Below, piece after piece: positions 1 through 64,000 of a stretch of DNA of 64,000 bases. The first letter of the stretch is position 1. The number at the start of each line of letters is the position of its first letter. The position numbers and the translations under genes are program-made. Under the pieces are notes generated by a model. The model was given only the letters and a program-made list of their open reading frames with translations. It ran no database searches and had not been told where the DNA came from. This DNA comes from Streptantibioticus silvisoli (lineage in GTDB: Bacteria > Actinomycetota > Actinomycetes > Streptomycetales > Streptomycetaceae), in the NCBI RefSeq assembly GCF_027947535.2, contig NZ_JAAGKO020000048.1, positions 1 to 64,000 of the forward strand, given 5' to 3'.

Positions 1-431
1 CCACAGCCCCCTCCCCCGGCAACCCCCTACCCTCCGTGTGCGAATCGGCGCCGCGGGTCCGCTCGCGGGGGTGCGGCGTGGGAATCGTGCCGGGGTGAGC
101 ATTCCGGTGAGCCGGTATTTCCTGGGGTGCGACAGCCGTTTTTCCCCTCTTGCCGGAAAGCATGATGATATTCGGCGCGGTGGGCGATTCAACGCCGTTG
201 CAAAAGACCGCAGTTGAGGTCCGCAGTGGTCGCGGGCCGGAAATCCGGAAAAATTTCGGACCCCGACGCATACCTTTGCGCGGGCTGGAAAGAACAGCTA
301 TTGGGCCCGTCCGGTGCGCATCCCCCGTCGCACCGGGCGGGCCTTTCGCTTTCCGAAAGCAATGGGCTGTGCATCACGGAGAGTCACCGTATGAGATGCG
401 GCGTACCCCCACCCGGCCTACGCTCTCGCCC
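1..431. other. Non-coding leader of the first gene
   Basis: No coding stretch with typical third-position G/C bias is seen here. An open frame runs back from the amidase to about position 150, but it lacks the codon bias of the neighbours and would place a long non-signal extension before a good twin-arginine signal. I therefore read this stretch as upstream regulatory DNA. It is somewhat richer in A and T around 160-260. Confidence 0.5.
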
Positions 432-1238
432 ATGACCATCGACCGGCGCACGATGTTGCGCGGTATGGGCAGGACGGCCGCCGCAGGCGCCATCGGCGTG
501 GCACTGGCCGCCACTGTCGCCGTCCGGCAGCCGCAGCCGCGCGCGGTGCGGCACCTGGGCGCCCGCCGGGTCGTCGACCACTGGGCGGCGCCGCATCCGG
601 ACATCGTCCCGCGGACGGCGTGGCACACGGACGCGGTGCGCACGCACGGCCGGCCACACCCGTGCGCGCCGGACATCAAGGCGGTCTTCGTGCACCACAC
701 CGACAGCGGCAACGACTACTCGCGCGAGGACGTGCCGCGGATGATCCAGTCGTTCTACGACGACCACATCGAGGGCAACGCGTGGGACGACATCGGCTAC
801 AACTTCCTGGTCGACCGGATGGGCACGATCTACGAGGGCCGCGCCGGAGGCATCGACAACGCCGTCATAGGCGCCCACACCCTCGGCTTCAACGTCGGCA
901 CGGTCGGCATAGCGGCCATCGGCAGCTTCGGCCCCGCCATGCCGGCGCCGGACGCGATGCTGGAGTCGATCGCCCGGATCGCGGCGTGGAAGCTCGGCAT
1001 GTACGGGGTCGACGCCCGGGCGCGGACCGTGCTGGTCTCCAGCAACGACGGCGCCCGGTACCGGCGCGGCGCGCGCGCCGTCTTCCACACCGTCTCCGGC
1101 CATCGCGACGGCTACCAGACCACCTGCCCCGGCGAAGCGCTGTACGCCCAGCTGCCCGACGTACGGCTGAGGGCCCGCCGTCTCCAGGGTCGCGCGGCGC
1201 CGGGCGTGCCGGGGTGGACGATGCGCGCGGCGGTGTGA
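432..1238 (+). CDS. Secreted peptidoglycan-recognition / N-acetylmuramoyl-L-alanine amidase-like protein
   Basis: Predicted 268-residue exported protein of the amidase_2/PGRP family, which cleaves or binds peptidoglycan stem peptides outside the membrane. The N terminus has a twin-arginine motif (DRRTMLR, residues 4-10) and an Ala-rich hydrophobic stretch to about residue 31, so Tat export is likely. Candidate zinc ligands are His88/89 (VFVHHTDS), His149 (GAHTLGFN), His224 and Cys232 (GHRDGYQTTCPG), in the family order. The ATG at 432 is chosen because it places the signal at the N terminus; the frame is open further upstream. It appears monocistronic. A family with purely recognition function cannot be excluded. 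Confidence 0.85.
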   Translation: MTIDRRTMLRGMGRTAAAGAIGVALAATVAVRQPQPRAVRHLGARRVVDHWAAPHPDIVPRTAWHTDAVRTHGRPHPCAPDIKAVFVHHTDSGNDYSREDVPRMIQSFYDDHIEGNAWDDIGYNFLVDRMGTIYEGRAGGIDNAVIGAHTLGFNVGTVGIAAIGSFGPAMPAPDAMLESIARIAAWKLGMYGVDARARTVLVSSNDGARYRRGARAVFHTVSGHRDGYQTTCPGEALYAQLPDVRLRARRLQGRAAPGVPGWTMRAAV

Positions 1239-1424
1239 GCGGCGGGCCGCAGCCCGGTGGAGACCGGGTCGAAGGCCGGCGGGGAGGCCGGCCACAGCGG
1301 GGTGTCCGGTGGGCGCCGGACGGGTTCAGGTCATCGCTTACCGTGCGAAAATAGGTGCTACACACGCGAACAGGCCGCGCGACAACGCGGACAGGCCAGG
1401 CCGCAGTCATCACCGGAGGGTGCC

Positions 1425-1655
1425 ATGTCACGCCCCAAGGAGTACGAACTGACCTTTCCGCACCCCGGGCAGGACGATCCGGACCGGGTCGTGGTGCACA
1501 GAACCGGGTCGTCGGGACCGGGCGGCAGCGAGGTCTACACCGACGAGAGCGGGATCGTGCGGGCCGAGATCAGCGACGAGGGCGAGGTGCGGATGATCCA
1601 GACCGGCGGTCGCCAGACCACGATCCGGCCCTCCCGGGCCCGGCCGCTGGGATGA
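1425..1655 (+). CDS. Small conserved protein, DUF6296-like
   Basis: A 76-residue acidic protein starting at an ATG four bases after a clear GGAGGG ribosome-binding site. It contains the pieces YELTFP, VVVHRTG, VYTDESGIVRAEIS and GEVRM, which I recall as typical of the small actinomycete family DUF6296. It has no signal peptide, membrane segment or cysteine. The role is unknown. It is followed by about 250 bases before the next gene and looks like a single transcription unit. The family name is from memory and should be treated as likely rather than proven. Confidence 0.7.
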   Translation: MSRPKEYELTFPHPGQDDPDRVVVHRTGSSGPGGSEVYTDESGIVRAEISDEGEVRMIQTGGRQTTIRPSRARPLG

Positions 1656-1904
1656 CCCCGGCGGGTCGCCGGGCCCGCGGTCCGGCCGTCCCCGAGCCGG
1701 CCGGAATCGCCGCCGCGACCCCTCCCACCTCAGCGAACGTCCCCGTCGGCCGCCGGGCGCGCCCGCCACAACATCCACACCTCCCCGGTCCTGCTTTCAC
1801 GCAGGGGACACAGACTTGCCCCCATCCCGCCGGGGGCCGCCGATAGATTGATCGGACGCCCGGCCGCTCCGGCGGGGACCCAACGGGAGGGAGCGCGGCC
1901 GGAC

Positions 1905-3227
<1,323 letters not shown>

Positions 3228-3240
3228 CCGGCGGCCGGTG

Positions 3241-3462
3241 TCAGGCGGCGACGTCCTCCAGGCGGAAGCCGACCTTCAGGCCCACCTGGTAGTGCTCGAC
3301 GCTGCCGTCGTCGGCGATCTGGCCGCGGATCTCGGTCACCTCGAACCAGTCGAGGTTGCGCAGCGTCAGCGACGCGCGCTGCACGCCGTGCCGGATCGCG
3401 GCATCCAGGCTCTCGGGCGAGGTGCCGACGATCTCGGTGACGCGGTAGGTGCGATTGCTCAT
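3241..3462 (-). CDS. Dodecin family flavin-binding protein
   Basis: A 73-residue protein with the dodecin pattern: a first strand YRVTEIVGTS, a short helix with SLDAAIRHGVQRAS, the strand TLRNLDWFEVTEIRGQI and a final strand VEHYQVGLKVGFRLE. Family members form hollow dodecamers that store or buffer riboflavin, FMN or FAD in the cytoplasm. The Trp in LDWFEV is at the usual flavin-stacking place. The ATG at 3462 follows a good AGGAG site. The gene is convergent with the Gln-rich membrane protein, with only 13 bases between the two stops. Confidence 0.92.
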   Translation of the reverse strand: MSNRTYRVTEIVGTSPESLDAAIRHGVQRASLTLRNLDWFEVTEIRGQIADDGSVEHYQVGLKVGFRLEDVAA

Positions 3463-3541
3463 GGCTCCACTCCTGGGGTCCATCCGCCGCCGGACCGCTC
3501 GCCGGGACAGCGGTCGGATCATCGTGTCGGCAGACGTATCA

Positions 3542-3570
3542 CCCCGGCAGGCGTCCTATGCCTGCCGGGG
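3542..3570 (-). terminator. Hairpin terminator after the permease gene
   Basis: An 11-bp perfect stem (CCCCGGCAGGC and its complement) with a 7-base loop lies just past the stop of the permease gene and before the dodecin start. There is no clear U-tract, as is usual in Streptomyces. Confidence 0.7.
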
Positions 3571-3625
3571 CGTTCCGCTACCCGGGCGGTCCACAGCCGC
3601 GACGCCGACGGCGTCCCGGGCGCGG

Positions 3626-5137
3626 TCAGCGGGAGGCGGCCTTGTCGAGCTGGAACGCCTCGTTGCCCAGGCCGATGCGGCTGTGGACGCTGGGGCGGGC
3701 CTGCTTGAGGACCAGGCCGAGGACGACGCCGGCCAGTGCGGCGGCGCCGACGATGCCGGGCAGCACCCAGCGCATCGGGGAGTGCGGGTCGGCGCCCAGC
3801 AGGACGGCGAAGTCCTTGACGGTGAAGAACGCGATGACCAGCAGCGCGATCCCGGACACCGCGGCGGCCACCAGGCGCCAGGCCTGGAAGCGGACCGCGC
3901 CGCGCCGCACGAAGAACGCGATGACGGCGGCGCTGGCGGTGGCCATCAGCAGGATGACGCCGAGCGCGCCGACGTTGCCGCCCCAGGTGAACAGGTGCAG
4001 CACCGGCACGGTGGGGTCGGAGTCGGGGTGGTGGTCGGTGACGGCGAAGGCGCCGACGACCAGGAGCGAGACGACGCTCTGCAGCAGCGAGCCGGTGGCC
4101 GGGGCGCCGGTGCCGCGCGCGGTGCGGCCGAGGGCGGCGGGCAGCAGGCCCTCGCGGCCCATGGCGAAGGCGTAGCGGGCGACCACGTTGTGGAAGCTGA
4201 GCATCGCGGCGAACATGCCGGTGACGTAGAAGCAGTTGAGCACGTCGACGAAGGTGGTGCCGAGCCGGGCCTGGACCAGGGTGAACAGCAGGTTGGGGCC
4301 CTGCTTGCCGGCCAGGGCCACGATGTGCGAGGGGCCGGCGGCCACCGTCAGGGCCCAGGCGCCGACGACGAAGAACAGCGCGACGAAGCCGACGGCCAGG
4401 TACATCACCCGGGCGACCAGCACGTTGGGGCGGTTGGTCTCCTCGGCGTAGACCGGGGCCTGTTCGAAGCCGACGAAGGCGGCGACGCAGAAACACAGCG
4501 CGGTGCCGAGGCCGGCGCCGGTCAAGGTGGCGGGGTCGAAGGCGTGGAAGGAGACGCCGCCGGGGGCGGGCTTGGCGATCTGGGCGACGTCGCAGATCAG
4601 CACCATGGCGACCTCGACGAGCAGCAGGACGCCGAGGACCTTGGCGTTGAGGTCGATCTTGAGCCAGCCGAGCAGCGCGACGACCACGACGGCGGCCATG
4701 GCGATCACCCACCAGTGCACCGCCAGGTGCAGGTGCTGGGCGAGCAGCCCGGAGACCTCGAAACCGAAGATGCCGTAGATGCCGACCTGCATGGCGCTGT
4801 AGGCGACCAGCGCGACCAGCGCGGCGCCGGCGCCGGCCGTGCCGCCGAGGCCGCGGGCGATGTAGGAGTAGAAGGCGCCGGCGTTGTGCACGTGCCGGCT
4901 CATCTCCGCGTAGCCGACGCTGAACAGGGCCAGGACGACGCCGAGCACCACGAACAGCAGCGGCTGGCCGACGATGCCCATCTCGCCGAAGGTGGTCGGC
5001 ATGACGCCGGCCACCACCATCAGCGGCGCGGTGGCGGCCAGGACCGACAGCAGCAGGCCCGGCAGGCCGATCCGGTCGGCCCGCAGTCTCCTGTCCTGTC
5101 CGAGGTAGGTGGGTATCTCGCTGGTGCCGGTGGCCAT
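3626..5137 (-). CDS. APC-superfamily amino-acid permease
   Basis: Predicted 503-residue integral membrane protein with about 12 to 14 hydrophobic segments. The first region (LPGLLLSVLAATAPLMVVAGVMPTT) and the segment GFEQAPVYAEETNRPN between middle helices fit the amino acid-polyamine-organocation (APC) family, which imports amino acids or amines with protons. The substrate cannot be read from sequence. The ATG at 5137 gives the normal short cytoplasmic N terminus. The gene starts 49 bases after the stop of the helical protein gene on the same strand, so the two may share a transcript. Confidence 0.9.
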   Translation of the reverse strand: MATGTSEIPTYLGQDRRLRADRIGLPGLLLSVLAATAPLMVVAGVMPTTFGEMGIVGQPLLFVVLGVVLALFSVGYAEMSRHVHNAGAFYSYIARGLGGTAGAGAALVALVAYSAMQVGIYGIFGFEVSGLLAQHLHLAVHWWVIAMAAVVVVALLGWLKIDLNAKVLGVLLLVEVAMVLICDVAQIAKPAPGGVSFHAFDPATLTGAGLGTALCFCVAAFVGFEQAPVYAEETNRPNVLVARVMYLAVGFVALFFVVGAWALTVAAGPSHIVALAGKQGPNLLFTLVQARLGTTFVDVLNCFYVTGMFAAMLSFHNVVARYAFAMGREGLLPAALGRTARGTGAPATGSLLQSVVSLLVVGAFAVTDHHPDSDPTVPVLHLFTWGGNVGALGVILLMATASAAVIAFFVRRGAVRFQAWRLVAAAVSGIALLVIAFFTVKDFAVLLGADPHSPMRWVLPGIVGAAALAGVVLGLVLKQARPSVHSRIGLGNEAFQLDKAASR

Positions 5138-5186
5138 GGCGCTGGACTTCCCTTTCGGATACGGGCGGTTGCGGGGCGGCGCGGGC

Positions 5187-6137
5187 TCAGTGGGCGCCGA
5201 GCGCGGCGTCCCGGGCGGCGCGGAACGCCTTCTTCGGATCGCGGTCCGGGTAGGACCAGGGGGCGTGCGTGACGTGGCCGCCGATCCGGCTGATCAGGGC
5301 GGCGGCCTCCGGCAGCCGCCCTTCGAGGTACTTGGCGTGCGCGAGGTAGTTCAGGTCGATCTTGTGGCGGGGGTGGCGGACGTCCTCGCCGTCCCATTCC
5401 AGCCACCAGTCGAACGCGGCCTTCATCACCTGCCGGGCCCGCCGGGTGCTCCAGTGGCCGCAGGCGGCCGGGTCGGACGGCAGCAGTCCGGCGCCGGCCA
5501 GCACCCGGTAGCGCTCGGTGTGCGCGATGACCGGCAGGACGGCCAGCGGGGAGTCGGCGGGCGCCTGTTCGGCGGCCCAGGAGGCGAAGTCGTAGACCTC
5601 GTGCAGCGGGTCGTCGGCGTCGCCGCTCTGGTGCTCGGCCAGGCAGGCGACCATCAGGTGGTGGGCGTGGTGGTGGTCGCGGTGCCGGGCGCGGACCTGG
5701 TCGAAGGCGCGGGCCCGTTCGTCGTCGGTGCCGGTGCGACGGGCCATGATCAGCGTGCCGAGCCACGGGGTGGGGTCCTTCGGCGCCATCCGGGCGGCGG
5801 CCTGGCAGATCTCCCGGGCGGCGGACGGGGTGGCCCGGCCGCGGACCGCGAGGAAGACGGTGGCGACGCCGAGCAGTGTGACGGCGTCGGCGCTGTCCGG
5901 CTCGGCCAGGCGCCACTCCTGCGCCCAGGTGGCGCAGGCGGGGTGCTCGGCGAGGACGACGACGCGGTGGCCGCGGCGGTCCCAGTCCTCACCGGTGCGC
6001 GACAGCAGGGTGCGCACGTCGCTCCAGCGGCCGCGCAGCAACGAGTCGCGAGCGGCGGCGAGTTCGGCGTCGTCGAGGGCGGGGTCGGGCGCCGGGCCGT
6101 CCTTGTGGCGGGAGAGCCCGAGCCGCGGAGGCGTCAT
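5187..6137 (-). CDS. Unrecognised alpha-helical (TPR-like) cytoplasmic protein
   Basis: A 316-residue protein without signal peptide or membrane segments. It is built of amphipathic Ala/Leu/Arg-rich helices, with patches such as ARDSLLRGRWSDVRTLL and AHAKYLEGRLPEAAALI that resemble tetratricopeptide repeats, and a Trp-rich part (FDWWLEWDGED). Codon use is typical for the genome, so it is a real gene. I do not recognise a catalytic motif. It precedes the permease gene on the same strand and may be co-transcribed with it. No strong ribosome-binding site is seen before the ATG. Confidence 0.7.
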   Translation of the reverse strand: MTPPRLGLSRHKDGPAPDPALDDAELAAARDSLLRGRWSDVRTLLSRTGEDWDRRGHRVVVLAEHPACATWAQEWRLAEPDSADAVTLLGVATVFLAVRGRATPSAAREICQAAARMAPKDPTPWLGTLIMARRTGTDDERARAFDQVRARHRDHHHAHHLMVACLAEHQSGDADDPLHEVYDFASWAAEQAPADSPLAVLPVIAHTERYRVLAGAGLLPSDPAACGHWSTRRARQVMKAAFDWWLEWDGEDVRHPRHKIDLNYLAHAKYLEGRLPEAAALISRIGGHVTHAPWSYPDRDPKKAFRAARDAALGAH

Positions 6138-6621
6138 CGCCGGGCTCGTTCCATGGCCGCACGTCCCCTCCGGAGGCCCTCCGCGCTGGGGAGGCTCCGT
6201 TCACTGATGCACACTCATGCGATCACGCACAGCCAAGCGTTAGGCGGCGGGGCGCGTCAAGGGTGGCCGAAGACAGACCGGTTGACCCTCCACACGAGGG
6301 GGGAGATACGTAGACCCGGTGGGGAGCGGGCGAAGAGACCGAGCCGCAGTTCAAGGCGGGACCAGGGCCCACGCCCTGAGCTGCGACTACCCCCGTGAAC
6401 GACGACCGGGGCCTGGAACGGGCCAGGAGCTCCGCCGCCGTTGCGGCTGATCCTCCGGCAGGCATCGACGTGTTGTCAAGTATACTTTCAGTTACCGGAG
6501 TTCGGCGGGGCCGGAAACCGGCCAGGGCCCTTGCCCGGCCGTGAGCGGCGCTGGAAGAGTTGGGGCGACGGTGATCACCCGCGTTCACCGCGCCCTGCGT
6601 CCGGAAGTGAGCGATGGCCGA
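6138..6621. promoter_or_regulatory. Divergent control region with AT-rich palindrome
   Basis: About 480 bases separate the leftward helical-protein gene from the rightward HTH gene. Near its right end is an AT-rich patch with the perfect 10-bp palindrome AAGTATACTT (6478-6487), which contains a TATACT -10-like hexamer. It is a plausible promoter and operator for the HTH gene. Nothing else was recognised. Confidence 0.4.
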
Positions 6622-7416
6622 ATGAGCGTCAGCAGCGGCGGTGAGCCGTGCGCCGGGGGTCCGGCCCTCCGGCTGCGCACGCTGTTCGACGGCGTCCACC
6701 CCGCCGGGCGCGGCCCGTGGACCGCGCGGGAGACCGCGGAGGCCACCGGTGTGCCGGCCTGCCTGGTCAACCGGCTGTGCGCGGGCACCGCGACCGCCGA
6801 CGACGATCAACTGGCCGCGCTCGCCCGGCACTTCAGGGTCCCGGAGAACTACCTGACGAGCGACGGCGCCGAACACCGGGCCTGGCGCCGCACCGCGCGC
6901 CGGCTGACCCTGCTGTTCTCCGACATCTACCCGGCCGGCCGCGGCCCGTGGACCCACGAGGAGGTCGCGCGGGCCAGCGGCGTGCCGGTGGAGGACGTCC
7001 GGCGGATGTGCGCCGGCGCGCCGACCGCCGGGGATACCTTCGCCGCCCGCCTCGACCAGTTGTGCCTGCGCATCTCACCGGTGACCGGCCGGCCGTACTC
7101 CAACCGCGAGGTGGGCGCGGCGGTCGGCAAGTCCGGCCAGTACATCGGCAACCTGCGGGCCGGGGTGAACGAGCCGGGGCTGCCGGTGGCCACCGAACTG
7201 GCCAAGTTCTTCGACGTGTCCGTCTCCTACTTCGTCAACGGCCCCATCGCCCTGGTCGCCGGCCACTTCCGGGTCGCCGAGGTCTACCTGACCGCCGACG
7301 ACGACTCCCCGGCCGTCCGGGAGATCGAGGACTCCCTGCGCACGCTCATCGCCCTGCGGGACGAACGGGTCCAGCAGGTGGTGGGACGCGTGCTGGACAT
7401 GCGCTGGCCCAACTGA
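6622..7416 (+). CDS. HTH regulator with three tandem XRE-like units
   Basis: Predicted 264 residues from the ATG at 6622 (an in-frame GTG at 6541 would add 27). Two similar units, each with YPAGRGPWT or HPAGRGPWT followed by EEVARASGV or RETAEATGV, precede a third unit (GRPYSNREVGAAVGKSGQYIGNLRAG, split here as GRPYSNREVG and KSGQYIGNLRAG) that is the usual XRE helix-turn-helix found beside ImmA/IrrE-type proteins. After it, HFRVAEVYLT near the C terminus repeats HFRVPENYLT of unit one. The protein thus seems to have grown by internal duplication. It probably binds DNA and controls the two genes downstream, which lie on the same strand 213 bases away. Confidence 0.75.
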   Translation: MSVSSGGEPCAGGPALRLRTLFDGVHPAGRGPWTARETAEATGVPACLVNRLCAGTATADDDQLAALARHFRVPENYLTSDGAEHRAWRRTARRLTLLFSDIYPAGRGPWTHEEVARASGVPVEDVRRMCAGAPTAGDTFAARLDQLCLRISPVTGRPYSNREVGAAVGKSGQYIGNLRAGVNEPGLPVATELAKFFDVSVSYFVNGPIALVAGHFRVAEVYLTADDDSPAVREIEDSLRTLIALRDERVQQVVGRVLDMRWPN

Positions 7417-7629
7417 TGGTGTTCACTTCCCCGCGGGCCACCGGCCTGCCCGGTCCCGCGCCGGCGACCCCGCGGACCCCGGCCCGCGGGACGCTGTTAC
7501 GGCGGGGGCCGCTCGCGGCAGCCGGCCCCGGGCGGCGCCCGGTGTCCACTGTCGGTGCCGCGCACTAGCATCTTGCTCGGCCGGTCCACTTCCGGCCGAA
7601 ACGGTCAAGTCCCGTGAGGAGAAGGGCAG

Positions 7630-8157
7630 ATGGGCATCAGCAGCGACCGGCGCCGCGCCCGCAGGCTCATCCGCCGCAGGCTGTCGCTGCCGCAGGGGCG
7701 CCCGCTGACCCTGCACGACCTGATCGCGGCGGTCTCCGCGGCGCGCGGCGGCAAGCCGATCGAGGTGGCCCGGCAGCGGCTGGCACCGCGGGTGAGCGGC
7801 TTCTGCGCGGTGCGCCCGGACCGGGACGTCATCGTGGTGGACGCCTCCGCGCCGCGCTTCCTGCAACTGGTCATCACCTGCCACGAGTTGTTCCACCTGC
7901 TGCACGACGACGCCCCGCAGCACGGCGCCCCCATCGACCAGCGCACCGCGCGGGCGCTGATGCCGGGCATCGGCCAGGACATGGTCGACATGGTGCTGTT
8001 CGGCCGCTGCCTGGAGGCCGGCGCCAGCCCGGACGACGTGGAGCGGCTGGCGGAGGTGGGCGGCACCGAGCTGATGCAGATGCTCGACCTGACGCCGGGC
8101 GCCGCGGCCACCGGGTCCTACACCTCCGCGCTGGAGAGCCGCAGGCCCGGTGTCTGA
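7630..8157 (+). CDS. ImmA/IrrE-like putative metalloprotease
   Basis: A 175-residue protein with an HExxH zinc site, CHELFHLLH (His85, Glu86, His89), in a layout like the M78 ImmA/IrrE family: an Arg-rich N terminus, a strand with DVIVVDASAP, then the HExxH helix. Members of M78 cleave or bind cognate XRE repressors, as ImmA does with ImmR. An HTH gene lies immediately upstream, which fits such a pair. The gene overlaps the next one by eight bases, so translation is coupled. Whether it is catalytically active cannot be told. The start is an ATG nine bases after GAGGAGAAGGG-like sequence. Confidence 0.75.
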   Translation: MGISSDRRRARRLIRRRLSLPQGRPLTLHDLIAAVSAARGGKPIEVARQRLAPRVSGFCAVRPDRDVIVVDASAPRFLQLVITCHELFHLLHDDAPQHGAPIDQRTARALMPGIGQDMVDMVLFGRCLEAGASPDDVERLAEVGGTELMQMLDLTPGAAATGSYTSALESRRPGV

Positions 8158-9352
8158 GCGGGCCTCCGACATCGTCTACCTCGTGGTGGTGCTCATCGGC
8201 TGCGCCAGCGCGGCGGTGAAGGCCTCGGCGCTGCGCCGCGGGTTCAGCGGGTCGCTGGTGGTGATCATCTCCTGCCACGTCGCGGGCATCGGCGCCTTCG
8301 TCAGCGCGACGCCGGCCGTCTACCGGGTGATCGACGCGCTGGCCGGGCGCACCGGTCTGGCGTCGCTGGTGGCGTACTCGTTCATCATCCTGTTCAGCGC
8401 GCACGCGCACCTGCTGGCGATCATCTGGGCCGCCGAGGTGCGCGGCGGCGGGACACCGCGAAGGCGGGTGACCGCGCTGGCGGTCTGCTACGCGGTGATC
8501 CTGGCCGCCATGACGGCCACCTTCCTACGGGCCGGGCTGACCGGGCCGGACCATCCGCTGACGTTCAACGTGACGTTCGCCGGCCGGCCGGAGGTGGTGG
8601 TCTTCCTCCTGGTGTTCCTGGCCGGCCTGTCGTACTCGATGCTGTCGGCGGCCTGGGAGTGCCGGCGCGGTTCGCGCACCGACAACCCGCGACTGCGCGG
8701 CGGGCTGCGGACCATCTCGCTGGCGTCGCTGTTCATCTTCGGCTACGTGGTGTTCGCCGGCCCCTCGCTGGCGGCGGCCGCCTGGGGGTGGCACGGCCTG
8801 GACCGGCTGACGGACCTGGGGGCGCTGTCGGGCACGGTGGGCGCGTTCATCCTCAACTGGGGGTTCAGCGGGCACGCGGTGCAGGTGTGGTGGCGCGACC
8901 GCAGCGACTACCGGCGGCTGCGGGTGCTGTGGGAGACCGCCGTGGAGGGCGCCGGCCGCACGGTGGCGCTGGCGCCGCCGAGCCGGCTGGTGGAGCGCTG
9001 GTCGCTGCTGAGCGCGGGCGCCTGGCTGCTGATCCGGCGGCTGGCCGACATCTGCGACGCCGAACGCGCCCTGTCACCCTGGATGGACCCCGCCCTGGCG
9101 TACGCCGTCGAGGCGGCGGCCGGTCCCGGGGGCCGGCCGGAGGAGGTCCGGGCGCTGGCGTCGGCGGCGATGCTGCTGGACGCGGTGCGCCGCCGCGGTG
9201 ACGGCGAGCCGCCGGCGTTCCGTTCGCTGCCGCGGCCCGACGACGTGGAGCCGGCGGGCGAGCGCACCCACCTGGTGCGGGTCGCCCGGGCCCTGGACCA
9301 TCCCGTGGTGCTGGCGGTGCTGCGCCGGCCGGCGGCCGCGCACCGCGGCTGA
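8150..9352 (+). CDS. Multi-pass membrane protein, MAB_1171c / DUF6545-like
   Basis: Predicted 400 residues with about seven hydrophobic segments in the first 240 residues and a soluble C-terminal part. The layout and pieces such as HAHLLAIIW, SLASLFIFGYVVF and RVLWETAV match my memory of the actinobacterial MAB_1171c (DUF6545) membrane family, often found next to XRE and ImmA/IrrE-like genes. The biochemical role is unknown; 'transporter' is only a label. The GTG start overlaps the stop of the HExxH gene, so the two products are probably made together. It ends 16 bases from the stop of a convergent gene. Confidence 0.72.
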   Translation: MSERASDIVYLVVVLIGCASAAVKASALRRGFSGSLVVIISCHVAGIGAFVSATPAVYRVIDALAGRTGLASLVAYSFIILFSAHAHLLAIIWAAEVRGGGTPRRRVTALAVCYAVILAAMTATFLRAGLTGPDHPLTFNVTFAGRPEVVVFLLVFLAGLSYSMLSAAWECRRGSRTDNPRLRGGLRTISLASLFIFGYVVFAGPSLAAAAWGWHGLDRLTDLGALSGTVGAFILNWGFSGHAVQVWWRDRSDYRRLRVLWETAVEGAGRTVALAPPSRLVERWSLLSAGAWLLIRRLADICDAERALSPWMDPALAYAVEAAAGPGGRPEEVRALASAAMLLDAVRRRGDGEPPAFRSLPRPDDVEPAGERTHLVRVARALDHPVVLAVLRRPAAAHRG

Positions 9353-9368
9353 GAGGCCGGCCGGGCGG

Positions 9369-10727
9369 TCAACCGCGCGCGGTGCGGGCGCTCCAGGCGG
9401 CGCGGGCCACCTGGGCGAGGGTGCCGGGGCGGGTGAGCAGGCGGGGGTGCCGTTCCATGGTGACGACCTGGAGGAACCGGCGGCCGACCTCCGGGTCGGT
9501 GGTGGCCAGCCGGTTGACCAGGTCGCCGTACCAGGCGGCGGCCCGGTAGCCGCGGGGGTAGGGGCCGTCGACGTGCGGCTGGGCGAGGTCGCCGAGGGTG
9601 GACAGCCCCCAGGCGGCGTCGACCACCACACGGATGCGCTCGAAGTAGCCGCGGGCCGGGCGGTCCAGGGGCGCGCCGGAGCGCAGGTGGGCGGCGAGGC
9701 AGGAGGCGTGCAGCGCGGCGGACGTCATGCCCTGGCCGTAGACCGGGTTGAAGGCGGCGACCGCGTCCCCGGCGGCGACCAGCCCGGCCGGGAAGCGGCC
9801 GGCGCCGAGGAAGTCGCGGCGCCGGCTGTCGGGGATGCGGTGCAGCCGCAGCGGGCCGAGCAGTTCGCGGTCGGCCACCTGCCGTACCGGGGCGGCGTCC
9901 ACCGCGCGGCAGCGGGCGCGGAAGTCCGCCACGTCGGCGCCGGGGCGCCGGTGCGCGTAGCCGGCCAGCACCATCATCCAGCGGTCGCCCTCCACCCGGC
10001 CCAGCGCGGCGGTGTCCGGCTGCGGCAGGCCGGCCGGCGCGGGCCGGGCCATCGCGGTCAGCGCGGTGACACCGGGCAGTTCGTCGCCGCCCGCGAAGAC
10101 CCCGGTGGCGTAGCCGAGGTCGATGCGCATGCGGTGCAGGGCCGGGGCGGGCCAGCCGCCCTGTTCCAGCCAGACGCCGAGCCGGGTGGAGCGGCCGGTG
10201 GCGTCCACCACGAGGTCGGCGCCGAGGCAGTCGCGGGCGCTCGCGCCGTCCGGGCGGTAGTGGGCGCCGGTGACGCCGCGCTGCCGGCCGGTGCCGACCG
10301 GGCCGAAGCGCAGGCCGTCGGCCCGGCCGCGCACCACGGTGACGTGCCCGATGGCCAGCACCCGCCGCCGCAGCACCGATTCGAGGTAGGGGCGGGTGGC
10401 GCCGAGCAGTTCGGAGCCGGCCACCGCGACCTTGCGGCGGCCGTCGAGGTACTGCACGGGTGGGGCGAGCGAGGCGCCGCCGGCCAGCAGTTCGGCGGTC
10501 AGGCCGGGAAACCAGCGTTCCAGCTGGGCGCGGCCCTGCGAGAGCAGCACGTGCAGATGGACGCCCTGCGGGACGCCGGGGCGTGCCGGGACCGGGCCGC
10601 CGGCCGGGCCGGGGGCGGTGTCGAGGGGGTCCGGCTCGATGATCACCACGCTGCGCGCGTGGTCGCTCAGCACCCGCGCCGCCAGCAGTCCGGCGACGCT
10701 TCCCCCCAGCACGACGGCTCTGCGCAC
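9369..10727 (-). CDS. FAD-dependent oxidoreductase / monooxygenase
   Basis: A 452-residue flavoprotein. The N terminus RRAVVLGGSVAGLLAARVL is a dinucleotide-binding fold, with the acidic end IIEPDPLD for the ribose. The second FAD motif is GLVAAGDAVAAFNPVYGQG near residue 315, as in group A flavin monooxygenases and geranylgeranyl-reductase-like enzymes. It starts 69 bases from, and divergent to, a squalene/phytoene-synthase-like gene, suggesting that the two act on one isoprenoid product. The substrate is unknown. It is not a typical CrtI desaturase by length or motif. Start ATG at 10727. Confidence 0.8.
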   Translation of the reverse strand: MRRAVVLGGSVAGLLAARVLSDHARSVVIIEPDPLDTAPGPAGGPVPARPGVPQGVHLHVLLSQGRAQLERWFPGLTAELLAGGASLAPPVQYLDGRRKVAVAGSELLGATRPYLESVLRRRVLAIGHVTVVRGRADGLRFGPVGTGRQRGVTGAHYRPDGASARDCLGADLVVDATGRSTRLGVWLEQGGWPAPALHRMRIDLGYATGVFAGGDELPGVTALTAMARPAPAGLPQPDTAALGRVEGDRWMMVLAGYAHRRPGADVADFRARCRAVDAAPVRQVADRELLGPLRLHRIPDSRRRDFLGAGRFPAGLVAAGDAVAAFNPVYGQGMTSAALHASCLAAHLRSGAPLDRPARGYFERIRVVVDAAWGLSTLGDLAQPHVDGPYPRGYRAAAWYGDLVNRLATTDPEVGRRFLQVVTMERHPRLLTRPGTLAQVARAAWSARTARG

Positions 10728-10796
10728 CCCGACAGCCTACGGTGGGATCCTCAACTACCGTCGGCGGGGCGGGAGTACGGCGAGGCGGAGGCAGCG

Positions 10797-11711
10797 TTGG
10801 GCGGCTGGCACAAGGCACTGGACGCGGCGGGCATCAGCGATGTGACGCTGCGCGGCGACTACACGGCGCAACGGGAGCTGGTGACACGGTTCCGCCGCGA
10901 GCTCTACCTGGCCGCCCGGCTGCTGCTGCCGCCGGCGCTGCTGCCGGACGTGGTGGTGGCGATCGGGTACATGCACCACACGGACGGTCTGCTCGACCGC
11001 GGCCCGAAGGACGACCGGGCGCGGCGCTACCGGCAGTGGGAGGCCGCGGTGCGCGCCGGGCTGTCGGACGGCTCCAGCGATGATCCGCTGATACGGGCGC
11101 TGTCGCACTCCGTGACCCGGCGCCCGGCGCTGCGCGAGCGGGTGGAGACCCACCTGGCGACCGCCACGACCGACCTGGAGTTCACCGGCTTCGACACCGA
11201 GGCGGATTACCAGGGTTACCTCGCCGCCTACTCACTGCCGTCGTTCATGCTGGTGGCCGGGTTGCTGGAACCGGACGGCGGGTCGCGGGAGTTCGAGCTG
11301 GGCTGCCGGACGTACATAGACGGCGCGCAGCGGCTGGACTTCGTCAACGACCTGGCCGAGGACCTGGCGGACGGCCGGCTGATGCTGTCGGCGCAGGCCC
11401 TGCGGCGGTTCGGGGTGGACCGCGACGAGCTGGAGGCCGGGGAGGTCTCGGCGGGGGTGCGGCGGCTGCTGTCGGAGCAGTTGGCGCTGGCCCGCGAGCA
11501 GCTGGCCCGGGCGCGGGTGCTGGTGGAGCTGGCCGCGCCGGACGGCCGCCACCTGGTGCGGGCGCTGATAGGGCTGGACCTGCTGACGCTGCGGGCGGCG
11601 GCCCTGCGCGGCGGCGCGCTGCTGCGGGGCCCGGCCCACCCGCCGCGCCCGGAGGCGGTGGCGCTGCTGACGCGCGAGTGGGTCAGGGCCCGGCACTCGT
11701 TCCGCCGGTGA
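10797..11711 (+). CDS. Squalene/phytoene synthase family protein
   Basis: Predicted 304 residues from a TTG start that sits five bases after GGAGG (10787-10791). Both metal-binding motifs of head-to-head prenyl synthases are visible: DGLLD (Asp63-Asp67, after GYMHH) and NDLAEDLADGR (Asp185-Asp189), with the YxxxPSFMLVAGLL segment between them. Such enzymes join two prenyl diphosphates using magnesium. There is no complete hopanoid or carotenoid cluster around it, only the divergent FAD enzyme, so the product is open. The frame is open far upstream, but that extension lies antisense to the FAD gene and is not real. Confidence 0.8.
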   Translation: MGGWHKALDAAGISDVTLRGDYTAQRELVTRFRRELYLAARLLLPPALLPDVVVAIGYMHHTDGLLDRGPKDDRARRYRQWEAAVRAGLSDGSSDDPLIRALSHSVTRRPALRERVETHLATATTDLEFTGFDTEADYQGYLAAYSLPSFMLVAGLLEPDGGSREFELGCRTYIDGAQRLDFVNDLAEDLADGRLMLSAQALRRFGVDRDELEAGEVSAGVRRLLSEQLALAREQLARARVLVELAAPDGRHLVRALIGLDLLTLRAAALRGGALLRGPAHPPRPEAVALLTREWVRARHSFRR

Positions 11712-11720
11712 GGTACCGGG

Positions 11721-12755
11721 TCACTCCCACGACCAGCGGATGCCGAAGCGGCAGGGGCCGGCGGTGAGGGCGACGGCGTGGGCGGAGCCGGCCGAGTCGA
11801 CGCGCAGCAGCCGTTCCTGCGGTCGCGACTCCAGGTCCGCGGTGCGGTAGGAGTGGCAGGAGGCGGGCAGTCTGGCCGGGTCGAAGTTGACTTCCAGCAC
11901 GTACTCGCGCACCGGTACGTGCAGCGTGGACTCGATGTGCGTGGTGCACGGCTGCGGGGCGACGTGGTCCAGGGTGTACTCCACCAGGATCGTGTCCCCG
12001 CGCGACAGCGGCTGCTCGAACAGCACTTCCGCGACGACCAGGCCGCTGTCCGGCACCTCCACGACCCGGCCGGTGCGGCAGGTGCCGGCGGCGCGCACCA
12101 CCGGCGGCGGGCCGGGCCGGCCGAGGCGGTAGACGGTGATCCAGCGGTCCGGTCCGTCGCAGTCGGCACGCAGCAACTGGCGGCTCCACTTGGAGCGTTC
12201 CCGCCCGGTGTGGTCGAGGTCGAGGCGGGTGTGGCAGCTGAGCCGGGTCAGGCTGGCGTCCCAGCGGGTGTCCACCCGGTCCAGGGCGTCGGCGACGTCG
12301 TTCCAGCTGGGCCAGACCTCGGCGAGGCCGGGGCGGGTGGAGGGGGCGGGCAGCCAGCGGCCGCGCGGGCGCGGGGGGCCCAGCAGGGCGGCGAGCGCGC
12401 CCTGCGGCAGCCGCAGGACGTCCTCGAGGGCGGTGAGTGCGGCCAGCGAGCTGGGCCGCTCGGGTCTGTTCCGGCCGGACTGCCAGGAGCTGAGCGTCGC
12501 TGAGGAAACGGTACTTCCACGGCGTCGCAAGCGGTCCTGTATGCGGTCCAGGCTCAGGCCGCGGGCGCTGATCGCGGCCCGCAGCGCGTCGGGGAAGGGT
12601 CCGGTGCGCAGGAGTCTGGCCAGGTGCGCGGGGACCGGGGAGCCGGCGGGGCCCGGCACGGCCGGCAGTGCGGCGCCGGGGGCCGAGGCGGCGGTGTGCG
12701 CGTCCGGCGCGGTGGACGTCTGGTGTTCGGCGGTGGGGACCGGTCTGGACTTCAT
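11721..12755 (-). CDS. XRE-family helix-turn-helix regulator
   Basis: About 344 residues. A Pro/Ala-rich N terminus is followed by a helix-turn-helix near residues 60-120 (LRAAISARGLSLDRIQDRL, then SSATLSSWQSGRNRP). The rest is a beta-rich domain of about 200 residues with several cysteines and the patch VEYTLDHVAPQP. This larger domain is not recognised and may be a sensor. The ATG at 12755 has GGGCAGG upstream; alternative starts at 12824 and 12845 are possible. The gene converges on the prenyl-synthase gene with 10 bases between stops, and its promoter region is shared with the G1 peptidase gene. Confidence 0.7.
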   Translation of the reverse strand: MKSRPVPTAEHQTSTAPDAHTAASAPGAALPAVPGPAGSPVPAHLARLLRTGPFPDALRAAISARGLSLDRIQDRLRRRGSTVSSATLSSWQSGRNRPERPSSLAALTALEDVLRLPQGALAALLGPPRPRGRWLPAPSTRPGLAEVWPSWNDVADALDRVDTRWDASLTRLSCHTRLDLDHTGRERSKWSRQLLRADCDGPDRWITVYRLGRPGPPPVVRAAGTCRTGRVVEVPDSGLVVAEVLFEQPLSRGDTILVEYTLDHVAPQPCTTHIESTLHVPVREYVLEVNFDPARLPASCHSYRTADLESRPQERLLRVDSAGSAHAVALTAGPCRFGIRWSWE

Positions 12756-13249
12756 GAGGACGGCCTGCCCTTTCCCGGCCTCCGGTCGCGCCGGACGCCA
12801 GTTCCCTCTCACGAACCCGCTCATCTCTGCACCGGGCACCCACAATGCTGCCCGGGGAGCATGATCAGGCCATCGTTGGCCAGGTGTTTTACCGTTTTTG
12901 ACACGTTGTTGACGATTCCCGGCCGATCACCGGACCGGTTCGGTCCGGACCACCGGCCGTCGCGCGGAGCGCTGGATCACGCCCCCGGGTCGCCCTGGTG
13001 CGGAACGGCGACGCTGCCGTGAAGTGCCGCCGTGAACTGGGACGACGCGGCCGGCGTCCGCCGTGCCGCCACCGACGAGCCGTGGCGGGTCCGTGTCCTC
13101 ACGCTCACGTGCGGTCGCGCCAATTCGCTCAAGTCTGAAGGAGCTTGCATGCCTTGCCATGTTCATGCAACGTCACGCAGGATTTTCCACGCCGGTCACC
13201 GTATCGGCGCACCGCCCTGAACACCCCCCGATGTAAAGGGAGTTCCCCC
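12756..13249. promoter_or_regulatory. Divergent promoter region with TTGCATG...CATGCAA dyad
   Basis: Some 490 bases lie between the HTH gene and the secreted peptidase gene. It has an AT-rich stretch near 12870-12915 with a TTGACA hexamer (12898-12903), and an inverted repeat TTGCATG / CATGCAA (13145-13151 and 13164-13170) about 80 bases before the peptidase start. The dyad is a plausible operator for the peptidase gene. No gene is seen. Confidence 0.45.
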
Positions 13250-14032
13250 ATGACCCCCAAGGGTTCTGCTCGTCTCCTCGCTGCCGCCGCCGGTGTCGCC
13301 TCGCTGGCGCTGGCGATCCCGGCGAACGCTGCCCCGGTCACGGTGAACCAGGTCAACCACTCCATCACGGGCAACGAGGGCCACAGAGTCCTCGGTATGT
13401 CGCATGGTACCAAGAACGCCGACGAGTCCACCAACTGGTCCGGCTACGGCGCCGACACCGGCACCTACACCTCGGTGTCGTCCTCGTGGACCCAGCCGAC
13501 CATCACCTGCACCTCGAAGACCAGCTACTCCTCGTACTGGGTGGGCCTGGACGGATTCAGCAACTCCGCCCTGGAGCAGACCGGCACCGAGGCCGACTGC
13601 ATCAGCGGCAAGGCCGTCTACGGCGCCTGGTGGGAGGTCCTGCCCGCCTCGGAGAGCGCGTACTCCGGCGTCACCGTCAAGGGCGGCGACAAGCTCAGCG
13701 CGTCGGTGACCTACAACGGCAGCAGCAACTTCACCATGACGCTGACCGACTCCACCCAGAACTGGACCAAGACCACCACCCACAAGGGCTCCTCCGGCTT
13801 CCAGAACACCTCGGCCGAGGTCATCGCGGAGGCCACCTCGGTCGGCGGCTCGGTCGCCAACCTGTCGAACTTCGGCACCGTGAACTTCACCGGCGCGAAG
13901 GCCAACGGCTCGGCCCTGACCAGCTCGGCCGACGAGATCACCATGGTCGGCAGCTCCACGGGCAACGTCATCGCCCAGCCGAGCGCCATCTCCGGCGGCA
14001 ACTTCTCGGTGACCTGGAAGGGCTACAACTGA
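13250..14032 (+). CDS. Secreted G1-family glutamic endopeptidase (eqolisin)
   Basis: A 260-residue precursor with a Sec signal (cleavage likely after ANA, residue 28), a short pro-region and a Ser/Thr/Asn-rich all-beta domain. It has the G1 peptidase hallmarks: TNWSGYGA, SSSWTQP, YWVGLDGFSN, then EQTGTEADC and NTSAEVIAEA. By comparison with scytalidoglutamic peptidase, Gln110 and Glu190 form the catalytic dyad; their spacing of 80 residues is close to the family value. Such enzymes degrade proteins outside the cell, usually at acidic pH. The ATG follows AAAGGGAG. A hairpin terminator follows the gene. Confidence 0.92.
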   Translation: MTPKGSARLLAAAAGVASLALAIPANAAPVTVNQVNHSITGNEGHRVLGMSHGTKNADESTNWSGYGADTGTYTSVSSSWTQPTITCTSKTSYSSYWVGLDGFSNSALEQTGTEADCISGKAVYGAWWEVLPASESAYSGVTVKGGDKLSASVTYNGSSNFTMTLTDSTQNWTKTTTHKGSSGFQNTSAEVIAEATSVGGSVANLSNFGTVNFTGAKANGSALTSSADEITMVGSSTGNVIAQPSAISGGNFSVTWKGYN

Positions 14033-14115
14033 CCGGTCCCGCACCGGTGGCAGGCGGCCGTGACCGCCATGCCCGGGTAGCCGTCGCCCTCACCTGACGG
14101 CCGCTCACCGTCGAC

Positions 14116-14137
14116 CCGCCCGGCAACCGCCGGGCGG
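14116..14137 (+). terminator. Hairpin terminator after the G1 peptidase gene
   Basis: A 9-bp perfect stem (CCGCCCGGC and complement) with loop AACC, 84 bases past the stop codon. The rest of 14033-14395 carries GTAACG direct repeats (near 14186-14200) and an AT-rich stretch that probably holds the conservon promoter. Confidence 0.65.
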
Positions 14138-14395
14138 GGCGACGGCGTTGCCGGACACCGGCGCCGGGCGCCGACTCGTTCCGGTAACGCTCCGTAACGA
14201 AAAAACGATCCGGCGTCAGCCCATTGCCAAGTGCGGAATGATTATGCGTCAGGGGTAACTGGAAGGCGGCTATGCTACTTGCGGCTCAGCGTGTTGTCGC
14301 AATTACCTCAAGTAGGACATGTATGCCGACCTGCCGCTGAAGCCGGAATCCCCTGAGTCGATTTCCCCCAGTCTGCCGACGGTTTGAGGATGCTG

Positions 14396-15976
14396 ATGGT
14401 TCGTGCTGGATCGTCGTCCGGAGTCTCACGGCCTGCCTCGGGCTTGCTGTGGACACTGCCCGCAGTGGCGACCGCCGTATGCACGGCCGTTGTCTGCGCG
14501 GTGGTGTCCGGCGCCACGCGTGCGCCGATCGCCTGGAGTGGTCTCGTAGCGACGGTCGCCGTCGCCCTGGTCAGTGCCGCGGCCGTGCGCCGCGGCCGTT
14601 CGCTCACCGAACTGCGCGTGCTCTACGCGGAACAGGACGTCGCGCTCAAGCGGCGTCTGAGCCAGCAGGAGGCGGAGACCGTGCGTCTCGCCGAGGTCCT
14701 GCTGCCCGACGCGGTCGCCCGACTGCAAAAGGGTGAGTTCCCCGAGGACGTGCTGACCTCGATGGCCACCAGCGAGGCCGGCCGCAACCCCGATTTCCAG
14801 GCCGCGCACCGCAAGGTGCTGCGTTCGGTGCTGGAGGCGGTGTCGGCGGAGGAGGACCTGCGCGACGCCGCACAGCGCGCGTTCGTCAACATCGCCCGCC
14901 GCGTCCAGGCCATCATCCACCAGCAGGCGCAGGACCTGCGGGAGATGGAGGACCGGCACGGCCACACCCCCGAGGTCTTCGGCGACCTGCTGCGCCTGGA
15001 CCACGGCACCGCGCTGGTCGGCCGTCTCGCCGACAGCATCGCGGTCCTCGGTGGCGCCCGCCCGGGCAGGCAGTGGAGCCGGGCCGTCCCGCTGTTCAGC
15101 GTGCTGCGCGGCGCCATGTCGCGCATCCTGGACTACCAACGCGTCGAACTGCACTCGGTCTCCGAGATCGCGGTCATCGGCCCCACCGTCGAGCCGCTCA
15201 TCCACGCGCTGGCCGAGCTCCTCGACAACGCCACCCGCTACTCCCCCCCGCAGACCCGGGTCCACCTGACCGCGGTCGAGGTGCAGTCCGGCATCGCCGT
15301 CGAGATCGAGGACGGCGGCGTCAGCCTCAGCGAGGAGGCGCGGATGCGCGCCGAACGGATGCTGGAGCAGGCCCAGGCCGGCATCGACCTCAACGACCTC
15401 GGCGAGACCCCGCGCCTCGGCCTGGCCGTCGTCGGCCGGCTGTCGCAGGCCTACGGATTCCAGGTCTCCCTCCGCCCCTCGGCCTACGGTGGTGTACGTG
15501 CGGTGCTGATCGTTCCGCAGGAACACTTGACCACGGCCACCGCGACCGGCCGTGCCCACGGCATCGGCGCGGTGGGCGGCACCCGTGCGGAGAAGGCGCC
15601 GCCGCGCACCACGCTGCCCCGTACGACCAACGCCCCGGGTACCGGTCCGCGCCAGTCGCCGCCGATGTCCGCCCCCTCGTCGTCGGCCTCCGTGATGGAC
15701 GACGACCAGCCGGTGGTGACCGAACGCACCGCCAACGGACTGCCCCAGCGCCGCCGCCGCGCACCGGGTGCACCGACCAGGCCCGCGGACCCCCGCGACC
15801 CCCGGGCCGCAGCCGCCCCGGCCGCCGCCGGGAGCGCTCCCGCGGCGACCGGCGAGACCGTGGAGCCCGGCATCTGGCTTGCCGCTTTCACCAGCGGCGT
15901 GTCCGGTGAGCCGGCGGCCACTTCATCGGCCCGTGAGAAAAGTGACGAGTCCTTGGATAAGGGTGAAACGCCGTGA
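14396..15976 (+). CDS. cvnA: Conservon sensor CvnA, histidine-kinase-like ATPase
   Basis: About 526 residues. Two membrane helices near the N terminus (LWTLPAVATAVCTAVVCAVV and LVATVAVALVSAAAV) are followed by a helical region and a GHKL ATPase domain with an N box (ELLDNATRYSPP) and a G1-type EDGGVSLSEEA, then a Pro/Ala-rich tail. CvnA proteins act at the membrane with CvnB, C and D in a complex compared to eukaryotic G-protein-coupled receptors. The extracellular loop is very short, unlike the second CvnA in this window. GAGG at 14386 favours the ATG at 14396 over the ATG at 14390. Its stop overlaps the cvnB start. Confidence 0.88.
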   Translation: MVRAGSSSGVSRPASGLLWTLPAVATAVCTAVVCAVVSGATRAPIAWSGLVATVAVALVSAAAVRRGRSLTELRVLYAEQDVALKRRLSQQEAETVRLAEVLLPDAVARLQKGEFPEDVLTSMATSEAGRNPDFQAAHRKVLRSVLEAVSAEEDLRDAAQRAFVNIARRVQAIIHQQAQDLREMEDRHGHTPEVFGDLLRLDHGTALVGRLADSIAVLGGARPGRQWSRAVPLFSVLRGAMSRILDYQRVELHSVSEIAVIGPTVEPLIHALAELLDNATRYSPPQTRVHLTAVEVQSGIAVEIEDGGVSLSEEARMRAERMLEQAQAGIDLNDLGETPRLGLAVVGRLSQAYGFQVSLRPSAYGGVRAVLIVPQEHLTTATATGRAHGIGAVGGTRAEKAPPRTTLPRTTNAPGTGPRQSPPMSAPSSSASVMDDDQPVVTERTANGLPQRRRRAPGAPTRPADPRDPRAAAAPAAAGSAPAATGETVEPGIWLAAFTSGVSGEPAATSSAREKSDESLDKGETP

Positions 15977-16380
15977 TGCAGTTGCGAGCCAACATGGACT
16001 GGATGCTGAAGGACCTGGCGGACAGTGTTCCGCAGACCCGTCAGGTGGTAGTGCTCTCGTCGGACGGCCTGCGGATGGCTCAGTACGGCGCGGACACCGA
16101 CGCCGCTGACCGGCTGTCGGCGGCCTGCGCCGGCCTGCAGAGCCTGGCGGCCGCGGTGGCCGCCGAGTTCCCGCACAGCAACGGCACGATGCGGCTCGTC
16201 GTGATCGAACTCAACGGCGGCTTCTTCTACCTGATGGCGGCCGGTGCCGGCGCCTACCTCGCGGTGCTGGCCGACGAAGGCGTGGACGCCGGTCTGATGG
16301 GCCAGCGGATGCGCGACCTGGTGGCTCGGATAGGCGGCCACCTGAGCAGCCCGCCGCGCCACGACGGGCAGGCCACATGA
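15973..16380 (+). CDS. cvnB: Conservon protein CvnB, roadblock/LC7 domain
   Basis: A 135-residue roadblock/LC7 protein (WMLKDLADSVPQTRQVVVLS, then SSDGLRMAQYG and FFYLMAAGAGAYLAVLA). In conservons this subunit pairs with the CvnD GTPase in the way MglB pairs with MglA and may act as its activating partner. The GTG start overlaps the cvnA stop, and its stop overlaps the cvnC ATG, so the operon is translationally coupled throughout. Confidence 0.92.
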   Translation: MMQLRANMDWMLKDLADSVPQTRQVVVLSSDGLRMAQYGADTDAADRLSAACAGLQSLAAAVAAEFPHSNGTMRLVVIELNGGFFYLMAAGAGAYLAVLADEGVDAGLMGQRMRDLVARIGGHLSSPPRHDGQAT

Positions 16381-16736
16381 GCGGATCGGACAAGGTCTGG
16401 GACGACGCCGACCCCGAGCGGCTGTACGTCATCACCGGCGGCCGCAGCGGCGATTCGCAGGGAGGCAGTATCGGCCTCGTCACACTGATCGTCTCCCAGT
16501 CGGTCCCCACGGCGGGCATGCAGCCCGAGCACGCCACCATCGTGCGGATGTGCCAGGCCCCGCTGTCGGTGGCCGAGATATCCGCTTATCTGCACCTTCC
16601 GGTCAGCGTGGTCACCGTCCTGGTGACCGACCTGCTGGCCGAATCGCGAGTGGAGGCGCGCGCGCTGGTCGCCCGCGCCCAGCTCCCCGAACCTTCGCTC
16701 ATAGAGGCGGTGATGCATGGACTTCAAAAGCTCTGA
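16377..16736 (+). CDS. cvnC: Conservon protein CvnC, DUF742
   Basis: A 119-residue DUF742 protein with the usual order: an N-terminal ERLYVITGGRS stretch, the segment GLVTLIVSQ, and a winged-helix-like C-terminal part (LSVAEISAYLHLPVSVVTVL and VTDLLAESRV). DUF742 proteins are core members of conservons; their biochemical role is not settled. The ATG overlaps the cvnB stop (ATGA), and the gene overlaps cvnD by 20 bases. Confidence 0.92.
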   Translation: MSGSDKVWDDADPERLYVITGGRSGDSQGGSIGLVTLIVSQSVPTAGMQPEHATIVRMCQAPLSVAEISAYLHLPVSVVTVLVTDLLAESRVEARALVARAQLPEPSLIEAVMHGLQKL

Positions 16737-17397
16737 CAGTCTCAGCCCCGGGACCGCCGGCCCCGGCACTGTCGCCATGGGCGGACCCGCCACGAGAACC
16801 GTCGTCGGCCCGCGTACCGAGGACGCGCTGCCCGCGTCCGCCACCGCGGCGGTGAAGATCGTCATCGTCGGCGGCTTCGGGGTGGGCAAGACCACCCTGG
16901 TCGGCTCGGTCAGCGAGATCCGCCCGCTGACCACCGAGGAGACGATGACCCAGGCCGGCGTCGGGGTCGACGACGTCGTCGGGGTGGAACGCAAGACCTC
17001 GACCACGGTGGCCATGGACTTCGGCCGCATCAGCATCAATGACGAGCTGGTGCTGTACCTGTTCGGCACCCCGGGCCAGCAGCGCTTCTGGTTCCTGTGG
17101 AACGGCCTGTTCCAGGGCGCGCTGGGCGCCGTGGTACTGGTCGACACCCGTCGGCTGGAAGTCAGCTTCGACGTCATCGGGCGACTGGAGGAGCGCGGCG
17201 TGCCCTTCGTGGTCGCCATCAACTCCTTCATGGGGGCGCCCGACTACCCCACCGAGGAACTGCGGACCGCCCTCGACCTGCCGGACTACGTCCCGATCGT
17301 CGCCTGCGACGCCCGCAAGCGGTCCTCCAGCCGTGACGTGCTGCTGTCCCTGATGCGTTACCTGCACTCGCTCGCCGTAACCCCGGAGCCATCGTGA
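16717..17397 (+). CDS. cvnD: Conservon GTPase CvnD
   Basis: A 226-residue small GTP-binding protein. It has a P-loop GGFGVGKTT at residues 52-60, a switch region LFGTPGQQRF in place of the DxxGQ motif and a later VVAINSF strand in place of the usual NKxD signature. The last feature is common in CvnD/MglA-like GTPases. The first 45 residues are Gly/Ser/Thr-rich and probably disordered. It is expected to cycle between GTP and GDP under CvnA and CvnB control at the membrane. Confidence 0.92.
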   Translation: MDFKSSDSLSPGTAGPGTVAMGGPATRTVVGPRTEDALPASATAAVKIVIVGGFGVGKTTLVGSVSEIRPLTTEETMTQAGVGVDDVVGVERKTSTTVAMDFGRISINDELVLYLFGTPGQQRFWFLWNGLFQGALGAVVLVDTRRLEVSFDVIGRLEERGVPFVVAINSFMGAPDYPTEELRTALDLPDYVPIVACDARKRSSSRDVLLSLMRYLHSLAVTPEPS

Positions 17398-18827
17398 CCA
17401 ATCCCCCCGCGGGCCCATCCCGTGCCGACTCCTCCCTCGCACCGCCACCCGGTTGCCCCGCACACGGGCTCGGCCCGGAGGGACTGCGCCGGCTGTACGG
17501 CCCGGAGGGCGACAAGCCGAAGGCCCTGTACGAGAAGCTGCGCTCCGAACACGGCCCGGTGGCCCCGGTGCTGGTGCAGGGCGACCTCCAGGCGTGGCTG
17601 GTGCTCGGCCACGCCGAGAACCTGGAGGTCGCGCGCAACCCCTCCCGGTTCGCCCGCGACCCGCGCACCTGGCGCGACATGCGCGAGGGCCGGGTGCCCG
17701 CCGACAGCCCGCTGGGCCCGATGGTCAGCTGGGTACCGGTGTGCAACTTCACCGACGGACTGGAGCACGACCGGTTGCGCAGCGCGGTCATGGACTCGCT
17801 GCACCGCTTCGACCGGCGCGGCATCCGCCGTTACGTGACCCGGTTCGCCAACCAGCTGGTCGACAACTTCGCGGCGAACGGCCACGCCGACCTGGTCGAG
17901 GACTTCGCCGCCCAGCTGCCGATGCAGGTGATGACCCAGCTGATCGGCTGCCCCGAGGAGCACTCGGGACAGCTGGTACGGGCGGCCCGCGACATGCTGC
18001 GGGGCACCGAGACGGCGCTCAAGAGCGACCAGGAGGTCACCGCCACGCTGGAGAAGCTGGTGGAGGCCAGGAAGGCCGTCCCGCAGGCGGACCTGACGTC
18101 GTGGCTGCTGGAGCACGCCTCCGGGCTGGCCGACGACGAGGTGCTGGCGCACGTGCGGGTGGTGCTGATAGCGGCGGTGGAGACCACCGCCAACCTGATC
18201 GCCAACACCGTGCAGATGGTCCTCACCGACCACCGCTTCCGGGCGCACCTGTCCGGCGGCCAGATGACGGTGCCGGACGCGCTGGAGCAGGTGCTGTGGG
18301 ACCGGCCGCCGATCAACACGGTGCTGGGCCGCTGGGCGACCGGTGACACCACGCTGGGCGACCAGCGCATCCAGGCCGGCGACATGCTGCTGCTGGGGCT
18401 GGCCGCGGGCAACGTCGACCCGGCGATCCGCCCCGACCCGACGGCGCCGGTGCACGGCAACCGCTCGCACCTGGCGTTCAGCGGCGGCGTGCACGAGTGC
18501 CCGGGCCAGGACATCGGCCGGGCCATCGCCGGTGCCGGCATCGACGCGCTGCTGGCCCGGCTGCCCGACCTCGAACTGGCCGTCGAGGAGCACGAGTTGC
18601 AGTGGCGCGGCTCGCTGATGTTCCAGCACCTGGTCGCGCTGCCGGTGACGTTCACCGCGCAGCGCGTCACCACCGCGCGGCCCGCCGCGCCGGAGATGCC
18701 CGCCGAGGTACCGGTCCCGCTGCCGGTGCCGCCCGGCCCGGAGGCCCTCGCGCCGGAGCCGCAGGCCCCGCCGCAGCAGCGTCAGCGCCCCTGGTGGGTG
18801 CGCTGGTTCGGCGGCGGCGGCCACTGA
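17394..18827 (+). CDS. cvnE: Conservon cytochrome P450 CvnE, CYP157-like, lacking EXXR
   Basis: A 477-residue P450. The heme loop is FSGGVHECPGQ with Cys369 as thiolate ligand, and the I helix has AAVETTANLI. At the K-helix position where nearly all P450s have EXXR, this protein has EQVLW (298-302). The CYP157 family of Streptomyces is known for exactly this loss (EQSLW in CYP157C1). The C terminus is Pro-rich and ends in RQRPWWVRWFGGGGH. Its substrate is unknown. The GTG start overlaps the cvnD stop, which completes a cvnABCDE operon. Confidence 0.93.
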   Translation: MTNPPAGPSRADSSLAPPPGCPAHGLGPEGLRRLYGPEGDKPKALYEKLRSEHGPVAPVLVQGDLQAWLVLGHAENLEVARNPSRFARDPRTWRDMREGRVPADSPLGPMVSWVPVCNFTDGLEHDRLRSAVMDSLHRFDRRGIRRYVTRFANQLVDNFAANGHADLVEDFAAQLPMQVMTQLIGCPEEHSGQLVRAARDMLRGTETALKSDQEVTATLEKLVEARKAVPQADLTSWLLEHASGLADDEVLAHVRVVLIAAVETTANLIANTVQMVLTDHRFRAHLSGGQMTVPDALEQVLWDRPPINTVLGRWATGDTTLGDQRIQAGDMLLLGLAAGNVDPAIRPDPTAPVHGNRSHLAFSGGVHECPGQDIGRAIAGAGIDALLARLPDLELAVEEHELQWRGSLMFQHLVALPVTFTAQRVTTARPAAPEMPAEVPVPLPVPPGPEALAPEPQAPPQQRQRPWWVRWFGGGGH

Positions 18828-18844
18828 CCGGCGGCCGGGAACGT

Positions 18845-18881
18845 GCGACGGCGCGGCGAGAGGTTCTCGCCGCGCCGTCGC
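18845..18881. terminator. Bidirectional hairpin terminator
   Basis: A perfect 16-bp inverted repeat (GCGACGGCGCGGCGAG and complement, loop AGGTT) lies between the convergent conservon P450 and terpene cyclase genes and can end transcription from both sides. Confidence 0.85.
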
Positions 18882-18897
18882 TCGTCACACCGGCCGG

Positions 18898-19998
18898 TCA
18901 CGCCTCCAGGCAGTCCCACCACCAGGACAGCGCGGGGATGGGCGGCGCCTCGGTACTCGGATCGCTGGGGCTCTCGCGCCAGGTGATGCCGAACGAGGCC
19001 CCCTCGACCGGGTAGTAGTTGCGGTTGCGCGGGCTGGCGTAGCGCGGGGCCAGGTTCTGCCACTCGATACTGCCCGCGACGTAGTGGTTGAGCGAGTCGA
19101 GATAGCGCCCGAGCTGCTCGTCGGCGTACCGCAGCAGTTGGGCGCGCAGCCGCACGAACAGCGTCATCACCCGGTCCCGCAGCGCGACCGCTCGGGGCAG
19201 TGCCTCCCACGGCGAGCAGCGGTGCTGGTAGGCGAGGACGTTGATCAGGTTCTGCTCCCAGGGCTCCTGCAGGTCGTCCTTGTTGTACGAGAACAGGTCG
19301 TTGTCGGCGCTCACGATGAAGCCGGCGGCCTCGGTGAGCGCCTGGACGGGCTGCCAGTACAGCAGATCGGGTGCCAGGTGGATGTGGTTGGCCACGTCGG
19401 ACCAGGTGAGCGAGAACCGGGTGCCGTTGGCCAGGGCGCCCATCGCGGCGAAGTCGTTGAGGCTGGGCATCATCCCGCGTTCCGCGTAGGCGGTCTGCCA
19501 GCTGGCGCCCAGCAGCCAGTCCCGGGCGCCCTCGCTGAACCTGCGCAGCTGGAAGGGCGTCAGGATGGCCCGGGTCCGGGTCACCAGGTCGTCCAGTGCC
19601 GCCGTCATCGGCCCCTTGGGCAGCATCGAGGCGCCGGGCACCTCGATGCTGCGGGCCAGCCGGACGCTGTGGTCGATGATGGAGGCGGTGTTGGACGGGG
19701 TGGAGTCGGAGTCCTGCCAGTCGTCGACCGCGTTCGCCCAGTAGTTCCACTCGATGAACAGCAGCAATGGCTCCACGTCGCCGTAGGGGATGATCCGGCT
19801 GGAGAAGTCCGCGCTGTGGGTGGCCAGCCCCCAGGAGCGCTCGACGGCGTCCGGGTAGATGCCGAAGGCGTCGACCCACTCCACCGCCCGCCGCTCCAGC
19901 TCGGCCGCCTTGGCGTGGATCAGCCGCTGGTTGAACGGGCAGTAGAACGGGGGCAGTTGCCAGCCGATGCGGGAGGGGTGGCCGTGCTCGAAGGTCAC
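18898..19998 (-). CDS. Class I terpene cyclase
   Basis: Predicted 366 residues. It has the two magnesium-diphosphate motifs of bacterial terpene synthases: DDWQD (Asp92, Asp93, Asp96, in WANAVDDWQDSD) and NDLFSYNKD (Asn233, Ser237, Asp241). The N terminus PFYCPFNQRLIHAKA is also typical of this group. The GTG at 19998 lies two bases after the TGA of the methyltransferase gene; no strong ribosome-binding site is seen, so coupled translation is likely. The pairing with a methyltransferase recalls the 2-methylisoborneol genes, but the sequence alone does not show which prenyl substrate or product is made. Confidence 0.88.
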   Translation of the reverse strand: MTFEHGHPSRIGWQLPPFYCPFNQRLIHAKAAELERRAVEWVDAFGIYPDAVERSWGLATHSADFSSRIIPYGDVEPLLLFIEWNYWANAVDDWQDSDSTPSNTASIIDHSVRLARSIEVPGASMLPKGPMTAALDDLVTRTRAILTPFQLRRFSEGARDWLLGASWQTAYAERGMMPSLNDFAAMGALANGTRFSLTWSDVANHIHLAPDLLYWQPVQALTEAAGFIVSADNDLFSYNKDDLQEPWEQNLINVLAYQHRCSPWEALPRAVALRDRVMTLFVRLRAQLLRYADEQLGRYLDSLNHYVAGSIEWQNLAPRYASPRNRNYYPVEGASFGITWRESPSDPSTEAPPIPALSWWWDCLEA

Positions 19999-20000
19999 CG

Positions 20001-20912
20001 TCAGCTGCCAGCGAGGCGGAACAGCAGCAGCCGGGTCTCCACGGCGTGGTCGCGCCAGATCCGGAAGAGCTTGCCGTGCGTCACGGTCGACTCCGTCAGC
20101 CGTTCGCGGGTCCACACCGGTGGCACTCCGGACGCCTCGACCCGGTCCAGCTCGGCGGTGTTCCAGGCCATCGACTGGATCCAGAACTCGGCGACCCGGT
20201 CGGTGACGTCCTCGTCCTGCTCCAGTTCCAGGCCGGCCGCCGCGGCGGCGCGGATGTACTCCGGCAGCGTGCCCAGCCGGGTCTTGTAGTAGTCGTCTAT
20301 GAAGTCCGTCCACTCGGGACGGCAGATGAAGTGCTCCTGTATACCGAACCAGCCGCCCGGTTTCAGCGCGTTCGCGACGACCTCGAACAGCCGCTCGCGG
20401 TCCATGTACCCGGAGCTCTCGTTCGCGTACGCCGCGTCGTACAGGCGCCGCTCGTTCCACTGGTGGATGTCGCCGACCAGCGGGGTGACGCGGTCGCCCA
20501 CGCCGGCCTGCCGCGCGAAGTCCTTGATGACGGGGATGTGTTCGGCCGCGACGGTCAGGCCCGTGACCTCGGCGCCGTGCTCCTGCGCCCAGTACAGCGA
20601 GCCGCCGCCGACGCCGCAGCCGATGTCGAGCAGTCGCCTCGGCGGGGCGGCGTGCACCCCCCAGGTGCGGGCCGAGTGGTCGAGGATCGCTTCCTGCGAT
20701 GCGACGATGCGTCGTTTCAGGACACGCTGTGACACCGTGGTGTTGGGCGTGTGATGAGGGTCGAAAAGACCCATGTGGAAGTGAACTCGCGGCCCCGGTC
20801 CGTATTTGTGGAGGATGTCGGCCGTTTTGCGGCTGTAGTAGAGCGGGACCTGCTCCTCGTCGAAAACTTTGCCGTTGGCGTACGGCGGGGCGATGAGTTT
20901 ACTCTCCATCAT
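20001..20912 (-). CDS. SAM-dependent C-methyltransferase, prenyl-diphosphate methyltransferase candidate
   Basis: A 303-residue class I methyltransferase. The SAM site is [16 protein letters not shown] near residues 93-108, with [11 protein letters not shown] as the acidic-loop region, and the N terminus has [15 protein letters not shown], a pattern shared by sterol and prenyl C-methyltransferases. Its stop is directly before the start of a terpene cyclase, so it probably methylates the prenyl diphosphate that the cyclase uses, as the geranyl-diphosphate methyltransferase does in 2-methylisoborneol synthesis. A ribosome site GGAGA precedes two adjacent ATGs (20912 and 20909). Overall similarity to the known geranyl-diphosphate enzyme looks low by eye. 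Confidence 0.8.
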
Positions 20913-21700
20913 TTCTCCAGATTTCGGGCAAGCCGGAAGAAGTCGTCACGGTGCCCATGCTTGGCGATGAATATCCGGAATCGCGCGCGGCTCAGCCGGT
21001 CGGCGCCACGTGTCCGTCCGACCGTCCGGCGCGATGCCGGTCGGCGGGCGGCGGCTGAGCTGTAGTCATGCGCGAGGTCCCGGTTCCGCGGAGGCGATCG
21101 GCGGCCGAGGCTCCACCGCCGATCAGGAATTACGTCCCACTGGGGCACGAGAGCCACAACCACCCCTGGACGGCGGTGCACTCGCCCCAGATTCCCCCCG
21201 TCACACCCAATGAACATTCAACTTTCCCGTCCCGATCGAGTCCGGTCCGTAAGTGGAAGAGGGTGATCCGAGGCGATCGTAGCCGATGACGACTGACGAA
21301 AAGCCAACAATGAACCAGGTGGGGGCCGTTGGGACAACCTTGGAAGTGACGCACCATCACCAGAACGCGCCATGTTCACCCGCGGGCCGGACGTCGGAAT
21401 CCGGACCACGCGACGCGGAATTCCCGGTCGCCTCGCAGAGCGCCGGCCCGCCGCCCCCGCCGCCGCGAGGCAGCTCACGCGGCCGGTGCCGCCCGGGACG
21501 GAAGGGAACCGAGTGGCGGGTGGGGCGCTTGGGGCACGCGTGATCGTTCGTCCGTTCGAAGCCAACGGCGACCGCCGACCGGGCCGGAAACCGGCCATGC
21601 CCTCCCTCGCGAGCGTGGCCGAAACCGGTGGCGCGAACCGCCGGCCGGTCGCGCCGCCGGGACGGGCCGGCGGGCCGCCGGCCGGCGGCCCGGACGGCCC
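20913..21700. promoter_or_regulatory. Long AT-richer control region of the terpene genes
   Basis: Nearly 800 bases lie between the methyltransferase start and the ABC exporter stop. Short open frames exist (for example from 21286), but their third codon positions are close to random, so I do not call them genes. The part from 20925 to about 21300 is lower in GC than its surroundings and probably contains the terpene promoter. No clear hairpin or operator was recognised. Confidence 0.4.
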
Positions 21701-23530
21701 CTACCCGACCGGTGCGCCGTCGGCGTCGGCCGCCTGCTCGGCCTGCTCCATGTCCCGGCGGATGAGGGCGGCATACCGGCCGTCACGGGCCAGGAGCTCG
21801 TCGTGGGTGCCGTGCTCGGCGATCCGGCCGGCGTCCAGGACGACGATCTGCTCGGCGTCGCGGACGGTCGACAGCCGGTGGGCGATGGTGATGGTGGTCC
21901 GCCCGGCGGCCAGCGCGTCGACGGCCTGCTGTACGGCGCGTTCGGTACGGGTGTCCAGCGCGCTGGTGGCCTCGTCGAGGATGAGCACCGGCGGATCGCG
22001 CAGGATGGTGCGGGCCAGGGCGAGGCGCTGCTTCTCGCCGCCGGAGAAGCGGTACCCGCGTTCGCCGACCACGGTGTCGTAGCCGTCCGGCAGGCCGGCG
22101 ATGTGGTCGTGGATCTGCGCGGCGCGGGCGGCGGCGACGAGTTCGTCGTCGGTGGCCTCCGGCTTGGCGAACCGGAGGTTGTCGGCGACGCTGGCGTGGA
22201 AGAGGTACGTCTCCTGCGAGACCAGGCCGATCGCGCCGGACAGCGTCTCGAAGGACAGGTCGCGCACGTCGGTGCCGTCGAGCGTGACCCGGCCGGCGTC
22301 GACGTCGTACAGCCGCGGCACCAGGTAGCTGAGGGTGCTCTTGCCGGAGCCGGTCGCGCCGACCACGGCGAGGCTGCCGCCGGCCGGCACGGTCAGGTCG
22401 ATGCCGCTGAGGGTCGCGGTGCCGGAGTCGGCCTCGTAGCGGAAGTCGACGTTGTCGAACCGCACCTCGCCGCGCACCCGCTCCAGCCGGACCGGCTCGG
22501 CGGGCTCGGTGATGTCCACCGGCAGGTCGAGGTACTCGAAGATCCGCTGGAACAGCGCGATCGAGGTCTGCACCTGCACCCCGGTCTGCAACAGGCTGAC
22601 CGTGGGCCGGAACAGGCCCTGCTGGAGCGAGACGAACGCGACCAGGGTGCCGATGGAGATCGCCGGCCCGCCGGAGCGCAGGGTCAGGCCGGCCGCCCAG
22701 TAGATGAGGGCGGGCATCGCGGCCATGACGATGCCGATGACCGACATCCGCCAGCGCCCGGCCATGTTGGAGCGGACCTCCAGGTCCACCAGCGTCTCGG
22801 ACTCCTGCGCGAAACCGCGGGTCAGCGAGTCGGCACGGCCCATGGTGCGGCCGAGCAGGATGCCGCTGACCGACAGCGACTCGGTCACGATCGCGGACAT
22901 CACCGCCATCTGCTTCTGGCGCTGGGTGGTGATCCGCTTGCGTTCACGGCCGACCCGGCGGCTGATCCACACGAAGGCCGGCAGCAGCACCAGCGACACG
23001 ACGGTCAGCCGCCAGTCGAGGGCGAGCATCGCCACGACGGAGGCGACCACGCTGGTGAGGTTGGAGACGATCGAGGTCGCGGTGGTGGTGACGGTGGCCG
23101 CCATGCCGCCGATGTCGTTGGCGATCCGCGACTGCACCTCGCCGGTGCGGGTGCGGGTGAAGAACGACAGCGACATGCGCTGCAACTGCTCGTACACCGC
23201 GGTGCGCAGGTCGTGCATGACGCGCTGGCCGACGGTGGTGGAGATCAGGGTCTGGAAGACGCTGAAGACGCTGTTGAGGACCGCGGTGGCGATCATGCCG
23301 AGCGCCAGCAGGCTCAGCAGTCCGGTGCGGCGCTGCGGGATGGCGGTGTCCAGGACGGCCCGCAGCAGGAACGGCGAGGCGATCGAGACCACCGAGGACG
23401 CCGCGACCAGGAACAGCACCAGCGCGAGCCGGCCGCGGTACGGCGTGAACAGCCGCATGATCCGCGGCACGTCGGCGGGGTTGTCGGAGTCCTTGGTCGG
23501 CGGGGTCCAGTTGATCTCGGGCGGTTTCAT
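21701..23530 (-). CDS. ABC exporter with fused membrane and ATPase domains
   Basis: A 609-residue type IV ABC exporter half-transporter. Residues 25-310 hold six membrane helices; the C-terminal part holds Walker A (VVGATGSGKSTL), signature (FSGGEKQRLALAR), Walker B (VLILDEATSALD) and the switch His (TIAHRLSTVRD). It would work as a homodimer to export a drug, lipid or peptide. The ATG at 23530 follows GGAGGGAG. The gene is divergent from a MarR regulator, separated by a repeat array and a dyad, a common arrangement for drug-inducible efflux. Confidence 0.93.
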   Translation of the reverse strand: MKPPEINWTPPTKDSDNPADVPRIMRLFTPYRGRLALVLFLVAASSVVSIASPFLLRAVLDTAIPQRRTGLLSLLALGMIATAVLNSVFSVFQTLISTTVGQRVMHDLRTAVYEQLQRMSLSFFTRTRTGEVQSRIANDIGGMAATVTTTATSIVSNLTSVVASVVAMLALDWRLTVVSLVLLPAFVWISRRVGRERKRITTQRQKQMAVMSAIVTESLSVSGILLGRTMGRADSLTRGFAQESETLVDLEVRSNMAGRWRMSVIGIVMAAMPALIYWAAGLTLRSGGPAISIGTLVAFVSLQQGLFRPTVSLLQTGVQVQTSIALFQRIFEYLDLPVDITEPAEPVRLERVRGEVRFDNVDFRYEADSGTATLSGIDLTVPAGGSLAVVGATGSGKSTLSYLVPRLYDVDAGRVTLDGTDVRDLSFETLSGAIGLVSQETYLFHASVADNLRFAKPEATDDELVAAARAAQIHDHIAGLPDGYDTVVGERGYRFSGGEKQRLALARTILRDPPVLILDEATSALDTRTERAVQQAVDALAAGRTTITIAHRLSTVRDAEQIVVLDAGRIAEHGTHDELLARDGRYAALIRRDMEQAEQAADADGAPVG

Positions 23531-23630
23531 GCGCTCCCTCCGGCGAGCCGCACCGCCCGGGCGGCCGGATGCCGCCGGCACGGGTGGTCACGGCACCCGG
23601 CAGGCGTTCACCGCGGTCCGCTTCGCGGCG

Positions 23631-23871
23631 ACGGCGTACGTCACGGCGGCGTCGGCGTACGTCGCGGCGTCGCGGGCGTACGTCACGATGTCGCGGGCGT
23701 ACGTGGCGGCGTCGCCGGTGGACGTCGGTGTACGTCACGATGCCGCGGGTGTACGTCGCGGTATCGCGGCGTACGTCACGAGGACGGTGTACGTCGCGGC
23801 ACCGCGGTGTACGTCGCGAAGTACGGCACGACATCACGGTGTACGTCACGAAGACGGTGTACGTCACGGAA
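23631..23871. repeat. Array of about 12 GTACGTCRCG repeats with ~21-bp phasing
   Basis: The core ACGT within G(T)ACGTC(A/G)CG recurs at 23638, 23659, 23680, 23701, 23722, 23732, 23753, 23773, 23791, 23811, 23843 and 23861, with a variant TACGGCACG at 23822. Most steps are 20 or 21 bases, or about half that. The DNA between cores is degenerate (GCGGCGTCGG, GATGTCGCGG, AAGACGGT and so on). The array fills the gap between the ABC exporter start and the MarR operator and is not coding by codon bias. Confidence 0.85.
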
Positions 23872-23913
23872 CGGGGCTCGCGGGGTCCGCTCGCCGGGCG
23901 AAACCGAGCATAG

Positions 23914-23940
23914 GTCATTGTTACCTATACTCACAATGAC
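23914..23940. promoter_or_regulatory. Probable MarR operator and divergent promoter
   Basis: A perfect inverted repeat GTCATTGT / ACAATGAC (23914-23921 and 23933-23940) with an 11-base AT-rich spacer stands 24 bases before the marR start. A TATACT hexamer (23926-23931) lies inside the spacer. This is the typical place for MarR autoregulation, and the site would control the divergent exporter as well. Confidence 0.75.
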
Positions 23941-23964
23941 TTATCTCCTGCTAGTCTCACCGCC

Positions 23965-24429
23965 ATGGGTACGGACGGCGCCGCGGCGCGCACCGACGCG
24001 GTCGAGACCAGCGCGGACCTCGCCGATCAACTGCTGAGGCTGACCCGGCGGATGCACCGCGCACACCGGCACAACCTGGACCCGCTCGGGATCACTCCGG
24101 CCATGTCCCGGGTGATGAGCGTGGTGGTACGCAGCGAGGAGCCGCCGCGCATGGTGGACCTCGCGCAGCAGCTCGGCGTGGTGCCCCGCGCGGTGACCAC
24201 GCTGGTCGACTCCCTGGAGGACGGCGGCCTGGCCCGGCGGCTGCCGGACCCCGCCAGCCGCCGGGTGGTCCGGGTCGAGCTGACCGACGCCGGCCAGGCG
24301 GCACTCCAGGCGGTCCGCGAGGCCCGCCGCTGCGCCGCGGAGGAACTGCTGGCCCCCCTCGGCCCCGCCCAGCGCGCCCAGCTCGGAGCACTCCTGCGCG
24401 CGCTGGAGGGGCCGACGGAGCAGGGGTGA
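23965..24429 (+). CDS. MarR-family transcriptional regulator
   Basis: A 154-residue winged-helix protein. It has the MarR order: helix 1-2 (LADQLLRLTRRMHRAH), DNA-binding helices (MVDLAQQLGVVPRAVTTLVDSLE), the wing with ARRLPDPASRRVVRVELT and a C-terminal dimer helix. It probably represses itself and the divergent ABC exporter from the dyad at 23914-23940, with release by a small ligand. No good ribosome-binding site precedes the ATG. It is flanked on both sides by ACGTC-core repeat arrays. Confidence 0.9.
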   Translation: MGTDGAAARTDAVETSADLADQLLRLTRRMHRAHRHNLDPLGITPAMSRVMSVVVRSEEPPRMVDLAQQLGVVPRAVTTLVDSLEDGGLARRLPDPASRRVVRVELTDAGQAALQAVREARRCAAEELLAPLGPAQRAQLGALLRALEGPTEQG

Positions 24430-24542
24430 GCCGGTGCGGGGGCATGCGCGGGGCCGGTGAGGCGAGGGCCTGCGGCGCGGGGGCGGGTGAGGCGGGAGCC
24501 TGCGGCGCTGGAGCGTTCAGGGGCCGGCGTACGCGGTCGGAG

Positions 24543-24630
24543 GCGTGCGCGCCTCGGAGGGCGTTCGTGCCTCGGGGAGCGTTCGTGCCTCGGGGAGCGC
24601 TCAATGCCCCGGAGGGCGTTCGTGCGGGGG
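24543..24630. repeat. 18-19 bp tandem repeat, five imperfect copies
   Basis: Units begin at 24543, 24561, 24579, 24597 and 24616. Copies two and three are near-identical (GCGTTCGTGCCTCGGGGA); the others are degenerate. The repeat lies in the non-coding DNA after marR. The preceding bases 24440-24540 hold looser GCCTGCGGCGC repeats. Confidence 0.8.
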
Positions 24631-24744
24631 CAGGCGGGGCGCGTGCAGGGGGATGCCGCCCGCGTGTGCAGGGGGGCCACACGTGTACCGGGGAGGGCGG
24701 TTGCGCGTACCGGAGGGCGCTTTTGCGGGGGCGTGCGAGATCGG

Positions 24745-24893
24745 GTGAACGTCAGCGGCGGCCGGTAAACGTCAGCGATACCCGTGAACGTCAGCGGCGG
24801 CCGGTGAACGTCAGCGACGTGAGCGACAGCCGACGGGCGTGAACGGCAGCCCGCAGACGTCAACGACGCGGCGACGGCCCGGGGACGTCAGCA
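24745..24893. repeat. GTGAACGTCAGCG repeat array with ~20-bp period
   Basis: ACGTCAGCG cores at 24749, 24769, 24788 and 24808 are followed by weaker copies (ACGGCAGC at 24843, ACGTCAACG at 24857, ACGTCAGCA at 24885). The ACGTC core and the step of about 20 bases recall the array on the other side of marR. No gene is seen between 24430 and 24973. Confidence 0.8.
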
Positions 24894-24973
24894 GGGGCGG
24901 GCGCCTGATGGCACCCACCCCGGTGAAGTGGTGAGGGACGGCGCCGGTGGCCGTCGGACGGTCGGGTCGTCGG

Positions 24974-25768
24974 TCAGCCGATGAGGCCGAGCGCGTCGAC
25001 GCAGCATACGCCGCCGATGATCATGAAAACCGGCATGAGGACCTTCAGCTCGACCCAGCTGCCCGCGCGGAACCGCATGAACTGCGGCGGGCCGATCGGG
25101 TACCAGCGCTTGCGGCCTATCGGTATGGGCCACAGCACCGGGCAGCCGGAGACCGTGATGGCGTCGCCCAGGCAGTGCACCAGGGCGCCGAGCACCACCG
25201 GGATGCCGATCCACAGGTAGTGCTGGCCCGGCTGGGTGAACAGCCAGGCCTTCCCGTTGCCCGGGTCGTCCAGCACGCCGACCAGCGTCCAGGCGCTGAC
25301 CGCGCCGAGCAGCCAGACCAGCAGGTGGTGGGCGCCCTTGACCTGGCGCCACAGCAGCCCGTCGATGGCCAGCACCATGTGGATGAACAGCACGGCCAGC
25401 ACGCCCCACTTGCCGCCGAACACCGCGATGGCCGAACTGCCCGCCCCGCACATCAGCGCCCACGGCCAGGTGTGGGTCAAGGTGCGGTGGCCGCCGTTGC
25501 GGTGCGGGTCGCCCTTCATCCGGGTGCCGTTGTAGACCACCGTGGCGAACTTCTCCACCAGATCGCACACCAGGTGCGAGATCGGCCCGAAGGCGCGGGA
25601 GATCGTGGCCGGCTTGTGGTCCAGGTCGGGGGCGAGCGCGGCACCGGCCGCGATCAGGCATCCCACGACCAGCGTCGGCCAGGGCATGGGGTGGTGCAGT
25701 GCCACCGCCACCGCCCCGGCTCCCAGCCAGGCGGCCGCTCCTGACAGTGAGTGCGCCGGTCCCATCAT
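24974..25768 (-). CDS. Membrane-bound metal-dependent hydrolase-like protein (YdjM/DUF457 family)
   Basis: A 264-residue membrane protein with about six hydrophobic segments. Conserved polar motifs lie near the membrane face: PDLDHKP, GGHRTLTHT and HCLGDAIT, which match the DUF457 (YdjM) family of putative metal-dependent membrane hydrolases. The natural substrate is unknown. Two adjacent ATGs (25768, 25765) are possible starts. A very long open frame continues upstream on this strand, but it is antisense to the helicase gene. The gene is divergent from the helicase with 135 bases between starts. Confidence 0.8.
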   Translation of the reverse strand: MMGPAHSLSGAAAWLGAGAVAVALHHPMPWPTLVVGCLIAAGAALAPDLDHKPATISRAFGPISHLVCDLVEKFATVVYNGTRMKGDPHRNGGHRTLTHTWPWALMCGAGSSAIAVFGGKWGVLAVLFIHMVLAIDGLLWRQVKGAHHLLVWLLGAVSAWTLVGVLDDPGNGKAWLFTQPGQHYLWIGIPVVLGALVHCLGDAITVSGCPVLWPIPIGRKRWYPIGPPQFMRFRAGSWVELKVLMPVFMIIGGVCCVDALGLIG

Positions 25769-25903
25769 GGTGCTCGCCCCGCCCCCTTCTGCCCGTCCTG
25801 GGACGGGAGTTGCTCGTCCAGCGTCGGCACAGCCTAGCGGTGGGTGATCTTCCGCCGAACGCCCGGTTCCGTACCGGAGGGCTCGGACAGGCAAGATGGT
25901 GGG

Positions 25904-28417
25904 GTGACCCTTATCGATCAGCTGCCGCCGACCGCCGATCCCGACGCCCTCTACGAAGCGTTCTCCTCGTGGGCGACGGAAAGCGGCATCACCCTCTACC
26001 CCGCGCAGGAGGAGGCACTGATCGAGGTGGTCTCCGGGGCGAACGTGATCCTGTCCACCCCCACCGGCTCCGGAAAGAGCCTGGTGGCGGCGGGCGCGCA
26101 CTTCGCCGCGCTGGCGGCCGACCAGGTCACCTTCTACACCGCGCCGATCAAGGCGCTGGTGTCGGAGAAGTTCTTCGACCTGTGCAAACTGTTCGGCACC
26201 GAGAACGTCGGCATGCTCACCGGCGACGCCTCGGTCAACCCGGACGCGCCGATCATCTGCTGCACCGCCGAGGTGCTGGCCTCCATCGCGCTGCGCGACG
26301 GGCGCAACGCCGACGTCGGCCAGGTCGTCATGGACGAGTTCCACTTCTACGCCGAGCCGGACCGCGGCTGGGCGTGGCAGATCCCGCTGCTGGAGCTGCC
26401 GCAGGCGCAGTTCCTGCTGATGTCGGCCACGCTGGGCGACGTCACGCGGTTCGAGGCGGACCTGACCCGCCGCACCGGCCGGCCGACGACCGTGGTGCGC
26501 TCCTCGACCCGCCCGGTCCCGCTGAGCTACGAGTACGTCACCACCCAGATGACCGAGACGCTGACCGAACTGCTGGAGACCCATCAGGCGCCGGTCTACA
26601 TCGTGCACTTCACCCAGGCGGCGGCCGTGGAGCGGGCGCAGGCGCTGATGAGCATCAACATGAGCACCCGGGCGGAGAAGGACGCGATCGCCGCCCTGAT
26701 CGGCAACTTCCGGTTCACCACCAAGTTCGGCCGCAACCTCTCCCGCCTGGTGCGGCACGGCATCGGCGTGCACCACGCCGGCATGCTGCCGAAGTACCGC
26801 CGCCTGGTGGAGCGGCTGGCGCAGGCGGGCCTGCTGAAGGTCATCTGCGGCACCGACACCCTCGGCGTCGGCGTCAACGTGCCCATCCGCACGGTGCTGT
26901 TCACCGCGCTGGCGAAGTACGACGGCACCCGGGTGCGGGTGCTGCGGGCCCGGGAGTTCCACCAGATCGCCGGCCGCGCGGGCCGGGCCGGCTTCGACAC
27001 CGCGGGCCTGGTGGTCGCGCAGGCGCCGGAGCACGTCATCGAGAACGAGAAGGCGCTCGCCAAGGCCGGCGACGACCCGAAGAAGCGCCGCAAGGTGGTG
27101 CGCAAGAAGGCGCCGGAGGGCTTCGTCAACTGGTCGGACCTGACCTACGAGAAGCTGATCGGCGCCGACCCCGAGCCGCTGACCTCCCGGTTCCGGGTCA
27201 CGCACGCCATGCTGCTGTCGGTCATCGCCCGGCCGGGCAACGCCTTCGACGCGATGCGCCACCTGCTGGAGGACAACCACGAGACGCGCCCGGCGCAGCT
27301 GCGGCACATCCGCCGGGCCATCGCCATCTACCGCTCCCTGCTGGACGGCGGCATCGTGGAGCGGCTGCCCGAGCCCGACGCCGAGGGCCGCATCGTCCGG
27401 CTGACCGTCGACCTCCAGTCCGACTTCGCCCTCAACCAGCCGCTGTCGACCTTCGCGCTGGCCTCCTTCGACCTGCTCGACCCGGACTCGCCGTCCTACG
27501 CGCTCGACATGCTGTCGGTCGTGGAGTCCACCCTCGACGACCCCCGGCAGATCCTCGCCGCCCAGCAGAACAAGGCCCGCGGCGAGGCCGTCCAGCAGAT
27601 GAAGGCGGACGGCGTCGAGTACGAGGACCGGATGGAGCGGCTCCAGGACGTCACCTATCCCAAGCCGCTCGAGGAGCTGCTCTTCCACGCCTTCGGCCTG
27701 TACCGCACCAGCCACCCGTGGGTCGGCGACCACCCGCTGTCGCCGAAGTCCGTGGTCCGCGACATGTACGAACGGGCCATGACGTTCAGCGAGTTCACCA
27801 GCCACTACGAACTCGCCCGCGCCGAGGGCATCGTGCTGCGCTACCTGGCCGGCGCCTACAAGACGCTGGACCACACCGTCCCGGAGGACCTGAAGTCGGA
27901 GGACCTGCAGGACCTGATCGCCTGGCTGGGCGAACTCGTGCGCCAGGTGGACTCCAGCCTGCTCGACGAGTGGGAGGAGCTGGCCAACCCGCAGGAGGAG
28001 ACCGCCGGCCAGGCCGCCGAACGCGCCGACCACGTCAAGCCGGTCACCAGCAACGCCCGCGCCTTCCGGGTGCTGGTGCGCAACGCGATGTTCCGCCGGG
28101 TCGAGCTGGCGGCGCTGGAGAAGTTCGGCGAGCTGGCCGAACTCGACTCCTCCTCCGGCTGGGACGCCGACGCCTGGGCCGACGCCATGGACGACTACTG
28201 GGACGAGTACGACGACCTGGGCACCGGCCCGGACGCGCGCGGCCCGAAGCTGCTGCAGATCGAGGAGGAACCGGAGCACGGGCTGTGGAAGGTCCGGCAG
28301 GTCTTCGCCGACCCGGCCGACGACCACGACTGGGGCATCTCCGCCGAGGTCGACCTCGCCGCCTCCGACGAGGAGGGCCGCGCGGTCGTGCGGGTCACCG
28401 CCGTCGGTCACCTCTGA
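25904..28417 (+). CDS. Ski2/Mtr4-like DEAD/DEAH-box helicase (DUF3516 type)
   Basis: A predicted 837-residue superfamily 2 helicase. Motif I is STPTGSGKS (about 51-59), motif II MDEFHFY (DEFH, 144-147), motif III LLMSATLGD, and motif VI HQIAGRAGRAGF. The pattern with DEFH and GVHHAGMLPKYRR is that of Ski2-like helicases; the C-terminal half fits the actinobacterial DUF3516 extension. A likely role is RNA unwinding in decay or ribosome metabolism, but this is inference. The GTG at 25904 puts the helicase core at the usual distance from the N terminus. Twice the usual length would be needed for full Mtr4 arch domains, which are absent. Confidence 0.92.
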   Translation: MTLIDQLPPTADPDALYEAFSSWATESGITLYPAQEEALIEVVSGANVILSTPTGSGKSLVAAGAHFAALAADQVTFYTAPIKALVSEKFFDLCKLFGTENVGMLTGDASVNPDAPIICCTAEVLASIALRDGRNADVGQVVMDEFHFYAEPDRGWAWQIPLLELPQAQFLLMSATLGDVTRFEADLTRRTGRPTTVVRSSTRPVPLSYEYVTTQMTETLTELLETHQAPVYIVHFTQAAAVERAQALMSINMSTRAEKDAIAALIGNFRFTTKFGRNLSRLVRHGIGVHHAGMLPKYRRLVERLAQAGLLKVICGTDTLGVGVNVPIRTVLFTALAKYDGTRVRVLRAREFHQIAGRAGRAGFDTAGLVVAQAPEHVIENEKALAKAGDDPKKRRKVVRKKAPEGFVNWSDLTYEKLIGADPEPLTSRFRVTHAMLLSVIARPGNAFDAMRHLLEDNHETRPAQLRHIRRAIAIYRSLLDGGIVERLPEPDAEGRIVRLTVDLQSDFALNQPLSTFALASFDLLDPDSPSYALDMLSVVESTLDDPRQILAAQQNKARGEAVQQMKADGVEYEDRMERLQDVTYPKPLEELLFHAFGLYRTSHPWVGDHPLSPKSVVRDMYERAMTFSEFTSHYELARAEGIVLRYLAGAYKTLDHTVPEDLKSEDLQDLIAWLGELVRQVDSSLLDEWEELANPQEETAGQAAERADHVKPVTSNARAFRVLVRNAMFRRVELAALEKFGELAELDSSSGWDADAWADAMDDYWDEYDDLGTGPDARGPKLLQIEEEPEHGLWKVRQVFADPADDHDWGISAEVDLAASDEEGRAVVRVTAVGHL

Positions 28418-28465
28418 CAGCCGGTCCCGCCGCACGCCGCACGAGCGCCACCCGAGGGAGCACCC

Positions 28466-29353
28466 ATGACGGACACCGCCGACCCCAACCCGGCCGACCG
28501 GCTCGTCGCCCTGCTCGACCTGGAGCGGATCGAGGAGAACATCTTCCGCGGCCGCAGCCCGGACGAACACCTCCAGCGGGTCTTCGGCGGCCAGGTCGCC
28601 GGACAAGCGCTCGTCGCGGCCGGCCGCACCACCGACGGCGGGCGCCCGGTGCACTCACTGCACGCCTACTTCCTGCGCCCGGGCCGGCCCGGCGTGCCGA
28701 TCGTCTACCAGGTCGAGCGGGTGCGCGACGGGCGGTCGTTCACCACCCGGCGGGTCGTCGCGGTCCAGCAGGGCCGCACCATCTTCCATCTGACCGCCTC
28801 CTTCCACCGTCCTGAGCCCGGGTTCGAGCAGCAACTGCCGATGCCGGCCGTCCCCGGCCCGGAGGAGCTGCCCGGCCTCGCCGACGAACTGCGCGAACAC
28901 CTGGGCGAGCTGCCGGACGCCCTGGCCCGGATGACCCGCCGCCAGGCGTTCGACATCCGCTACGTGGAACGCCTGCGCTGGACGACCGAGGCCCTGTCGG
29001 ACGCCGAACCGCGCAGCGCCGTGTGGATGCGGGCCGTCGGACCGCTCGGCGACGATCCGCTGGTGCACACCTGCGCCCTGACCTACGCCAGCGACATGAT
29101 GCTGCTGGACGCGGTCCGGCTGCCGGTCGAACCGCTGTGGGGTCCGCGCGGCTTCGACGTGGCGTCGCTGGACCACGCCATGTGGTTCCACCGTCCTTTC
29201 CGGGCCGACGAATGGTTCCTCTACCAGCAGGAGTCGCCGATCGCGACCGGCGCGCGGGGCCTGGCCCGCGGCCAGATCTACGACAGCGACGGCGCCCTGC
29301 TGGTCTCGGTCATGCAGGAGGGACTGTTCCGCCCGCACGACGCTCCACGGTGA
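28466..29353 (+). CDS. tesB: Acyl-CoA thioesterase II (TesB family)
   Basis: A 295-residue double-hotdog thioesterase that hydrolyses medium- and long-chain acyl-CoA in the cytoplasm. Typical pieces are FRGRSPDEHLQRVFGGQVAGQAL near the N terminus (shown as VFGGQVAGQAL), SLHAYFLRPG, the second hotdog with YASDMMLLDA and SLDHAMWFHRPF, and ARGLARGQIYDSDG at the end. These contain the Asp, Thr/Ser and Gln positions of the TesB triad. The ATG follows GAGGGAG. It starts 48 bases after the helicase stop and may be co-transcribed with it. Confidence 0.93.
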   Translation: MTDTADPNPADRLVALLDLERIEENIFRGRSPDEHLQRVFGGQVAGQALVAAGRTTDGGRPVHSLHAYFLRPGRPGVPIVYQVERVRDGRSFTTRRVVAVQQGRTIFHLTASFHRPEPGFEQQLPMPAVPGPEELPGLADELREHLGELPDALARMTRRQAFDIRYVERLRWTTEALSDAEPRSAVWMRAVGPLGDDPLVHTCALTYASDMMLLDAVRLPVEPLWGPRGFDVASLDHAMWFHRPFRADEWFLYQQESPIATGARGLARGQIYDSDGALLVSVMQEGLFRPHDAPR

Positions 29354-29390
29354 CGCGGCCGGCCGGCGTCCGCTGTAGTTGACTGTCGGC

Positions 29391-29816
29391 ATGGACTGCG
29401 TCTTCTGTCAGGTCGTCTCCGGGGAGACGACGGCCCACCGGGTCTTCGAGGACGGCACCGCGGTGGCCTTCCTCGACCGGCGCCCGCTCTTCCCCGGCCA
29501 CGTCCTCGTGGTGCCCCGGTCGCACGCCGAGACGCTGACCGACCTGCCGCCCGACGTCGTCGGCCCGTTCTTCGCCCGGGTACGGCGGATCACCGGCGCC
29601 GTCGAATACGGCATGGCCGCGGCCGGCTCCTTCGTCGCGATGAACAACCGCGTCAGCCAGTCGGTGCCGCACCTCCACGTCCACGTCGTCCCCCGCAACC
29701 CCAAGGACGGTCTGCGCGGCTTCTTCTGGCCCCGCACCCACTACAGCGACGACACCCACGCCGCCGCCACCGCCGACCGCCTCCGCGCGGCGCTCGCCCG
29801 CGAACCGGGGACCTGA
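29391..29816 (+). CDS. HIT-family nucleotide hydrolase
   Basis: A 141-residue histidine-triad protein with the motif HLHVHVVP (His94, His96, His98) and an N-terminal CVFCQVVSGE, where the two cysteines resemble the zinc site of HIT proteins. HIT enzymes cleave AMP-lysine, AMP-amine or dinucleoside polyphosphate bonds. There is no Shine-Dalgarno sequence; a TGTAGT -10-like hexamer lies 11 bases before the ATG (29374-29379), which suggests a leaderless transcript. Confidence 0.9.
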   Translation: MDCVFCQVVSGETTAHRVFEDGTAVAFLDRRPLFPGHVLVVPRSHAETLTDLPPDVVGPFFARVRRITGAVEYGMAAAGSFVAMNNRVSQSVPHLHVHVVPRNPKDGLRGFFWPRTHYSDDTHAAATADRLRAALAREPGT

Positions 29817-30063
29817 CGGGCACGGCGGGGGCGGCCGGGACGGCGTGGGCGGCGAGGCGACGGGCGGCGAGGCGACGGGATGGCAGCCGCTTCGGGGCAG
29901 CCAGGGTGGCGGGACGACCGCAACAGCGGGACGGACCGCAACGGCGGGACGGCCACGACGGTGAGGCGGGCAGCGACGGTGAGGCGGCAGCGCTTCGGGG
30001 CAGCCGCGACGGTGCGGCGGCCGGGCGGGCAGCGCCGCGGGGTGCCGCACCGCCCGGTGGCCG
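29817..30063. repeat. Degenerate short repeats between convergent genes
   Basis: The gap holds loosely repeated pieces such as GGCGGCGAGGCGACGG (twice, near 29848-29880), CGCAAC(A/G)GCGGGACGG and GACGGTGAGGCGG. They have no codon bias and no obvious hairpin. No gene is seen. Confidence 0.5.
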
Positions 30064-30495
30064 TCAGAGCACCGCGAGGGCGAAGACGCGGGAGACCAGG
30101 TGGATCCTGGGGTGCTTGTCCGCCGCGGACCGCCCTTCGAGGAGCACGCCGCGGAACAGCACCAGCCCCCGCCGCTCCGGCCGCAGCCAGACGTTGAGCC
30201 CGCCGCCGCCGTTGTAGGAGCCGTGGGCGCAGCGGACGGTGTTCCAGCCGCCGTGGCCGTAGCGCCGCTGTATGCAGAACTTGTTGAACGTCGCGTTGTC
30301 GTCGACGGCGCTGCCCGACAGGTGTACCGGCCGGCCGAGGCGGGCGTTGTGCGGGCCGGCGGCGAAGTAGATGTCGGACTTCGCGTAGGCGGGCGCGATA
30401 CCGAGGCACAGCACCCCCAGGGCGACGGCCAGCGCCGCCACGACACCGGCCGCCACGACGGCGACGCGCTGTCCTCGGCGATCACGGCTGGTCAT
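30064..30495 (-). CDS. Small secreted protein of unknown function
   Basis: A 143-residue protein with a Sec signal: basic TSRDRRGQR, a hydrophobic helix (VAVVAAGVVAALAVALGVL) and likely cleavage after AYA near residue 38. The mature part is about 105 residues, beta-rich, with two cysteines (FCIQRRY and VRCAHGS) that could form a disulfide, and ends HLVSRVFALAVL. I do not recognise a family. The ATG follows GAGGGGGAG and overlaps the stop of the upstream DUF6397-like gene (ATGA), so the two are co-translated. Confidence 0.75.
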   Translation of the reverse strand: MTSRDRRGQRVAVVAAGVVAALAVALGVLCLGIAPAYAKSDIYFAAGPHNARLGRPVHLSGSAVDDNATFNKFCIQRRYGHGGWNTVRCAHGSYNGGGGLNVWLRPERRGLVLFRGVLLEGRSAADKHPRIHLVSRVFALAVL

Positions 30496-32186
30496 CGTCT
30501 CCCCCTCGGCCGGTCCGGACGTGCGGTCCGCCGCAGCAGTCGGCGGATGCCCCCACAGGACGTCCCCGCGGACCCCGGACCGTTCTGCGGCCGGTACGTA
30601 CGCTGGGAGAGACTCCGCCACCACCGGCGCCGTTGCTCAGGCCGTGTCACCGTTCCGCTACAAGCCGGACCGGGCGGCGCGGCGACGTGCGGGACGGTGG
30701 CCGGCGGCACCGGGGCGGTCGCTGACGGTGAGCTCGCCGACGGCGCGCCGACCGGTGACACCGGTGCGGTCGCTGAGGGTGACGGGGTTGAGGGCGGGGG
30801 CGTGGCTGGCGTCAGCGGTGCGGTGGCTGACGGGGGCGGGGGCGTGGCTTGCGGTGCGGGGGCTGACGGGGGCGTGATTGAGGGCGGAGGCGTGGCTTGC
30901 GGTGCGGAGGCCGGCGGGGGCGTGGCCGAGGTCGGCGGTGGCATGGCTGGCGTCAGTGACACGGACGCCGCCGGTGCCGTGGCTGGCGTCAACGGTGCAA
31001 TGGCCGCCCGTGGCGTAGCCGCCGCCACCCGTGGCGTGCCCGGCGGTGTGTCGGCCCCGGCCGCCGGAGGTGGGGGAAGGTGGCGGGTGCGGGCCAGGGC
31101 TGAGGCCAGGCAGAGGCGGGCGTGGGCGATCTCGGCCGGGTCGTCGGCGGTGAGGTGGACGGCCGGGACGGCGCCGTCGGTCCACGCACCGGTGCGGAAC
31201 GGCAGCAGCGCGGGGCAGGCGTCGGCCAGTCGGCGGCCCATCGGGGCGCCGGGCAGCAGGTCTTCGGCCTGTTCCGGGCCGAGCAGGGCCAGCCAGACCG
31301 CGGCCTCGTGCCAGGCGTCCGGGGCACGGGCGGCCAGCAGGCCGGCCGTGCGGAGCCGCCAGCCGCAGGCCCGCAGGTCGAGGCCGTCCGCGAGGGCGGT
31401 CCGTACTTCTTCGGGCAGCACCCCGGTCAGCCAGCCGGGGTGTTCGTCGGCGAAGGCGGTGACCTCGTCGACCGGGTAGAGCCAGACCACGGCGCGGTAG
31501 CGGTTGACGTACCAGCGGGCGGGGCGGAAGCAGCCGGCTCTGGCCAGCCGGACGAACCGGTCGCGGGTGATGCTCAGGGCCTCGGCACCGGTCACCGCTC
31601 CGACCAGGCGCAGACGTTGCCGCAAGGTGGTGGGGTAGCCGGTCTCCGCCGTCAGCCGTGCCAGCGCGGCGCGCAGTGCCATGACGCGGGGCGGCGAGGC
31701 GTCGGGGCCGCCGGGGACGGCCACCGTCCAGACCTCCCCGGTCCGCACCGCGAGGTCGAACTCCTCGCACTCCAGGCCGAGTTCGGCACGGGCCTCGGAC
31801 AGCGGAAGCAGACCGGCCAGCGGGGCGGCCGTCGGCGGCCCGCCCGGTGCGACCCGCGCGCCGGGCCGGGGCACGGCGGTCGCCGGCCGGGTCGCCGTCG
31901 CCGGAGCCGGCGGCCGGAGCGGGGGCGGCGGAGCGGGGCGGGCAGGGCGCCGGAGGTGCCCCGAGCCGGCGCGGGTGGCGCCGGACGGCGGGGCACCGCT
32001 ACCGCTGGTGACGGACGGGTTGGGGGGACGGGTGGGCGGTGTCGGGCGCGGCGGGGGATCGCCGTGCCGGGTGGCGGCGGGCTGGTGCTCACAGGTCCGG
32101 GGGCGAGGGGCGGGTTGGGCCGCGGGCGGCGCTGTCGTGGTCCGGGTGGTCCGGCGGATCGTGCGCGGGCCGGTGCGGTGGTTCAT
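30492..32186 (-). CDS. DUF6397-like protein with Pro/Ala-rich ends
   Basis: Predicted 564 residues. A Pro/Arg/Thr-rich N terminus of about 110 residues is followed by a helical core (LPLSEARAELGLECEEFDLA, then ALSITRDRFVRLARAGCFRPARWYVNRYR, split as ITRDRFVRLARAGCF and RPARWYVNRYR) that I recall as the Streptomyces DUF6397 family. The last 180 residues are a low-complexity Thr/Pro/Ala/Ser run. There is no signal peptide or membrane helix. The function is unknown. It lies between the reduced conservon and the small secreted protein, all on one strand. The ATG at 32186 follows GGAAGAG. Confidence 0.65.
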   Translation of the reverse strand: MNHRTGPRTIRRTTRTTTAPPAAQPAPRPRTCEHQPAATRHGDPPPRPTPPTRPPNPSVTSGSGAPPSGATRAGSGHLRRPARPAPPPPLRPPAPATATRPATAVPRPGARVAPGGPPTAAPLAGLLPLSEARAELGLECEEFDLAVRTGEVWTVAVPGGPDASPPRVMALRAALARLTAETGYPTTLRQRLRLVGAVTGAEALSITRDRFVRLARAGCFRPARWYVNRYRAVVWLYPVDEVTAFADEHPGWLTGVLPEEVRTALADGLDLRACGWRLRTAGLLAARAPDAWHEAAVWLALLGPEQAEDLLPGAPMGRRLADACPALLPFRTGAWTDGAVPAVHLTADDPAEIAHARLCLASALARTRHLPPPPAAGADTPPGTPRVAAATPRAAIAPLTPATAPAASVSLTPAMPPPTSATPPPASAPQATPPPSITPPSAPAPQATPPPPSATAPLTPATPPPSTPSPSATAPVSPVGAPSASSPSATAPVPPATVPHVAAPPGPACSGTVTRPEQRRRWWRSLSQRTYRPQNGPGSAGTSCGGIRRLLRRTARPDRPRGRR

Positions 32187-32299
32187 GAGATGACTCTTCC
32201 CAGTCGGTCGATCACTGACAGTCACGACTGTAGAGGGGAAAAGTCCTCCCGTGGGGAGGCTGTGGATAACTTCCGGGCGGCCGGGCGGGCCGCCCGGGT

Positions 32300-33094
32300 T
32301 CAGAGGGACCTCAGACCGTCGATGAGGTGGTTGAGGAGGCCGATGTCGGGCAGTTCCGCGGGCGGGACCGGACGGGTCATCCGGACCCGTCCGAGATCGA
32401 TGAGGTCGGCGAGCAGAACCCGTACCACCCCGAGCGGGAGGTCGGCCTCCGCTGCCAGGTCCGCGACCGAGAGCGGCCCGGCCCGGCAGTGCTCCAGCAG
32501 CGCGAGGTGCTCCTCCCCCAGCGTGTCGGCCCGTGCCCGGCCCTCCCCTCGGGGGGACCGCGTGGGGTCGGAGCCGCCGGCCATCCGGTCGGGAGCGCCA
32601 CCCGCCACCGCACCGGAGGCAGCGCCTGCCGACCCGCCCGAGGCGGCGTCCACCAGCGCACCCGCGGCGCCACCCGCCACTCCGCCCGAGGCACCGCCCG
32701 CCACCCCACCGGAGGCGGCGTCCACCAGCGCGCCGGCGGAGCCGCCCGCTAATCCGCCGGAGGCACCACCGGCCACCGCACCGGAAGCAACGCCCCCGGC
32801 CCCGCCGGAGCCGGCGGCGTCCGGACCGGCCAACGGCAGCCCGGCCACCGCCTCCGCGGGCCGGCCGGCCGGCGCAAGGCCGGCGGCCGGTGTGGCGGCG
32901 GCAGACGCGCCGTCGGCGGCCCGGGAAGCGGTGGTGTCGGAGTCGTCGACGTAGGAGACGAGGGCGATGACGTCCATCTGGGTGGTACGGCCCGTGGGCA
33001 GGGTGCGCCCCCGGGTGACGGTGTACGGGCGGACCATCGGGCCCGCGTCGTCGTCGTACCACAACGCGCCCGATTCATCCGGCACGTGGGTCAC
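32300..33094 (-). CDS. cvnC: Conservon protein CvnC (DUF742) with a repeat insertion and a TTA codon
   Basis: A 264-residue DUF742 protein, more than twice the length of the other CvnC here. The N-terminal DUF742 part (DDDAGPMVRPYTVTRGRT) and the C-terminal winged-helix part (LGEEHLALLEHCRAGPLSVADLA start, DLIDLGRVR end) are separated by about 120 Gly/Ala/Ser residues. Within these lie two copies of a 24-residue repeat (residues 111-134 and 135-158). Leu115 in the first copy is a TTA codon (32750-32752), so expression should depend on bldA. The GTG at 33094 is 21 bases past the cvnB stop. No cvnD GTPase follows. Confidence 0.85.
   Translation of the reverse strand: MTHVPDESGALWYDDDAGPMVRPYTVTRGRTLPTGRTTQMDVIALVSYVDDSDTTASRAADGASAAATPAAGLAPAGRPAEAVAGLPLAGPDAAGSGGAGGVASGAVAGGASGGLAGGSAGALVDAASGGVAGGASGGVAGGAAGALVDAASGGSAGAASGAVAGGAPDRMAGGSDPTRSPRGEGRARADTLGEEHLALLEHCRAGPLSVADLAAEADLPLGVVRVLLADLIDLGRVRMTRPVPPAELPDIGLLNHLIDGLRSL
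32621..32764 (-). repeat. Two tandem 72-bp coding repeats in cvnC
   Basis: The 24-residue repeat of the DUF742 protein corresponds to two adjacent 72-bp units. Protein copies share the ALVDAASGG core and GGASGG borders. The array is in frame and lies in the presumed linker between the two halves of the DUF742 fold. Confidence 0.75.
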
Positions 33095-33115
33095 GCCCCA
33101 GTGGGAGCGCCGTCG

Positions 33116-33589
33116 TCATGGCGGGGGGGCGACGCCGAGGTGCTCGCCGACCCGGTGGACCAGAAGTGTCATCTCGTAGGCGATCTGGGCGACGTCGGTG
33201 CCCTCGCCGGTGAGGATGGACAGACAGCTGCCCTCGCCGGCCGCGGTGACGAAGAGGAATCCGTCGTCGAACTCGACCATCGTCTGCCGGACCTCCCCCG
33301 CCCCGAAGTGCCGGCCGGCACCCCTGGCCAGGCTGTGGAAACCGGAGGAGACGGCCGCCAGGTGCTCGGCGTCACCGCCTTCGAGATCGCGGCTGGTGCC
33401 GGAGACCAGGCCGTCGCTGGAGAGGATCAGAGCATGCTTGACCTGGGCTATCCGGTCCACCATGTCGTCCAGCAGCCAGCCGAGACCACCCATCTCGTAT
33501 TGCGGCGGCGTCTGGCGCCTGATCTCGCCCGCCATGCCACTCGTGCCCCAGACTTTCCCGGTACTCCCTGACATCGCGGCGCCACTCAT
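33116..33589 (-). CDS. cvnB: Conservon protein CvnB, roadblock/LC7 domain
   Basis: A 157-residue roadblock/LC7 protein: GWLLDDMVDRIAQVKHALIL, SSDGLVSGTSRD, then VEFDDGFLFVTAAGEGSCL. The first 30 residues before the domain are extra and low in structure; an internal start is possible. The ATG overlaps the cvnA stop (ATGA). Its usual GTPase partner CvnD is not encoded in this operon. Confidence 0.9.
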   Translation of the reverse strand: MSGAAMSGSTGKVWGTSGMAGEIRRQTPPQYEMGGLGWLLDDMVDRIAQVKHALILSSDGLVSGTSRDLEGGDAEHLAAVSSGFHSLARGAGRHFGAGEVRQTMVEFDDGFLFVTAAGEGSCLSILTGEGTDVAQIAYEMTLLVHRVGEHLGVAPPP

Positions 33590-36186
33590 GACGTTGGACC
33601 CCCGTCTTCCTGTCTAGCGTTCTCTCGTGCTACGGCCTTCTCTATCGCATTCTGTGTCGCTGTTTCGCCCTGTTCCTTCTTATCCACAGCATCTTCCGAC
33701 GCGCCGTCCGCCGCGGGACGGCCGGGCTCCCGGTCCCGCGTTTCGGCGGAGTCCGAGCGTCCACGGGCCAGTCCGCGCGCGTACGCCGCAATGACAGAAC
33801 GGGCCTCTTCCGGTGATCGTTCCCGGTCAGAGCGGTCCTGACTCCCCCCAGCGGGTCGTTCGTGCGCGACGGACTCCTCACGCAGCCGTGACGCGCGCGA
33901 ACTGCTGGGTACCCGGCGCGGCAGCCCGGCCGAGGTGGTGCGGTCCGCCGTCTCACTGGGGCGGGGCCGGCGGGGAAGCGGGTTGACGTCGCCGCCGTCA
34001 CCGGTGCCGTCGCCGCCCGTTCCACCGTCGGACGCAGCGCGGCGGGCGCCGCCCGTGCCGGACCCCGCGACGGAGCCCCCCGCGGCCGAGGTCCCCGTGC
34101 CGTCGGTCACCGCCCGGACCGCCCGGTGCTGGCCCCTGCCCGCCGGTACCGCGGCGATGGCGGTGTCCGGGGGCTCCTCGCAGCGTTCGCCCTCCTCGGG
34201 GACGGCCAGCAGCACGGCGGGGATGAAGACGACGGCGACCGTGCCGCCGCGGGAGGTACGGCCCAGGGTGACGCGGACGCCGTGCCGCGCGGACAGGCGG
34301 CCGACGGTGTACAGGCCGAGCCGGTCGGTCTCCGGCAGGTCGATCACCGCGGTGCCGCCGTCGGAGACGTACGCGCGGTCGGCGGAGTCCCGGATGGCCC
34401 GGTTGGCCTCGGCGAGGCGGTCCGGGTTCATCCCGAGGCCGCGGTCCTCGATCTCGACGGCGAACCCGGCGGCCACCTCCTCGCCGCGGACCACGACCTC
34501 GCTGTCCGGCGGCGAGAAGTTGGTGGCGTTCTCCATCAGTTCGGCCAGCAGGTGCAGTACGTCGGCGACGGCCCCGCCGACCAGCGCGACGCCGGGCATC
34601 CGGCGCACCGCGATGCGTTCGTAGCCCTCGACCTCGCCGACGGCGGCGCGGACCACCTCACCCATGCGCACCGGGCGGCGCCAGGCGCGGCCCGGGGTGA
34701 GGCCGGAGAGGATGAGCAGGCCCTCCGCCTGGCGGCGCATGCGGTTGGTCATGTGGTCGAGGCGGAAGAGGTCGGCGAGTTCGCCGGGGTCGCGGGCGCG
34801 GCGTTCCATGGTGTCGAGCAGGGCGAGCTGGCGGTGCAGGATGACCTGGCTGCGCCGGGCGAGGGTGGTGAAGACGGCGGCGACGCCGCGGCGCAGGCGG
34901 GCCTGCTCGACGGCGGCCTGCACGGCGGTGCGCTGGGCCACGCCGAAGGCCCGGCCGACCTGGCCGATCTCGTCGTCGCCGAACTCCTCGCCGAAGTCGG
35001 CGCCGAGGTCCGCGCCGCCCGGCACGCCGAACAGGTCGTCGGAGGCGGTACGCGGCCAGCTGGCGGTCTCGGCGTCGTCGATGCTGTCGCCCTCGCGCAG
35101 GCGGCGCATGATCTCCGGCAGCCGGTGGCCGGACAGGTACTCGGCGTTGTCGCGCAGGGCGGTCAGCCGCAGCGCGATCCGGCGGCCGATGCGTACCGAG
35201 ACGATCAGCGAGATGACGACCGCCAGCAGGCCGATCAGCAGCGCCACCGCGGCCTTGTTCAGCACCGACATGCCGGAGGTGTGGGCGGCCTCGTCGACCT
35301 GGAGGGCGGCGTCCTGGTCGATCGCGGCCAGCTGGCGCAGCGCCACCTCGACGTTCTGCCGCCACTGGTCGGCCGGAATGGCCTCCTGGACGGTCAGCGC
35401 GGACGCGGCGCGGGCGGAGGTCTCCTGCGACAGCAGCGACCAGCCGACGTTGCCGTTCTCGAAGTCCTGGAGCTTGCGGGCGTCGGAGGGCGGCAGTTCG
35501 GGCGCGTAGACGTTGTCGATCAGCTCGCGGCCGTCGATGTCGCCGATCAGCTCGTTGTACTGCGGGTCCGACATGCCGTCACCCAGATGGCCGCCGAGGA
35601 CGAGGGCGTCCTCCTGGGAGAGCAGTTCGCGGGCCCGGTCGAGCTCGACGACGACCGCGCCCTTGCGGGCCACCTCGCCGCTCTGCTGCTCGGTCAGGGC
35701 GCTCTGGAGGCGGAAGTCGGGGTCGATGACCAGGGAGTAGGCGTTGAGGATGTCGAACCAGTTGATGTCGCCGGCCAGCACGCTGGCCCGCAGCCCGGGG
35801 ATGGTCTGGAGGGCCGAGAGGATGTCGCCGACCCGGGCGTTCTGGTCGGCGTTCAGCGTGGAGCCGGCGGCACGGGCCTGGAGGTGCTGGCGCAGTTCGC
35901 CGGCGCTGGCGTCGGTGGTCTTCTCCGCGGCCCGCAGCTCCGGGCCGCCGCTGCGGCCGTTGGTGACGTCGTACTCGACGGCGGCGAGGCGTTCGTTCTG
36001 GAGCGCCTCGGTGAGGGCCTCGGCGGGCACGCCGTAGTAGTGGTCGGTGATGTTGACCCGGGTCAGTCCGAGAGCGCCGCGCAGGGTGGTGTACGACCCG
36101 TACGTCCACAGCGCGAGGAGCGAGACCATGGGGACGAGCAGCAGGGTGATGAGCTGCGTTCGAATGGTTCTGGGGCGCAGACGCAT
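33586..36186 (-). CDS. cvnA: Conservon sensor CvnA with large extracellular nitrate-sensor-like domain
   Basis: A 866-residue membrane histidine-kinase-like protein. Membrane helix one is near residues 11-30 (LITLLLVPMVSLLALWTYG), followed by about 280 external residues resembling the helical NIT (nitrate/nitrite) sensor domain, a second helix (AALLIGLLAVVISLIV-like, about 315-335), a HAMP-type linker, a helical His-containing region (QVILHRQLALLDTMERR) and a GHKL ATPase domain (ELMENATNFSPP, EDRGLGMNP). The tail of about 200 residues is Gly/Arg/Glu-rich. It heads the second conservon. The ATG at 36186 is preferred because it gives a short cytoplasmic N terminus. Confidence 0.9.
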   Translation of the reverse strand: MRLRPRTIRTQLITLLLVPMVSLLALWTYGSYTTLRGALGLTRVNITDHYYGVPAEALTEALQNERLAAVEYDVTNGRSGGPELRAAEKTTDASAGELRQHLQARAAGSTLNADQNARVGDILSALQTIPGLRASVLAGDINWFDILNAYSLVIDPDFRLQSALTEQQSGEVARKGAVVVELDRARELLSQEDALVLGGHLGDGMSDPQYNELIGDIDGRELIDNVYAPELPPSDARKLQDFENGNVGWSLLSQETSARAASALTVQEAIPADQWRQNVEVALRQLAAIDQDAALQVDEAAHTSGMSVLNKAAVALLIGLLAVVISLIVSVRIGRRIALRLTALRDNAEYLSGHRLPEIMRRLREGDSIDDAETASWPRTASDDLFGVPGGADLGADFGEEFGDDEIGQVGRAFGVAQRTAVQAAVEQARLRRGVAAVFTTLARRSQVILHRQLALLDTMERRARDPGELADLFRLDHMTNRMRRQAEGLLILSGLTPGRAWRRPVRMGEVVRAAVGEVEGYERIAVRRMPGVALVGGAVADVLHLLAELMENATNFSPPDSEVVVRGEEVAAGFAVEIEDRGLGMNPDRLAEANRAIRDSADRAYVSDGGTAVIDLPETDRLGLYTVGRLSARHGVRVTLGRTSRGGTVAVVFIPAVLLAVPEEGERCEEPPDTAIAAVPAGRGQHRAVRAVTDGTGTSAAGGSVAGSGTGGARRAASDGGTGGDGTGDGGDVNPLPRRPRPSETADRTTSAGLPRRVPSSSRASRLREESVAHERPAGGSQDRSDRERSPEEARSVIAAYARGLARGRSDSAETRDREPGRPAADGASEDAVDKKEQGETATQNAIEKAVARENARQEDGGPTS

Positions 36187-36439
36187 AGGTCGGAGGATCC
36201 TCGTTCGCCGGCGGCGGGCTGCGCGCACGGCGGCTGCGGCGCCGCGGCGTCGCCCGCGCCCACGGGTGTAGGGGACGTGGCCGGTGTGCGATCCGTTTCC
36301 CCGGAACGTCCTCGCGGCGCGTCCCGCTGATTTTCAGACAACGTGACCGGCTCATCCGGTCGGAATCGGTCGTCATCCGAAAATCCTGAAGCGGAGTTCG
36401 CACAGTCTGGTACCAGCCGACCGTCCGGTTCCCATGATC

Positions 36440-36453
36440 TGTGACATGTCACA
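36440..36453. promoter_or_regulatory. Perfect 14-bp palindrome TGTGACATGTCACA
   Basis: This palindrome lies between the divergent cvnA and PPOX-type genes. It contains GTG-N6-CAC and the half sites TGTGA and TCACA of CRP/FNR-type operators, but with a spacer of four rather than six. Which regulator binds is unknown. Confidence 0.6.
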
Positions 36454-36502
36454 GCGCGCTGCCACGTTGGCGGGAGATCTCACAGGCGCGCACCATGGAG
36501 GC

Positions 36503-36931
36503 ATGGCACAGGCAATGACTGACGCGCGCTGGCGCGAGTTCGTGACCGCCGGGACCCGGACCGGGAAGCTGTCGACCGTCACGGCGTCCGGCGCCCCGCA
36601 CGTGGCACCGGTGTGGTTCCTGCTGGACGGCGACGACCTGGTGTTCAACACCGGCGCCGACTCGGTCAAGGGCCGCAATCTGGCCCGGGACGGCCGCGCG
36701 GCGGTATGCGTCGACGACGAGGCCCCGCCGTTCGCCTTCGCGCTGCTGCGCGGCACCGTCCAGCTCCACGAGGACCCGGCCCAGCTGCGCGAGTGGGCCA
36801 CCCGGATCGCGGCCCGCTACGTCGGCGACGACCGCGCGGAGCAGTTCGGCGCCCGCAACGGCACCCCGGGCGAACTGCTGGTCCGGCTGCGGATCGAACA
36901 CGTGGTGGCGATGGAGGGATTGACCGACTGA
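36503..36931 (+). CDS. PPOX-class FMN/F420-dependent oxidoreductase
   Basis: A 142-residue split-beta-barrel flavin or deazaflavin protein: GKLSTVTASGAPHVAPVWFL, shown as KLSTVTASG and PHVAPVWF, then DLVFNTGADSVKGRNL, DGRAAVCVDDEAPPF and FALLRGTVQLHEDP. These are the marks of small F420-binding PPOX proteins in actinobacteria, which reduce varied substrates or bind the cofactor. The ATG at 36503 is only one base after GGAGG; the in-frame ATG at 36515 is a reasonable alternative. Confidence 0.87.
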   Translation: MAQAMTDARWREFVTAGTRTGKLSTVTASGAPHVAPVWFLLDGDDLVFNTGADSVKGRNLARDGRAAVCVDDEAPPFAFALLRGTVQLHEDPAQLREWATRIAARYVGDDRAEQFGARNGTPGELLVRLRIEHVVAMEGLTD

Positions 36932-37327
36932 CGGATGGTCTGACTGCGGCCCGCACTGACCAATTGACGGCGGACCGGTGGATCGGCGGACGGGCTGATG
37001 GGTCGGCAGGTGATGAACTGACGGTCCGACCGGTCGACCGGTGACGGGCAGTCGGGCAGTCGGGCAGTCGGGCAGTCGGGCAGTCGCATCGTCGGACTGA
37101 ACGGTTCCCCGGGATACCGGATCATGGGAACGTCATCCGATCGATCGTCCCGTCGGACAGGTGGTCCGCCGGACCGCTGATCCTCCGGACAGGTGATCCG
37201 CCAGGCAGGTGATCCGCCGTTCCGCCATCGGGCAGGTGGTGCGCTCGATCCGGCGGTGGACCCGGCTCCCGCAGGTGGTCGGTCCGCTTCCCCGGACACC
37301 CGTCCCGAACGTTCAAGGAGCCTTCCC
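36932..37327. repeat. Non-coding gap with GGGCAGTC x5 and longer degenerate repeats
   Basis: Five perfect tandem copies of GGGCAGTC occupy 37046-37085. Further on, GGACAGGTGATCCGCC-like units occur near 37159, 37187 and 37204. No coding bias is seen, and no terminator hairpin was clear. Confidence 0.75.
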
Positions 37328-37972
37328 GTGAGCAGCAGTCCGCGTGAGACCGATCCGCCGGCCGTCGATCCGGTGCGCGGCCACGCGGCCGTGCGGGCGT
37401 TCTTCGGGGCACGGGCGGCGACCTGGGACACCAAGTTCCCCGACGACACCCCGGCCTACGAGGCCGGGGTGGCCCAACTCGACCTGCGCGCAGGGGAGTC
37501 GGCGGTGGACGTCGGGTGCGGTACGGGCCGGGCGCTGCCCGCGCTGCGTGCCGCGGTTGGGCCGGACGGCACGGTGATCGGCACGGATCTGACGCCGCAG
37601 ATGCTGCGGACGGCGGCGGAGGCCGGCCGGAACGTGTGCGCCCTGCTGGTCGAGGCGGACGCGGCCCGGCTGCCGCTGGCCTCCGCCACGCAGGACGCGC
37701 TGTTCGCGGCGGGGCTGGTGCACCACCTGGCCGATCCGGCGGCCGGGCTGCGGGAGTTCGCCCGGGTCACCCGGGCGGGCGGCCGGCTCGCGCTGTTCCA
37801 CCCCATCGGCCGCGCCGCGCTCGCCGCCCGCCGCGGTCACTCCCTCAGCCCCGACGACATCCGCGCCGAGCCCCACCTGCGTCCGCTGCTGGCCGCGAAC
37901 GGCTGGGAACTGACGTCGTACGAGGACACCGCGGCGCGCTACCTGGCGATCGCGGTCCGCACGACGGACTGA
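37328..37972 (+). CDS. SAM-dependent methyltransferase
   Basis: A 214-residue class I methyltransferase. SAM-binding motif I is AVDVGCGTGRALPAL, motif II GTVIGTDLTPQML, and the post-motif strand ARLPLASATQDALFAAGLVHHL leads to the GLREFARVTRAGGRLALFHP region (motif III). It belongs to the UbiE/methyltransf_11 group. The substrate is unknown. The GTG start is seven bases after AAGGAG. It is a single gene with no obvious partners. Confidence 0.87.
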   Translation: MSSSPRETDPPAVDPVRGHAAVRAFFGARAATWDTKFPDDTPAYEAGVAQLDLRAGESAVDVGCGTGRALPALRAAVGPDGTVIGTDLTPQMLRTAAEAGRNVCALLVEADAARLPLASATQDALFAAGLVHHLADPAAGLREFARVTRAGGRLALFHPIGRAALAARRGHSLSPDDIRAEPHLRPLLAANGWELTSYEDTAARYLAIAVRTTD

Positions 37973-38158
37973 CCGCCGGGCACGCCGTACGCGTCCGCCG
38001 CGGTGCCGCCGCCGGCGCCGGTGACGACGCCGCCGCGGGCACCGGTGCCCGCGAAGTCCTCACCTCCGGGGTATCGACGCCGTCGTCACCTCGTGGTTAG
38101 GGTGCGCGGACGCGCCCCCTGGCGGGGCGGGCGAGACGGGCGAGAAAGGGAGGACCCG

Positions 38159-39085
38159 GTGTCCGTGGCGGAGGGCATGCCGCAGGACGCGGCCGAGGAG
38201 GACGCGGTACGGCGACAGGCCGGCACCGCGCCCGGCGACGCGGCCGGCGGCCCCGCGGGCGGCACCGCCGCGGCGGACGAGGACGCGCTGTACGTGCTGA
38301 CCGCCACCCTGCTGACGCCCGGACGGTTCCCGAGCGTGCTCGGCGACGACTACCCGGCGGCCTGCGCGGCGCTGCGGCTCGTGCCGCGTGCCGACGGTTA
38401 CGGGCTGGTGCTCGGCCAGGACGGGCTCGGCGCCCGGTGGACGGTCGTCACGTCGGACACCGCGCTGGTGGCGGTGGCCGTGGCGACGTGGGACTGCGGC
38501 ATGGAGTACGACCTGTCCCCCGGCGAACGCACCATCGTCGCCTCGCTGCCCGGCTGGCCGCTGGAGCTGGCGGTGGCCGCTCCCGGGCTGCCGGCGCCGC
38601 ACGATCCGGCCGGCGCGGACGAGGGCCCCGCGCTCACCCCGCCGGACACGTCCGTGTGGGGCCCGGCCCAGCGCCGCCTGGGCGCCGACGAGATCGCGCT
38701 GCGCTGGCGGACCTGGCGGGCCGAGATCGACGACGCGCAGGACTTCACCGCCCGCCCCTCCACCGGCGCGGGCGCGGATGCGGGCGGGGCCGGGGGCGGC
38801 ATTGAGGGCCACCGTCATCCGGGGGTGCGGCGGGCGCTGGCGGAGGCACGCGGTTACGTCGGCAGTCCGCCGCCGCCGGGCCGGGTGCGGTCGTCGTTCG
38901 CCGAGGGCGACGCGCGCTCGCTGCGGGCCGACGGTCCGGGCTGGAGCATGGTGGCCCGCACCGACGACATCGCCTTCTTCCTGCTCGACGACGCGCCCGG
39001 CGAGGTCGTCCCGGTCGGCCGCGGCGCCGAACTCCCGCGCCTGCTGGCCGCGTTGGACCAGCTGGCGGTCCGCACCGACGCGTAG
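38159..39085 (+). CDS. Unrecognised cytoplasmic protein of 308 residues
   Basis: The GTG start lies five bases after AAAGGGAGGA. The N-terminal 45 residues are Ala/Gly-rich. The rest is mixed alpha/beta with ALYVLTATLLTPGRFPSVLG, WTVVTSDTALVAVAVATWDCG near the middle, an Ala/Gly linker, and a C-terminal part with GWSMVARTDDIAFFLLDD and LLAALDQLAVR. There is no signal, membrane helix or known catalytic motif. Codon bias is strong, so it is a real gene. I do not recognise the family. Confidence 0.7.
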   Translation: MSVAEGMPQDAAEEDAVRRQAGTAPGDAAGGPAGGTAAADEDALYVLTATLLTPGRFPSVLGDDYPAACAALRLVPRADGYGLVLGQDGLGARWTVVTSDTALVAVAVATWDCGMEYDLSPGERTIVASLPGWPLELAVAAPGLPAPHDPAGADEGPALTPPDTSVWGPAQRRLGADEIALRWRTWRAEIDDAQDFTARPSTGAGADAGGAGGGIEGHRHPGVRRALAEARGYVGSPPPPGRVRSSFAEGDARSLRADGPGWSMVARTDDIAFFLLDDAPGEVVPVGRGAELPRLLAALDQLAVRTDA

Positions 39086-39373
39086 GGAGGGCGAGGCGAG
39101 CCGGTCGCCGGAACGTTTCGCTGCCCGCTCCCCCACTCCCCGGCCGACCTGCCGCCGACCTGCCGCCGGCCACCGGCTCCGCGTACGGCGTTCCGGCAGG
39201 CAGACGTCAGCGGTCAGCGGTCAGCGGGGCAACGGTCAGCGGGGCAACGGTCAACCCGCAGCCCACGCCCCGTCGGCCGCCAGCCCCATCCGCCGGCCGC
39301 CAGCCCCGCCGCCAGCAGCCCAACCCCAGCCCCAAAACCGGCATCCCGGACCGGCGTCCCCCGACCGGCCCTC
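39086..39373. repeat. Gap with GTCAGCGG and GGGGCAACGGTCA repeats
   Basis: Between 39205 and 39255 the sequence repeats CGGTCAG and GGGGCAACGGTCA two to three times each. The flanks are Pro-codon-like CCGCCAGCCCC runs without coding bias. No gene is seen in this convergent gap. Confidence 0.55.
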
Positions 39374-40753
39374 CTACTCGCGCAGTTTCCCCGCCGTCTT
39401 CCGGGCCGCGACCAGGACCGGGTCCCAGACCGGGGAGAACGGCGGGGCGTAGCCGAGGTCGAGGGAGGTCATGCGTTCGACGGTCATACCGGCGGTAAGG
39501 GCGACCGCGGCGACGTCCACGCGTTTGCCGGCGCCCTCGCGGCCGACGATCTGGACGCCGAGCAGTCGGCCGCTGCCGAGTTCGGCGATCATCTTGACGG
39601 TCATGAGGGCGGCGCCGGGGTAGTAGCCGGCCCGGCCGGTGGACTCGATGGTGGCGGTGGCGTACCGCAGTCCGGCGGCGGTGGCCCGCGATTCGGTCAG
39701 GCCGGTGCGGCCGATCTCCAGTTCGCAGACCTTGCTGACCGCGGTGCCGACGACGCCGGGGAAGGTGGCGTACCCGCCGCCGATGTTGGTGCCGATGACC
39801 AGGCCGTGCTTGTTGGCGTGGGTGCCGAGCGGTACGTGCTCGGTGTCGCCGGAGACCAGGTTGAACACCTCGGCGCAGTCCCCGCCCGCCCAGATCCCGT
39901 CGTGGCCGCGTACCCGCTGGGAGAAGTCGGTGAGCAGGCCGCCGTGTTCGCCGAGCGGCAGGCCGGCCTCGCGGGCCAGCCGGGTGTCCGGCGCGACGCC
40001 GAGGCCGAGGATCACGATGTCGGCGGGGTGTTCGGCGCGGTCGGTGACGACGGCGCGGACCCGGCCGTCGTCGCCGGCGCGGATCTCGCGGACCGCCGCG
40101 CCGAACTCGACGGCGATGCCCATGCCCTCCATGGCCTCCCGGACCAGGGCGCCCATGTCGGGGTCCAGGGTGCCCATCGGCTGGTCGGCCCGGTCGACCA
40201 CGGTGACGTCCAGGCCGCGCCGCAGCATCGCCTCGGCCATCTCGACGCCGATGTAGCCGGCGCCGACCACCACCGCGCGCCGCACGCCGTCGCGGCCGAG
40301 GCCGTCCAGCACCGCCTCACCGTCGTCGAGGGTCTGGACGCCGTACACGCCGTCCGTGTCGATGCCGGGGACGTCCTCGGCCGCGGGCCGCCTGGGCACC
40401 GCGCCGGTGGCGACGACGAGGTGGTCGAAGCCGGTCCACTCGTACGTGCCGTCGCCGACGGCGCGGGTACGCACCCGGCGGCGGTCGAGGTCGATCTCGA
40501 CGGCCTCGGTGCCCAGCCGCAGGTCGATGCCGCGTTCGCGGTGCTCGGCCGGGGTGCGGGCCACCAGCGCGTCGGGGCCGTCGACCTCCCCGCCGGTCCA
40601 GTAGGGGATGCCGCACGCGGAGTACGACGTGTACCGGCCGCGTTCGAACGCCACGATCGACAGCTCGTCGGGCCCCTTGCGCCGCCGGGCCTGTGAGGCG
40701 GCCGTCATACCCGCCGCGTCACCGCCGATGACCACCATGCGTGTCGCCGCCAT
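39374..40753 (-). CDS. CoA-disulfide-reductase-like pyridine nucleotide-disulfide oxidoreductase
   Basis: A 459-residue flavoprotein. FAD motif VVIGGDAAGMTAASQAR (residues 7-23), a single redox Cys47 in SYSACGIPY, the NAD(P)H motif VVVGAGYIGVEMAEAM, the second FAD motif IWAGGDCAEV and a C-terminal dimer domain. The SxxxCGIPY pattern is shared with CoA-disulfide reductase and NADH oxidase (Nox/CoADR group). It would reduce a disulfide, polysulfide or oxygen with NAD(P)H. No adjacent rhodanese domain is present. The ATG at 40753 follows GAGAGGCAG. Confidence 0.9.
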   Translation of the reverse strand: MAATRMVVIGGDAAGMTAASQARRRKGPDELSIVAFERGRYTSYSACGIPYWTGGEVDGPDALVARTPAEHRERGIDLRLGTEAVEIDLDRRRVRTRAVGDGTYEWTGFDHLVVATGAVPRRPAAEDVPGIDTDGVYGVQTLDDGEAVLDGLGRDGVRRAVVVGAGYIGVEMAEAMLRRGLDVTVVDRADQPMGTLDPDMGALVREAMEGMGIAVEFGAAVREIRAGDDGRVRAVVTDRAEHPADIVILGLGVAPDTRLAREAGLPLGEHGGLLTDFSQRVRGHDGIWAGGDCAEVFNLVSGDTEHVPLGTHANKHGLVIGTNIGGGYATFPGVVGTAVSKVCELEIGRTGLTESRATAAGLRYATATIESTGRAGYYPGAALMTVKMIAELGSGRLLGVQIVGREGAGKRVDVAAVALTAGMTVERMTSLDLGYAPPFSPVWDPVLVAARKTAGKLRE

Positions 40754-40882
40754 GCGCTGCCTCTCGTCGTACCGGACCGGACTGCACGTGTACCCGGTTC
40801 GGGGCCCGGCGTACTCCCGGCCGGCCCAGGCGTCCGGGGGACGGCCCGGCACCCCCGGCGGTGAAGGCGGCGACCACCCCGC

Positions 40883-41163
40883 GATGACCCCGGCGGAGCC
40901 GACGGCGCCGACCGCCCCGGTGACGCACGGGCAAGCCCGTACACCGCCGACCGGTGAGCGCGTAGCGCCGGATCGCGCGGTACACGTCGCGATGACCCGG
41001 CAGCGCCGACCGCCCCGGTACCACGCGGACAGGCCCGCGCAGCTCCGACCCATGAGCGCGCAGCGCCCCATCACGCCGTACACGTCACGATCGCCCCGGC
41101 GGAGCCGACGGCCCCCAACAGACAGCGCGCCATCACGCGGTACACGTCACGATGACCTCGGCG
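40883..41163. repeat. Three to four imperfect long repeats ending in GGTACACGTCACGATGACC
   Basis: Units begin at GATGACCCCGGCGGAGCCGA (40883), GATGACCCGGCAGCGCCGA (40991), GATCGCCCCGGCGGAGCCGA (41089) and a partial copy at 41151. Each ends in CG(G/C)TACACGTC(A/G)C. Unit lengths are about 108, 98 and 62 bases. The array sits in a 600-base gap without genes, upstream of the RNase Sa-like gene. ACGTC cores again appear. Confidence 0.75.
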
Positions 41164-41362
41164 CCGCTCCCCGCCCGGCGCCGTGAAGCGTCGCCGGGGC
41201 CTGCTCACCGAGGGTGACGACGCGGCGTCAGATCGCCCGCAATTACGGCTGATTGACCGATCCGCACACTGCCACCACCGATCGGGGTGGCACGGTAAAC
41301 GTCACGTGAACCATGGCCGGGGGCACTTCTGTCCGCCGGGGACGCTGGTCAGACTGTCTGCC

Positions 41363-41800
41363 ATGCGAATGCCTCTACGCGCGTTGCGCTCCCGTGGTTC
41401 CGCCGTCATCCTCGCCGGAACGCTCGTCATCGGCCCCACCCTCCTGGCCGGTGCCGCCCACGCGGCGACCCCCACCACGCACGCGGCCACCGTCGTCACC
41501 GCCGCCGTCCCCCACGACATCGGTGACGTCTGCCAGACGGCCCTGCCCAGCCAGGCGGACGACACCCTGAACCTCATCGCCTCCGACGGCCCGTTCCCGT
41601 ACTCCGAGGACGGTGAGGTCTTCGACAACAACGAGGGCCTGCTGCCCGCCGAGTCCACCGGGTACTACCACTCCTACACCGTGGTGACCCCGGGCGCGAG
41701 CAACCGCGGCACCCGCCGCATCATCACCGCCGAGGACGGCACGGACTACTACACCTCCGACCACTACGACTCGTTCAGCACCATCGACACCTCCTGCTGA
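41363..41800 (+). CDS. Secreted RNase Sa-type guanyl ribonuclease homologue lacking the catalytic Glu
   Basis: A 145-residue precursor: signal peptide (cleavage near AHA, residue 34), a short linker and a mature domain closely like Streptomyces RNase Sa (ALPSQADDTLNLIASDGPF, NRGTRRIIT, DYYTSDHY). Cys57 and Cys145 match the conserved disulfide. Guanine-binding Glu91 and Asn89 (RNase Sa E41, N39), Arg115, Arg119 and catalytic His134 (R65, R69, H85) are kept. The general base Glu54 is replaced by Ser104 in YYHSYTV. Activity is therefore doubtful. No barstar-like gene is next to it. There is no obvious ribosome-binding site. Confidence 0.92.
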   Translation: MRMPLRALRSRGSAVILAGTLVIGPTLLAGAAHAATPTTHAATVVTAAVPHDIGDVCQTALPSQADDTLNLIASDGPFPYSEDGEVFDNNEGLLPAESTGYYHSYTVVTPGASNRGTRRIITAEDGTDYYTSDHYDSFSTIDTSC

Positions 41801-41835
41801 CACCCCTGCTGACGCCCACTGCGACACCTCGGCGG

Positions 41836-41900
41836 ACCCGGGCGGTCCGGCATGGAGATCCTTCCCCCACGGGACCTCCCGGCCGGACCGCCCGGGTTTT
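41836..41900 (+). terminator. Rho-independent-type terminator with T-tract
   Basis: A perfect 16-bp stem (ACCCGGGCGGTCCGGC at 41836-41851 and complement at 41882-41897) is followed by TTTT. The loop is about 30 bases. It lies 36 bases after the RNase stop and is one of the few here with a T-run. Confidence 0.85.
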
Positions 41901-42017
41901 CCCCTGTCCGCCGCCGAACGGCCACCGCCCCACCGCCGGACCGCCTTCGCAGCTCCTGGTAGCTCCTTGGTAGCTCCTTCGTAGTCGGTTCGTACGGCTT
42001 CTGCTTGGATGAGGCGT

Positions 42018-42548
42018 ATGGGTGACGAAGGACTCTCCGCTGACGAAATCCTGGACATCGTGGACGACGACGACCGGGTGGTCGGGCAGGCGCCGCGGGG
42101 TCGGGTGTACCGCGAACGGCTCACGCACCGGTGCGTGTTCATCCAGGCGCGCGATCCGCGGGGGCGGATCTTCGTGCACCGGCGAACGCCCGGCAAGCTG
42201 GTCTTCCCGTCGATGTACGACATGTTCGTCGGCGGCGTGGTGGGCGCCGGCGAGGACTACGACACCGCCGCGCTGCGGGAGGCGGAGGAGGAACTCGGGG
42301 TCAGCGGGCTGCCGCAGCCGGTCCCTGTGCTGACGTTCCTCTACGAGACGCCGGAGCACCGCTGGTGGAGCCGGGTGTACGAGGTGACGTGCGCGTCGCC
42401 GGTGGACCCGCAGGTGGAGGAGGTCGCCTGGCACGCCTTCCTCACCGACGCGGAGCTGGAGGCGCGGCTGCCGGAGTGGGACTGGGTGCCGGACGGGCTG
42501 GCCGCGTTCCACCGGCTGCGGGAGCACCGCGCGGGGGACCGCGGGTGA
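42018..42548 (+). CDS. Nudix hydrolase
   Basis: A 176-residue Nudix protein. The Nudix box begins GGVVGAGEDYDTAALREAEE and ends ELGV, matching GX5EX7REUXEEXGU. The N-terminal DEILDIVDDDDRVVGQAPRG region resembles YfcD and isopentenyl-diphosphate-isomerase-like Nudix enzymes, which act on diphosphate compounds. The substrate is not known. The ATG at 42018 is close to GAGG; an in-frame ATG at 42009 is possible. The stop overlaps the start of the gluconokinase gene. Confidence 0.9.
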   Translation: MGDEGLSADEILDIVDDDDRVVGQAPRGRVYRERLTHRCVFIQARDPRGRIFVHRRTPGKLVFPSMYDMFVGGVVGAGEDYDTAALREAEEELGVSGLPQPVPVLTFLYETPEHRWWSRVYEVTCASPVDPQVEEVAWHAFLTDAELEARLPEWDWVPDGLAAFHRLREHRAGDRG

Positions 42549-43054
42549 CCGTCGTGGTGGTGATGGGCGTCGCCGGCTCGGGGAAGTCGACGGTGGGCGC
42601 CGTGCTGGCGCGGCGGCTGGGGGTGCCGTTCGCCGAGGGCGACGACTTCCACCCGGCGGCCAACGTGGCCAGGATGCGGGCCGGCGTGCCGCTGGACGAC
42701 ACCGACCGGGCGCCGTGGCTGGACGCGGTGGCCGGGTGGCTGGCGGCGCACCGTGACGGCGGCGTGGTGAGTTGCTCGGCGTTGCGCCTGCGGTACCGCG
42801 ACCGGTTGCGGCTGGCGGCGCCGGAGGTGTTCTTCCTGCATCTGCACGGCACCCCGCAGACGCTCGCCGCCCGGCTGGGCGACCGCGGCGGCCACTTCAT
42901 GCCGGCCGCGCTGCTGCGGTCCCAGCTGGAGACGCTGGAGGCGCTCACGCCCGGTGAGGCGGGTGCCGTGGTGGACGTCGGCGGTACACCGCGGGACGTC
43001 GCGGCCCGGGCGCTGGCGGCCCTGCCGGACCAGCCGCCGGCCGCGTCCCCGTAG
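42545..43054 (+). CDS. gntK: Gluconokinase
   Basis: A 169-residue P-loop kinase of the GntK/IdnK family, which phosphorylates gluconate to 6-phosphogluconate. Walker A is GVAGSGKST (residues 8-16), followed by the substrate region FAEGDDFHPAANVARMRAG, DDTDRAPWL, CSALRLRYRDRLR and the lid region LGDRGGHFMP. All these are typical. The GTG overlaps the Nudix stop (GTGA), so the two are co-translated; the link between them is not obvious. A long hairpin follows the gene. Confidence 0.93.
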   Translation: MTVVVVMGVAGSGKSTVGAVLARRLGVPFAEGDDFHPAANVARMRAGVPLDDTDRAPWLDAVAGWLAAHRDGGVVSCSALRLRYRDRLRLAAPEVFFLHLHGTPQTLAARLGDRGGHFMPAALLRSQLETLEALTPGEAGAVVDVGGTPRDVAARALAALPDQPPAASP

Positions 43055-43092
43055 CCCGACGCGTCGGGCCGATCAGATGATCGGCTGATCCG

Positions 43093-43124
43093 CCCGGCCA
43101 CCCGGCCACCCGGCCACCCGGCCA
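43093..43124. repeat. CCCGGCCA x4 tandem repeat
   Basis: Four perfect 8-bp units lie just before the bidirectional terminator in the convergent gap. Like the GGGCAGTC repeat elsewhere in the window, it is an 8-bp unit. Confidence 0.9.
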
Positions 43125-43145
43125 CCATGATCCGCCCGGCCACCG

Positions 43146-43185
43146 TGAACGCCCGGCCGCGATGATCCTCGCGGCCGGGCGTTCA
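43146..43185. terminator. Bidirectional terminator, 17-bp perfect stem
   Basis: TGAACGCCCGGCCGCGA (43146-43162) pairs fully with 43169-43185 around a 6-base loop. It stands between the convergent gluconokinase and multicopper oxidase genes. Confidence 0.88.
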
Positions 43186-43266
43186 TCGGACCGGGAGTCC
43201 GGCGTTCCGCCGCGGGCGGACGGTGCGTGATCGTCCGCGACCACCGGGAACGCCGGACCGGCCCGG

Positions 43267-44712
43267 CTAGACGATCTCCATCTGGGCCATCATGCCCATG
43301 GCCGAGTGGTCCATCAGGTGGCAGTGGTAGAGGTAGAGGCCCCGGTAGCTGTCGAAGGTCATCTGGATCTTGACCTCCTCGCCCGGCAGCAGGGCCACCA
43401 CGTCCTTGAGGCCGGCCTCGGACGGATCGACCGGCTTGCCGTTGCGCTCCAGGACGCGGTACTGCACCAGGTGCATGTGGAAGTTGTGCGGAGTGGTGAC
43501 GTTGCCGTTGCTGACGGTCCAGACCTCGGTGTCGCCGAACCGCACGGTGGTGTCGATGCGGTTCATGTCGAAGGTCTTGCCGTTGATGTAGCCCATCGGG
43601 TTCGGGCGGCCGTCCTCGTCCATGGTGAGGACGACGCTGCGCTGCACGGTCGGGGTGGGCAGCGCGGGCAGCGTACGCAGCGCGGCCGGCACCCGGCTGT
43701 GGTCCTCAGTCTTGGCCGCGACGACGTCGAAGCGCATGATCTCCGCCGGGTCGCCGGTGCCCGCGAGGTTCTGGAGCACGACGGAGGTGCCGGGGGCGTA
43801 GGTGGAGAAGTCGATCACGATGTCGGCGCGCTCACCCGGCGACAGCACCACGGCCGGGGTGGAGTAGGGCGCTTCGAGCAGACCGCCGTCCGAGCCGACC
43901 ATGGTGTACGACGAGGCGTCGGCCAGGAAGGGGGCCAGCCACCGCAGGTTGGTGGAGTTCAGCACCCGGAAGCGGTACTTGCGGGCCTCGACGGTGAAGT
44001 ACGGCCACGGCTTGCCGTTGACCAGGATCGTCGTGCGGTTGACCGAGTCGTCCATGGTGAAGACGATGCCGGCGTTGTCGTCGAGGTCGACGTCGCGGAT
44101 CACCAGCGGCACGTCGTACTCGCCCGACGGCAGCCCGAGCTTGCGCTCCGCGGCGTCGCTGAGCACCACCATGGAGGACATGCCGCGGTATACGTGCTCG
44201 GCCTCCTCCATGTGGGCGTGGTCGTGCATCCACAGGTTGGCGTTCGGCTGCACGTTGGGGTACGTGTACGTCCGGGTGCCGCCCGGTTCGATGACGTTCA
44301 TCGGGTAGCCGTCGCTCGACGTCGGCACCGAGGCGCCGTGCAGGTGGACCGAGACGGGGGTGTCGAGGGCGTTGGTCTGCTCGACGACCACGCGCCGGCC
44401 GGACTCCGCCATGATCGTCGGCCCGGGGAACGAGCCGTCGTAGGTGAGGACCTCCGTCTGGTGGCCCGGCACGATCTCCGTGGAGACCGTGCGCATCGTC
44501 ATGCGGTAGTAGTCGGTGTTCCACGAGCGGCGGACCGGCCGCAGCACCTCGGGCACCGGCATGGCGACCGCGAACTTGGGGATCGACCCCGCAGCGGTGG
44601 ACGGCGTCGGCTTCGCGGCGGCCTCGGCGGCCGGGCTCGTGAAGGTTCCGGTCAGGGCTCCGGCCCCGACCGCCGCAGCGCCGGTGGTCAGCAGATTCCG
44701 CCTGGACAGCAC
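43267..44712 (-). CDS. Tat-exported multicopper oxidase, CotA/bilirubin oxidase-like
   Basis: A 481-residue three-cupredoxin protein. The N terminus LSRRNLLTTGAAAVGAGAL is a twin-arginine signal. Copper ligands are all present: HLHGAS, HDHAH, HNFHMHL and YHCHLMDHSAMGMM, with Met as the axial ligand of type 1 copper. Such enzymes oxidise phenols, bilirubin or metal ions while reducing oxygen to water, outside the cell. The GTG at 44712 is four bases after AAGGGGGA and puts the signal at the very N terminus; an in-frame upstream ATG near 44745 is an alternative. Confidence 0.93.
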   Translation of the reverse strand: MLSRRNLLTTGAAAVGAGALTGTFTSPAAEAAAKPTPSTAAGSIPKFAVAMPVPEVLRPVRRSWNTDYYRMTMRTVSTEIVPGHQTEVLTYDGSFPGPTIMAESGRRVVVEQTNALDTPVSVHLHGASVPTSSDGYPMNVIEPGGTRTYTYPNVQPNANLWMHDHAHMEEAEHVYRGMSSMVVLSDAAERKLGLPSGEYDVPLVIRDVDLDDNAGIVFTMDDSVNRTTILVNGKPWPYFTVEARKYRFRVLNSTNLRWLAPFLADASSYTMVGSDGGLLEAPYSTPAVVLSPGERADIVIDFSTYAPGTSVVLQNLAGTGDPAEIMRFDVVAAKTEDHSRVPAALRTLPALPTPTVQRSVVLTMDEDGRPNPMGYINGKTFDMNRIDTTVRFGDTEVWTVSNGNVTTPHNFHMHLVQYRVLERNGKPVDPSEAGLKDVVALLPGEEVKIQMTFDSYRGLYLYHCHLMDHSAMGMMAQMEIV

Positions 44713-44738
44713 GATGTCCCCCTTGGTCAGCTGGATGT

Positions 44739-44753
44739 CCGGCATGCTGCCGG
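44739..44753. promoter_or_regulatory. Palindrome CCGGCATGCTGCCGG upstream of the oxidase
   Basis: A perfect dyad (CCGGCA-TGC-TGCCGG) with matching outer T/A bases lies 27-41 bases before the oxidase start. It could be an operator or a 5'-leader hairpin. The rest of 44754-45044 shows nothing recognisable. Confidence 0.45.
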
Positions 44754-45044
44754 ATGGAGCGGACGGAAGCAGTCCGCACAACCGATCGCGCGGGAAACCC
44801 CTAGATGAAGGCATGTGTTGGACGCGCGGAACACCGGCGATCGGGGATCTTTCACCCCCGGCACCAACCGGCCGACCGGACGGTTCCCGGCGCCGCCCGG
44901 GAGGCCGCACCGCTCACCGCCCCGGCCGCACTCCCCGCCACGCTCCCCCGCCCCACCAACGCTCCCCCGGTCGCCCGGCACCGCGGCGCGACGGGCCCCC
45001 GTAAGGCCACGCGTCGCAGCTCACTGCCGCTGCCCCCTGGACGG

Positions 45045-45064
45045 CATACCGACTGGTCGGCATG
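45045..45064. promoter_or_regulatory. TetR-type operator, CATACCGACTGGTCGGCATG
   Basis: A 20-bp imperfect palindrome (8 of 10 pairs match) 53 bases before the kinase start. Its centre TACCGA-NN-GGT is shared with the site at 49280-49295 before the tetR gene, which suggests that the same regulator binds both. Confidence 0.65.
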
Positions 45065-45117
45065 ATGGGTGCCCGGGGAGGACCCGGCAGGGATCATCGA
45101 CGGTGAGGAGCGCTTTC

Positions 45118-46167
45118 GTGGACGAGTCGGTTGACGCACCGGGACGCGACGACGGGCCGCCGGGGCTCGACCTGGGCGGGCTGCGGACGCTGCTGGACCG
45201 GGAGCGGCCCGGGCTCGTGGCGGGCCCGCTGACCGGGCGGCTCATCGAGGGCGGCCGGTCCAACCTGACGTACGCGGTGGGCGACGGCGTCCACCGCTGG
45301 GTGGTGCGCCGGCCGCCGCTGGGCCACGTGCTGGCCACCGCGCACGACATGACCCGCGAGTTCACCGTCATCAGCGCGCTGCACGCCACGCCCGTGCCGG
45401 TGCCGGAGGCGATCCTGCTGTGCGACGACACGGCGGTGACCGGCGCGCCCTTCTACGTCATGGAATACGTGGACGGCGTGCCGTACCGGTCGGCGACGGA
45501 GCTGGCCCCGATCGGGCCGGAGCGTACCCGGCGGGTGGCGCTGGCGTTGGTGGACACCCTGGTGGACCTGCACGCGGTGGACCCGGCGGCGGTGGGGCTG
45601 GCGGAGTTCGGCCGCCCCGACGGCTTCCTGGAGCGGCAGCTGCGGCGCTGGGGAAAGCAGTTGGCGGCCTCCCGCAGCCGTGACCTGCCGGGGATCGACG
45701 AGCTGGCGGCGGCGCTGGCGGCCCGGCTGCCGCAGTCGCCGGCGCCGACGGTGGTGCACGGCGACTACCGGCTGGACAACGTGCTGGTCGGCCCGGACGA
45801 CACCGTACGGGCGGTGCTGGACTGGGAGATGTCGACGCTGGGCGATCCGCTGACCGACCTGGGGCTGCTGGCGATGTACAGCGACCGGCTGCCGGTGAAG
45901 GACTCGCCGGTCTCCAACACCCGCGAGGCGCCCGGCCACCCGGACGCCTCGGAGCTGATCGAGCGGTACGCGACCCGGTCCGGCCGGGACGTCTCGCAGG
46001 TCGCCTGGTACACCGCGTTCGCGTACTTCAAGCTCGCGGTGATCCTGGAAGGCATCCATTACCGCTTCACGCTCGGGCAGACCGTGGGCGCGGGCTTCGA
46101 CCGGCTCGGCGCGCTGACGCCGGTCTTCATCGACCAGGGACTCAGCGCCCTGGGCACCGGACGGTAG
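45118..46167 (+). CDS. APH-fold acyl-CoA kinase-like protein (ACAD10/11 N-terminal, LvaA type)
   Basis: A 349-residue protein-kinase-like phosphotransferase. It has the nucleotide-loop region GGRSN (45-49), VVRRPP with the ATP Lys/Arg position, the catalytic loop VVHGDYRLDNVLV (Asp216, Asn221) and the metal motif LDWEMSTLGDP (Asp235). This subfamily corresponds to the kinase half of mammalian ACAD10/ACAD11 and to LvaA of Pseudomonas putida, which phosphorylate the 4-hydroxyl of 4-hydroxyacyl-CoA. It is followed after 12 bases by an acyl-CoA dehydrogenase, as expected. The GTG at 45118 follows GAGGAG with a 7-base spacer. Confidence 0.85.
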   Translation: MDESVDAPGRDDGPPGLDLGGLRTLLDRERPGLVAGPLTGRLIEGGRSNLTYAVGDGVHRWVVRRPPLGHVLATAHDMTREFTVISALHATPVPVPEAILLCDDTAVTGAPFYVMEYVDGVPYRSATELAPIGPERTRRVALALVDTLVDLHAVDPAAVGLAEFGRPDGFLERQLRRWGKQLAASRSRDLPGIDELAAALAARLPQSPAPTVVHGDYRLDNVLVGPDDTVRAVLDWEMSTLGDPLTDLGLLAMYSDRLPVKDSPVSNTREAPGHPDASELIERYATRSGRDVSQVAWYTAFAYFKLAVILEGIHYRFTLGQTVGAGFDRLGALTPVFIDQGLSALGTGR

Positions 46168-46179
46168 GAAGGGCACGGC

Positions 46180-47391
46180 ATGGACTTCTCATTCGACGCG
46201 CGCACCGAGGAGCTGCGGGGGCGGCTGCTCGCCTTCATGGACGAGTTCGTCTACCCCGCCGAGGCGGTCTTCGCCGAGCAGCGCGCCTCGGGCATCGACC
46301 CGTGGTCGCCGCCGCCGGTGGTGCAGGAGCTGAAGGCGGCCGCCCGCGAGCGCGGCCTGTGGAACCTCTTCCTGCCCGGGGAGAACGGCGCCGGGCTGAC
46401 CAACCTCCAGTACGCGCCGCTGGCCGAGATCACCGGCCACAGCCCGCACCTCGCACCGCCCGCCCTCAACTGCGCGGCGCCCGACACCGGGAACATGGAG
46501 GTGCTCAGCGAGTTCGGCAGCGACGAGCAGCGCAAGACGTGGCTGGAGCCGCTGCTGGCCGGCGAGATCCGGTCGGCGTTCGCCATGACCGAGCCGGAGG
46601 TGGCCTCCTCCGACGCGGCGAACATCGAGACCCGCATCGAGCGCGACGGTGACGAGTACGTGGTCAACGGCCGCAAGTGGTTCACCTCCGGGGCGATGAA
46701 CCCCAACTGCCGCATCATGATCGTGATGGGCAAGACCGACCCGTCGGCCGAGCGGCACCGCCAGCAGTCCATGGTGCTGGTCCCGCGCGACGCCCCCGGC
46801 GTCGACGTCCGGCGCGGCATGCGGGTGTTCGGCTACGACGACGGGGACCACGGCGGCCACGCCGAGGTGGTCTTCACCGACGTGCGGGTCCCGGTGGCGA
46901 ACCTGGTCGGCGAGGAGGGCGGCGGTTTCGCCATCGCCCAGGCCCGGCTGGGCCCCGGCCGCATCCACCACTGCATGCGGGCCATCGGCATCGCGGAACG
47001 CGCCGTCGAGCTGATGTGCCGCCGCGCCGCCTCCCGGGTCGCGTTCGGCAAGCCGATCGCCGCGCAGGGCGTGGTGCAGGAGTGGATCGCCGACTCCCGG
47101 GTGGAGATCGAGCAGTTGCGGCTGCTGGTGCTCAAGACCGCCTGGCTGATGGACACCGTCGGCAACCGCGGCGCCCACACCGAGATCCAGTCCATCAAGA
47201 TCGCCACCCCGCTGGCGGTGCAGCGCATCGTGGACCGGGCGATCCAGACGCACGGCGCGGCCGGCGTCAGCCAGGACACCCCGCTGGCCGAACTGTGGGC
47301 CCAGGTGCGCACGTTGCGGCTGGCCGACGGTCCCGACGAGGTGCACAAGCGGTCGCTGGCCCGGCGGGAGCTGAAGAAGTACACCGTCTGA
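46180..47391 (+). CDS. Acyl-CoA dehydrogenase, ACAD11-like
   Basis: A 403-residue FAD enzyme of the acyl-CoA dehydrogenase family. Recognisable parts are [18 protein letters not shown] near residue 128, the FAD/substrate strand [15 protein letters not shown], the SRVAFGKPI segment and the C-terminal [14 protein letters not shown] with [13 protein letters not shown]. These details ([16 protein letters not shown]) are those of the ACAD10/11 subgroup. With the adjacent kinase it could convert 4-hydroxyacyl-CoA to a 2-enoyl-CoA by way of a phosphorylated intermediate. The ATG follows GGAAGGG. Confidence 0.92.
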
Positions 47392-47444
47392 CCGGCGGAC
47401 GACCGGACGGACGCCCCGGCGGACGCCCCCGCTGACGACCCGGC

Positions 47445-47489
47445 GTCCGGCGCCGGCCCGCCCCCCGTGGGATGCGGCCGGCGCCGGAC
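47445..47489. terminator. Bidirectional hairpin between convergent genes
   Basis: GTCCGGCGCCGGCC (47445-47458) pairs perfectly with 47476-47489 around a 17-base loop. It separates the dehydrogenase gene from the quinone oxidoreductase gene. Confidence 0.8.
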
Positions 47490-47623
47490 CGGGCGCGGGC
47501 GGACGCGGAAACGCCGCAGGGGCCGCCCGACGGCGACCCCTGCGGTCCCACGAACGAGCTGAACGGGCTGACGGACCTGCTGACCGGACGCGCCGTACTA
47601 CCGACTCAACGGGCGCGCGCCGC

Positions 47624-48610
47624 TCAGGAGTTGACGATCGCCAGCCGGCCGGTCGTCGTGCCGTCGGCGACCCGCTGGACGGCGTCGGCCGCGCCGGCGA
47701 GCGGGACGCGTTCGGTGACGAGCGGCGCGATCGTGCCCTGCGCCGCCATCCGGGTCAGCTCGTCGTGGCAGGCGCGGACGGCTTCCGGGTCCTTGGTGTT
47801 GTACAGCCCCCAGTGCAGGCCGAGGACGGAGTAGTTCTTCACCAGGACGTGGTTGAGGCCAGGGGTGGGGATCGTGCCGCTGGTGAAGCCGACGACGACG
47901 ATGCGGCCCTCGAACGCGACGCACTTGGCGGAGCGGGTGTACGCCTCGCCGCCGACCGGGTCGTAGACCACGTCGGCACCGCGGCCTCCGGTGGCCTCCT
48001 TGACGACGGCGACGAAGTCCTCGGTGTGCCGGTCGACGACGACGTCGCAGCCGGCCGCCTTGGCGGTGTCGGCCTTGGCCGCGCCGCCGACCACGCCGAT
48101 GACGGTGGCGCCGGCCGCCTTGCCCAGCTGCACGGCCGCGGTGCCGACGCCGCCGGCCGCCGCGTGCACCAGCAGGGTCTCGCCGGCCTTCAGGGCCGCC
48201 CGGCGGTGCAGGCCGAACCAGCCGGTCTGGTAGCCGATGTGCATGACGGCGGCCTGCGCGTCGTCCAGCGCGGGCGGTGCGGGCAGCACCCCGGCGGCCG
48301 GGACGACGGCCAGTTCGGCGAAGGCGCCGTGCGGCAGCGCGGCCGGGCTGATGATCCGGTCACCGACCGCGACGCCCGTCACGCCCTCGCCGGTGCGCAG
48401 CACCTCGCCGCACAGCTCGACGCCGGGGGTGAACGGCAGCGGCGGGCGTATCTGGTACTGGCCGCGGCACAGCAGCGCGTCGGGGAAGTTGACGCCGGCC
48501 GCCAGGACCCGGACCAGGAGGTCGCCGGGCCCGGGCGCCGGGTCGGGTACGTCGTCCAGGCGCATGGCCGCGAGCGGCTCGCCGTTCTCGTGGACGCGCC
48601 AAGCCTTCAC
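47624..48610 (-). CDS. NADPH:quinone oxidoreductase-like MDR protein
   Basis: A 328-residue medium-chain dehydrogenase/reductase without zinc ligands, of the Qor/enoyl-reductase group. The fold is clear: MKAWRVHENGEP start, GVNFPDALLCRGQY, the nucleotide motif VHAAAGGVGTAAVQLGKAAG and YDPVGGEAYTRS. It reduces quinones, enones or enoyl thioesters with NADPH. The GTG start lies 28 bases after the stop of the tetR gene on the same strand, so it is co-transcribed with it and is under the same operator. Confidence 0.9.
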   Translation of the reverse strand: MKAWRVHENGEPLAAMRLDDVPDPAPGPGDLLVRVLAAGVNFPDALLCRGQYQIRPPLPFTPGVELCGEVLRTGEGVTGVAVGDRIISPAALPHGAFAELAVVPAAGVLPAPPALDDAQAAVMHIGYQTGWFGLHRRAALKAGETLLVHAAAGGVGTAAVQLGKAAGATVIGVVGGAAKADTAKAAGCDVVVDRHTEDFVAVVKEATGGRGADVVYDPVGGEAYTRSAKCVAFEGRIVVVGFTSGTIPTPGLNHVLVKNYSVLGLHWGLYNTKDPEAVRACHDELTRMAAQGTIAPLVTERVPLAGAADAVQRVADGTTTGRLAIVNS

Positions 48611-48638
48611 CGGGGACCTCCGTGACGTTGCGGGTGAT

Positions 48639-49241
48639 TCAGGACGTGCGTATCGAGTGCAGCAGCAGGTCGGCGAACTGCTCCGCGACCTGCTCGGCGC
48701 CCAGCGGGCCGTCCGGGCGGTACCAGACGGCCAGGTGGTGGACCGAGCCGAAGAAGAAGTCGACGACCAGGTCGGGCACCGGTTCGGCGCGGAAGACGCC
48801 GGTGTCGCGCCCCTCCTCGATCAGGGAGCGGAACATCTCGTGGTAGTGGCGGCGGTCGGACCGGACCGCCCGTTGCTTGTCGGGGCTGAGCTGGTGGATG
48901 GAACGGAAGAAGATCTTGGTGTCGTCCAGGTTCTGGATGCTGGAGACCACCACGTCGGCGGCGGCCTTGCGGACCCGGTCGGCCACCGGTTCCTCCAGCG
49001 CGGCGATGGCCGCCAGCCGCTCGGTCTGCAGGCGCAGCACCCGGGCGTAGACCTCGTGCAGCAGGTCGTCCTTGCTGCCGAAGTAGTGGTAGAGGGCACC
49101 CTTGGTGACGCCGGCGGCCTCGACGATCTCCTGGACGGAGGTGCGGTCGAAACCGCGGTCGGCGAAGAGCCGGGTGGCCTCGGCCAGCAGGCGCTGCGGT
49201 ACCGCGGCGGTCTTGCCGGCACTGCCGTGCTGCGTCGTCAT
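48639..49241 (-). CDS. TetR-family regulator of the acyl-CoA genes
   Basis: A 200-residue TetR protein with the N-terminal HTH (LFADRGFDRTSVQEIVEAAG and VTKGALYHYFGSKDDLLHEV) and a C-terminal ligand domain similar to acyl-CoA-responsive TetRs of actinobacteria. It probably represses its own operon (with the quinone oxidoreductase) through the dyad at 49280-49295 and the kinase/dehydrogenase pair through the related dyad at 45045-45064. The ligand is likely an acyl-CoA, by analogy. Confidence 0.92.
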   Translation of the reverse strand: MTTQHGSAGKTAAVPQRLLAEATRLFADRGFDRTSVQEIVEAAGVTKGALYHYFGSKDDLLHEVYARVLRLQTERLAAIAALEEPVADRVRKAAADVVVSSIQNLDDTKIFFRSIHQLSPDKQRAVRSDRRHYHEMFRSLIEEGRDTGVFRAEPVPDLVVDFFFGSVHHLAVWYRPDGPLGAEQVAEQFADLLLHSIRTS

Positions 49242-49279
49242 GGCGGTGCCCCTTCCCGGTGTTCCCCTGTCGGCGCCAG

Positions 49280-49295
49280 CATACCGAGCGGTACG
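49280..49295. promoter_or_regulatory. TetR autoregulatory operator, CATACCGAGCGGTACG
   Basis: A near-perfect 16-bp dyad (CATACCG / CGGTACG, one mismatch) 39 bases before the tetR start. It shares CATACCGA-NN-GGT with the site at 45045-45064. Confidence 0.7.
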
Positions 49296-49298
49296 CGG

Positions 49299-51008
49299 TC
49301 AGGCCCGTGAGCCCGGCGCGCCGTCCGGCGCCGGGGCCGCGGCGACCGCCGCGTCACGCAGTTCGCGGCGCAGGATCTTGCCGCTGGTGGTCTTCGGCAG
49401 TTCCGCCAGGATCTCCACCGCACGCGGGTACTTGAAGGCGGCGAGGCGTTCGCGGCAGTAGGCGATCAGCTCCTCCGCGGCGGCGCCGGCGCCGGGCTTG
49501 AGGCTGACGTAGGCCTTCACCGACTCCCCGCGGTAGGCGTCGGGCACGCCGACGACGGCGGCCTCGCGGACGGCCGGGTGGGTGTAGAGGACGTCCTCGA
49601 CCTCCCGGGGCCAGACCTTGAAGCCGGAGGCGTTGATCATGTCCTTCTTGCGGTCCACCACGTAGAGCCAGCCGGAGCTGTCCATGAAGCCGATGTCGCC
49701 GGTGCGCAGCTCACCGCCGGGCAGCGCGGCGGCGGTGGCGTCCGGGCGGCGCCAGTAGCCGGGCACGACCATCGGGCCGCCGACCGCGATCTCGCCGGGT
49801 TCGCCGAACGGGACCTCCTGGCCGGCGTCGTCCAGGATGCGGATCATGGTGTCGGGCCCCGGCACGCCGACCGCGAGGGTGCCGGAGACCGGGTCGACCG
49901 GCGCGCGCAGCCCGGGCGGCACGGCGGCGCAGGGCGCGGTGCACTCGGTGAGGCCGTAGCCGTTGCGCAGGTACTGGCCGAAGCGGTCGTGGAACTGCTC
50001 GACCACGGCCGGCGGCAGCGGGGCGCCGCCGGAGCTGATCACCTCGAAGGAGGCGAAGTCCGCCGCACTCGCGCCGGGCACCGTCATCAGCGCCATGAAG
50101 GCGGTGGACGGGCCGACGGTGTAGGCGGGGCGGTGCTCGCGGAACGCGTCGATGACCACGCCGGGCTCGAAGCGGTAGGCCAGCGCGACCGGCGATCCGG
50201 CGGCGAAGGCGGCCGACAGCTCGCAGACCATGCCGGTGATGTGGAACAGCGGCGCCAGCGCGAAGACGACCGCACCGTCGGCGAGCTGGTGGGTGCGCTG
50301 CTGGCGGTGGGCGTTGTACGCGATGTTGCCGTGGGTGTTCAGGGCGCCCTTGGGCGTGCCGGAGGTGCCGGAGGTGTAGCTGATCAGCGCGGTGTCGGCG
50401 GCGCCGAGCCCGGGGTCGGGCGGCGGCGGTCCTTCGGGCGAGCGGGCGGCGGTGAGCAGGTCGGCCGCGTCGTCGGCGGGGTGGCGCACGACGTCGCGCA
50501 GCACCCGGGGGTCGTCGCGGGTCTGCAGGTCGAGTTCGCTTCCGGTGTAGGCGTGCCGCACCGGTGATCCGGCGACGGTGTCGCGCACGAAGCCGTGCCA
50601 GGCGCGTTCGTGGCAGACCAGCGCGGCGACCTCGGCGTCCTGGAGGATGTGCGCCAGCTCGCGCTGCTTGTACATCGGGTTGACCGGGACGACGATGCCG
50701 CCGGCCTTCCAGGCGCCGTACAGGGCCACGGGGAAGTGCGGGGTGTTCTGGGTGATGAGGGCGAGCCGGTCGCCGGGCCGGAAGCCGTCGCGTATCAGGC
50801 GGGCGGCGAACCCGTCGGTGAGCGCGTCGAGTTCGCGGTAGCTGACGGTGGCGTCGAAGTAGTGCAGCGCGGCGCGGTCCGGGACCCGGGCGACGGTGGC
50901 GCGGAAGGCGTCCAGCATGGTGGCCGGCGGCTCGGAGGGGGCGAGCTGGTGGGCGTTGAGGTGCTGGAGCCAGGGGCGGTCGGCGTACGTGGGGCGGGGG
51001 GCGGTCAC
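49299..51008 (-). CDS. AMP-forming acyl-CoA synthetase
   Basis: A 569-residue adenylate-forming ligase that activates a carboxylic acid to acyl-CoA through an acyl-AMP. Motifs: SYTSGTSGTPKGAL (ATP loop, about 214-227), SSGGAPLPP, YGLTECTAP, GELRTGDIGFMD, the hinge DRKKDMINASGFKVWP and the catalytic Lys region LPKTTSGKILRREL near the C terminus. It resembles long-chain or aromatic acyl-CoA ligases; the substrate is unclear. The GTG overlaps the SDR stop (GTGA), so the two genes form one coupled operon. Confidence 0.93.
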   Translation of the reverse strand: MTAPRPTYADRPWLQHLNAHQLAPSEPPATMLDAFRATVARVPDRAALHYFDATVSYRELDALTDGFAARLIRDGFRPGDRLALITQNTPHFPVALYGAWKAGGIVVPVNPMYKQRELAHILQDAEVAALVCHERAWHGFVRDTVAGSPVRHAYTGSELDLQTRDDPRVLRDVVRHPADDAADLLTAARSPEGPPPPDPGLGAADTALISYTSGTSGTPKGALNTHGNIAYNAHRQQRTHQLADGAVVFALAPLFHITGMVCELSAAFAAGSPVALAYRFEPGVVIDAFREHRPAYTVGPSTAFMALMTVPGASAADFASFEVISSGGAPLPPAVVEQFHDRFGQYLRNGYGLTECTAPCAAVPPGLRAPVDPVSGTLAVGVPGPDTMIRILDDAGQEVPFGEPGEIAVGGPMVVPGYWRRPDATAAALPGGELRTGDIGFMDSSGWLYVVDRKKDMINASGFKVWPREVEDVLYTHPAVREAAVVGVPDAYRGESVKAYVSLKPGAGAAAEELIAYCRERLAAFKYPRAVEILAELPKTTSGKILRRELRDAAVAAAPAPDGAPGSRA

Positions 51009-51784
51009 GCGCGGCCCTCCAGCTGGCGCTGCATCTTGTTCATGCCGCCGAGCCAGCGGTCCGGCTGGGTGGCGCGCAGCGCGTAGTAGTCGGCGACCTC
51101 CGGGTGCGGCAGGATCAGGAAGCGGTCCTCGGCGATGCCGGCCAGCACGGCGGTGGCGACCTCCTCCGGCTCGATGGCGGTGGGCGCCAGGACGAGCTGT
51201 CCGGGCTCGCCGGTCACCTCCAGCATCGCGGTGCGCACCCCCTGCGGGCAGATCGCGTGCACCTTCACCCCCTGGTGCCGGTAGGTGAACGCGAGCCACT
51301 CGGCGTAGGCCATGGCGGCGTGCTTGGTGGCGGAGTAGGGCGCGGCGCCGAGCATGGACAGGATGCCGGCGGCGGAGACGGTGGCGATGAAGCGGCCGGA
51401 GCCGCGTTCGAGCCATTCCGGCAGCAGTTCGCGGCTGGCGCGCACGTGGGCCATGACGTTGACGTCCCAGGCGTGCGCCCAGTCGTCCTCGGGGGTCTCG
51501 GGGCCGCCGCCGGTGGGGACGCCGGCGTTGGCGCAGTAGATGTCGATGCCGCCGCCGAGTCCTTCGCGGGCCGCGGCGATCAGGTTCTTGACGCCCTGCT
51601 CGCTCGCGGCGTCGCCGGGCAGCGCGATGCCGCCGATCTCCTCGGCGACGGCGCCGGCCGCGGTGGCGTCGAGGTCGTTGACGGCGACCTTCGCTCCCTC
51701 GGCGGCGAACGCGCGGGCCAGTGCGGCGCCGATACCGCGTCCCGCTCCGCTGACGAAGACCCGTGTTCCCTGGTGCGCGGCCAC
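51005..51784 (-). CDS. Short-chain dehydrogenase/reductase
   Basis: A 259-residue SDR. Cofactor motif VSGAGRGIGAALA, acidic VNDLDA for NAD preference, CANAG, the catalytic Ser in TVSAAG and YSATK (Tyr and Lys). The tail with ALRATQPDRWLGGMNKMQRQ is typical of SDRs found beside acyl-CoA synthetases in actinobacteria. It probably oxidises or reduces a hydroxyl or keto group on an acyl chain. The GTG at 51784 follows AAGGGACGG. An operator of the GAGCAA family lies about 80 bases upstream. Confidence 0.9.
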   Translation of the reverse strand: MAAHQGTRVFVSGAGRGIGAALARAFAAEGAKVAVNDLDATAAGAVAEEIGGIALPGDAASEQGVKNLIAAAREGLGGGIDIYCANAGVPTGGGPETPEDDWAHAWDVNVMAHVRASRELLPEWLERGSGRFIATVSAAGILSMLGAAPYSATKHAAMAYAEWLAFTYRHQGVKVHAICPQGVRTAMLEVTGEPGQLVLAPTAIEPEEVATAVLAGIAEDRFLILPHPEVADYYALRATQPDRWLGGMNKMQRQLEGRA

Positions 51785-51860
51785 GCTGCCGTCCCTTCGC
51801 TGTTCGATCAGTGCCGGGCGGGTCGTCCGCGGTGCGGGCGACCCGGCCCAGGCTCGCATA

Positions 51861-51874
51861 CTAAGCGGTTGCTC
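51861..51874. promoter_or_regulatory. GAGCAA-family operator before the SDR/ligase operon
   Basis: CTAAGCGGTTGCTC, read on the minus strand as GAGCAACCGCTTAG, matches the sites at 55781, 59406 and 60476 (core GAGCAA-N3-CTTRG). It lies 77 bases before the SDR start. Confidence 0.65.
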
Positions 51875-51905
51875 GGGATCGGGGAAGGGGCCCGCTCAGC
51901 ACGGC

Positions 51906-51951
51906 GGCCCGGGCCCCCGCGGTCGCCGTGGCGGCTGCGGGGGCCCGGGCC
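51906..51951 (-). terminator. Hairpin terminator after the acylase gene
   Basis: A perfect 15-bp stem (GGCCCGGGCCCCCGC at 51906-51920 and complement at 51937-51951) stands 15 bases past the acylase stop. Confidence 0.8.
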
Positions 51952-51965
51952 GGGCGTGCCGGGGG

Positions 51966-54806
51966 TCAGGGCCGGTGGGCCGGGAACTCGACGACCTGCT
52001 GGTACGTCGGGCGGTTCTGCCAGGAGATGCGGTTCTGCGCGATGCCGCCCAGCGGGCGCTGCAGGATGCTGTCTGCGCACCACTGGTCGCCGGCCGCGCA
52101 TCCGGTGTCGTCGCCGGGGTAGACGGTGGTCGCCGGGACGGCGGCCGCCTGCTGGAGGCTGGTCAGCAGCGCGGTGCGGCAGGCGGACAGGCTGCCGGCG
52201 CCGCAGTAGGTCTGCGCCAGGGGGCCGGCGACCGGCTTGCCCAGGACCGCGCGCAGGTCCTTGTCGACGTAGGACCACCAGCCGTACTGGAAGGAGCTGC
52301 CGGCGTGCGCGCCGGTGGGGCCGTGCGCGGCGGACGGCGACTCGTCGACGGTGAGGTTCTCGCCCAGCGCGCTGTACAGGCCGGCGCCCATGCCGGGTTC
52401 GAACTCGGCCTTGACCAGCAGCGGCCACCAGGCGTCCATGATGCGCACCGCGTCGGGGTCGGCGTAGGCGTGCGATCCGGCCGAGGTCTCCCGGCGCTTG
52501 GTGCCGTCGGCGCTCCACTGCTTCAACTCGGCCACGTCGGCGGCCAGTTGGGGATCGGTGATCGGGGCGCTGTCCAGCACCGCGAGCACGTCGGGCAGCA
52601 CGTCCTCACCGCGCAGGTCGGTGGTGGCGGCGTCCTCCATCGCCTTGACCAGGTCGGAACGCGTCACCTTTCCGCGCTGGACCAGGGCCTTGACCCGGGC
52701 GTCGAGCAGGTTGACCCGGTGCACCGAGCCGTCGCCGAAGTTGGCGTCGGTGTAGCCCTTGGCCTGCTTGTTGTTCCAGGAGACGTAGTAGTCCTGGTCC
52801 ACCGACTGCGGGTGCTGGCCGGTCGGGGTGTAGTCGGCGGTGTAGGTGTCGGGGTCGAAGCCCTGCCACTCGTACTGCGGTTCGGCCAGCACCGGCAGCG
52901 AGGCGTCCACGTTCGCGGCGCGCACCGGGTTGTTGCCCGAGTTGTAGTACGCGGTGTGCTGGGAGTCGGCGTAGAACCAGTTGAACGTGTAGTTGATGTT
53001 GCTGACGGCACTCTGGAAACTGGCCGGATCATGCACGTAGGTGGGGTCGTTGAGCATCTGGAAGCCGACGATGGAGTCGGCCTCGTGCATGTAGGAGGTG
53101 CGCAACGAGGTGTAGGCGACGGGTTTGCCGCCGACGGTGGCCCGGTCGGTGACCAGGCCGTACTTGGTGCGGTAGACCCGCAGCGTGTAGCCGCCGGCCG
53201 CGGTGGAGTCGGCGAGGGTGGGCGACCAGGAGTCGGTGCGGTCCAGCTCCTCGAACGGCGTGCAGGTGCCGTGGTAGAGGTAGGCGTTGTCCGCGGTGGT
53301 GGGGGTGCCGCCGGCCGGGTCGCACAGCGGGACGGCGTAGGTGTCGGTGACGTCCTGCTCGGCGGAGGTGGCGCTCCAGGCGTAGTCGGGGCCGCGGCCG
53401 AGTTCGACGTACATGCTCAGGCCGGCGAAGGCGGCGCCGCGGGCGCTGATGCCCGGCCCCTGGAGCTCCTCCAGCATGAGCAGCTGCGGGGCGAAGTAGC
53501 CGGTCTGCGGGCCGAAGACGGCGACCGGGTGGCCGCTGGCGGTGTGGGCGCCGGAGACGACCAGCGCGTTGGACATGCCCTTGCGCGGGTTGGTCAGCAG
53601 GTCCGCGGGCAGCACGCCGTTGTCGTAGACGCCCTGGAGCGGCTTGAGGGCGGCCGGGGCCTTGACCGGGGTGCGGGCGGGCACGCCCTTGGTGGCGAGT
53701 TCGCCCGCCGCCGACCCGGTGCGGTCGATGACCTCGGGTTCGGGGACCACCGAACCGGGGTCGGGCATCGCGGTGCCGGCCGGGTGGGCGGGGGCCTGCG
53801 CGTACGGGAAGGACTGGCCGTCGTGCACGGTCAGCACCGCTTCGGGGTCGTCCCGTTCGCGGAAGGACTCCCAGACCTTGGTGCCCTGGGTGGTCCCGTA
53901 CTGGGCCTGCGCGGCCTGGAGGGACAGCGCGGACTGCACCTCGCCACCACCGCCGGAGCCGAACAGCGCGCCGACCACCGACGCCAGCGCGATCAGGTCG
54001 GTGACCTGGAAGTGGTCGATGGTCCCGTCGTTGGTGACGGCGTTCATGTGCCCGGTCAGGTCGTACTCGCCGGGGAAGGTGCGGGCCGGCTTGGCCTTGT
54101 CGATGTAGGCGTTGATGCCGTCGACGTAGTCCTGGGCGTCGGACATCGCCTGCCGGCCGCGCGGACCGCTGGCGGCGATCCGGTCGGCCTGCTGCTGGAG
54201 GTCGGCCTCGGTATAGGGCGCCGCCTGCCAGAACTGCTGCTCCAGGCCCTGGTTGGCGGCGGCCCCGCCGGCGAACGACGTCAGCTCGCCGCGGCCGACG
54301 TGCCGGAAGACGTCCATCAGCCACAGCCGGTCCTCGGCGGCCGCGTATCCGGCGCCGTACTCGGTGCCGGAGCGGGTGGTGCCCGTGATGTGCGGGACGC
54401 CGGTGGCCTTGTCACGGGTGATGGTGACGTCGGAGCGCGGGCTCTCGGTGGAGGCCACCTGGCCGGCCGGGACGCCGAAGGAGGAGTCGTTGAAGAACTT
54501 CCCGATGGTGGCGTCAGTGATCGAGCCGGAGCCGTCGGTGAGCGAGTCGTAGGTGGCGAGCTGGTCGTCGCTGTGCGACGGATGGGTGCCGAGGGCCTTG
54601 TTGGCCAGGATGTCGGCGAGGGTGGCGTTGCCGTTCTCCCCCGGCGGCAGGATGTCGTCGCACTGGCCCTGGCAGTAGTCGGTGACCGTGGAGTCGGCGG
54701 GTTTCGCACCGGCCTGCGCCGGTCCGGCCGCGGTGGTGGCGAAGGTTCCCAGTACCAGGACCCCGGCCATCGCGACGGTTCTGAGTCCGAGGATGCGTCG
54801 TCGCAT
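51966..54806 (-). CDS. Secreted penicillin acylase family (Ntn-hydrolase) protein
   Basis: A 946-residue precursor of the penicillin G acylase/quorum-quenching acylase family. A Sec signal (cleavage near AQA, about residue 32) is followed by an alpha-chain region (DVTITRDKATGVPHI, GYAAAEDRLWLMDVFRH), a spacer and the beta chain that should begin at Ser412 (KGMSNALVVSGAHTASG). Self-cleavage would expose Ser412 as the nucleophile. Known members hydrolyse amides of penicillins, acyl-homoserine lactones, echinocandins or N-acyl amino acids. The spacer of Pro/Ala residues is long. The ATG at 54806 follows GGAGGAG. It is a single transcription unit inside the acyl-CoA region. Confidence 0.92.
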   Translation of the reverse strand: MRRRILGLRTVAMAGVLVLGTFATTAAGPAQAGAKPADSTVTDYCQGQCDDILPPGENGNATLADILANKALGTHPSHSDDQLATYDSLTDGSGSITDATIGKFFNDSSFGVPAGQVASTESPRSDVTITRDKATGVPHITGTTRSGTEYGAGYAAAEDRLWLMDVFRHVGRGELTSFAGGAAANQGLEQQFWQAAPYTEADLQQQADRIAASGPRGRQAMSDAQDYVDGINAYIDKAKPARTFPGEYDLTGHMNAVTNDGTIDHFQVTDLIALASVVGALFGSGGGGEVQSALSLQAAQAQYGTTQGTKVWESFRERDDPEAVLTVHDGQSFPYAQAPAHPAGTAMPDPGSVVPEPEVIDRTGSAAGELATKGVPARTPVKAPAALKPLQGVYDNGVLPADLLTNPRKGMSNALVVSGAHTASGHPVAVFGPQTGYFAPQLLMLEELQGPGISARGAAFAGLSMYVELGRGPDYAWSATSAEQDVTDTYAVPLCDPAGGTPTTADNAYLYHGTCTPFEELDRTDSWSPTLADSTAAGGYTLRVYRTKYGLVTDRATVGGKPVAYTSLRTSYMHEADSIVGFQMLNDPTYVHDPASFQSAVSNINYTFNWFYADSQHTAYYNSGNNPVRAANVDASLPVLAEPQYEWQGFDPDTYTADYTPTGQHPQSVDQDYYVSWNNKQAKGYTDANFGDGSVHRVNLLDARVKALVQRGKVTRSDLVKAMEDAATTDLRGEDVLPDVLAVLDSAPITDPQLAADVAELKQWSADGTKRRETSAGSHAYADPDAVRIMDAWWPLLVKAEFEPGMGAGLYSALGENLTVDESPSAAHGPTGAHAGSSFQYGWWSYVDKDLRAVLGKPVAGPLAQTYCGAGSLSACRTALLTSLQQAAAVPATTVYPGDDTGCAAGDQWCADSILQRPLGGIAQNRISWQNRPTYQQVVEFPAHRP

Positions 54807-55147
54807 TCCTGCTCCTCCCGTGAGGCGTGGCAGGGACGTTACCGCCGGTATCACCTCACGGGTAGATGAACATCCGTCACATCCTCAGACTTTTCTCATC
54901 ATCTGCTCATAGGACTTCCATACCGTGGGCCACCACGGCCCCTCGCGGTCCGGTACCGCACCGGAACCGCTCGCCGCGACAAGCGGAATCCGGCCACCGC
55001 GGACCCGTCCCTGGTGGCCGTCGGACGGCGAATCGAGCCGGATGAAGAGTCCCGGCCGCAGATACGGGCATGCGCACAGCCAACCGGGAGCCGATTCCGG
55101 TCCCGGTACGTCCAATGCGCGGCTCCCTCACGACGGAGGTGGATGAG
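54807..55147. other. Divergent promoter gap
   Basis: About 340 bases between the acylase start and the zinc-ribbon gene. It has a lower-GC patch near 54880-54920. No dyad or repeat was recognised and no gene is seen. Confidence 0.4.
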
Positions 55148-55756
55148 ATGGCAGGATTCCGCAGTCTCGCCAGACAAGTGCGCGATCCGCGACTGGCCGA
55201 CGCCCAGCAGCGCACCTCGCTGCGCAAGTGTCTGGAGCGGTTCGCGCCCTACGGGCACCGGGCGACCTGGCACCACTTGTGCGCGCGCTACGGCATGACC
55301 CCCGACGACCGGCACCCCGAGCAGGACCGCCTGGTGGCGGCGCTGGCGGAACTGGAGGAGGCGCGCGCGGTCTGGCTGGCCTACGAGACGCAGTTCGCCG
55401 CCCGGCGCAAGCGGGAGAAGTACGACGGCGTGCGGCAGCCCTCGCCGCTGGACGAATGGCACAGCCGCACCTGGGGCGGGCGCGGTATCGCCTGGTGCGA
55501 CGACCCGGGCACGGTACCGGCCGGCCGGCTGGCCGACGTGCTGCGGCGGCTGATCACCGCACTGGACTCCCCGCCCGGCGAGGTCTGCCCGGTGTGCGCC
55601 GGCACCCGGCTGGTCTGGCACGACAACCTTCACCACGCCCCCGACTCCGGGCCGGTCTGCACCGCCTGCGGCATCCTCGTTCCGCCGCCGGTGCTCTCCG
55701 ACCGGGCGCTGGTCGCCGCCAAGGCCGCGGCGCACTGGGAACTCGCCTCGCGTTGA
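55148..55756 (+). CDS. Unrecognised protein with C-terminal zinc ribbon
   Basis: A 202-residue soluble protein. The N-terminal 130 residues are helical and rich in Arg, Leu and Trp. The C terminus has two Cys pairs, CPVC and CTAC, about 25 residues apart, with intervening His residues (WHDNLHHAP), as in a zinc ribbon. This may bind nucleic acid or a protein. I do not recognise the family. The ATG at 55148 is nine bases after GGAGG; in-frame ATGs further upstream (55115) are less likely. Confidence 0.72.
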   Translation: MAGFRSLARQVRDPRLADAQQRTSLRKCLERFAPYGHRATWHHLCARYGMTPDDRHPEQDRLVAALAELEEARAVWLAYETQFAARRKREKYDGVRQPSPLDEWHSRTWGGRGIAWCDDPGTVPAGRLADVLRRLITALDSPPGEVCPVCAGTRLVWHDNLHHAPDSGPVCTACGILVPPPVLSDRALVAAKAAAHWELASR

Positions 55757-55780
55757 CACCCCCGGCCCGCCCCAGCATGC

Positions 55781-55797
55781 TGAGCAAGCGCTTGGAC
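55781..55797. promoter_or_regulatory. Operator TGAGCAAGCGCTTGGAC before the maoC gene
   Basis: The palindromic core CAAGCGCTTG is flanked by bases matching the operator before the tetR gene at 60476 (14 of 17 positions identical). It lies 42 bases upstream of the MaoC start. Confidence 0.75.
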
Positions 55798-55838
55798 ATC
55801 TGCTGGGCGCCGGAGCGGGACACGCGGGAGGCTGAAGG

Positions 55839-56300
55839 ATGACGCAGGCCAGGGTCTTCACGTCGGTCGGAGAACTACGGGACGCGGTGGGCCAGGAGAT
55901 CGGCCCCACCGAGTGGTTCGAGATCGACCAGAAGAGGATCGACCAGTTCGCCGAGGCGACCGGCGACCACCAGTGGATCCATGTCGATCCGGAGAAGGCG
56001 GCGGCCGGGCCGTTCGGCACCACCATCGCCCACGGGTACCTGACCCTGTCGCTCATTCCCTTCTTCACGCCGCAGCTGTTCCGCGTCGAGGGCATCAGCA
56101 TGGGCGTCAACTACGGCGTCAACAAGGTCCGTTTCCCCTCACCCGTGCCGGTGGGCTCGCGACTGCGGGCCTCGGCGCGGCTCGCCGACGTCAGCGACGT
56201 GAAGGACGGCGTACAGCTGGTGGCGGTCATCACCGTGGAACGCGAGGGCGGCGAGAAGCCGGTCTGCGTCGCGGAGACGGTGGTCCGCTTCTACCTGTGA
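55839..56300 (+). CDS. MaoC-family enoyl-CoA hydratase
   Basis: A 153-residue hotdog hydratase. The hydratase-2 motif is clear: FAEATGDHQWIHVDPEKAAA (Asp and His catalytic pair) followed by GPFGTTIAHGYLTLSL. It hydrates 2-enoyl-CoA to an (R)-3-hydroxyacyl-CoA or works in reverse. The ATG follows GGGAGG by eight bases. A TetR operator upstream ties it to the P450 operon and to the SDR/ligase operon. Its stop codon lies at the edge of a 30-bp tandem repeat. Confidence 0.92.
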   Translation: MTQARVFTSVGELRDAVGQEIGPTEWFEIDQKRIDQFAEATGDHQWIHVDPEKAAAGPFGTTIAHGYLTLSLIPFFTPQLFRVEGISMGVNYGVNKVRFPSPVPVGSRLRASARLADVSDVKDGVQLVAVITVEREGGEKPVCVAETVVRFYL

Positions 56301-56478
56301 CGGTGCCGCGGCTCCCCCTGCGCCGGTGCCGCGACGGCGCGTTTCCTCGATGACGGTGCCGCGATTTCTGCCTGTGCCGGTGGTGCGACGTCCGACGATG
56401 ACGGTGCCGCGACGGCGCGTTCCGCCGGTGACAGTGCCGCGACGGCGCGTTCCGCCGATGACCGGTGGTGCGACGGCG
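56298..56478. repeat. 30-bp degenerate tandem repeat, about six copies
   Basis: Units start with TGACGGTGCCGCGACGGCGC and continue GTTCCGCCGG or similar. The clearest copies begin at 56399, 56429 and 56459 (exact 30-base steps); earlier, more degenerate copies begin at 56298, 56327, 56351 and 56381. The first overlaps the maoC stop codon. There are no unique spacers, so it is not a CRISPR. Confidence 0.85.
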
Positions 56479-56483
56479 TGGCA

Positions 56484-56526
56484 GGGCGCGCGGGCCCCGG
56501 CCGACAGGGCCGTTCCCCGCGCGCCC
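56484..56526. terminator. Hairpin between maoC and ferredoxin genes
   Basis: GGGCGCGCGGG (56484-56494) pairs perfectly with 56516-56526; the loop can form a smaller GGCC hairpin. It separates convergent genes. Confidence 0.7.
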
Positions 56527-56546
56527 GTGACCGGACGGTCAGGCGG

Positions 56547-56741
56547 TCACTCGGCCAGCTCGATGGCCAGCGCCGGACAGACCAGGGCCGCCTGGCGGAC
56601 GTCGTCGTGCTGGTCGGCGGAGGGCTCGGCGTCCAGCAGGACGACGATGCCGTCCTCGTCGCGCTGGTCGAAGACCCGCTCGGCGGCCAGGACGCACTGG
56701 CCCGATCCGACGCACTTGTCCTGGTCGACCGTGACTCGCAT
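56547..56741 (-). CDS. Small [3Fe-4S]-type ferredoxin
   Basis: A 64-residue ferredoxin of the P450-partner type: MRVTVDQDKCVGSGQCVLAA and ALVCPALAIEL. Only three cluster cysteines are seen (Cys10, Cys16, Cys55), with Gly/Ser in place of the fourth, which fits a 3Fe-4S cluster. It carries electrons from the ferredoxin reductase to the P450 encoded just upstream. The ATG at 56741 follows GAGGAGA and lies 50 bases after the P450 stop. Confidence 0.93.
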   Translation of the reverse strand: MRVTVDQDKCVGSGQCVLAAERVFDQRDEDGIVVLLDAEPSADQHDDVRQAALVCPALAIELAE

Positions 56742-56791
56742 GGTGTTCTCCTCGGGGTGGGGTGCGGTAAATCCGTTGACCGGCGCCAGTA

Positions 56792-58033
56792 TTACCAGCT
56801 GACCGGCAGCTCGTAGACCCCGTAGACCAGGCCGTCGTGCTTGAACGGCACCCGGTCGACGTCGGTGGCGAGCTTCAGGGTGGGGATGCGGCGGTACAGC
56901 GTGCTGTAGACCACCTGGAGTTCGACCCGGGCCAGCGGCTGGCCCAGGCACTGGTGCGGGCCGAACCCGAACGCGACGTGCCGGCGGGCGTCCCGGGTCA
57001 CGTCGAGCCGGTCGGGGTCGGTGAAGACCTCCGCATCACGGTTGGCGATCTCGCCGGGCAGCATGATCGCCTCGCCGGCCCGGATGGTCTGTCCGCCGAC
57101 CTCGATGTCCTCCAGCGCGACCCGGCGGCGTGCGGAGTGCACGATGTGCAGGTAGCGCAGCAGCTCCTCGACCGCGCCGGCGATCAGCTTCGGGTCCCGG
57201 CTCTCGCGCAGGATGGCCAGCTGGTCGGGGTTCTCCAGCAGCGCCAGGGTGCCCAGCGCGATCATGTTGGCGGTGGTCTCGTGGCCGGCGACCAGCAGCA
57301 GGAAGCCCATGTTGGCCAGTTCGCGCCGGGTCAGCTCACCGGTGGCGACCTGCTCGGCGGCCAGCTTCGACAGCAGGTCGTCGGCCGGCTCGGCCAGCTT
57401 GCGGCCCACCAGTTCGTCGAGGTAGTCGATGACCTCGCGCTGCGCGGTGAGCACCACGTCGGTGGCGCTCTTGCGGCTGATCAGCACCCGGCTGCGGGTC
57501 TGGAAGAAGTCGTGGTCCTCGTAGGGCACGCCGAGCAGTTCGCAGATCACCATCGACGGCACCGGCAGCGCGAACGCCTGCACCAGGTCGGCCGGCTTGG
57601 GGCCGGCCAGCATGCCGTCGATCAGGTCGTCGACGATCCGCTGGATCGCCGGCCGCATCGTCTCGACCCGCTTGATCGCGAACGGGCCCGTCACCATGCG
57701 GCGCAGCCGGGCGTGCTCGGGGTCGTCCATGTTGATGAACGTGCGGCCCATCTCGCGGCGGGCCTTGAGCGACTCGCTCTGGTGCGGGAAGTTCTCGTGC
57801 CGGGTGTCGGCGCTGACCCGCGGGTCGACCAGCAGCGCGCGCTGGTCGGCGTACCGGGTGACCATCCACGGGGTGCTGCCGTCCCAGATGCGGACCTTGG
57901 TCAGCGGGCCCTGGTCCTGAAGGCCGCTGAGCGCGGGCGGCGGGTCGAACGGGCAGCGGTCGGCCCGCGCCATCGGGTATTCCGGGGTCTGTTCGGCGTG
58001 CTGGCCGGCGGGACCGGTGAGCGTGTCGGTCAT
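56792..58033 (-). CDS. Cytochrome P450, CYP105-like
   Basis: A 413-residue class I P450. I helix LLVAGHETTANMI with the acid-alcohol pair, K helix AVEELLRYLHI with intact EXXR, and heme loop FGFGPHQCLGQ with the Cys thiolate. General features (TRHENFPHQSE, FINMDDPEHARLRRMV) resemble the broad-specificity CYP105 family. It lies between ferredoxin reductase and ferredoxin genes, so it has a full electron chain. Given the acyl-CoA genes around, a fatty acid or terpenoid substrate is plausible but not shown. Confidence 0.94.
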   Translation of the reverse strand: MTDTLTGPAGQHAEQTPEYPMARADRCPFDPPPALSGLQDQGPLTKVRIWDGSTPWMVTRYADQRALLVDPRVSADTRHENFPHQSESLKARREMGRTFINMDDPEHARLRRMVTGPFAIKRVETMRPAIQRIVDDLIDGMLAGPKPADLVQAFALPVPSMVICELLGVPYEDHDFFQTRSRVLISRKSATDVVLTAQREVIDYLDELVGRKLAEPADDLLSKLAAEQVATGELTRRELANMGFLLLVAGHETTANMIALGTLALLENPDQLAILRESRDPKLIAGAVEELLRYLHIVHSARRRVALEDIEVGGQTIRAGEAIMLPGEIANRDAEVFTDPDRLDVTRDARRHVAFGFGPHQCLGQPLARVELQVVYSTLYRRIPTLKLATDVDRVPFKHDGLVYGVYELPVSW

Positions 58034-58101
58034 GGTGGCGTACCTCTTCCGTGGTGGGGAACGGCGCGACGACGGCTGGCGGATCTCGGCGGGACGGGCG
58101 G

Positions 58102-59337
58102 TCAGCCCGCCACGGGGGCGGCGTCCTGGGTGCCGACGGCCTCATGCCAGTCGGCGCCCTGTGCCACCAGCGCCCGGTAACCCCGGGTCTGGCGCGGCCG
58201 GTTGACGCCGACCACCCCGCAGACCCGGTCGCCGGAGCGGTAGAGCGCGACGAGTTCGCGCGGCCCGGCGCCGCGCTCGACGACCCGGACCTCGTCGGCG
58301 CCGCGGGTACGGCCGTAGATCTGGATCCGCAGGTCGTACTGGTCGGACCAGACGAACGGCACCGGGTCGAAGGGCTGTCCGGCGCCGGGGCCGGCCAGGA
58401 TGTTGCGGGCCACCGCCAGGCCCGACTCGGCGGCGTGGGTGCGGTGTTCGACCCGGGTGGGCCGTCCGGTGCGCGGCGCGAGCCAGCAGGCCACGTCGCC
58501 GGCCGCCCACACCCCCGACCCGGCGTACAAGGTGGCGTCGCACTCCACCCCGTCGCCCAGCGACAGCCCGCTGCCGGCCAGCCAGCCGATGGCGGGGACC
58601 GCGCCGACGCCCATCACGACCGCGTCGGCGGCGATCTCACGGCCGTCGGACAGCCGCACGCCGGTGGCCGCACCGTCGGCGGAGGTCACCGCGGTCACCA
58701 GGGCACCGGTCTCCATCCGCACGCCGTGCTCGCGGTGGACGCCGGCCAGCATCGTGCCGATCTCGTCGCCGAGGACGTCGGCCAGCGGCACCGGCGCGGC
58801 GCTCACCAGCGTGACGTCGGCACCGGCCGCGACCGCCACCGCGGCGGCCTCGGCCCCCACGAACCCGGCGCCGGCCACCACCATGCGCGGCTTGCGGCCC
58901 AGGTGGTCGCGCAGCGCCAGCGCGTCCTCGACGGTACGCAGCACGTACGCGCCGGTGACGCCCTCGGCGCCCGGGATGCGGCGCGGGGTCAGCCCGGTGG
59001 CGACCACCAGCGCGTCGTACGGCAGGCGTTCACCGCCGGCCAGCACGACCTCGCGGGCGGCGGTGTCGAGGGCGGCGGCCGGCTCCCCCAGCCGCAGGTC
59101 CAGGTCGAGGCCCTCCAGCACCTCGGGGGTGCGCATCCGCAGGCGGTCGGTGTCCCACTCGCCGGACAGCAGCTGCTTCGACAGCGGCGGCCGGTCGTAC
59201 GGCAGGTGGGGTTCGTCGCCGACCAGCGTCAGACTCCCGGCGTAGCCGAGTCTGCGCAGGCCCTCGACGGCGGCCAGACCGGCGGCCGAGGCACCGACCA
59301 CCACGACGCGGGACGGCGGGCGCGGGGCTGCGGTCAT
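58102..59337 (-). CDS. Ferredoxin reductase (FAD, NAD(P)H)
   Basis: A 411-residue putidaredoxin-reductase-like flavoprotein. Motifs: FAD VVVGASAAGLAAVEGL, LPYDRPPLSKQLL, NAD MVVAGAGFVGAEAAAVA, and the second FAD site GVWAAGDVACW. It moves electrons from NAD(P)H to the ferredoxin. It is the first gene of the operon, 68 bases ahead of the P450, with an operator of the GAGCAA family about 70 bases before its start. The ATG at 59337 follows GGAGA. Confidence 0.93.
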   Translation of the reverse strand: MTAAPRPPSRVVVVGASAAGLAAVEGLRRLGYAGSLTLVGDEPHLPYDRPPLSKQLLSGEWDTDRLRMRTPEVLEGLDLDLRLGEPAAALDTAAREVVLAGGERLPYDALVVATGLTPRRIPGAEGVTGAYVLRTVEDALALRDHLGRKPRMVVAGAGFVGAEAAAVAVAAGADVTLVSAAPVPLADVLGDEIGTMLAGVHREHGVRMETGALVTAVTSADGAATGVRLSDGREIAADAVVMGVGAVPAIGWLAGSGLSLGDGVECDATLYAGSGVWAAGDVACWLAPRTGRPTRVEHRTHAAESGLAVARNILAGPGAGQPFDPVPFVWSDQYDLRIQIYGRTRGADEVRVVERGAGPRELVALYRSGDRVCGVVGVNRPRQTRGYRALVAQGADWHEAVGTQDAAPVAG

Positions 59338-59405
59338 GACGAGGTCTCCGTCCGGGTACGGGCGGCCCCGGCGGAACGGGGGCGCCGTCACGAAAATAGT
59401 TTCCT

Positions 59406-59422
59406 TGAGCAACTACTTAGGC
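59406..59422. promoter_or_regulatory. Operator TGAGCAACTACTTAGGC before the P450 operon
   Basis: Matches the tetR operator at 60476 in 13 of 17 positions and keeps GAGCAA-N3-CTTAG. It lies 69 bases upstream of the ferredoxin reductase start. Confidence 0.7.
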
Positions 59423-59578
59423 ACTGTACCCACCGCCGAACGCACTTCCCAATGCCCCGCCGGAAGACGGCTGAAAAACGCCCCACTTATCCCCCGACAG
59501 CATGTCGGTAACCGGCCAACCCCGGCCGCCGGGCCGCTTTTACCGAGGTCAGCGGTGGGCGAAGCCGCCGGACGACGT

Positions 59579-59700
59579 GGAGGGGGCGGAGGGGACGGGG
59601 AGGCGGGAGGGGAGCAAGAGGGAGAAGGAGGAGAAGGGGGAGAACGGGAGGAGCCGGGGGGAGAACGGCGGGCGGGACGGCGGAACGGCGAGGGAGAGGA
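59579..59700 (+). other. Polypurine, G-run-rich tract
   Basis: About 120 bases are almost only G and A on the plus strand, with many runs of three to six G (for example GGGGGCGGAGGGGACGGGGA at the start). It is non-coding by codon bias. Such a tract can form G-quadruplexes or triplexes. The rest of 59423-59831 shows nothing else. Confidence 0.8.
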
Positions 59701-59831
59701 CCGGCGCAACCACGGGAGGAGTGTTCCACGAAGGGGACGAACGGTCCGCGGCGATCGCCGGCACCCCGACCGCCCGGCGGATCACCCGGCGCTCCGGCCC
59801 CGGCCCCCTGCCCGCCCCCGCCCCCGGCGGA

Positions 59832-60452
59832 TCAGGCGGTGCGCGCCCCGACCATGCGGGAGACCAGTCCGGCGTACAGCTCGCCGACCTCGTCGGGGGT
59901 GCGGCGGCCGTCGGGGTTGAACCAGCGGGCGACGTCGATGCAGAGCGACAGCACCGCGAGCGTGGTGCCGGAGACGTCCGGCACGTCGAAGTCGCCGGCC
60001 GCCACGCCGTCGGTGACGATCGAGCGGATCACGCCCTCGGTGGTGCGGCGCAGGTCGACGATCTCGGCGTAGTGCTCGGGGCCCAGCGCGCCGAGTTCGT
60101 ACTGCACGACCCGGCCGGTGGTGTGGTGCTCGGCGTGCCAGCGCACGAACGCCCGCACCGCCGCCTCCAGCCGGGCGGCGGGCGGGCCGGCGCCGTCGCG
60201 GGCCTCGGTGAGCAGGCCGAGGGAGAGCAGGTGGCCGACCCGGCTGATCTGGTAGAGCAGCTCTTCCTTGGTCTTGTAATGGATGTACAGCGCGGCCGGG
60301 CTCATGCCGGCCCGGCTCGCGATGTCCCGGGTGGTGGTCGCGTGGTATCCGCGTTCGGCGAACGCCTCCACCGCGGCGATCACCAGCCGCCGCGCCGCGT
60401 CGGGGGTGATGTCGCGCCACGCCGTGGGCGTCTTCGGCTCCTGCGCATCCAT
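59832..60452 (-). CDS. TetR-family regulator of the P450/MaoC/ligase regulon
   Basis: A 206-residue TetR protein. The HTH is in AVEAFAERGYHATTTRDIAS and AGMSPAALYIHYKTKEELLY; the C-terminal domain includes VRAFVRWHAEHHTTGRVVQYE, as in KstR-like and fatty-acid regulators. A near-palindromic operator (60476-60492) is 24 bases before its ATG, and related sites stand before the P450 operon, the maoC gene and the SDR/ligase operon. It is therefore the best candidate for their common repressor. Confidence 0.92.
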   Translation of the reverse strand: MDAQEPKTPTAWRDITPDAARRLVIAAVEAFAERGYHATTTRDIASRAGMSPAALYIHYKTKEELLYQISRVGHLLSLGLLTEARDGAGPPAARLEAAVRAFVRWHAEHHTTGRVVQYELGALGPEHYAEIVDLRRTTEGVIRSIVTDGVAAGDFDVPDVSGTTLAVLSLCIDVARWFNPDGRRTPDEVGELYAGLVSRMVGARTA

Positions 60453-60475
60453 GGCGCACAGACTACATGCCGCTC

Positions 60476-60492
60476 TGAGCAAGCGCTTAGCC
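60476..60492. promoter_or_regulatory. TetR autoregulatory operator, TGAGCAAGCGCTTAGCC
   Basis: An AAGCGCTT palindrome with conserved flanks lies 24 bases before the tetR start. It is the reference for the four-site operator family in this region. Confidence 0.8.
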
Positions 60493-60679
60493 CCGCCGCG
60501 GCGACGAGATCCGGCCAATCGGTCCCCCCGGAGCGGCCGATCGGCACCGGCTGCGGGGTCCCGCCGGGGATGCGGGACCGCGCCGCCAGGCCGCCGCCGG
60601 GCCCGCCGCCAAGCCGCCGCCACCAGCCGCACCGGCCGGATCAGCCCGACCGGATCAGCCTGGCAGCGGCGATCAGGGG

Positions 60680-61058
60680 GCTCCGGCGCGGTCAAAGGCT
60701 CCGGTGCGGTCAGCCGACCCGGTGCGGTCGACGAACCCGGCGTGACCACAAAGCCCCGGCGCGGTCAGCCGTCCCGCGCGACCAGCCGACCCGGCGCGGC
60801 CAACGGGCCCGCCGTAAACCGGAAGGCGCCGACACGGGCCAAGGCCGACGCGGTCGGCAGGCCCGCTGCGGGCAGCCACCGGCACGGAGCGGGTGAGCCG
60901 ACCCGGCGCGGTCAAAAGGCTCCGCTGCGACCAGCCGACCCGTACGGTCACCCGACCCGGCGCGGCCAACGAACCCGGCGCGACCACAAAGCCCCGGCGC
61001 GACCACAACAAAGCCCCGACGCGACCACCCGACCCGGCGGAGCCGACCCGACCCCGCT
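60680..61058. repeat. Degenerate GCGGTCA / GCGACCA repeats
   Basis: The gap between tetR and the dehydrogenase gene contains many copies of (A/G)CCGACCCGGCGCGGTCAA and GCGCGACCACAAAGCCCCG with steps of about 15-30 bases. The three best copies of GCGACCACAA lie near 60980-61030. There is no codon bias and no gene. Confidence 0.7.
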
Positions 61059-61061
61059 CGG

Positions 61062-62210
61062 TCAGAAGGCGGAGACGCCGGTGAGGGCGCGGCCGATCAC
61101 CAGCTTCTGGATCTGGCTGGTGCCTTCGTAGAGCGTCATGACGCGGGCGTCGCGCAGCAGCTTGCCGACCGGGTACTCGTCGATGTAGCCGTAGCCGCCG
61201 AAGACCTGGAGGGCGTTGTTGGCGCATCGCACGGCGGCCTCGCTGGCGTGCAGCTTGGCGACCGAGGACTCGGTGGTGAACGGCAGGCCGCGGTCGATGA
61301 GGTCGGCGACCCGCCAGGTCAGCAGGCGGGCGGCGTCCACGTCGACCGCGATGCCGGCCAGCAGCTCCTGGACCAGCTGGTGGCCGGCGATCGGGCCGCC
61401 GAACTGCTCGCGCTGACCGGCATAGCCGACGGCGGCCTCCAGGCACGCCTGCCCGATGCCGACGCAGCCGGCCGCGACCGACATGCGCCCCTTGGCCAGC
61501 GCGGACATCGCGACCGAGAAACCCTTGCCTTCCGGGCCGAGCATCGCCGAGTCCGGCACGCGTACGCCGTCCAGCCGCAGTTCGGCGGTGGACTGACCGC
61601 GCAGGCCCAGCTTGCCGTGCACCGGGCGGCGCTCCAGCCCGGGGCTGTCGGTGGGCACCAGGAACGCGCTGATGCCGCGGTGGCCGGGTTCGCCGGTGCG
61701 GGCGAACAGCAGCACGACGTCGGCCCAGGTGCCGTTGGTGATGAACATCTTCGCGCCGTCGATGACCCAGTCGCCGCCGTCGCGCTTGGCCCGGGTGGTG
61801 AGGTTGGCGGCGTCGGAACCGGTGCCGGGCTCGGTCAGGCCGAAGCAGCCGAGCGCCTCGCCGGAGCACAGCCGGGGCAGCCATTCGCGCTTCTGCTCCT
61901 CGCTCCCCCAGCCGGCCACCGACTTGGCGACCAGGCCGAGCGAGACCGACACGATGCCGCGCACCGAGGAGTCGCCGCGGCCGAGTTCCTCGGTGACCAG
62001 GCAGTACGCCAGGTGGTCGCCGCCGGAGCCGCCGTACTCCTCGGGGATGGTCAGGCCGAGGAAGCCCAGGTCGCCGAGCTTGCCGACCACGTCGCGGTCC
62101 ACGCTCTCGGCGCGGTCCCACCGGATGACGTGCGGGGTGACCTCGCGGTCGACGAAGTCCCTGGCGAGCCGCCGTACGGCGGTCTGCTCCGGATCGAGTC
62201 CCAGGTCCAC
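61062..62210 (-). CDS. Acyl-CoA dehydrogenase
   Basis: A 382-residue FAD-dependent acyl-CoA dehydrogenase. Motifs: CFGLTEPGTGSDAANLTTRA, DWVIDGAKMFITNG, the ARVMTLYEGTSQIQKLVIGR C terminus with the catalytic Glu in LYEGTS, and the NALQVFGGYGY segment. This is the classical group, different from the ACAD11-like enzyme at 46 kb. The GTG at 62210 is preferred by the D-L-G-L-D-P-E-Q start. It is divergent from a tetR gene with a TTAGCACTGCTAG site between them, which is likely its control. Confidence 0.94.
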   Translation of the reverse strand: MDLGLDPEQTAVRRLARDFVDREVTPHVIRWDRAESVDRDVVGKLGDLGFLGLTIPEEYGGSGGDHLAYCLVTEELGRGDSSVRGIVSVSLGLVAKSVAGWGSEEQKREWLPRLCSGEALGCFGLTEPGTGSDAANLTTRAKRDGGDWVIDGAKMFITNGTWADVVLLFARTGEPGHRGISAFLVPTDSPGLERRPVHGKLGLRGQSTAELRLDGVRVPDSAMLGPEGKGFSVAMSALAKGRMSVAAGCVGIGQACLEAAVGYAGQREQFGGPIAGHQLVQELLAGIAVDVDAARLLTWRVADLIDRGLPFTTESSVAKLHASEAAVRCANNALQVFGGYGYIDEYPVGKLLRDARVMTLYEGTSQIQKLVIGRALTGVSAF

Positions 62211-62233
62211 GGCTGTCCTGCTCCGATCGTTGA

Positions 62234-62246
62234 TTAGCACTGCTAG
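62234..62246. promoter_or_regulatory. Operator TTAGCACTGCTAG in the dehydrogenase/tetR gap
   Basis: The dyad TAGCA-C-TGCTA (62235-62245) lies between the divergent dehydrogenase and tetR genes, 25 bases from the former and 32 from the latter. It is the expected place for TetR autorepression. Confidence 0.75.
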
Positions 62247-62277
62247 TTTTCTGGCGGCGGGCTCTACTATGTGGCCC

Positions 62278-62919
62278 ATGGCCCGCCCACGCAAGCCCCT
62301 GCTCAGCCGGGAGCGCATCGTCGCCGCCGCGCTCGCCCTGGTGGACGCCGAGGGGCTCCAGGCGGTCTCCACCCGGCGGCTGGCGGCGGAGCTGGGGGTG
62401 AGCGGCCCCTCGCTGTACAACCACTTCGCCACCAAGGACGACATCCTCGACGCGGCCGCCGACACGGTGATCGACCGCGTCGACCTGTCGGTCTTCGACG
62501 ACGGCACGCCGTGGGCCGACGCGCTGGCCGCCTGGGCGCGTTCCTACCGCGCGGCGCTGGCCGCCCACCCGCACATCGTGCCGTTCCTCGCCCAGGGCCC
62601 CGGCCGCCGCCCGGCCGGTCTGCGGCAGGCCGACGCGGTGTTCGGCGCGATGGTCGGCGCCGGCTGGCCGCCCGCGCACGCCACCCGGATCGGCGCCACC
62701 ATGCGCTACTTCGTGGCCGGTTCGGCCCTCGGCTCCTTCGCCCGCGGCTTCGTCGACGACCCGGACGCCTACGACCCGCGGGACTACCCGCACCTCGGCC
62801 AGGCCCACCTGCTCGCCGAACACCGCCGCCAGGTCGACGACGGCGCCTTCGACACCGGCCTGCGCGCGCTGATCGACGGGCTCGGCCTGCTGTACGCCGA
62901 GGTGGTCGCCGGAGCCTGA
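62278..62919 (+). CDS. TetR-family regulator, TetR/TetR_C class
   Basis: A 213-residue TetR protein: HTH in RERIVAAALALVDAEGLQAV and STRRLAAELGVSGPSLYNHF, then a C-terminal domain like the classical TetR_C group (WARSYRAALAAHPHIVPFLA). A TACTAT hexamer (62265-62270) is only seven bases before the ATG and no Shine-Dalgarno sequence is present, so the transcript is probably leaderless. It likely represses itself and the divergent acyl-CoA dehydrogenase. Confidence 0.9.
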   Translation: MARPRKPLLSRERIVAAALALVDAEGLQAVSTRRLAAELGVSGPSLYNHFATKDDILDAAADTVIDRVDLSVFDDGTPWADALAAWARSYRAALAAHPHIVPFLAQGPGRRPAGLRQADAVFGAMVGAGWPPAHATRIGATMRYFVAGSALGSFARGFVDDPDAYDPRDYPHLGQAHLLAEHRRQVDDGAFDTGLRALIDGLGLLYAEVVAGA

Positions 62920-63015
62920 AGGCGCCACGGCGCCAAGCCGCTCGGCCTGGAAGGAGGTGGGGGCGGCAGCGCTGGTCGACGTCAGCGGCCGGCGCGCGTC
63001 ACCGGCCGTCCCGCG

Positions 63016-64000
63016 TCAGCCGAAGTCGATCAGGGCGCGGCCCCCGCGGCCGGCCAGCATGGCGTCGAAGGCGGCCGGGATGTCGTCCAGGCCGATGCGG
63101 TCGGTGACCATCGCGGCCAGGTCGAGGCGGCCGGCCCGTACGTGGTCGGCCAGGACCGGCAGGTCGGCGGCCGGGTCGCTGTTGCCGTAGACGCAGCCGC
63201 TGAGGGTGCGGCCGAAGTGGAACAGCTCCAGGGCGCTGAAGCTGACCTGGTCGGCGGCGCCGCCGATGCCGACCACCGTGGTGCGGCCGCCGCGCCGGGT
63301 GCCGGACCAGGCGGCGCGGATGGTCTCGGCGCGCCCGACGCACTCGATGGCGGCGTCGGTGCCGTGGCCGCCGGTGAGCGCGCGGATCCGCTTGGCGGTG
63401 GTCTCCGAGGCGATGACGAACTCGGTGGCGCCGGCGGACCGGGCCAGTTCCTCCTTGGCGTCGGAGACGTCGACCGCGATGACCTGTCCGGCACCGGCGA
63501 TCCGGGCCGCCTGGAGCACCGCGAGGCCGACGCCGCCCACGCCGAAGACGGCGACCGACTCACCGGCCCGCAGCCGGGTGGCGTGGTGCACGGCGCCGTA
63601 GCCGGTCAGCACCGCGCAGCCCAGCAGCGCGGCCTCGCTCAGCGGCACGCCGTCCGGCAGCGGCAGGACCGCGCCGGCCGCGACGACGGTCTCCTCGGCG
63701 AAGACCGCGGTGCCCAGGCCCGGGTACAGCTCGGCGCCGTCGCTGGAGCGGCGGGCGTACGGCTGGGTGGTGGCGGCCGCGGCGTTGGAGCACAGCCACG
63801 GCTCCCCCAGCCCGCACAGGTGGCAACTGCCGCAGGACGGCGCCCAGTTGAGCACCACGCGGTCGCCCGGCACGACACCGGTGACGCCGTCGCCGACCGC
63901 GGTCACCGTCCCGGCGCCCTCGTGGCCCAGGACCGCGGGCACCGGCTGGCGCAGCGTGCCGTTGGACAGCGACAGGTCGGAGTGGCAGACCCCGGCGGCG
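63016..64000 (-). CDS. Zinc-dependent alcohol dehydrogenase, 5' end beyond the window
   Basis: At least 327 residues of a class III-like MDR alcohol dehydrogenase; the gene begins outside the right edge. Visible motifs are VCHSD (catalytic zinc Cys), LGHEGAG, the structural zinc loop CGSCHLCGLGEPWLC with all four cysteines, and the nucleotide site VFGVGGVGLAVLQAARIAG. It oxidises alcohols or reduces aldehydes with NAD. The setting beside acyl-CoA genes and a P450 suggests oxidation of a hydroxylated chain, which is inference. A GTG at 63942 is an internal Val codon and not the start. Confidence 0.92.
   Translation of the reverse strand, partial: AAGVCHSDLSLSNGTLRQPVPAVLGHEGAGTVTAVGDGVTGVVPGDRVVLNWAPSCGSCHLCGLGEPWLCSNAAAATTQPYARRSSDGAELYPGLGTAVFAEETVVAAGAVLPLPDGVPLSEAALLGCAVLTGYGAVHHATRLRAGESVAVFGVGGVGLAVLQAARIAGAGQVIAVDVSDAKEELARSAGATEFVIASETTAKRIRALTGGHGTDAAIECVGRAETIRAAWSGTRRGGRTTVVGIGGAADQVSFSALELFHFGRTLSGCVYGNSDPAADLPVLADHVRAGRLDLAAMVTDRIGLDDIPAAFDAMLAGRGGRALIDFG

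Follow-up and report, generated by a model that had tools for sequence, protein, structure and literature searches.

Textbooks use RNase Sa, barnase and RNase T1, the last of the same fold class, as model enzymes and take the glutamate general base to be invariable; the replacement of Glu54 by Gln in RNase Sa reportedly lowers the activity about 1000-fold. RNase Sa, Sa2 and Sa3 are guanyl-specific enzymes of the Pfam family PF00545. Barnase keeps its general base at Glu73, has no disulfide and is partnered by the inhibitor barstar. PMC3149027 cites a report that His40 of RNase T1 takes over as the base once Glu58 is replaced by Ala, and that paper itself names His40 as the RNase T1 base. The RelE toxins have the microbial-RNase fold without the canonical Glu base (PMC2807027). 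They also lack the His, and they are cytoplasmic and ribosome-dependent.

Here we analysed a stretch of 64,000 nucleotides from Streptantibioticus silvisoli (the window), which encodes a protein that is, judged by its sequence, a secreted RNase Sa-type homologue by descent. The features of the gene are as follows.

41363..41800, + strand: coding sequence of the secreted RNase Sa homologue (PF00545), a 145-aa precursor, identified by open reading frame, RNase Sa alignment and Pfam
41363..41464, + strand: residues 1-34, a probable Sec signal peptide with its predicted end at AHA, assigned by eye from the sequence
41501..41797, + strand: RNase domain (99 aa) used for the alignments, ~60% identical to RNase Sa
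41615..41617, + strand: Glu85 (Sa position 35), candidate substitute general base, in the column of barnase Asp54 and RNase T1 His40
41627..41635, + strand: guanine-site Asn89-Asn90-Glu91 (Sa Asn39, Arg40 changed to Asn, Glu41)
41672..41674, + strand: Ser104, codon TCC, at the place of the catalytic Glu54 in the RNase Sa alignment
41705..41707, + strand: Arg115 (Sa Arg65), phosphate binding
41717..41719, + strand: Arg119 (Sa Arg69), phosphate binding
41762..41767, + strand: His134-Tyr135 (Sa His85, the general acid, and Tyr86)

The best match of the window protein in the PDB was RNase Sa (E ~1e-38). Residues 54-145 aligned to it unambiguously (E 6e-38) with one gap only, a single residue absent before the last His, and Pfam assigned the protein to PF00545 with an E value of 1.2e-21 (77 bits, cut-off 24). 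The first-pass annotation of this DNA had described such an alignment, with the deletion, the retained disulfide cysteines, guanine-binding Asn/Glu, both Arg and His85, and a Ser encoded by TCC in place of Glu54; our alignment (E 6e-38) bears out each of these points. The one-residue deletion is common to relatives and hence unremarkable. With residues given in RNase Sa numbering, the window protein shares ~50-60% identity and the same length with RNase Sa, Sa3 and Sa2, as well as Asn39, Glu41, Arg65, Arg69, His85 and Tyr86. Both Cys7 and Cys96 are retained, as in Sa and Sa3, and from these aligned, conserved residues a Cys7-Cys96 disulfide is predicted. By contrast, it differs from RNase Sa in Glu54 to Ser, Val35 to Glu, Arg40 to Asn and Gln38 to Asp, and it is one residue shorter before His85. 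Among the features of an active guanyl RNase, Glu54 is therefore the one missing, while His85, Arg65/Arg69 and Asn39/Glu41 are present. The precursor starts with MRMPL, and relatives align with it from residue 1; read by eye, the signal peptide has a positive N-terminus, a hydrophobic core and small residues at the cut site. Predicted secretion and the retained His and guanine site distinguish the protein from the RelE toxins; likewise, a signal peptide with an oxidoreductase and a NUDIX protein as neighbours does not fit the RelE/YoeB type. The best structural matches of an AlphaFold model were still RNase Sa structures, but the model itself was too poor (pLDDT 59) and the active-site geometry from it was set aside.

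To quantify how widespread the loss of Glu54 is, we utilized a sample of 395 Streptomycetaceae genomes, plus 80 further loci from named genomes. A homologue was detected in 311 of the 395 genomes, leaving 84 without a detectable one. We extracted 221 homologue rows, with some proteins entered twice because two collections contained them. Glu occupies position 54 in 210 of these rows; of the others, 8 have Ala and 3 have Ser. These 11 rows come from the window gene and the relatives closest to it and reduce to seven distinct proteins: the window protein (Ser), those of three species of genus group g14 (Ala), two of them named Streptantibioticus rubrisoli and S. ferralitis, and those of the genomes G005 and G029 (both Ala) and G007 (Ser). 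His85, Arg65 and Arg69 are invariant in all 221 rows. A codon-pattern search for Ala or Ser at the position-54 motif returned no further case from the 395 genomes, and a phylum-wide PF00545 sample added few homologues, each with Glu54. We regard the Glu54-less lineage as a variant within a known enzyme family. A literature search for a described RNase Sa lineage of this kind found none, which is weak evidence given that it covered open-licence papers only. Two other residues were ruled out as the new base: Ser54 itself, relatives having Ala there, and Asp38, where relatives have Gln or Tyr. In the distant family members L119 and L126 (G036), Gln or His falls in the column of the catalytic Glu, the alignment being uncertain there.

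The genomic neighbourhood of the gene was compared with that of seven relatives (G005, G007, G013, G016, G025, G027 and G034), synteny being judged within the fetched stretches. In the window, a gene for a pyridine nucleotide-disulfide oxidoreductase lies on one side of the RNase gene and one for a NUDIX protein on the other. The NUDIX protein and a gluconokinase-like kinase follow the RNase in all seven relatives, the gene at 38003-39085 precedes it in six of them, and the oxidoreductase is found in three. This common neighbourhood identifies their RNases as orthologues. As to the conservation of the Ser, which had been left to a comparison of orthologues, what is shared is the loss of Glu54, as Ala or Ser and across several genera, but the syntenic orthologues in G016 and G027 retain the Glu. 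A sequencing error or misalignment could in principle mimic such a loss. We found nothing in favour of it, and its probability is negligible: in independent genomes the codon for position 54, where the alignment has no gap, is TCC, GCC or GCG, and the recurrence of the loss in syntenic orthologues of other genera means that it is not an error of sequencing or assembly. The G029 copy (L024 / L145, Ala54) has unrelated neighbours, and its protein groups with that of G005; G029 belongs to group g3, whose other members examined have Glu54 forms, and this copy was probably acquired by horizontal transfer. As a separate observation, the G027 protein (Streptantibioticus parmotrematis, L006 / L034) keeps Glu54, but its guanine-binding Glu41 has been replaced by Gln, and its close relative from G016 (L008) has both glutamates.

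In the rpoB tree, eight genomes form one clade (100/100). In it, G016 and G027, which both have Glu54, are together sister to the window genome (98/97), and the other side of the clade is made up of the remaining Ala/Ser genomes (89/89). This topology implies that Glu54 was either lost twice, or lost once and regained once. The gene tree of the small RNase protein did not resolve these histories. Since TCC (Ser) is one step from GCC (Ala), the codons suggest that Ala probably preceded Ser at position 54.

Loss of a catalytic residue may be an early step in the loss of a relaxed, decaying gene. One key residue has indeed changed, and no homologue was detected in 84 of the 395 Streptomycetaceae genomes. 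Nevertheless, the change is common to several genera at a conserved locus with intact reading frames, and all seven Glu54-less proteins share Phe37, Asn39, Glu41, Arg65, Arg69, His85 and Tyr86 without exception; the chance of this is ~0.009 given that 52 of the 99 columns are invariant. Moreover, the numbers of amino-acid changes in the three g14 gene pairs were 2, 7 and 6 against neutral expectations of 12.9, 14.3 and 10.2, respectively. Of 2000 neutral simulations, none was as low as two of the pairs, and 20 were as low as the third. The gene is therefore under purifying selection in the three g14 relatives, after the loss of Glu54, and the RNase gene is free of decay; we consider a decaying gene very improbable. 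The NG86 dN/dS values between genera (0.4-1.2) are uninterpretable under high-GC codon usage.

The feature that goes together with the missing Glu54 is a glutamate at Sa position 35. Glu35 is present in all seven distinct Glu54-less proteins and in all nine members of the clade. In the 210 rows with Glu54, position 35 usually holds Thr, Val, Ser or Ala, and it is acidic in 13 (11 Glu, 2 Asp). Outside the clade, Glu35 occurs only in a Kitasatospora group and in one Actinoallomurus homologue, which adjoins the clade in the gene tree, and Asp occurs in two distant homologues. G016 and G027, which kept Glu54, carry Glu35 too. Its presence in these two and in the Actinoallomurus homologue is as expected if Glu35 came first.

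The position of Glu35 can also be compared with the distant enzymes. Barnase and binase are distant homologues of the window protein (E 1e-4), and in the sequence alignment the Sa-35 column is that of barnase Asp54. Equivalents of barnase Glu60, Arg83/Arg87 and His102 are all present in the window protein; unlike it, barnase keeps the base Glu73, lacks the disulfide and has the partner barstar, which is absent from the window genome. RNase T1 in register places His40 with Glu35 and Glu58 with Ser104, although His40 in this Y42/N44/E46 register lies one column beyond the hhalign block, whose probability is low (9.5). RNase T1 itself keeps Glu58, and its E58A mutant, according to the report cited above, uses His40; in the window protein the replacement would be natural, and by a Glu.

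Because Glu35 is found in every Glu54-less member, and at the barnase Asp54/T1 His40 column, we prefer a relocated general base. Glu35 would have arisen first and made Glu54 dispensable, whereupon Ala or Ser took its place; such small residues would leave space for another side chain. The side chain of Glu35 would then reach the 2'-OH and abstract its proton, and RNA cleavage after G would persist, with His85 as the general acid and Arg65/Arg69 gripping the phosphate. We favour this enzyme with a relocated base, still cleaving RNA, over an inactive decoy, at roughly even confidence based on the residue pattern. The fuller history, a natural base migration in which Glu35 came first, Glu54 was lost, perhaps twice, and the guanyl RNases stayed active with the moved base, is held slightly less firmly, just short of an even chance. 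Several points count against relocation. The pairing of Glu35 with Glu54 loss belongs to one clade and amounts to one or two events, so that it does not count as independent evidence of function, and Glu35 is also found beside an intact Glu54 in the Kitasatospora group. The reported ~1000-fold drop in activity of RNase Sa Glu54Gln and the low hhalign probability to RNase T1 weigh against relocation as well. By analogy, the RelE relatives suggest that the fold can outlast the Glu/His pair in an altered role.

The same residues could support a weak RNase without any substitute base, where His85 and the Arg pair alone drive the attack of the 2'-OH and a low activity is enough or even useful, for example by reducing self-harm where no barstar is made. 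The invariance of Arg65, Arg69, His85 and Tyr86 is consistent with this, as is RelE, which cleaves without the canonical pair by means of basic residues (PMC2807027). A search for the barstar family (PF01337) in the window genome (98% complete) gave no match, which also agrees with it. However, the constant Glu35 is left unexplained, and G016 has no barstar and keeps Glu54, so a missing inhibitor is no predictor of the loss. We consider a weak RNase of this kind doubtful. Absence of barstar as the cause of Glu54 loss was rejected, both on account of G016 and because other Glu54-less genomes have barstar.

The first-pass annotation had left two options for the protein, an inactive decoy and an enzyme that uses a different base. 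If catalysis is lost, it would be a pseudoenzyme that is secreted and binds guanine nucleotides or RNA through its intact guanine and phosphate sites. The main base is gone while these sites are fully retained, and the protein is kept by selection. Furthermore, five other Glu54-less genomes (G005, G007, G013, G025 and G034; L114-L118) have, immediately next to a barstar gene, another RNase of the family that lacks the cysteines, keeps Glu54 and could supply the activity; the pair looks like a separate toxin-inhibitor system. But the window genome and G029 lack a second Sa-type RNase, and no partner gene adjoins the RNase in the window. In addition, the acid catalyst His85 is invariant too, Glu35 is constant, and Glu54 stands, kept or regained, in one of the lineages that have the gene at this locus. 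A pseudoenzyme is thus possible but rather unlikely, and as to mechanism we lean towards the relocated base, the evidence pointing to the second option of the annotation through the constant Glu35. Its specific form as a barstar decoy is disfavoured because the window genome has no barstar and its RNase is its single PF00545 member.

If relocation is true, this is a natural lineage for studying how a catalytic residue relocates, in which orthologues with both glutamates still exist and the candidate base sits at a site whose T1 counterpart reportedly rescues the E58A mutant. If the proteins are instead inactive, they would constitute a conserved family of bacterial pseudo-RNases.

Degenerate direct repeats, with units of ~54-98 nt that are 65-80% alike, occupy window positions 40855-41176, in the interval from the oxidoreductase gene to the RNase gene. 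Their core, TACACGTCACGAT, occurs in 3 copies with at most one mismatch, which is commoner than by chance, and the repeats may be regulatory or a duplication remnant.
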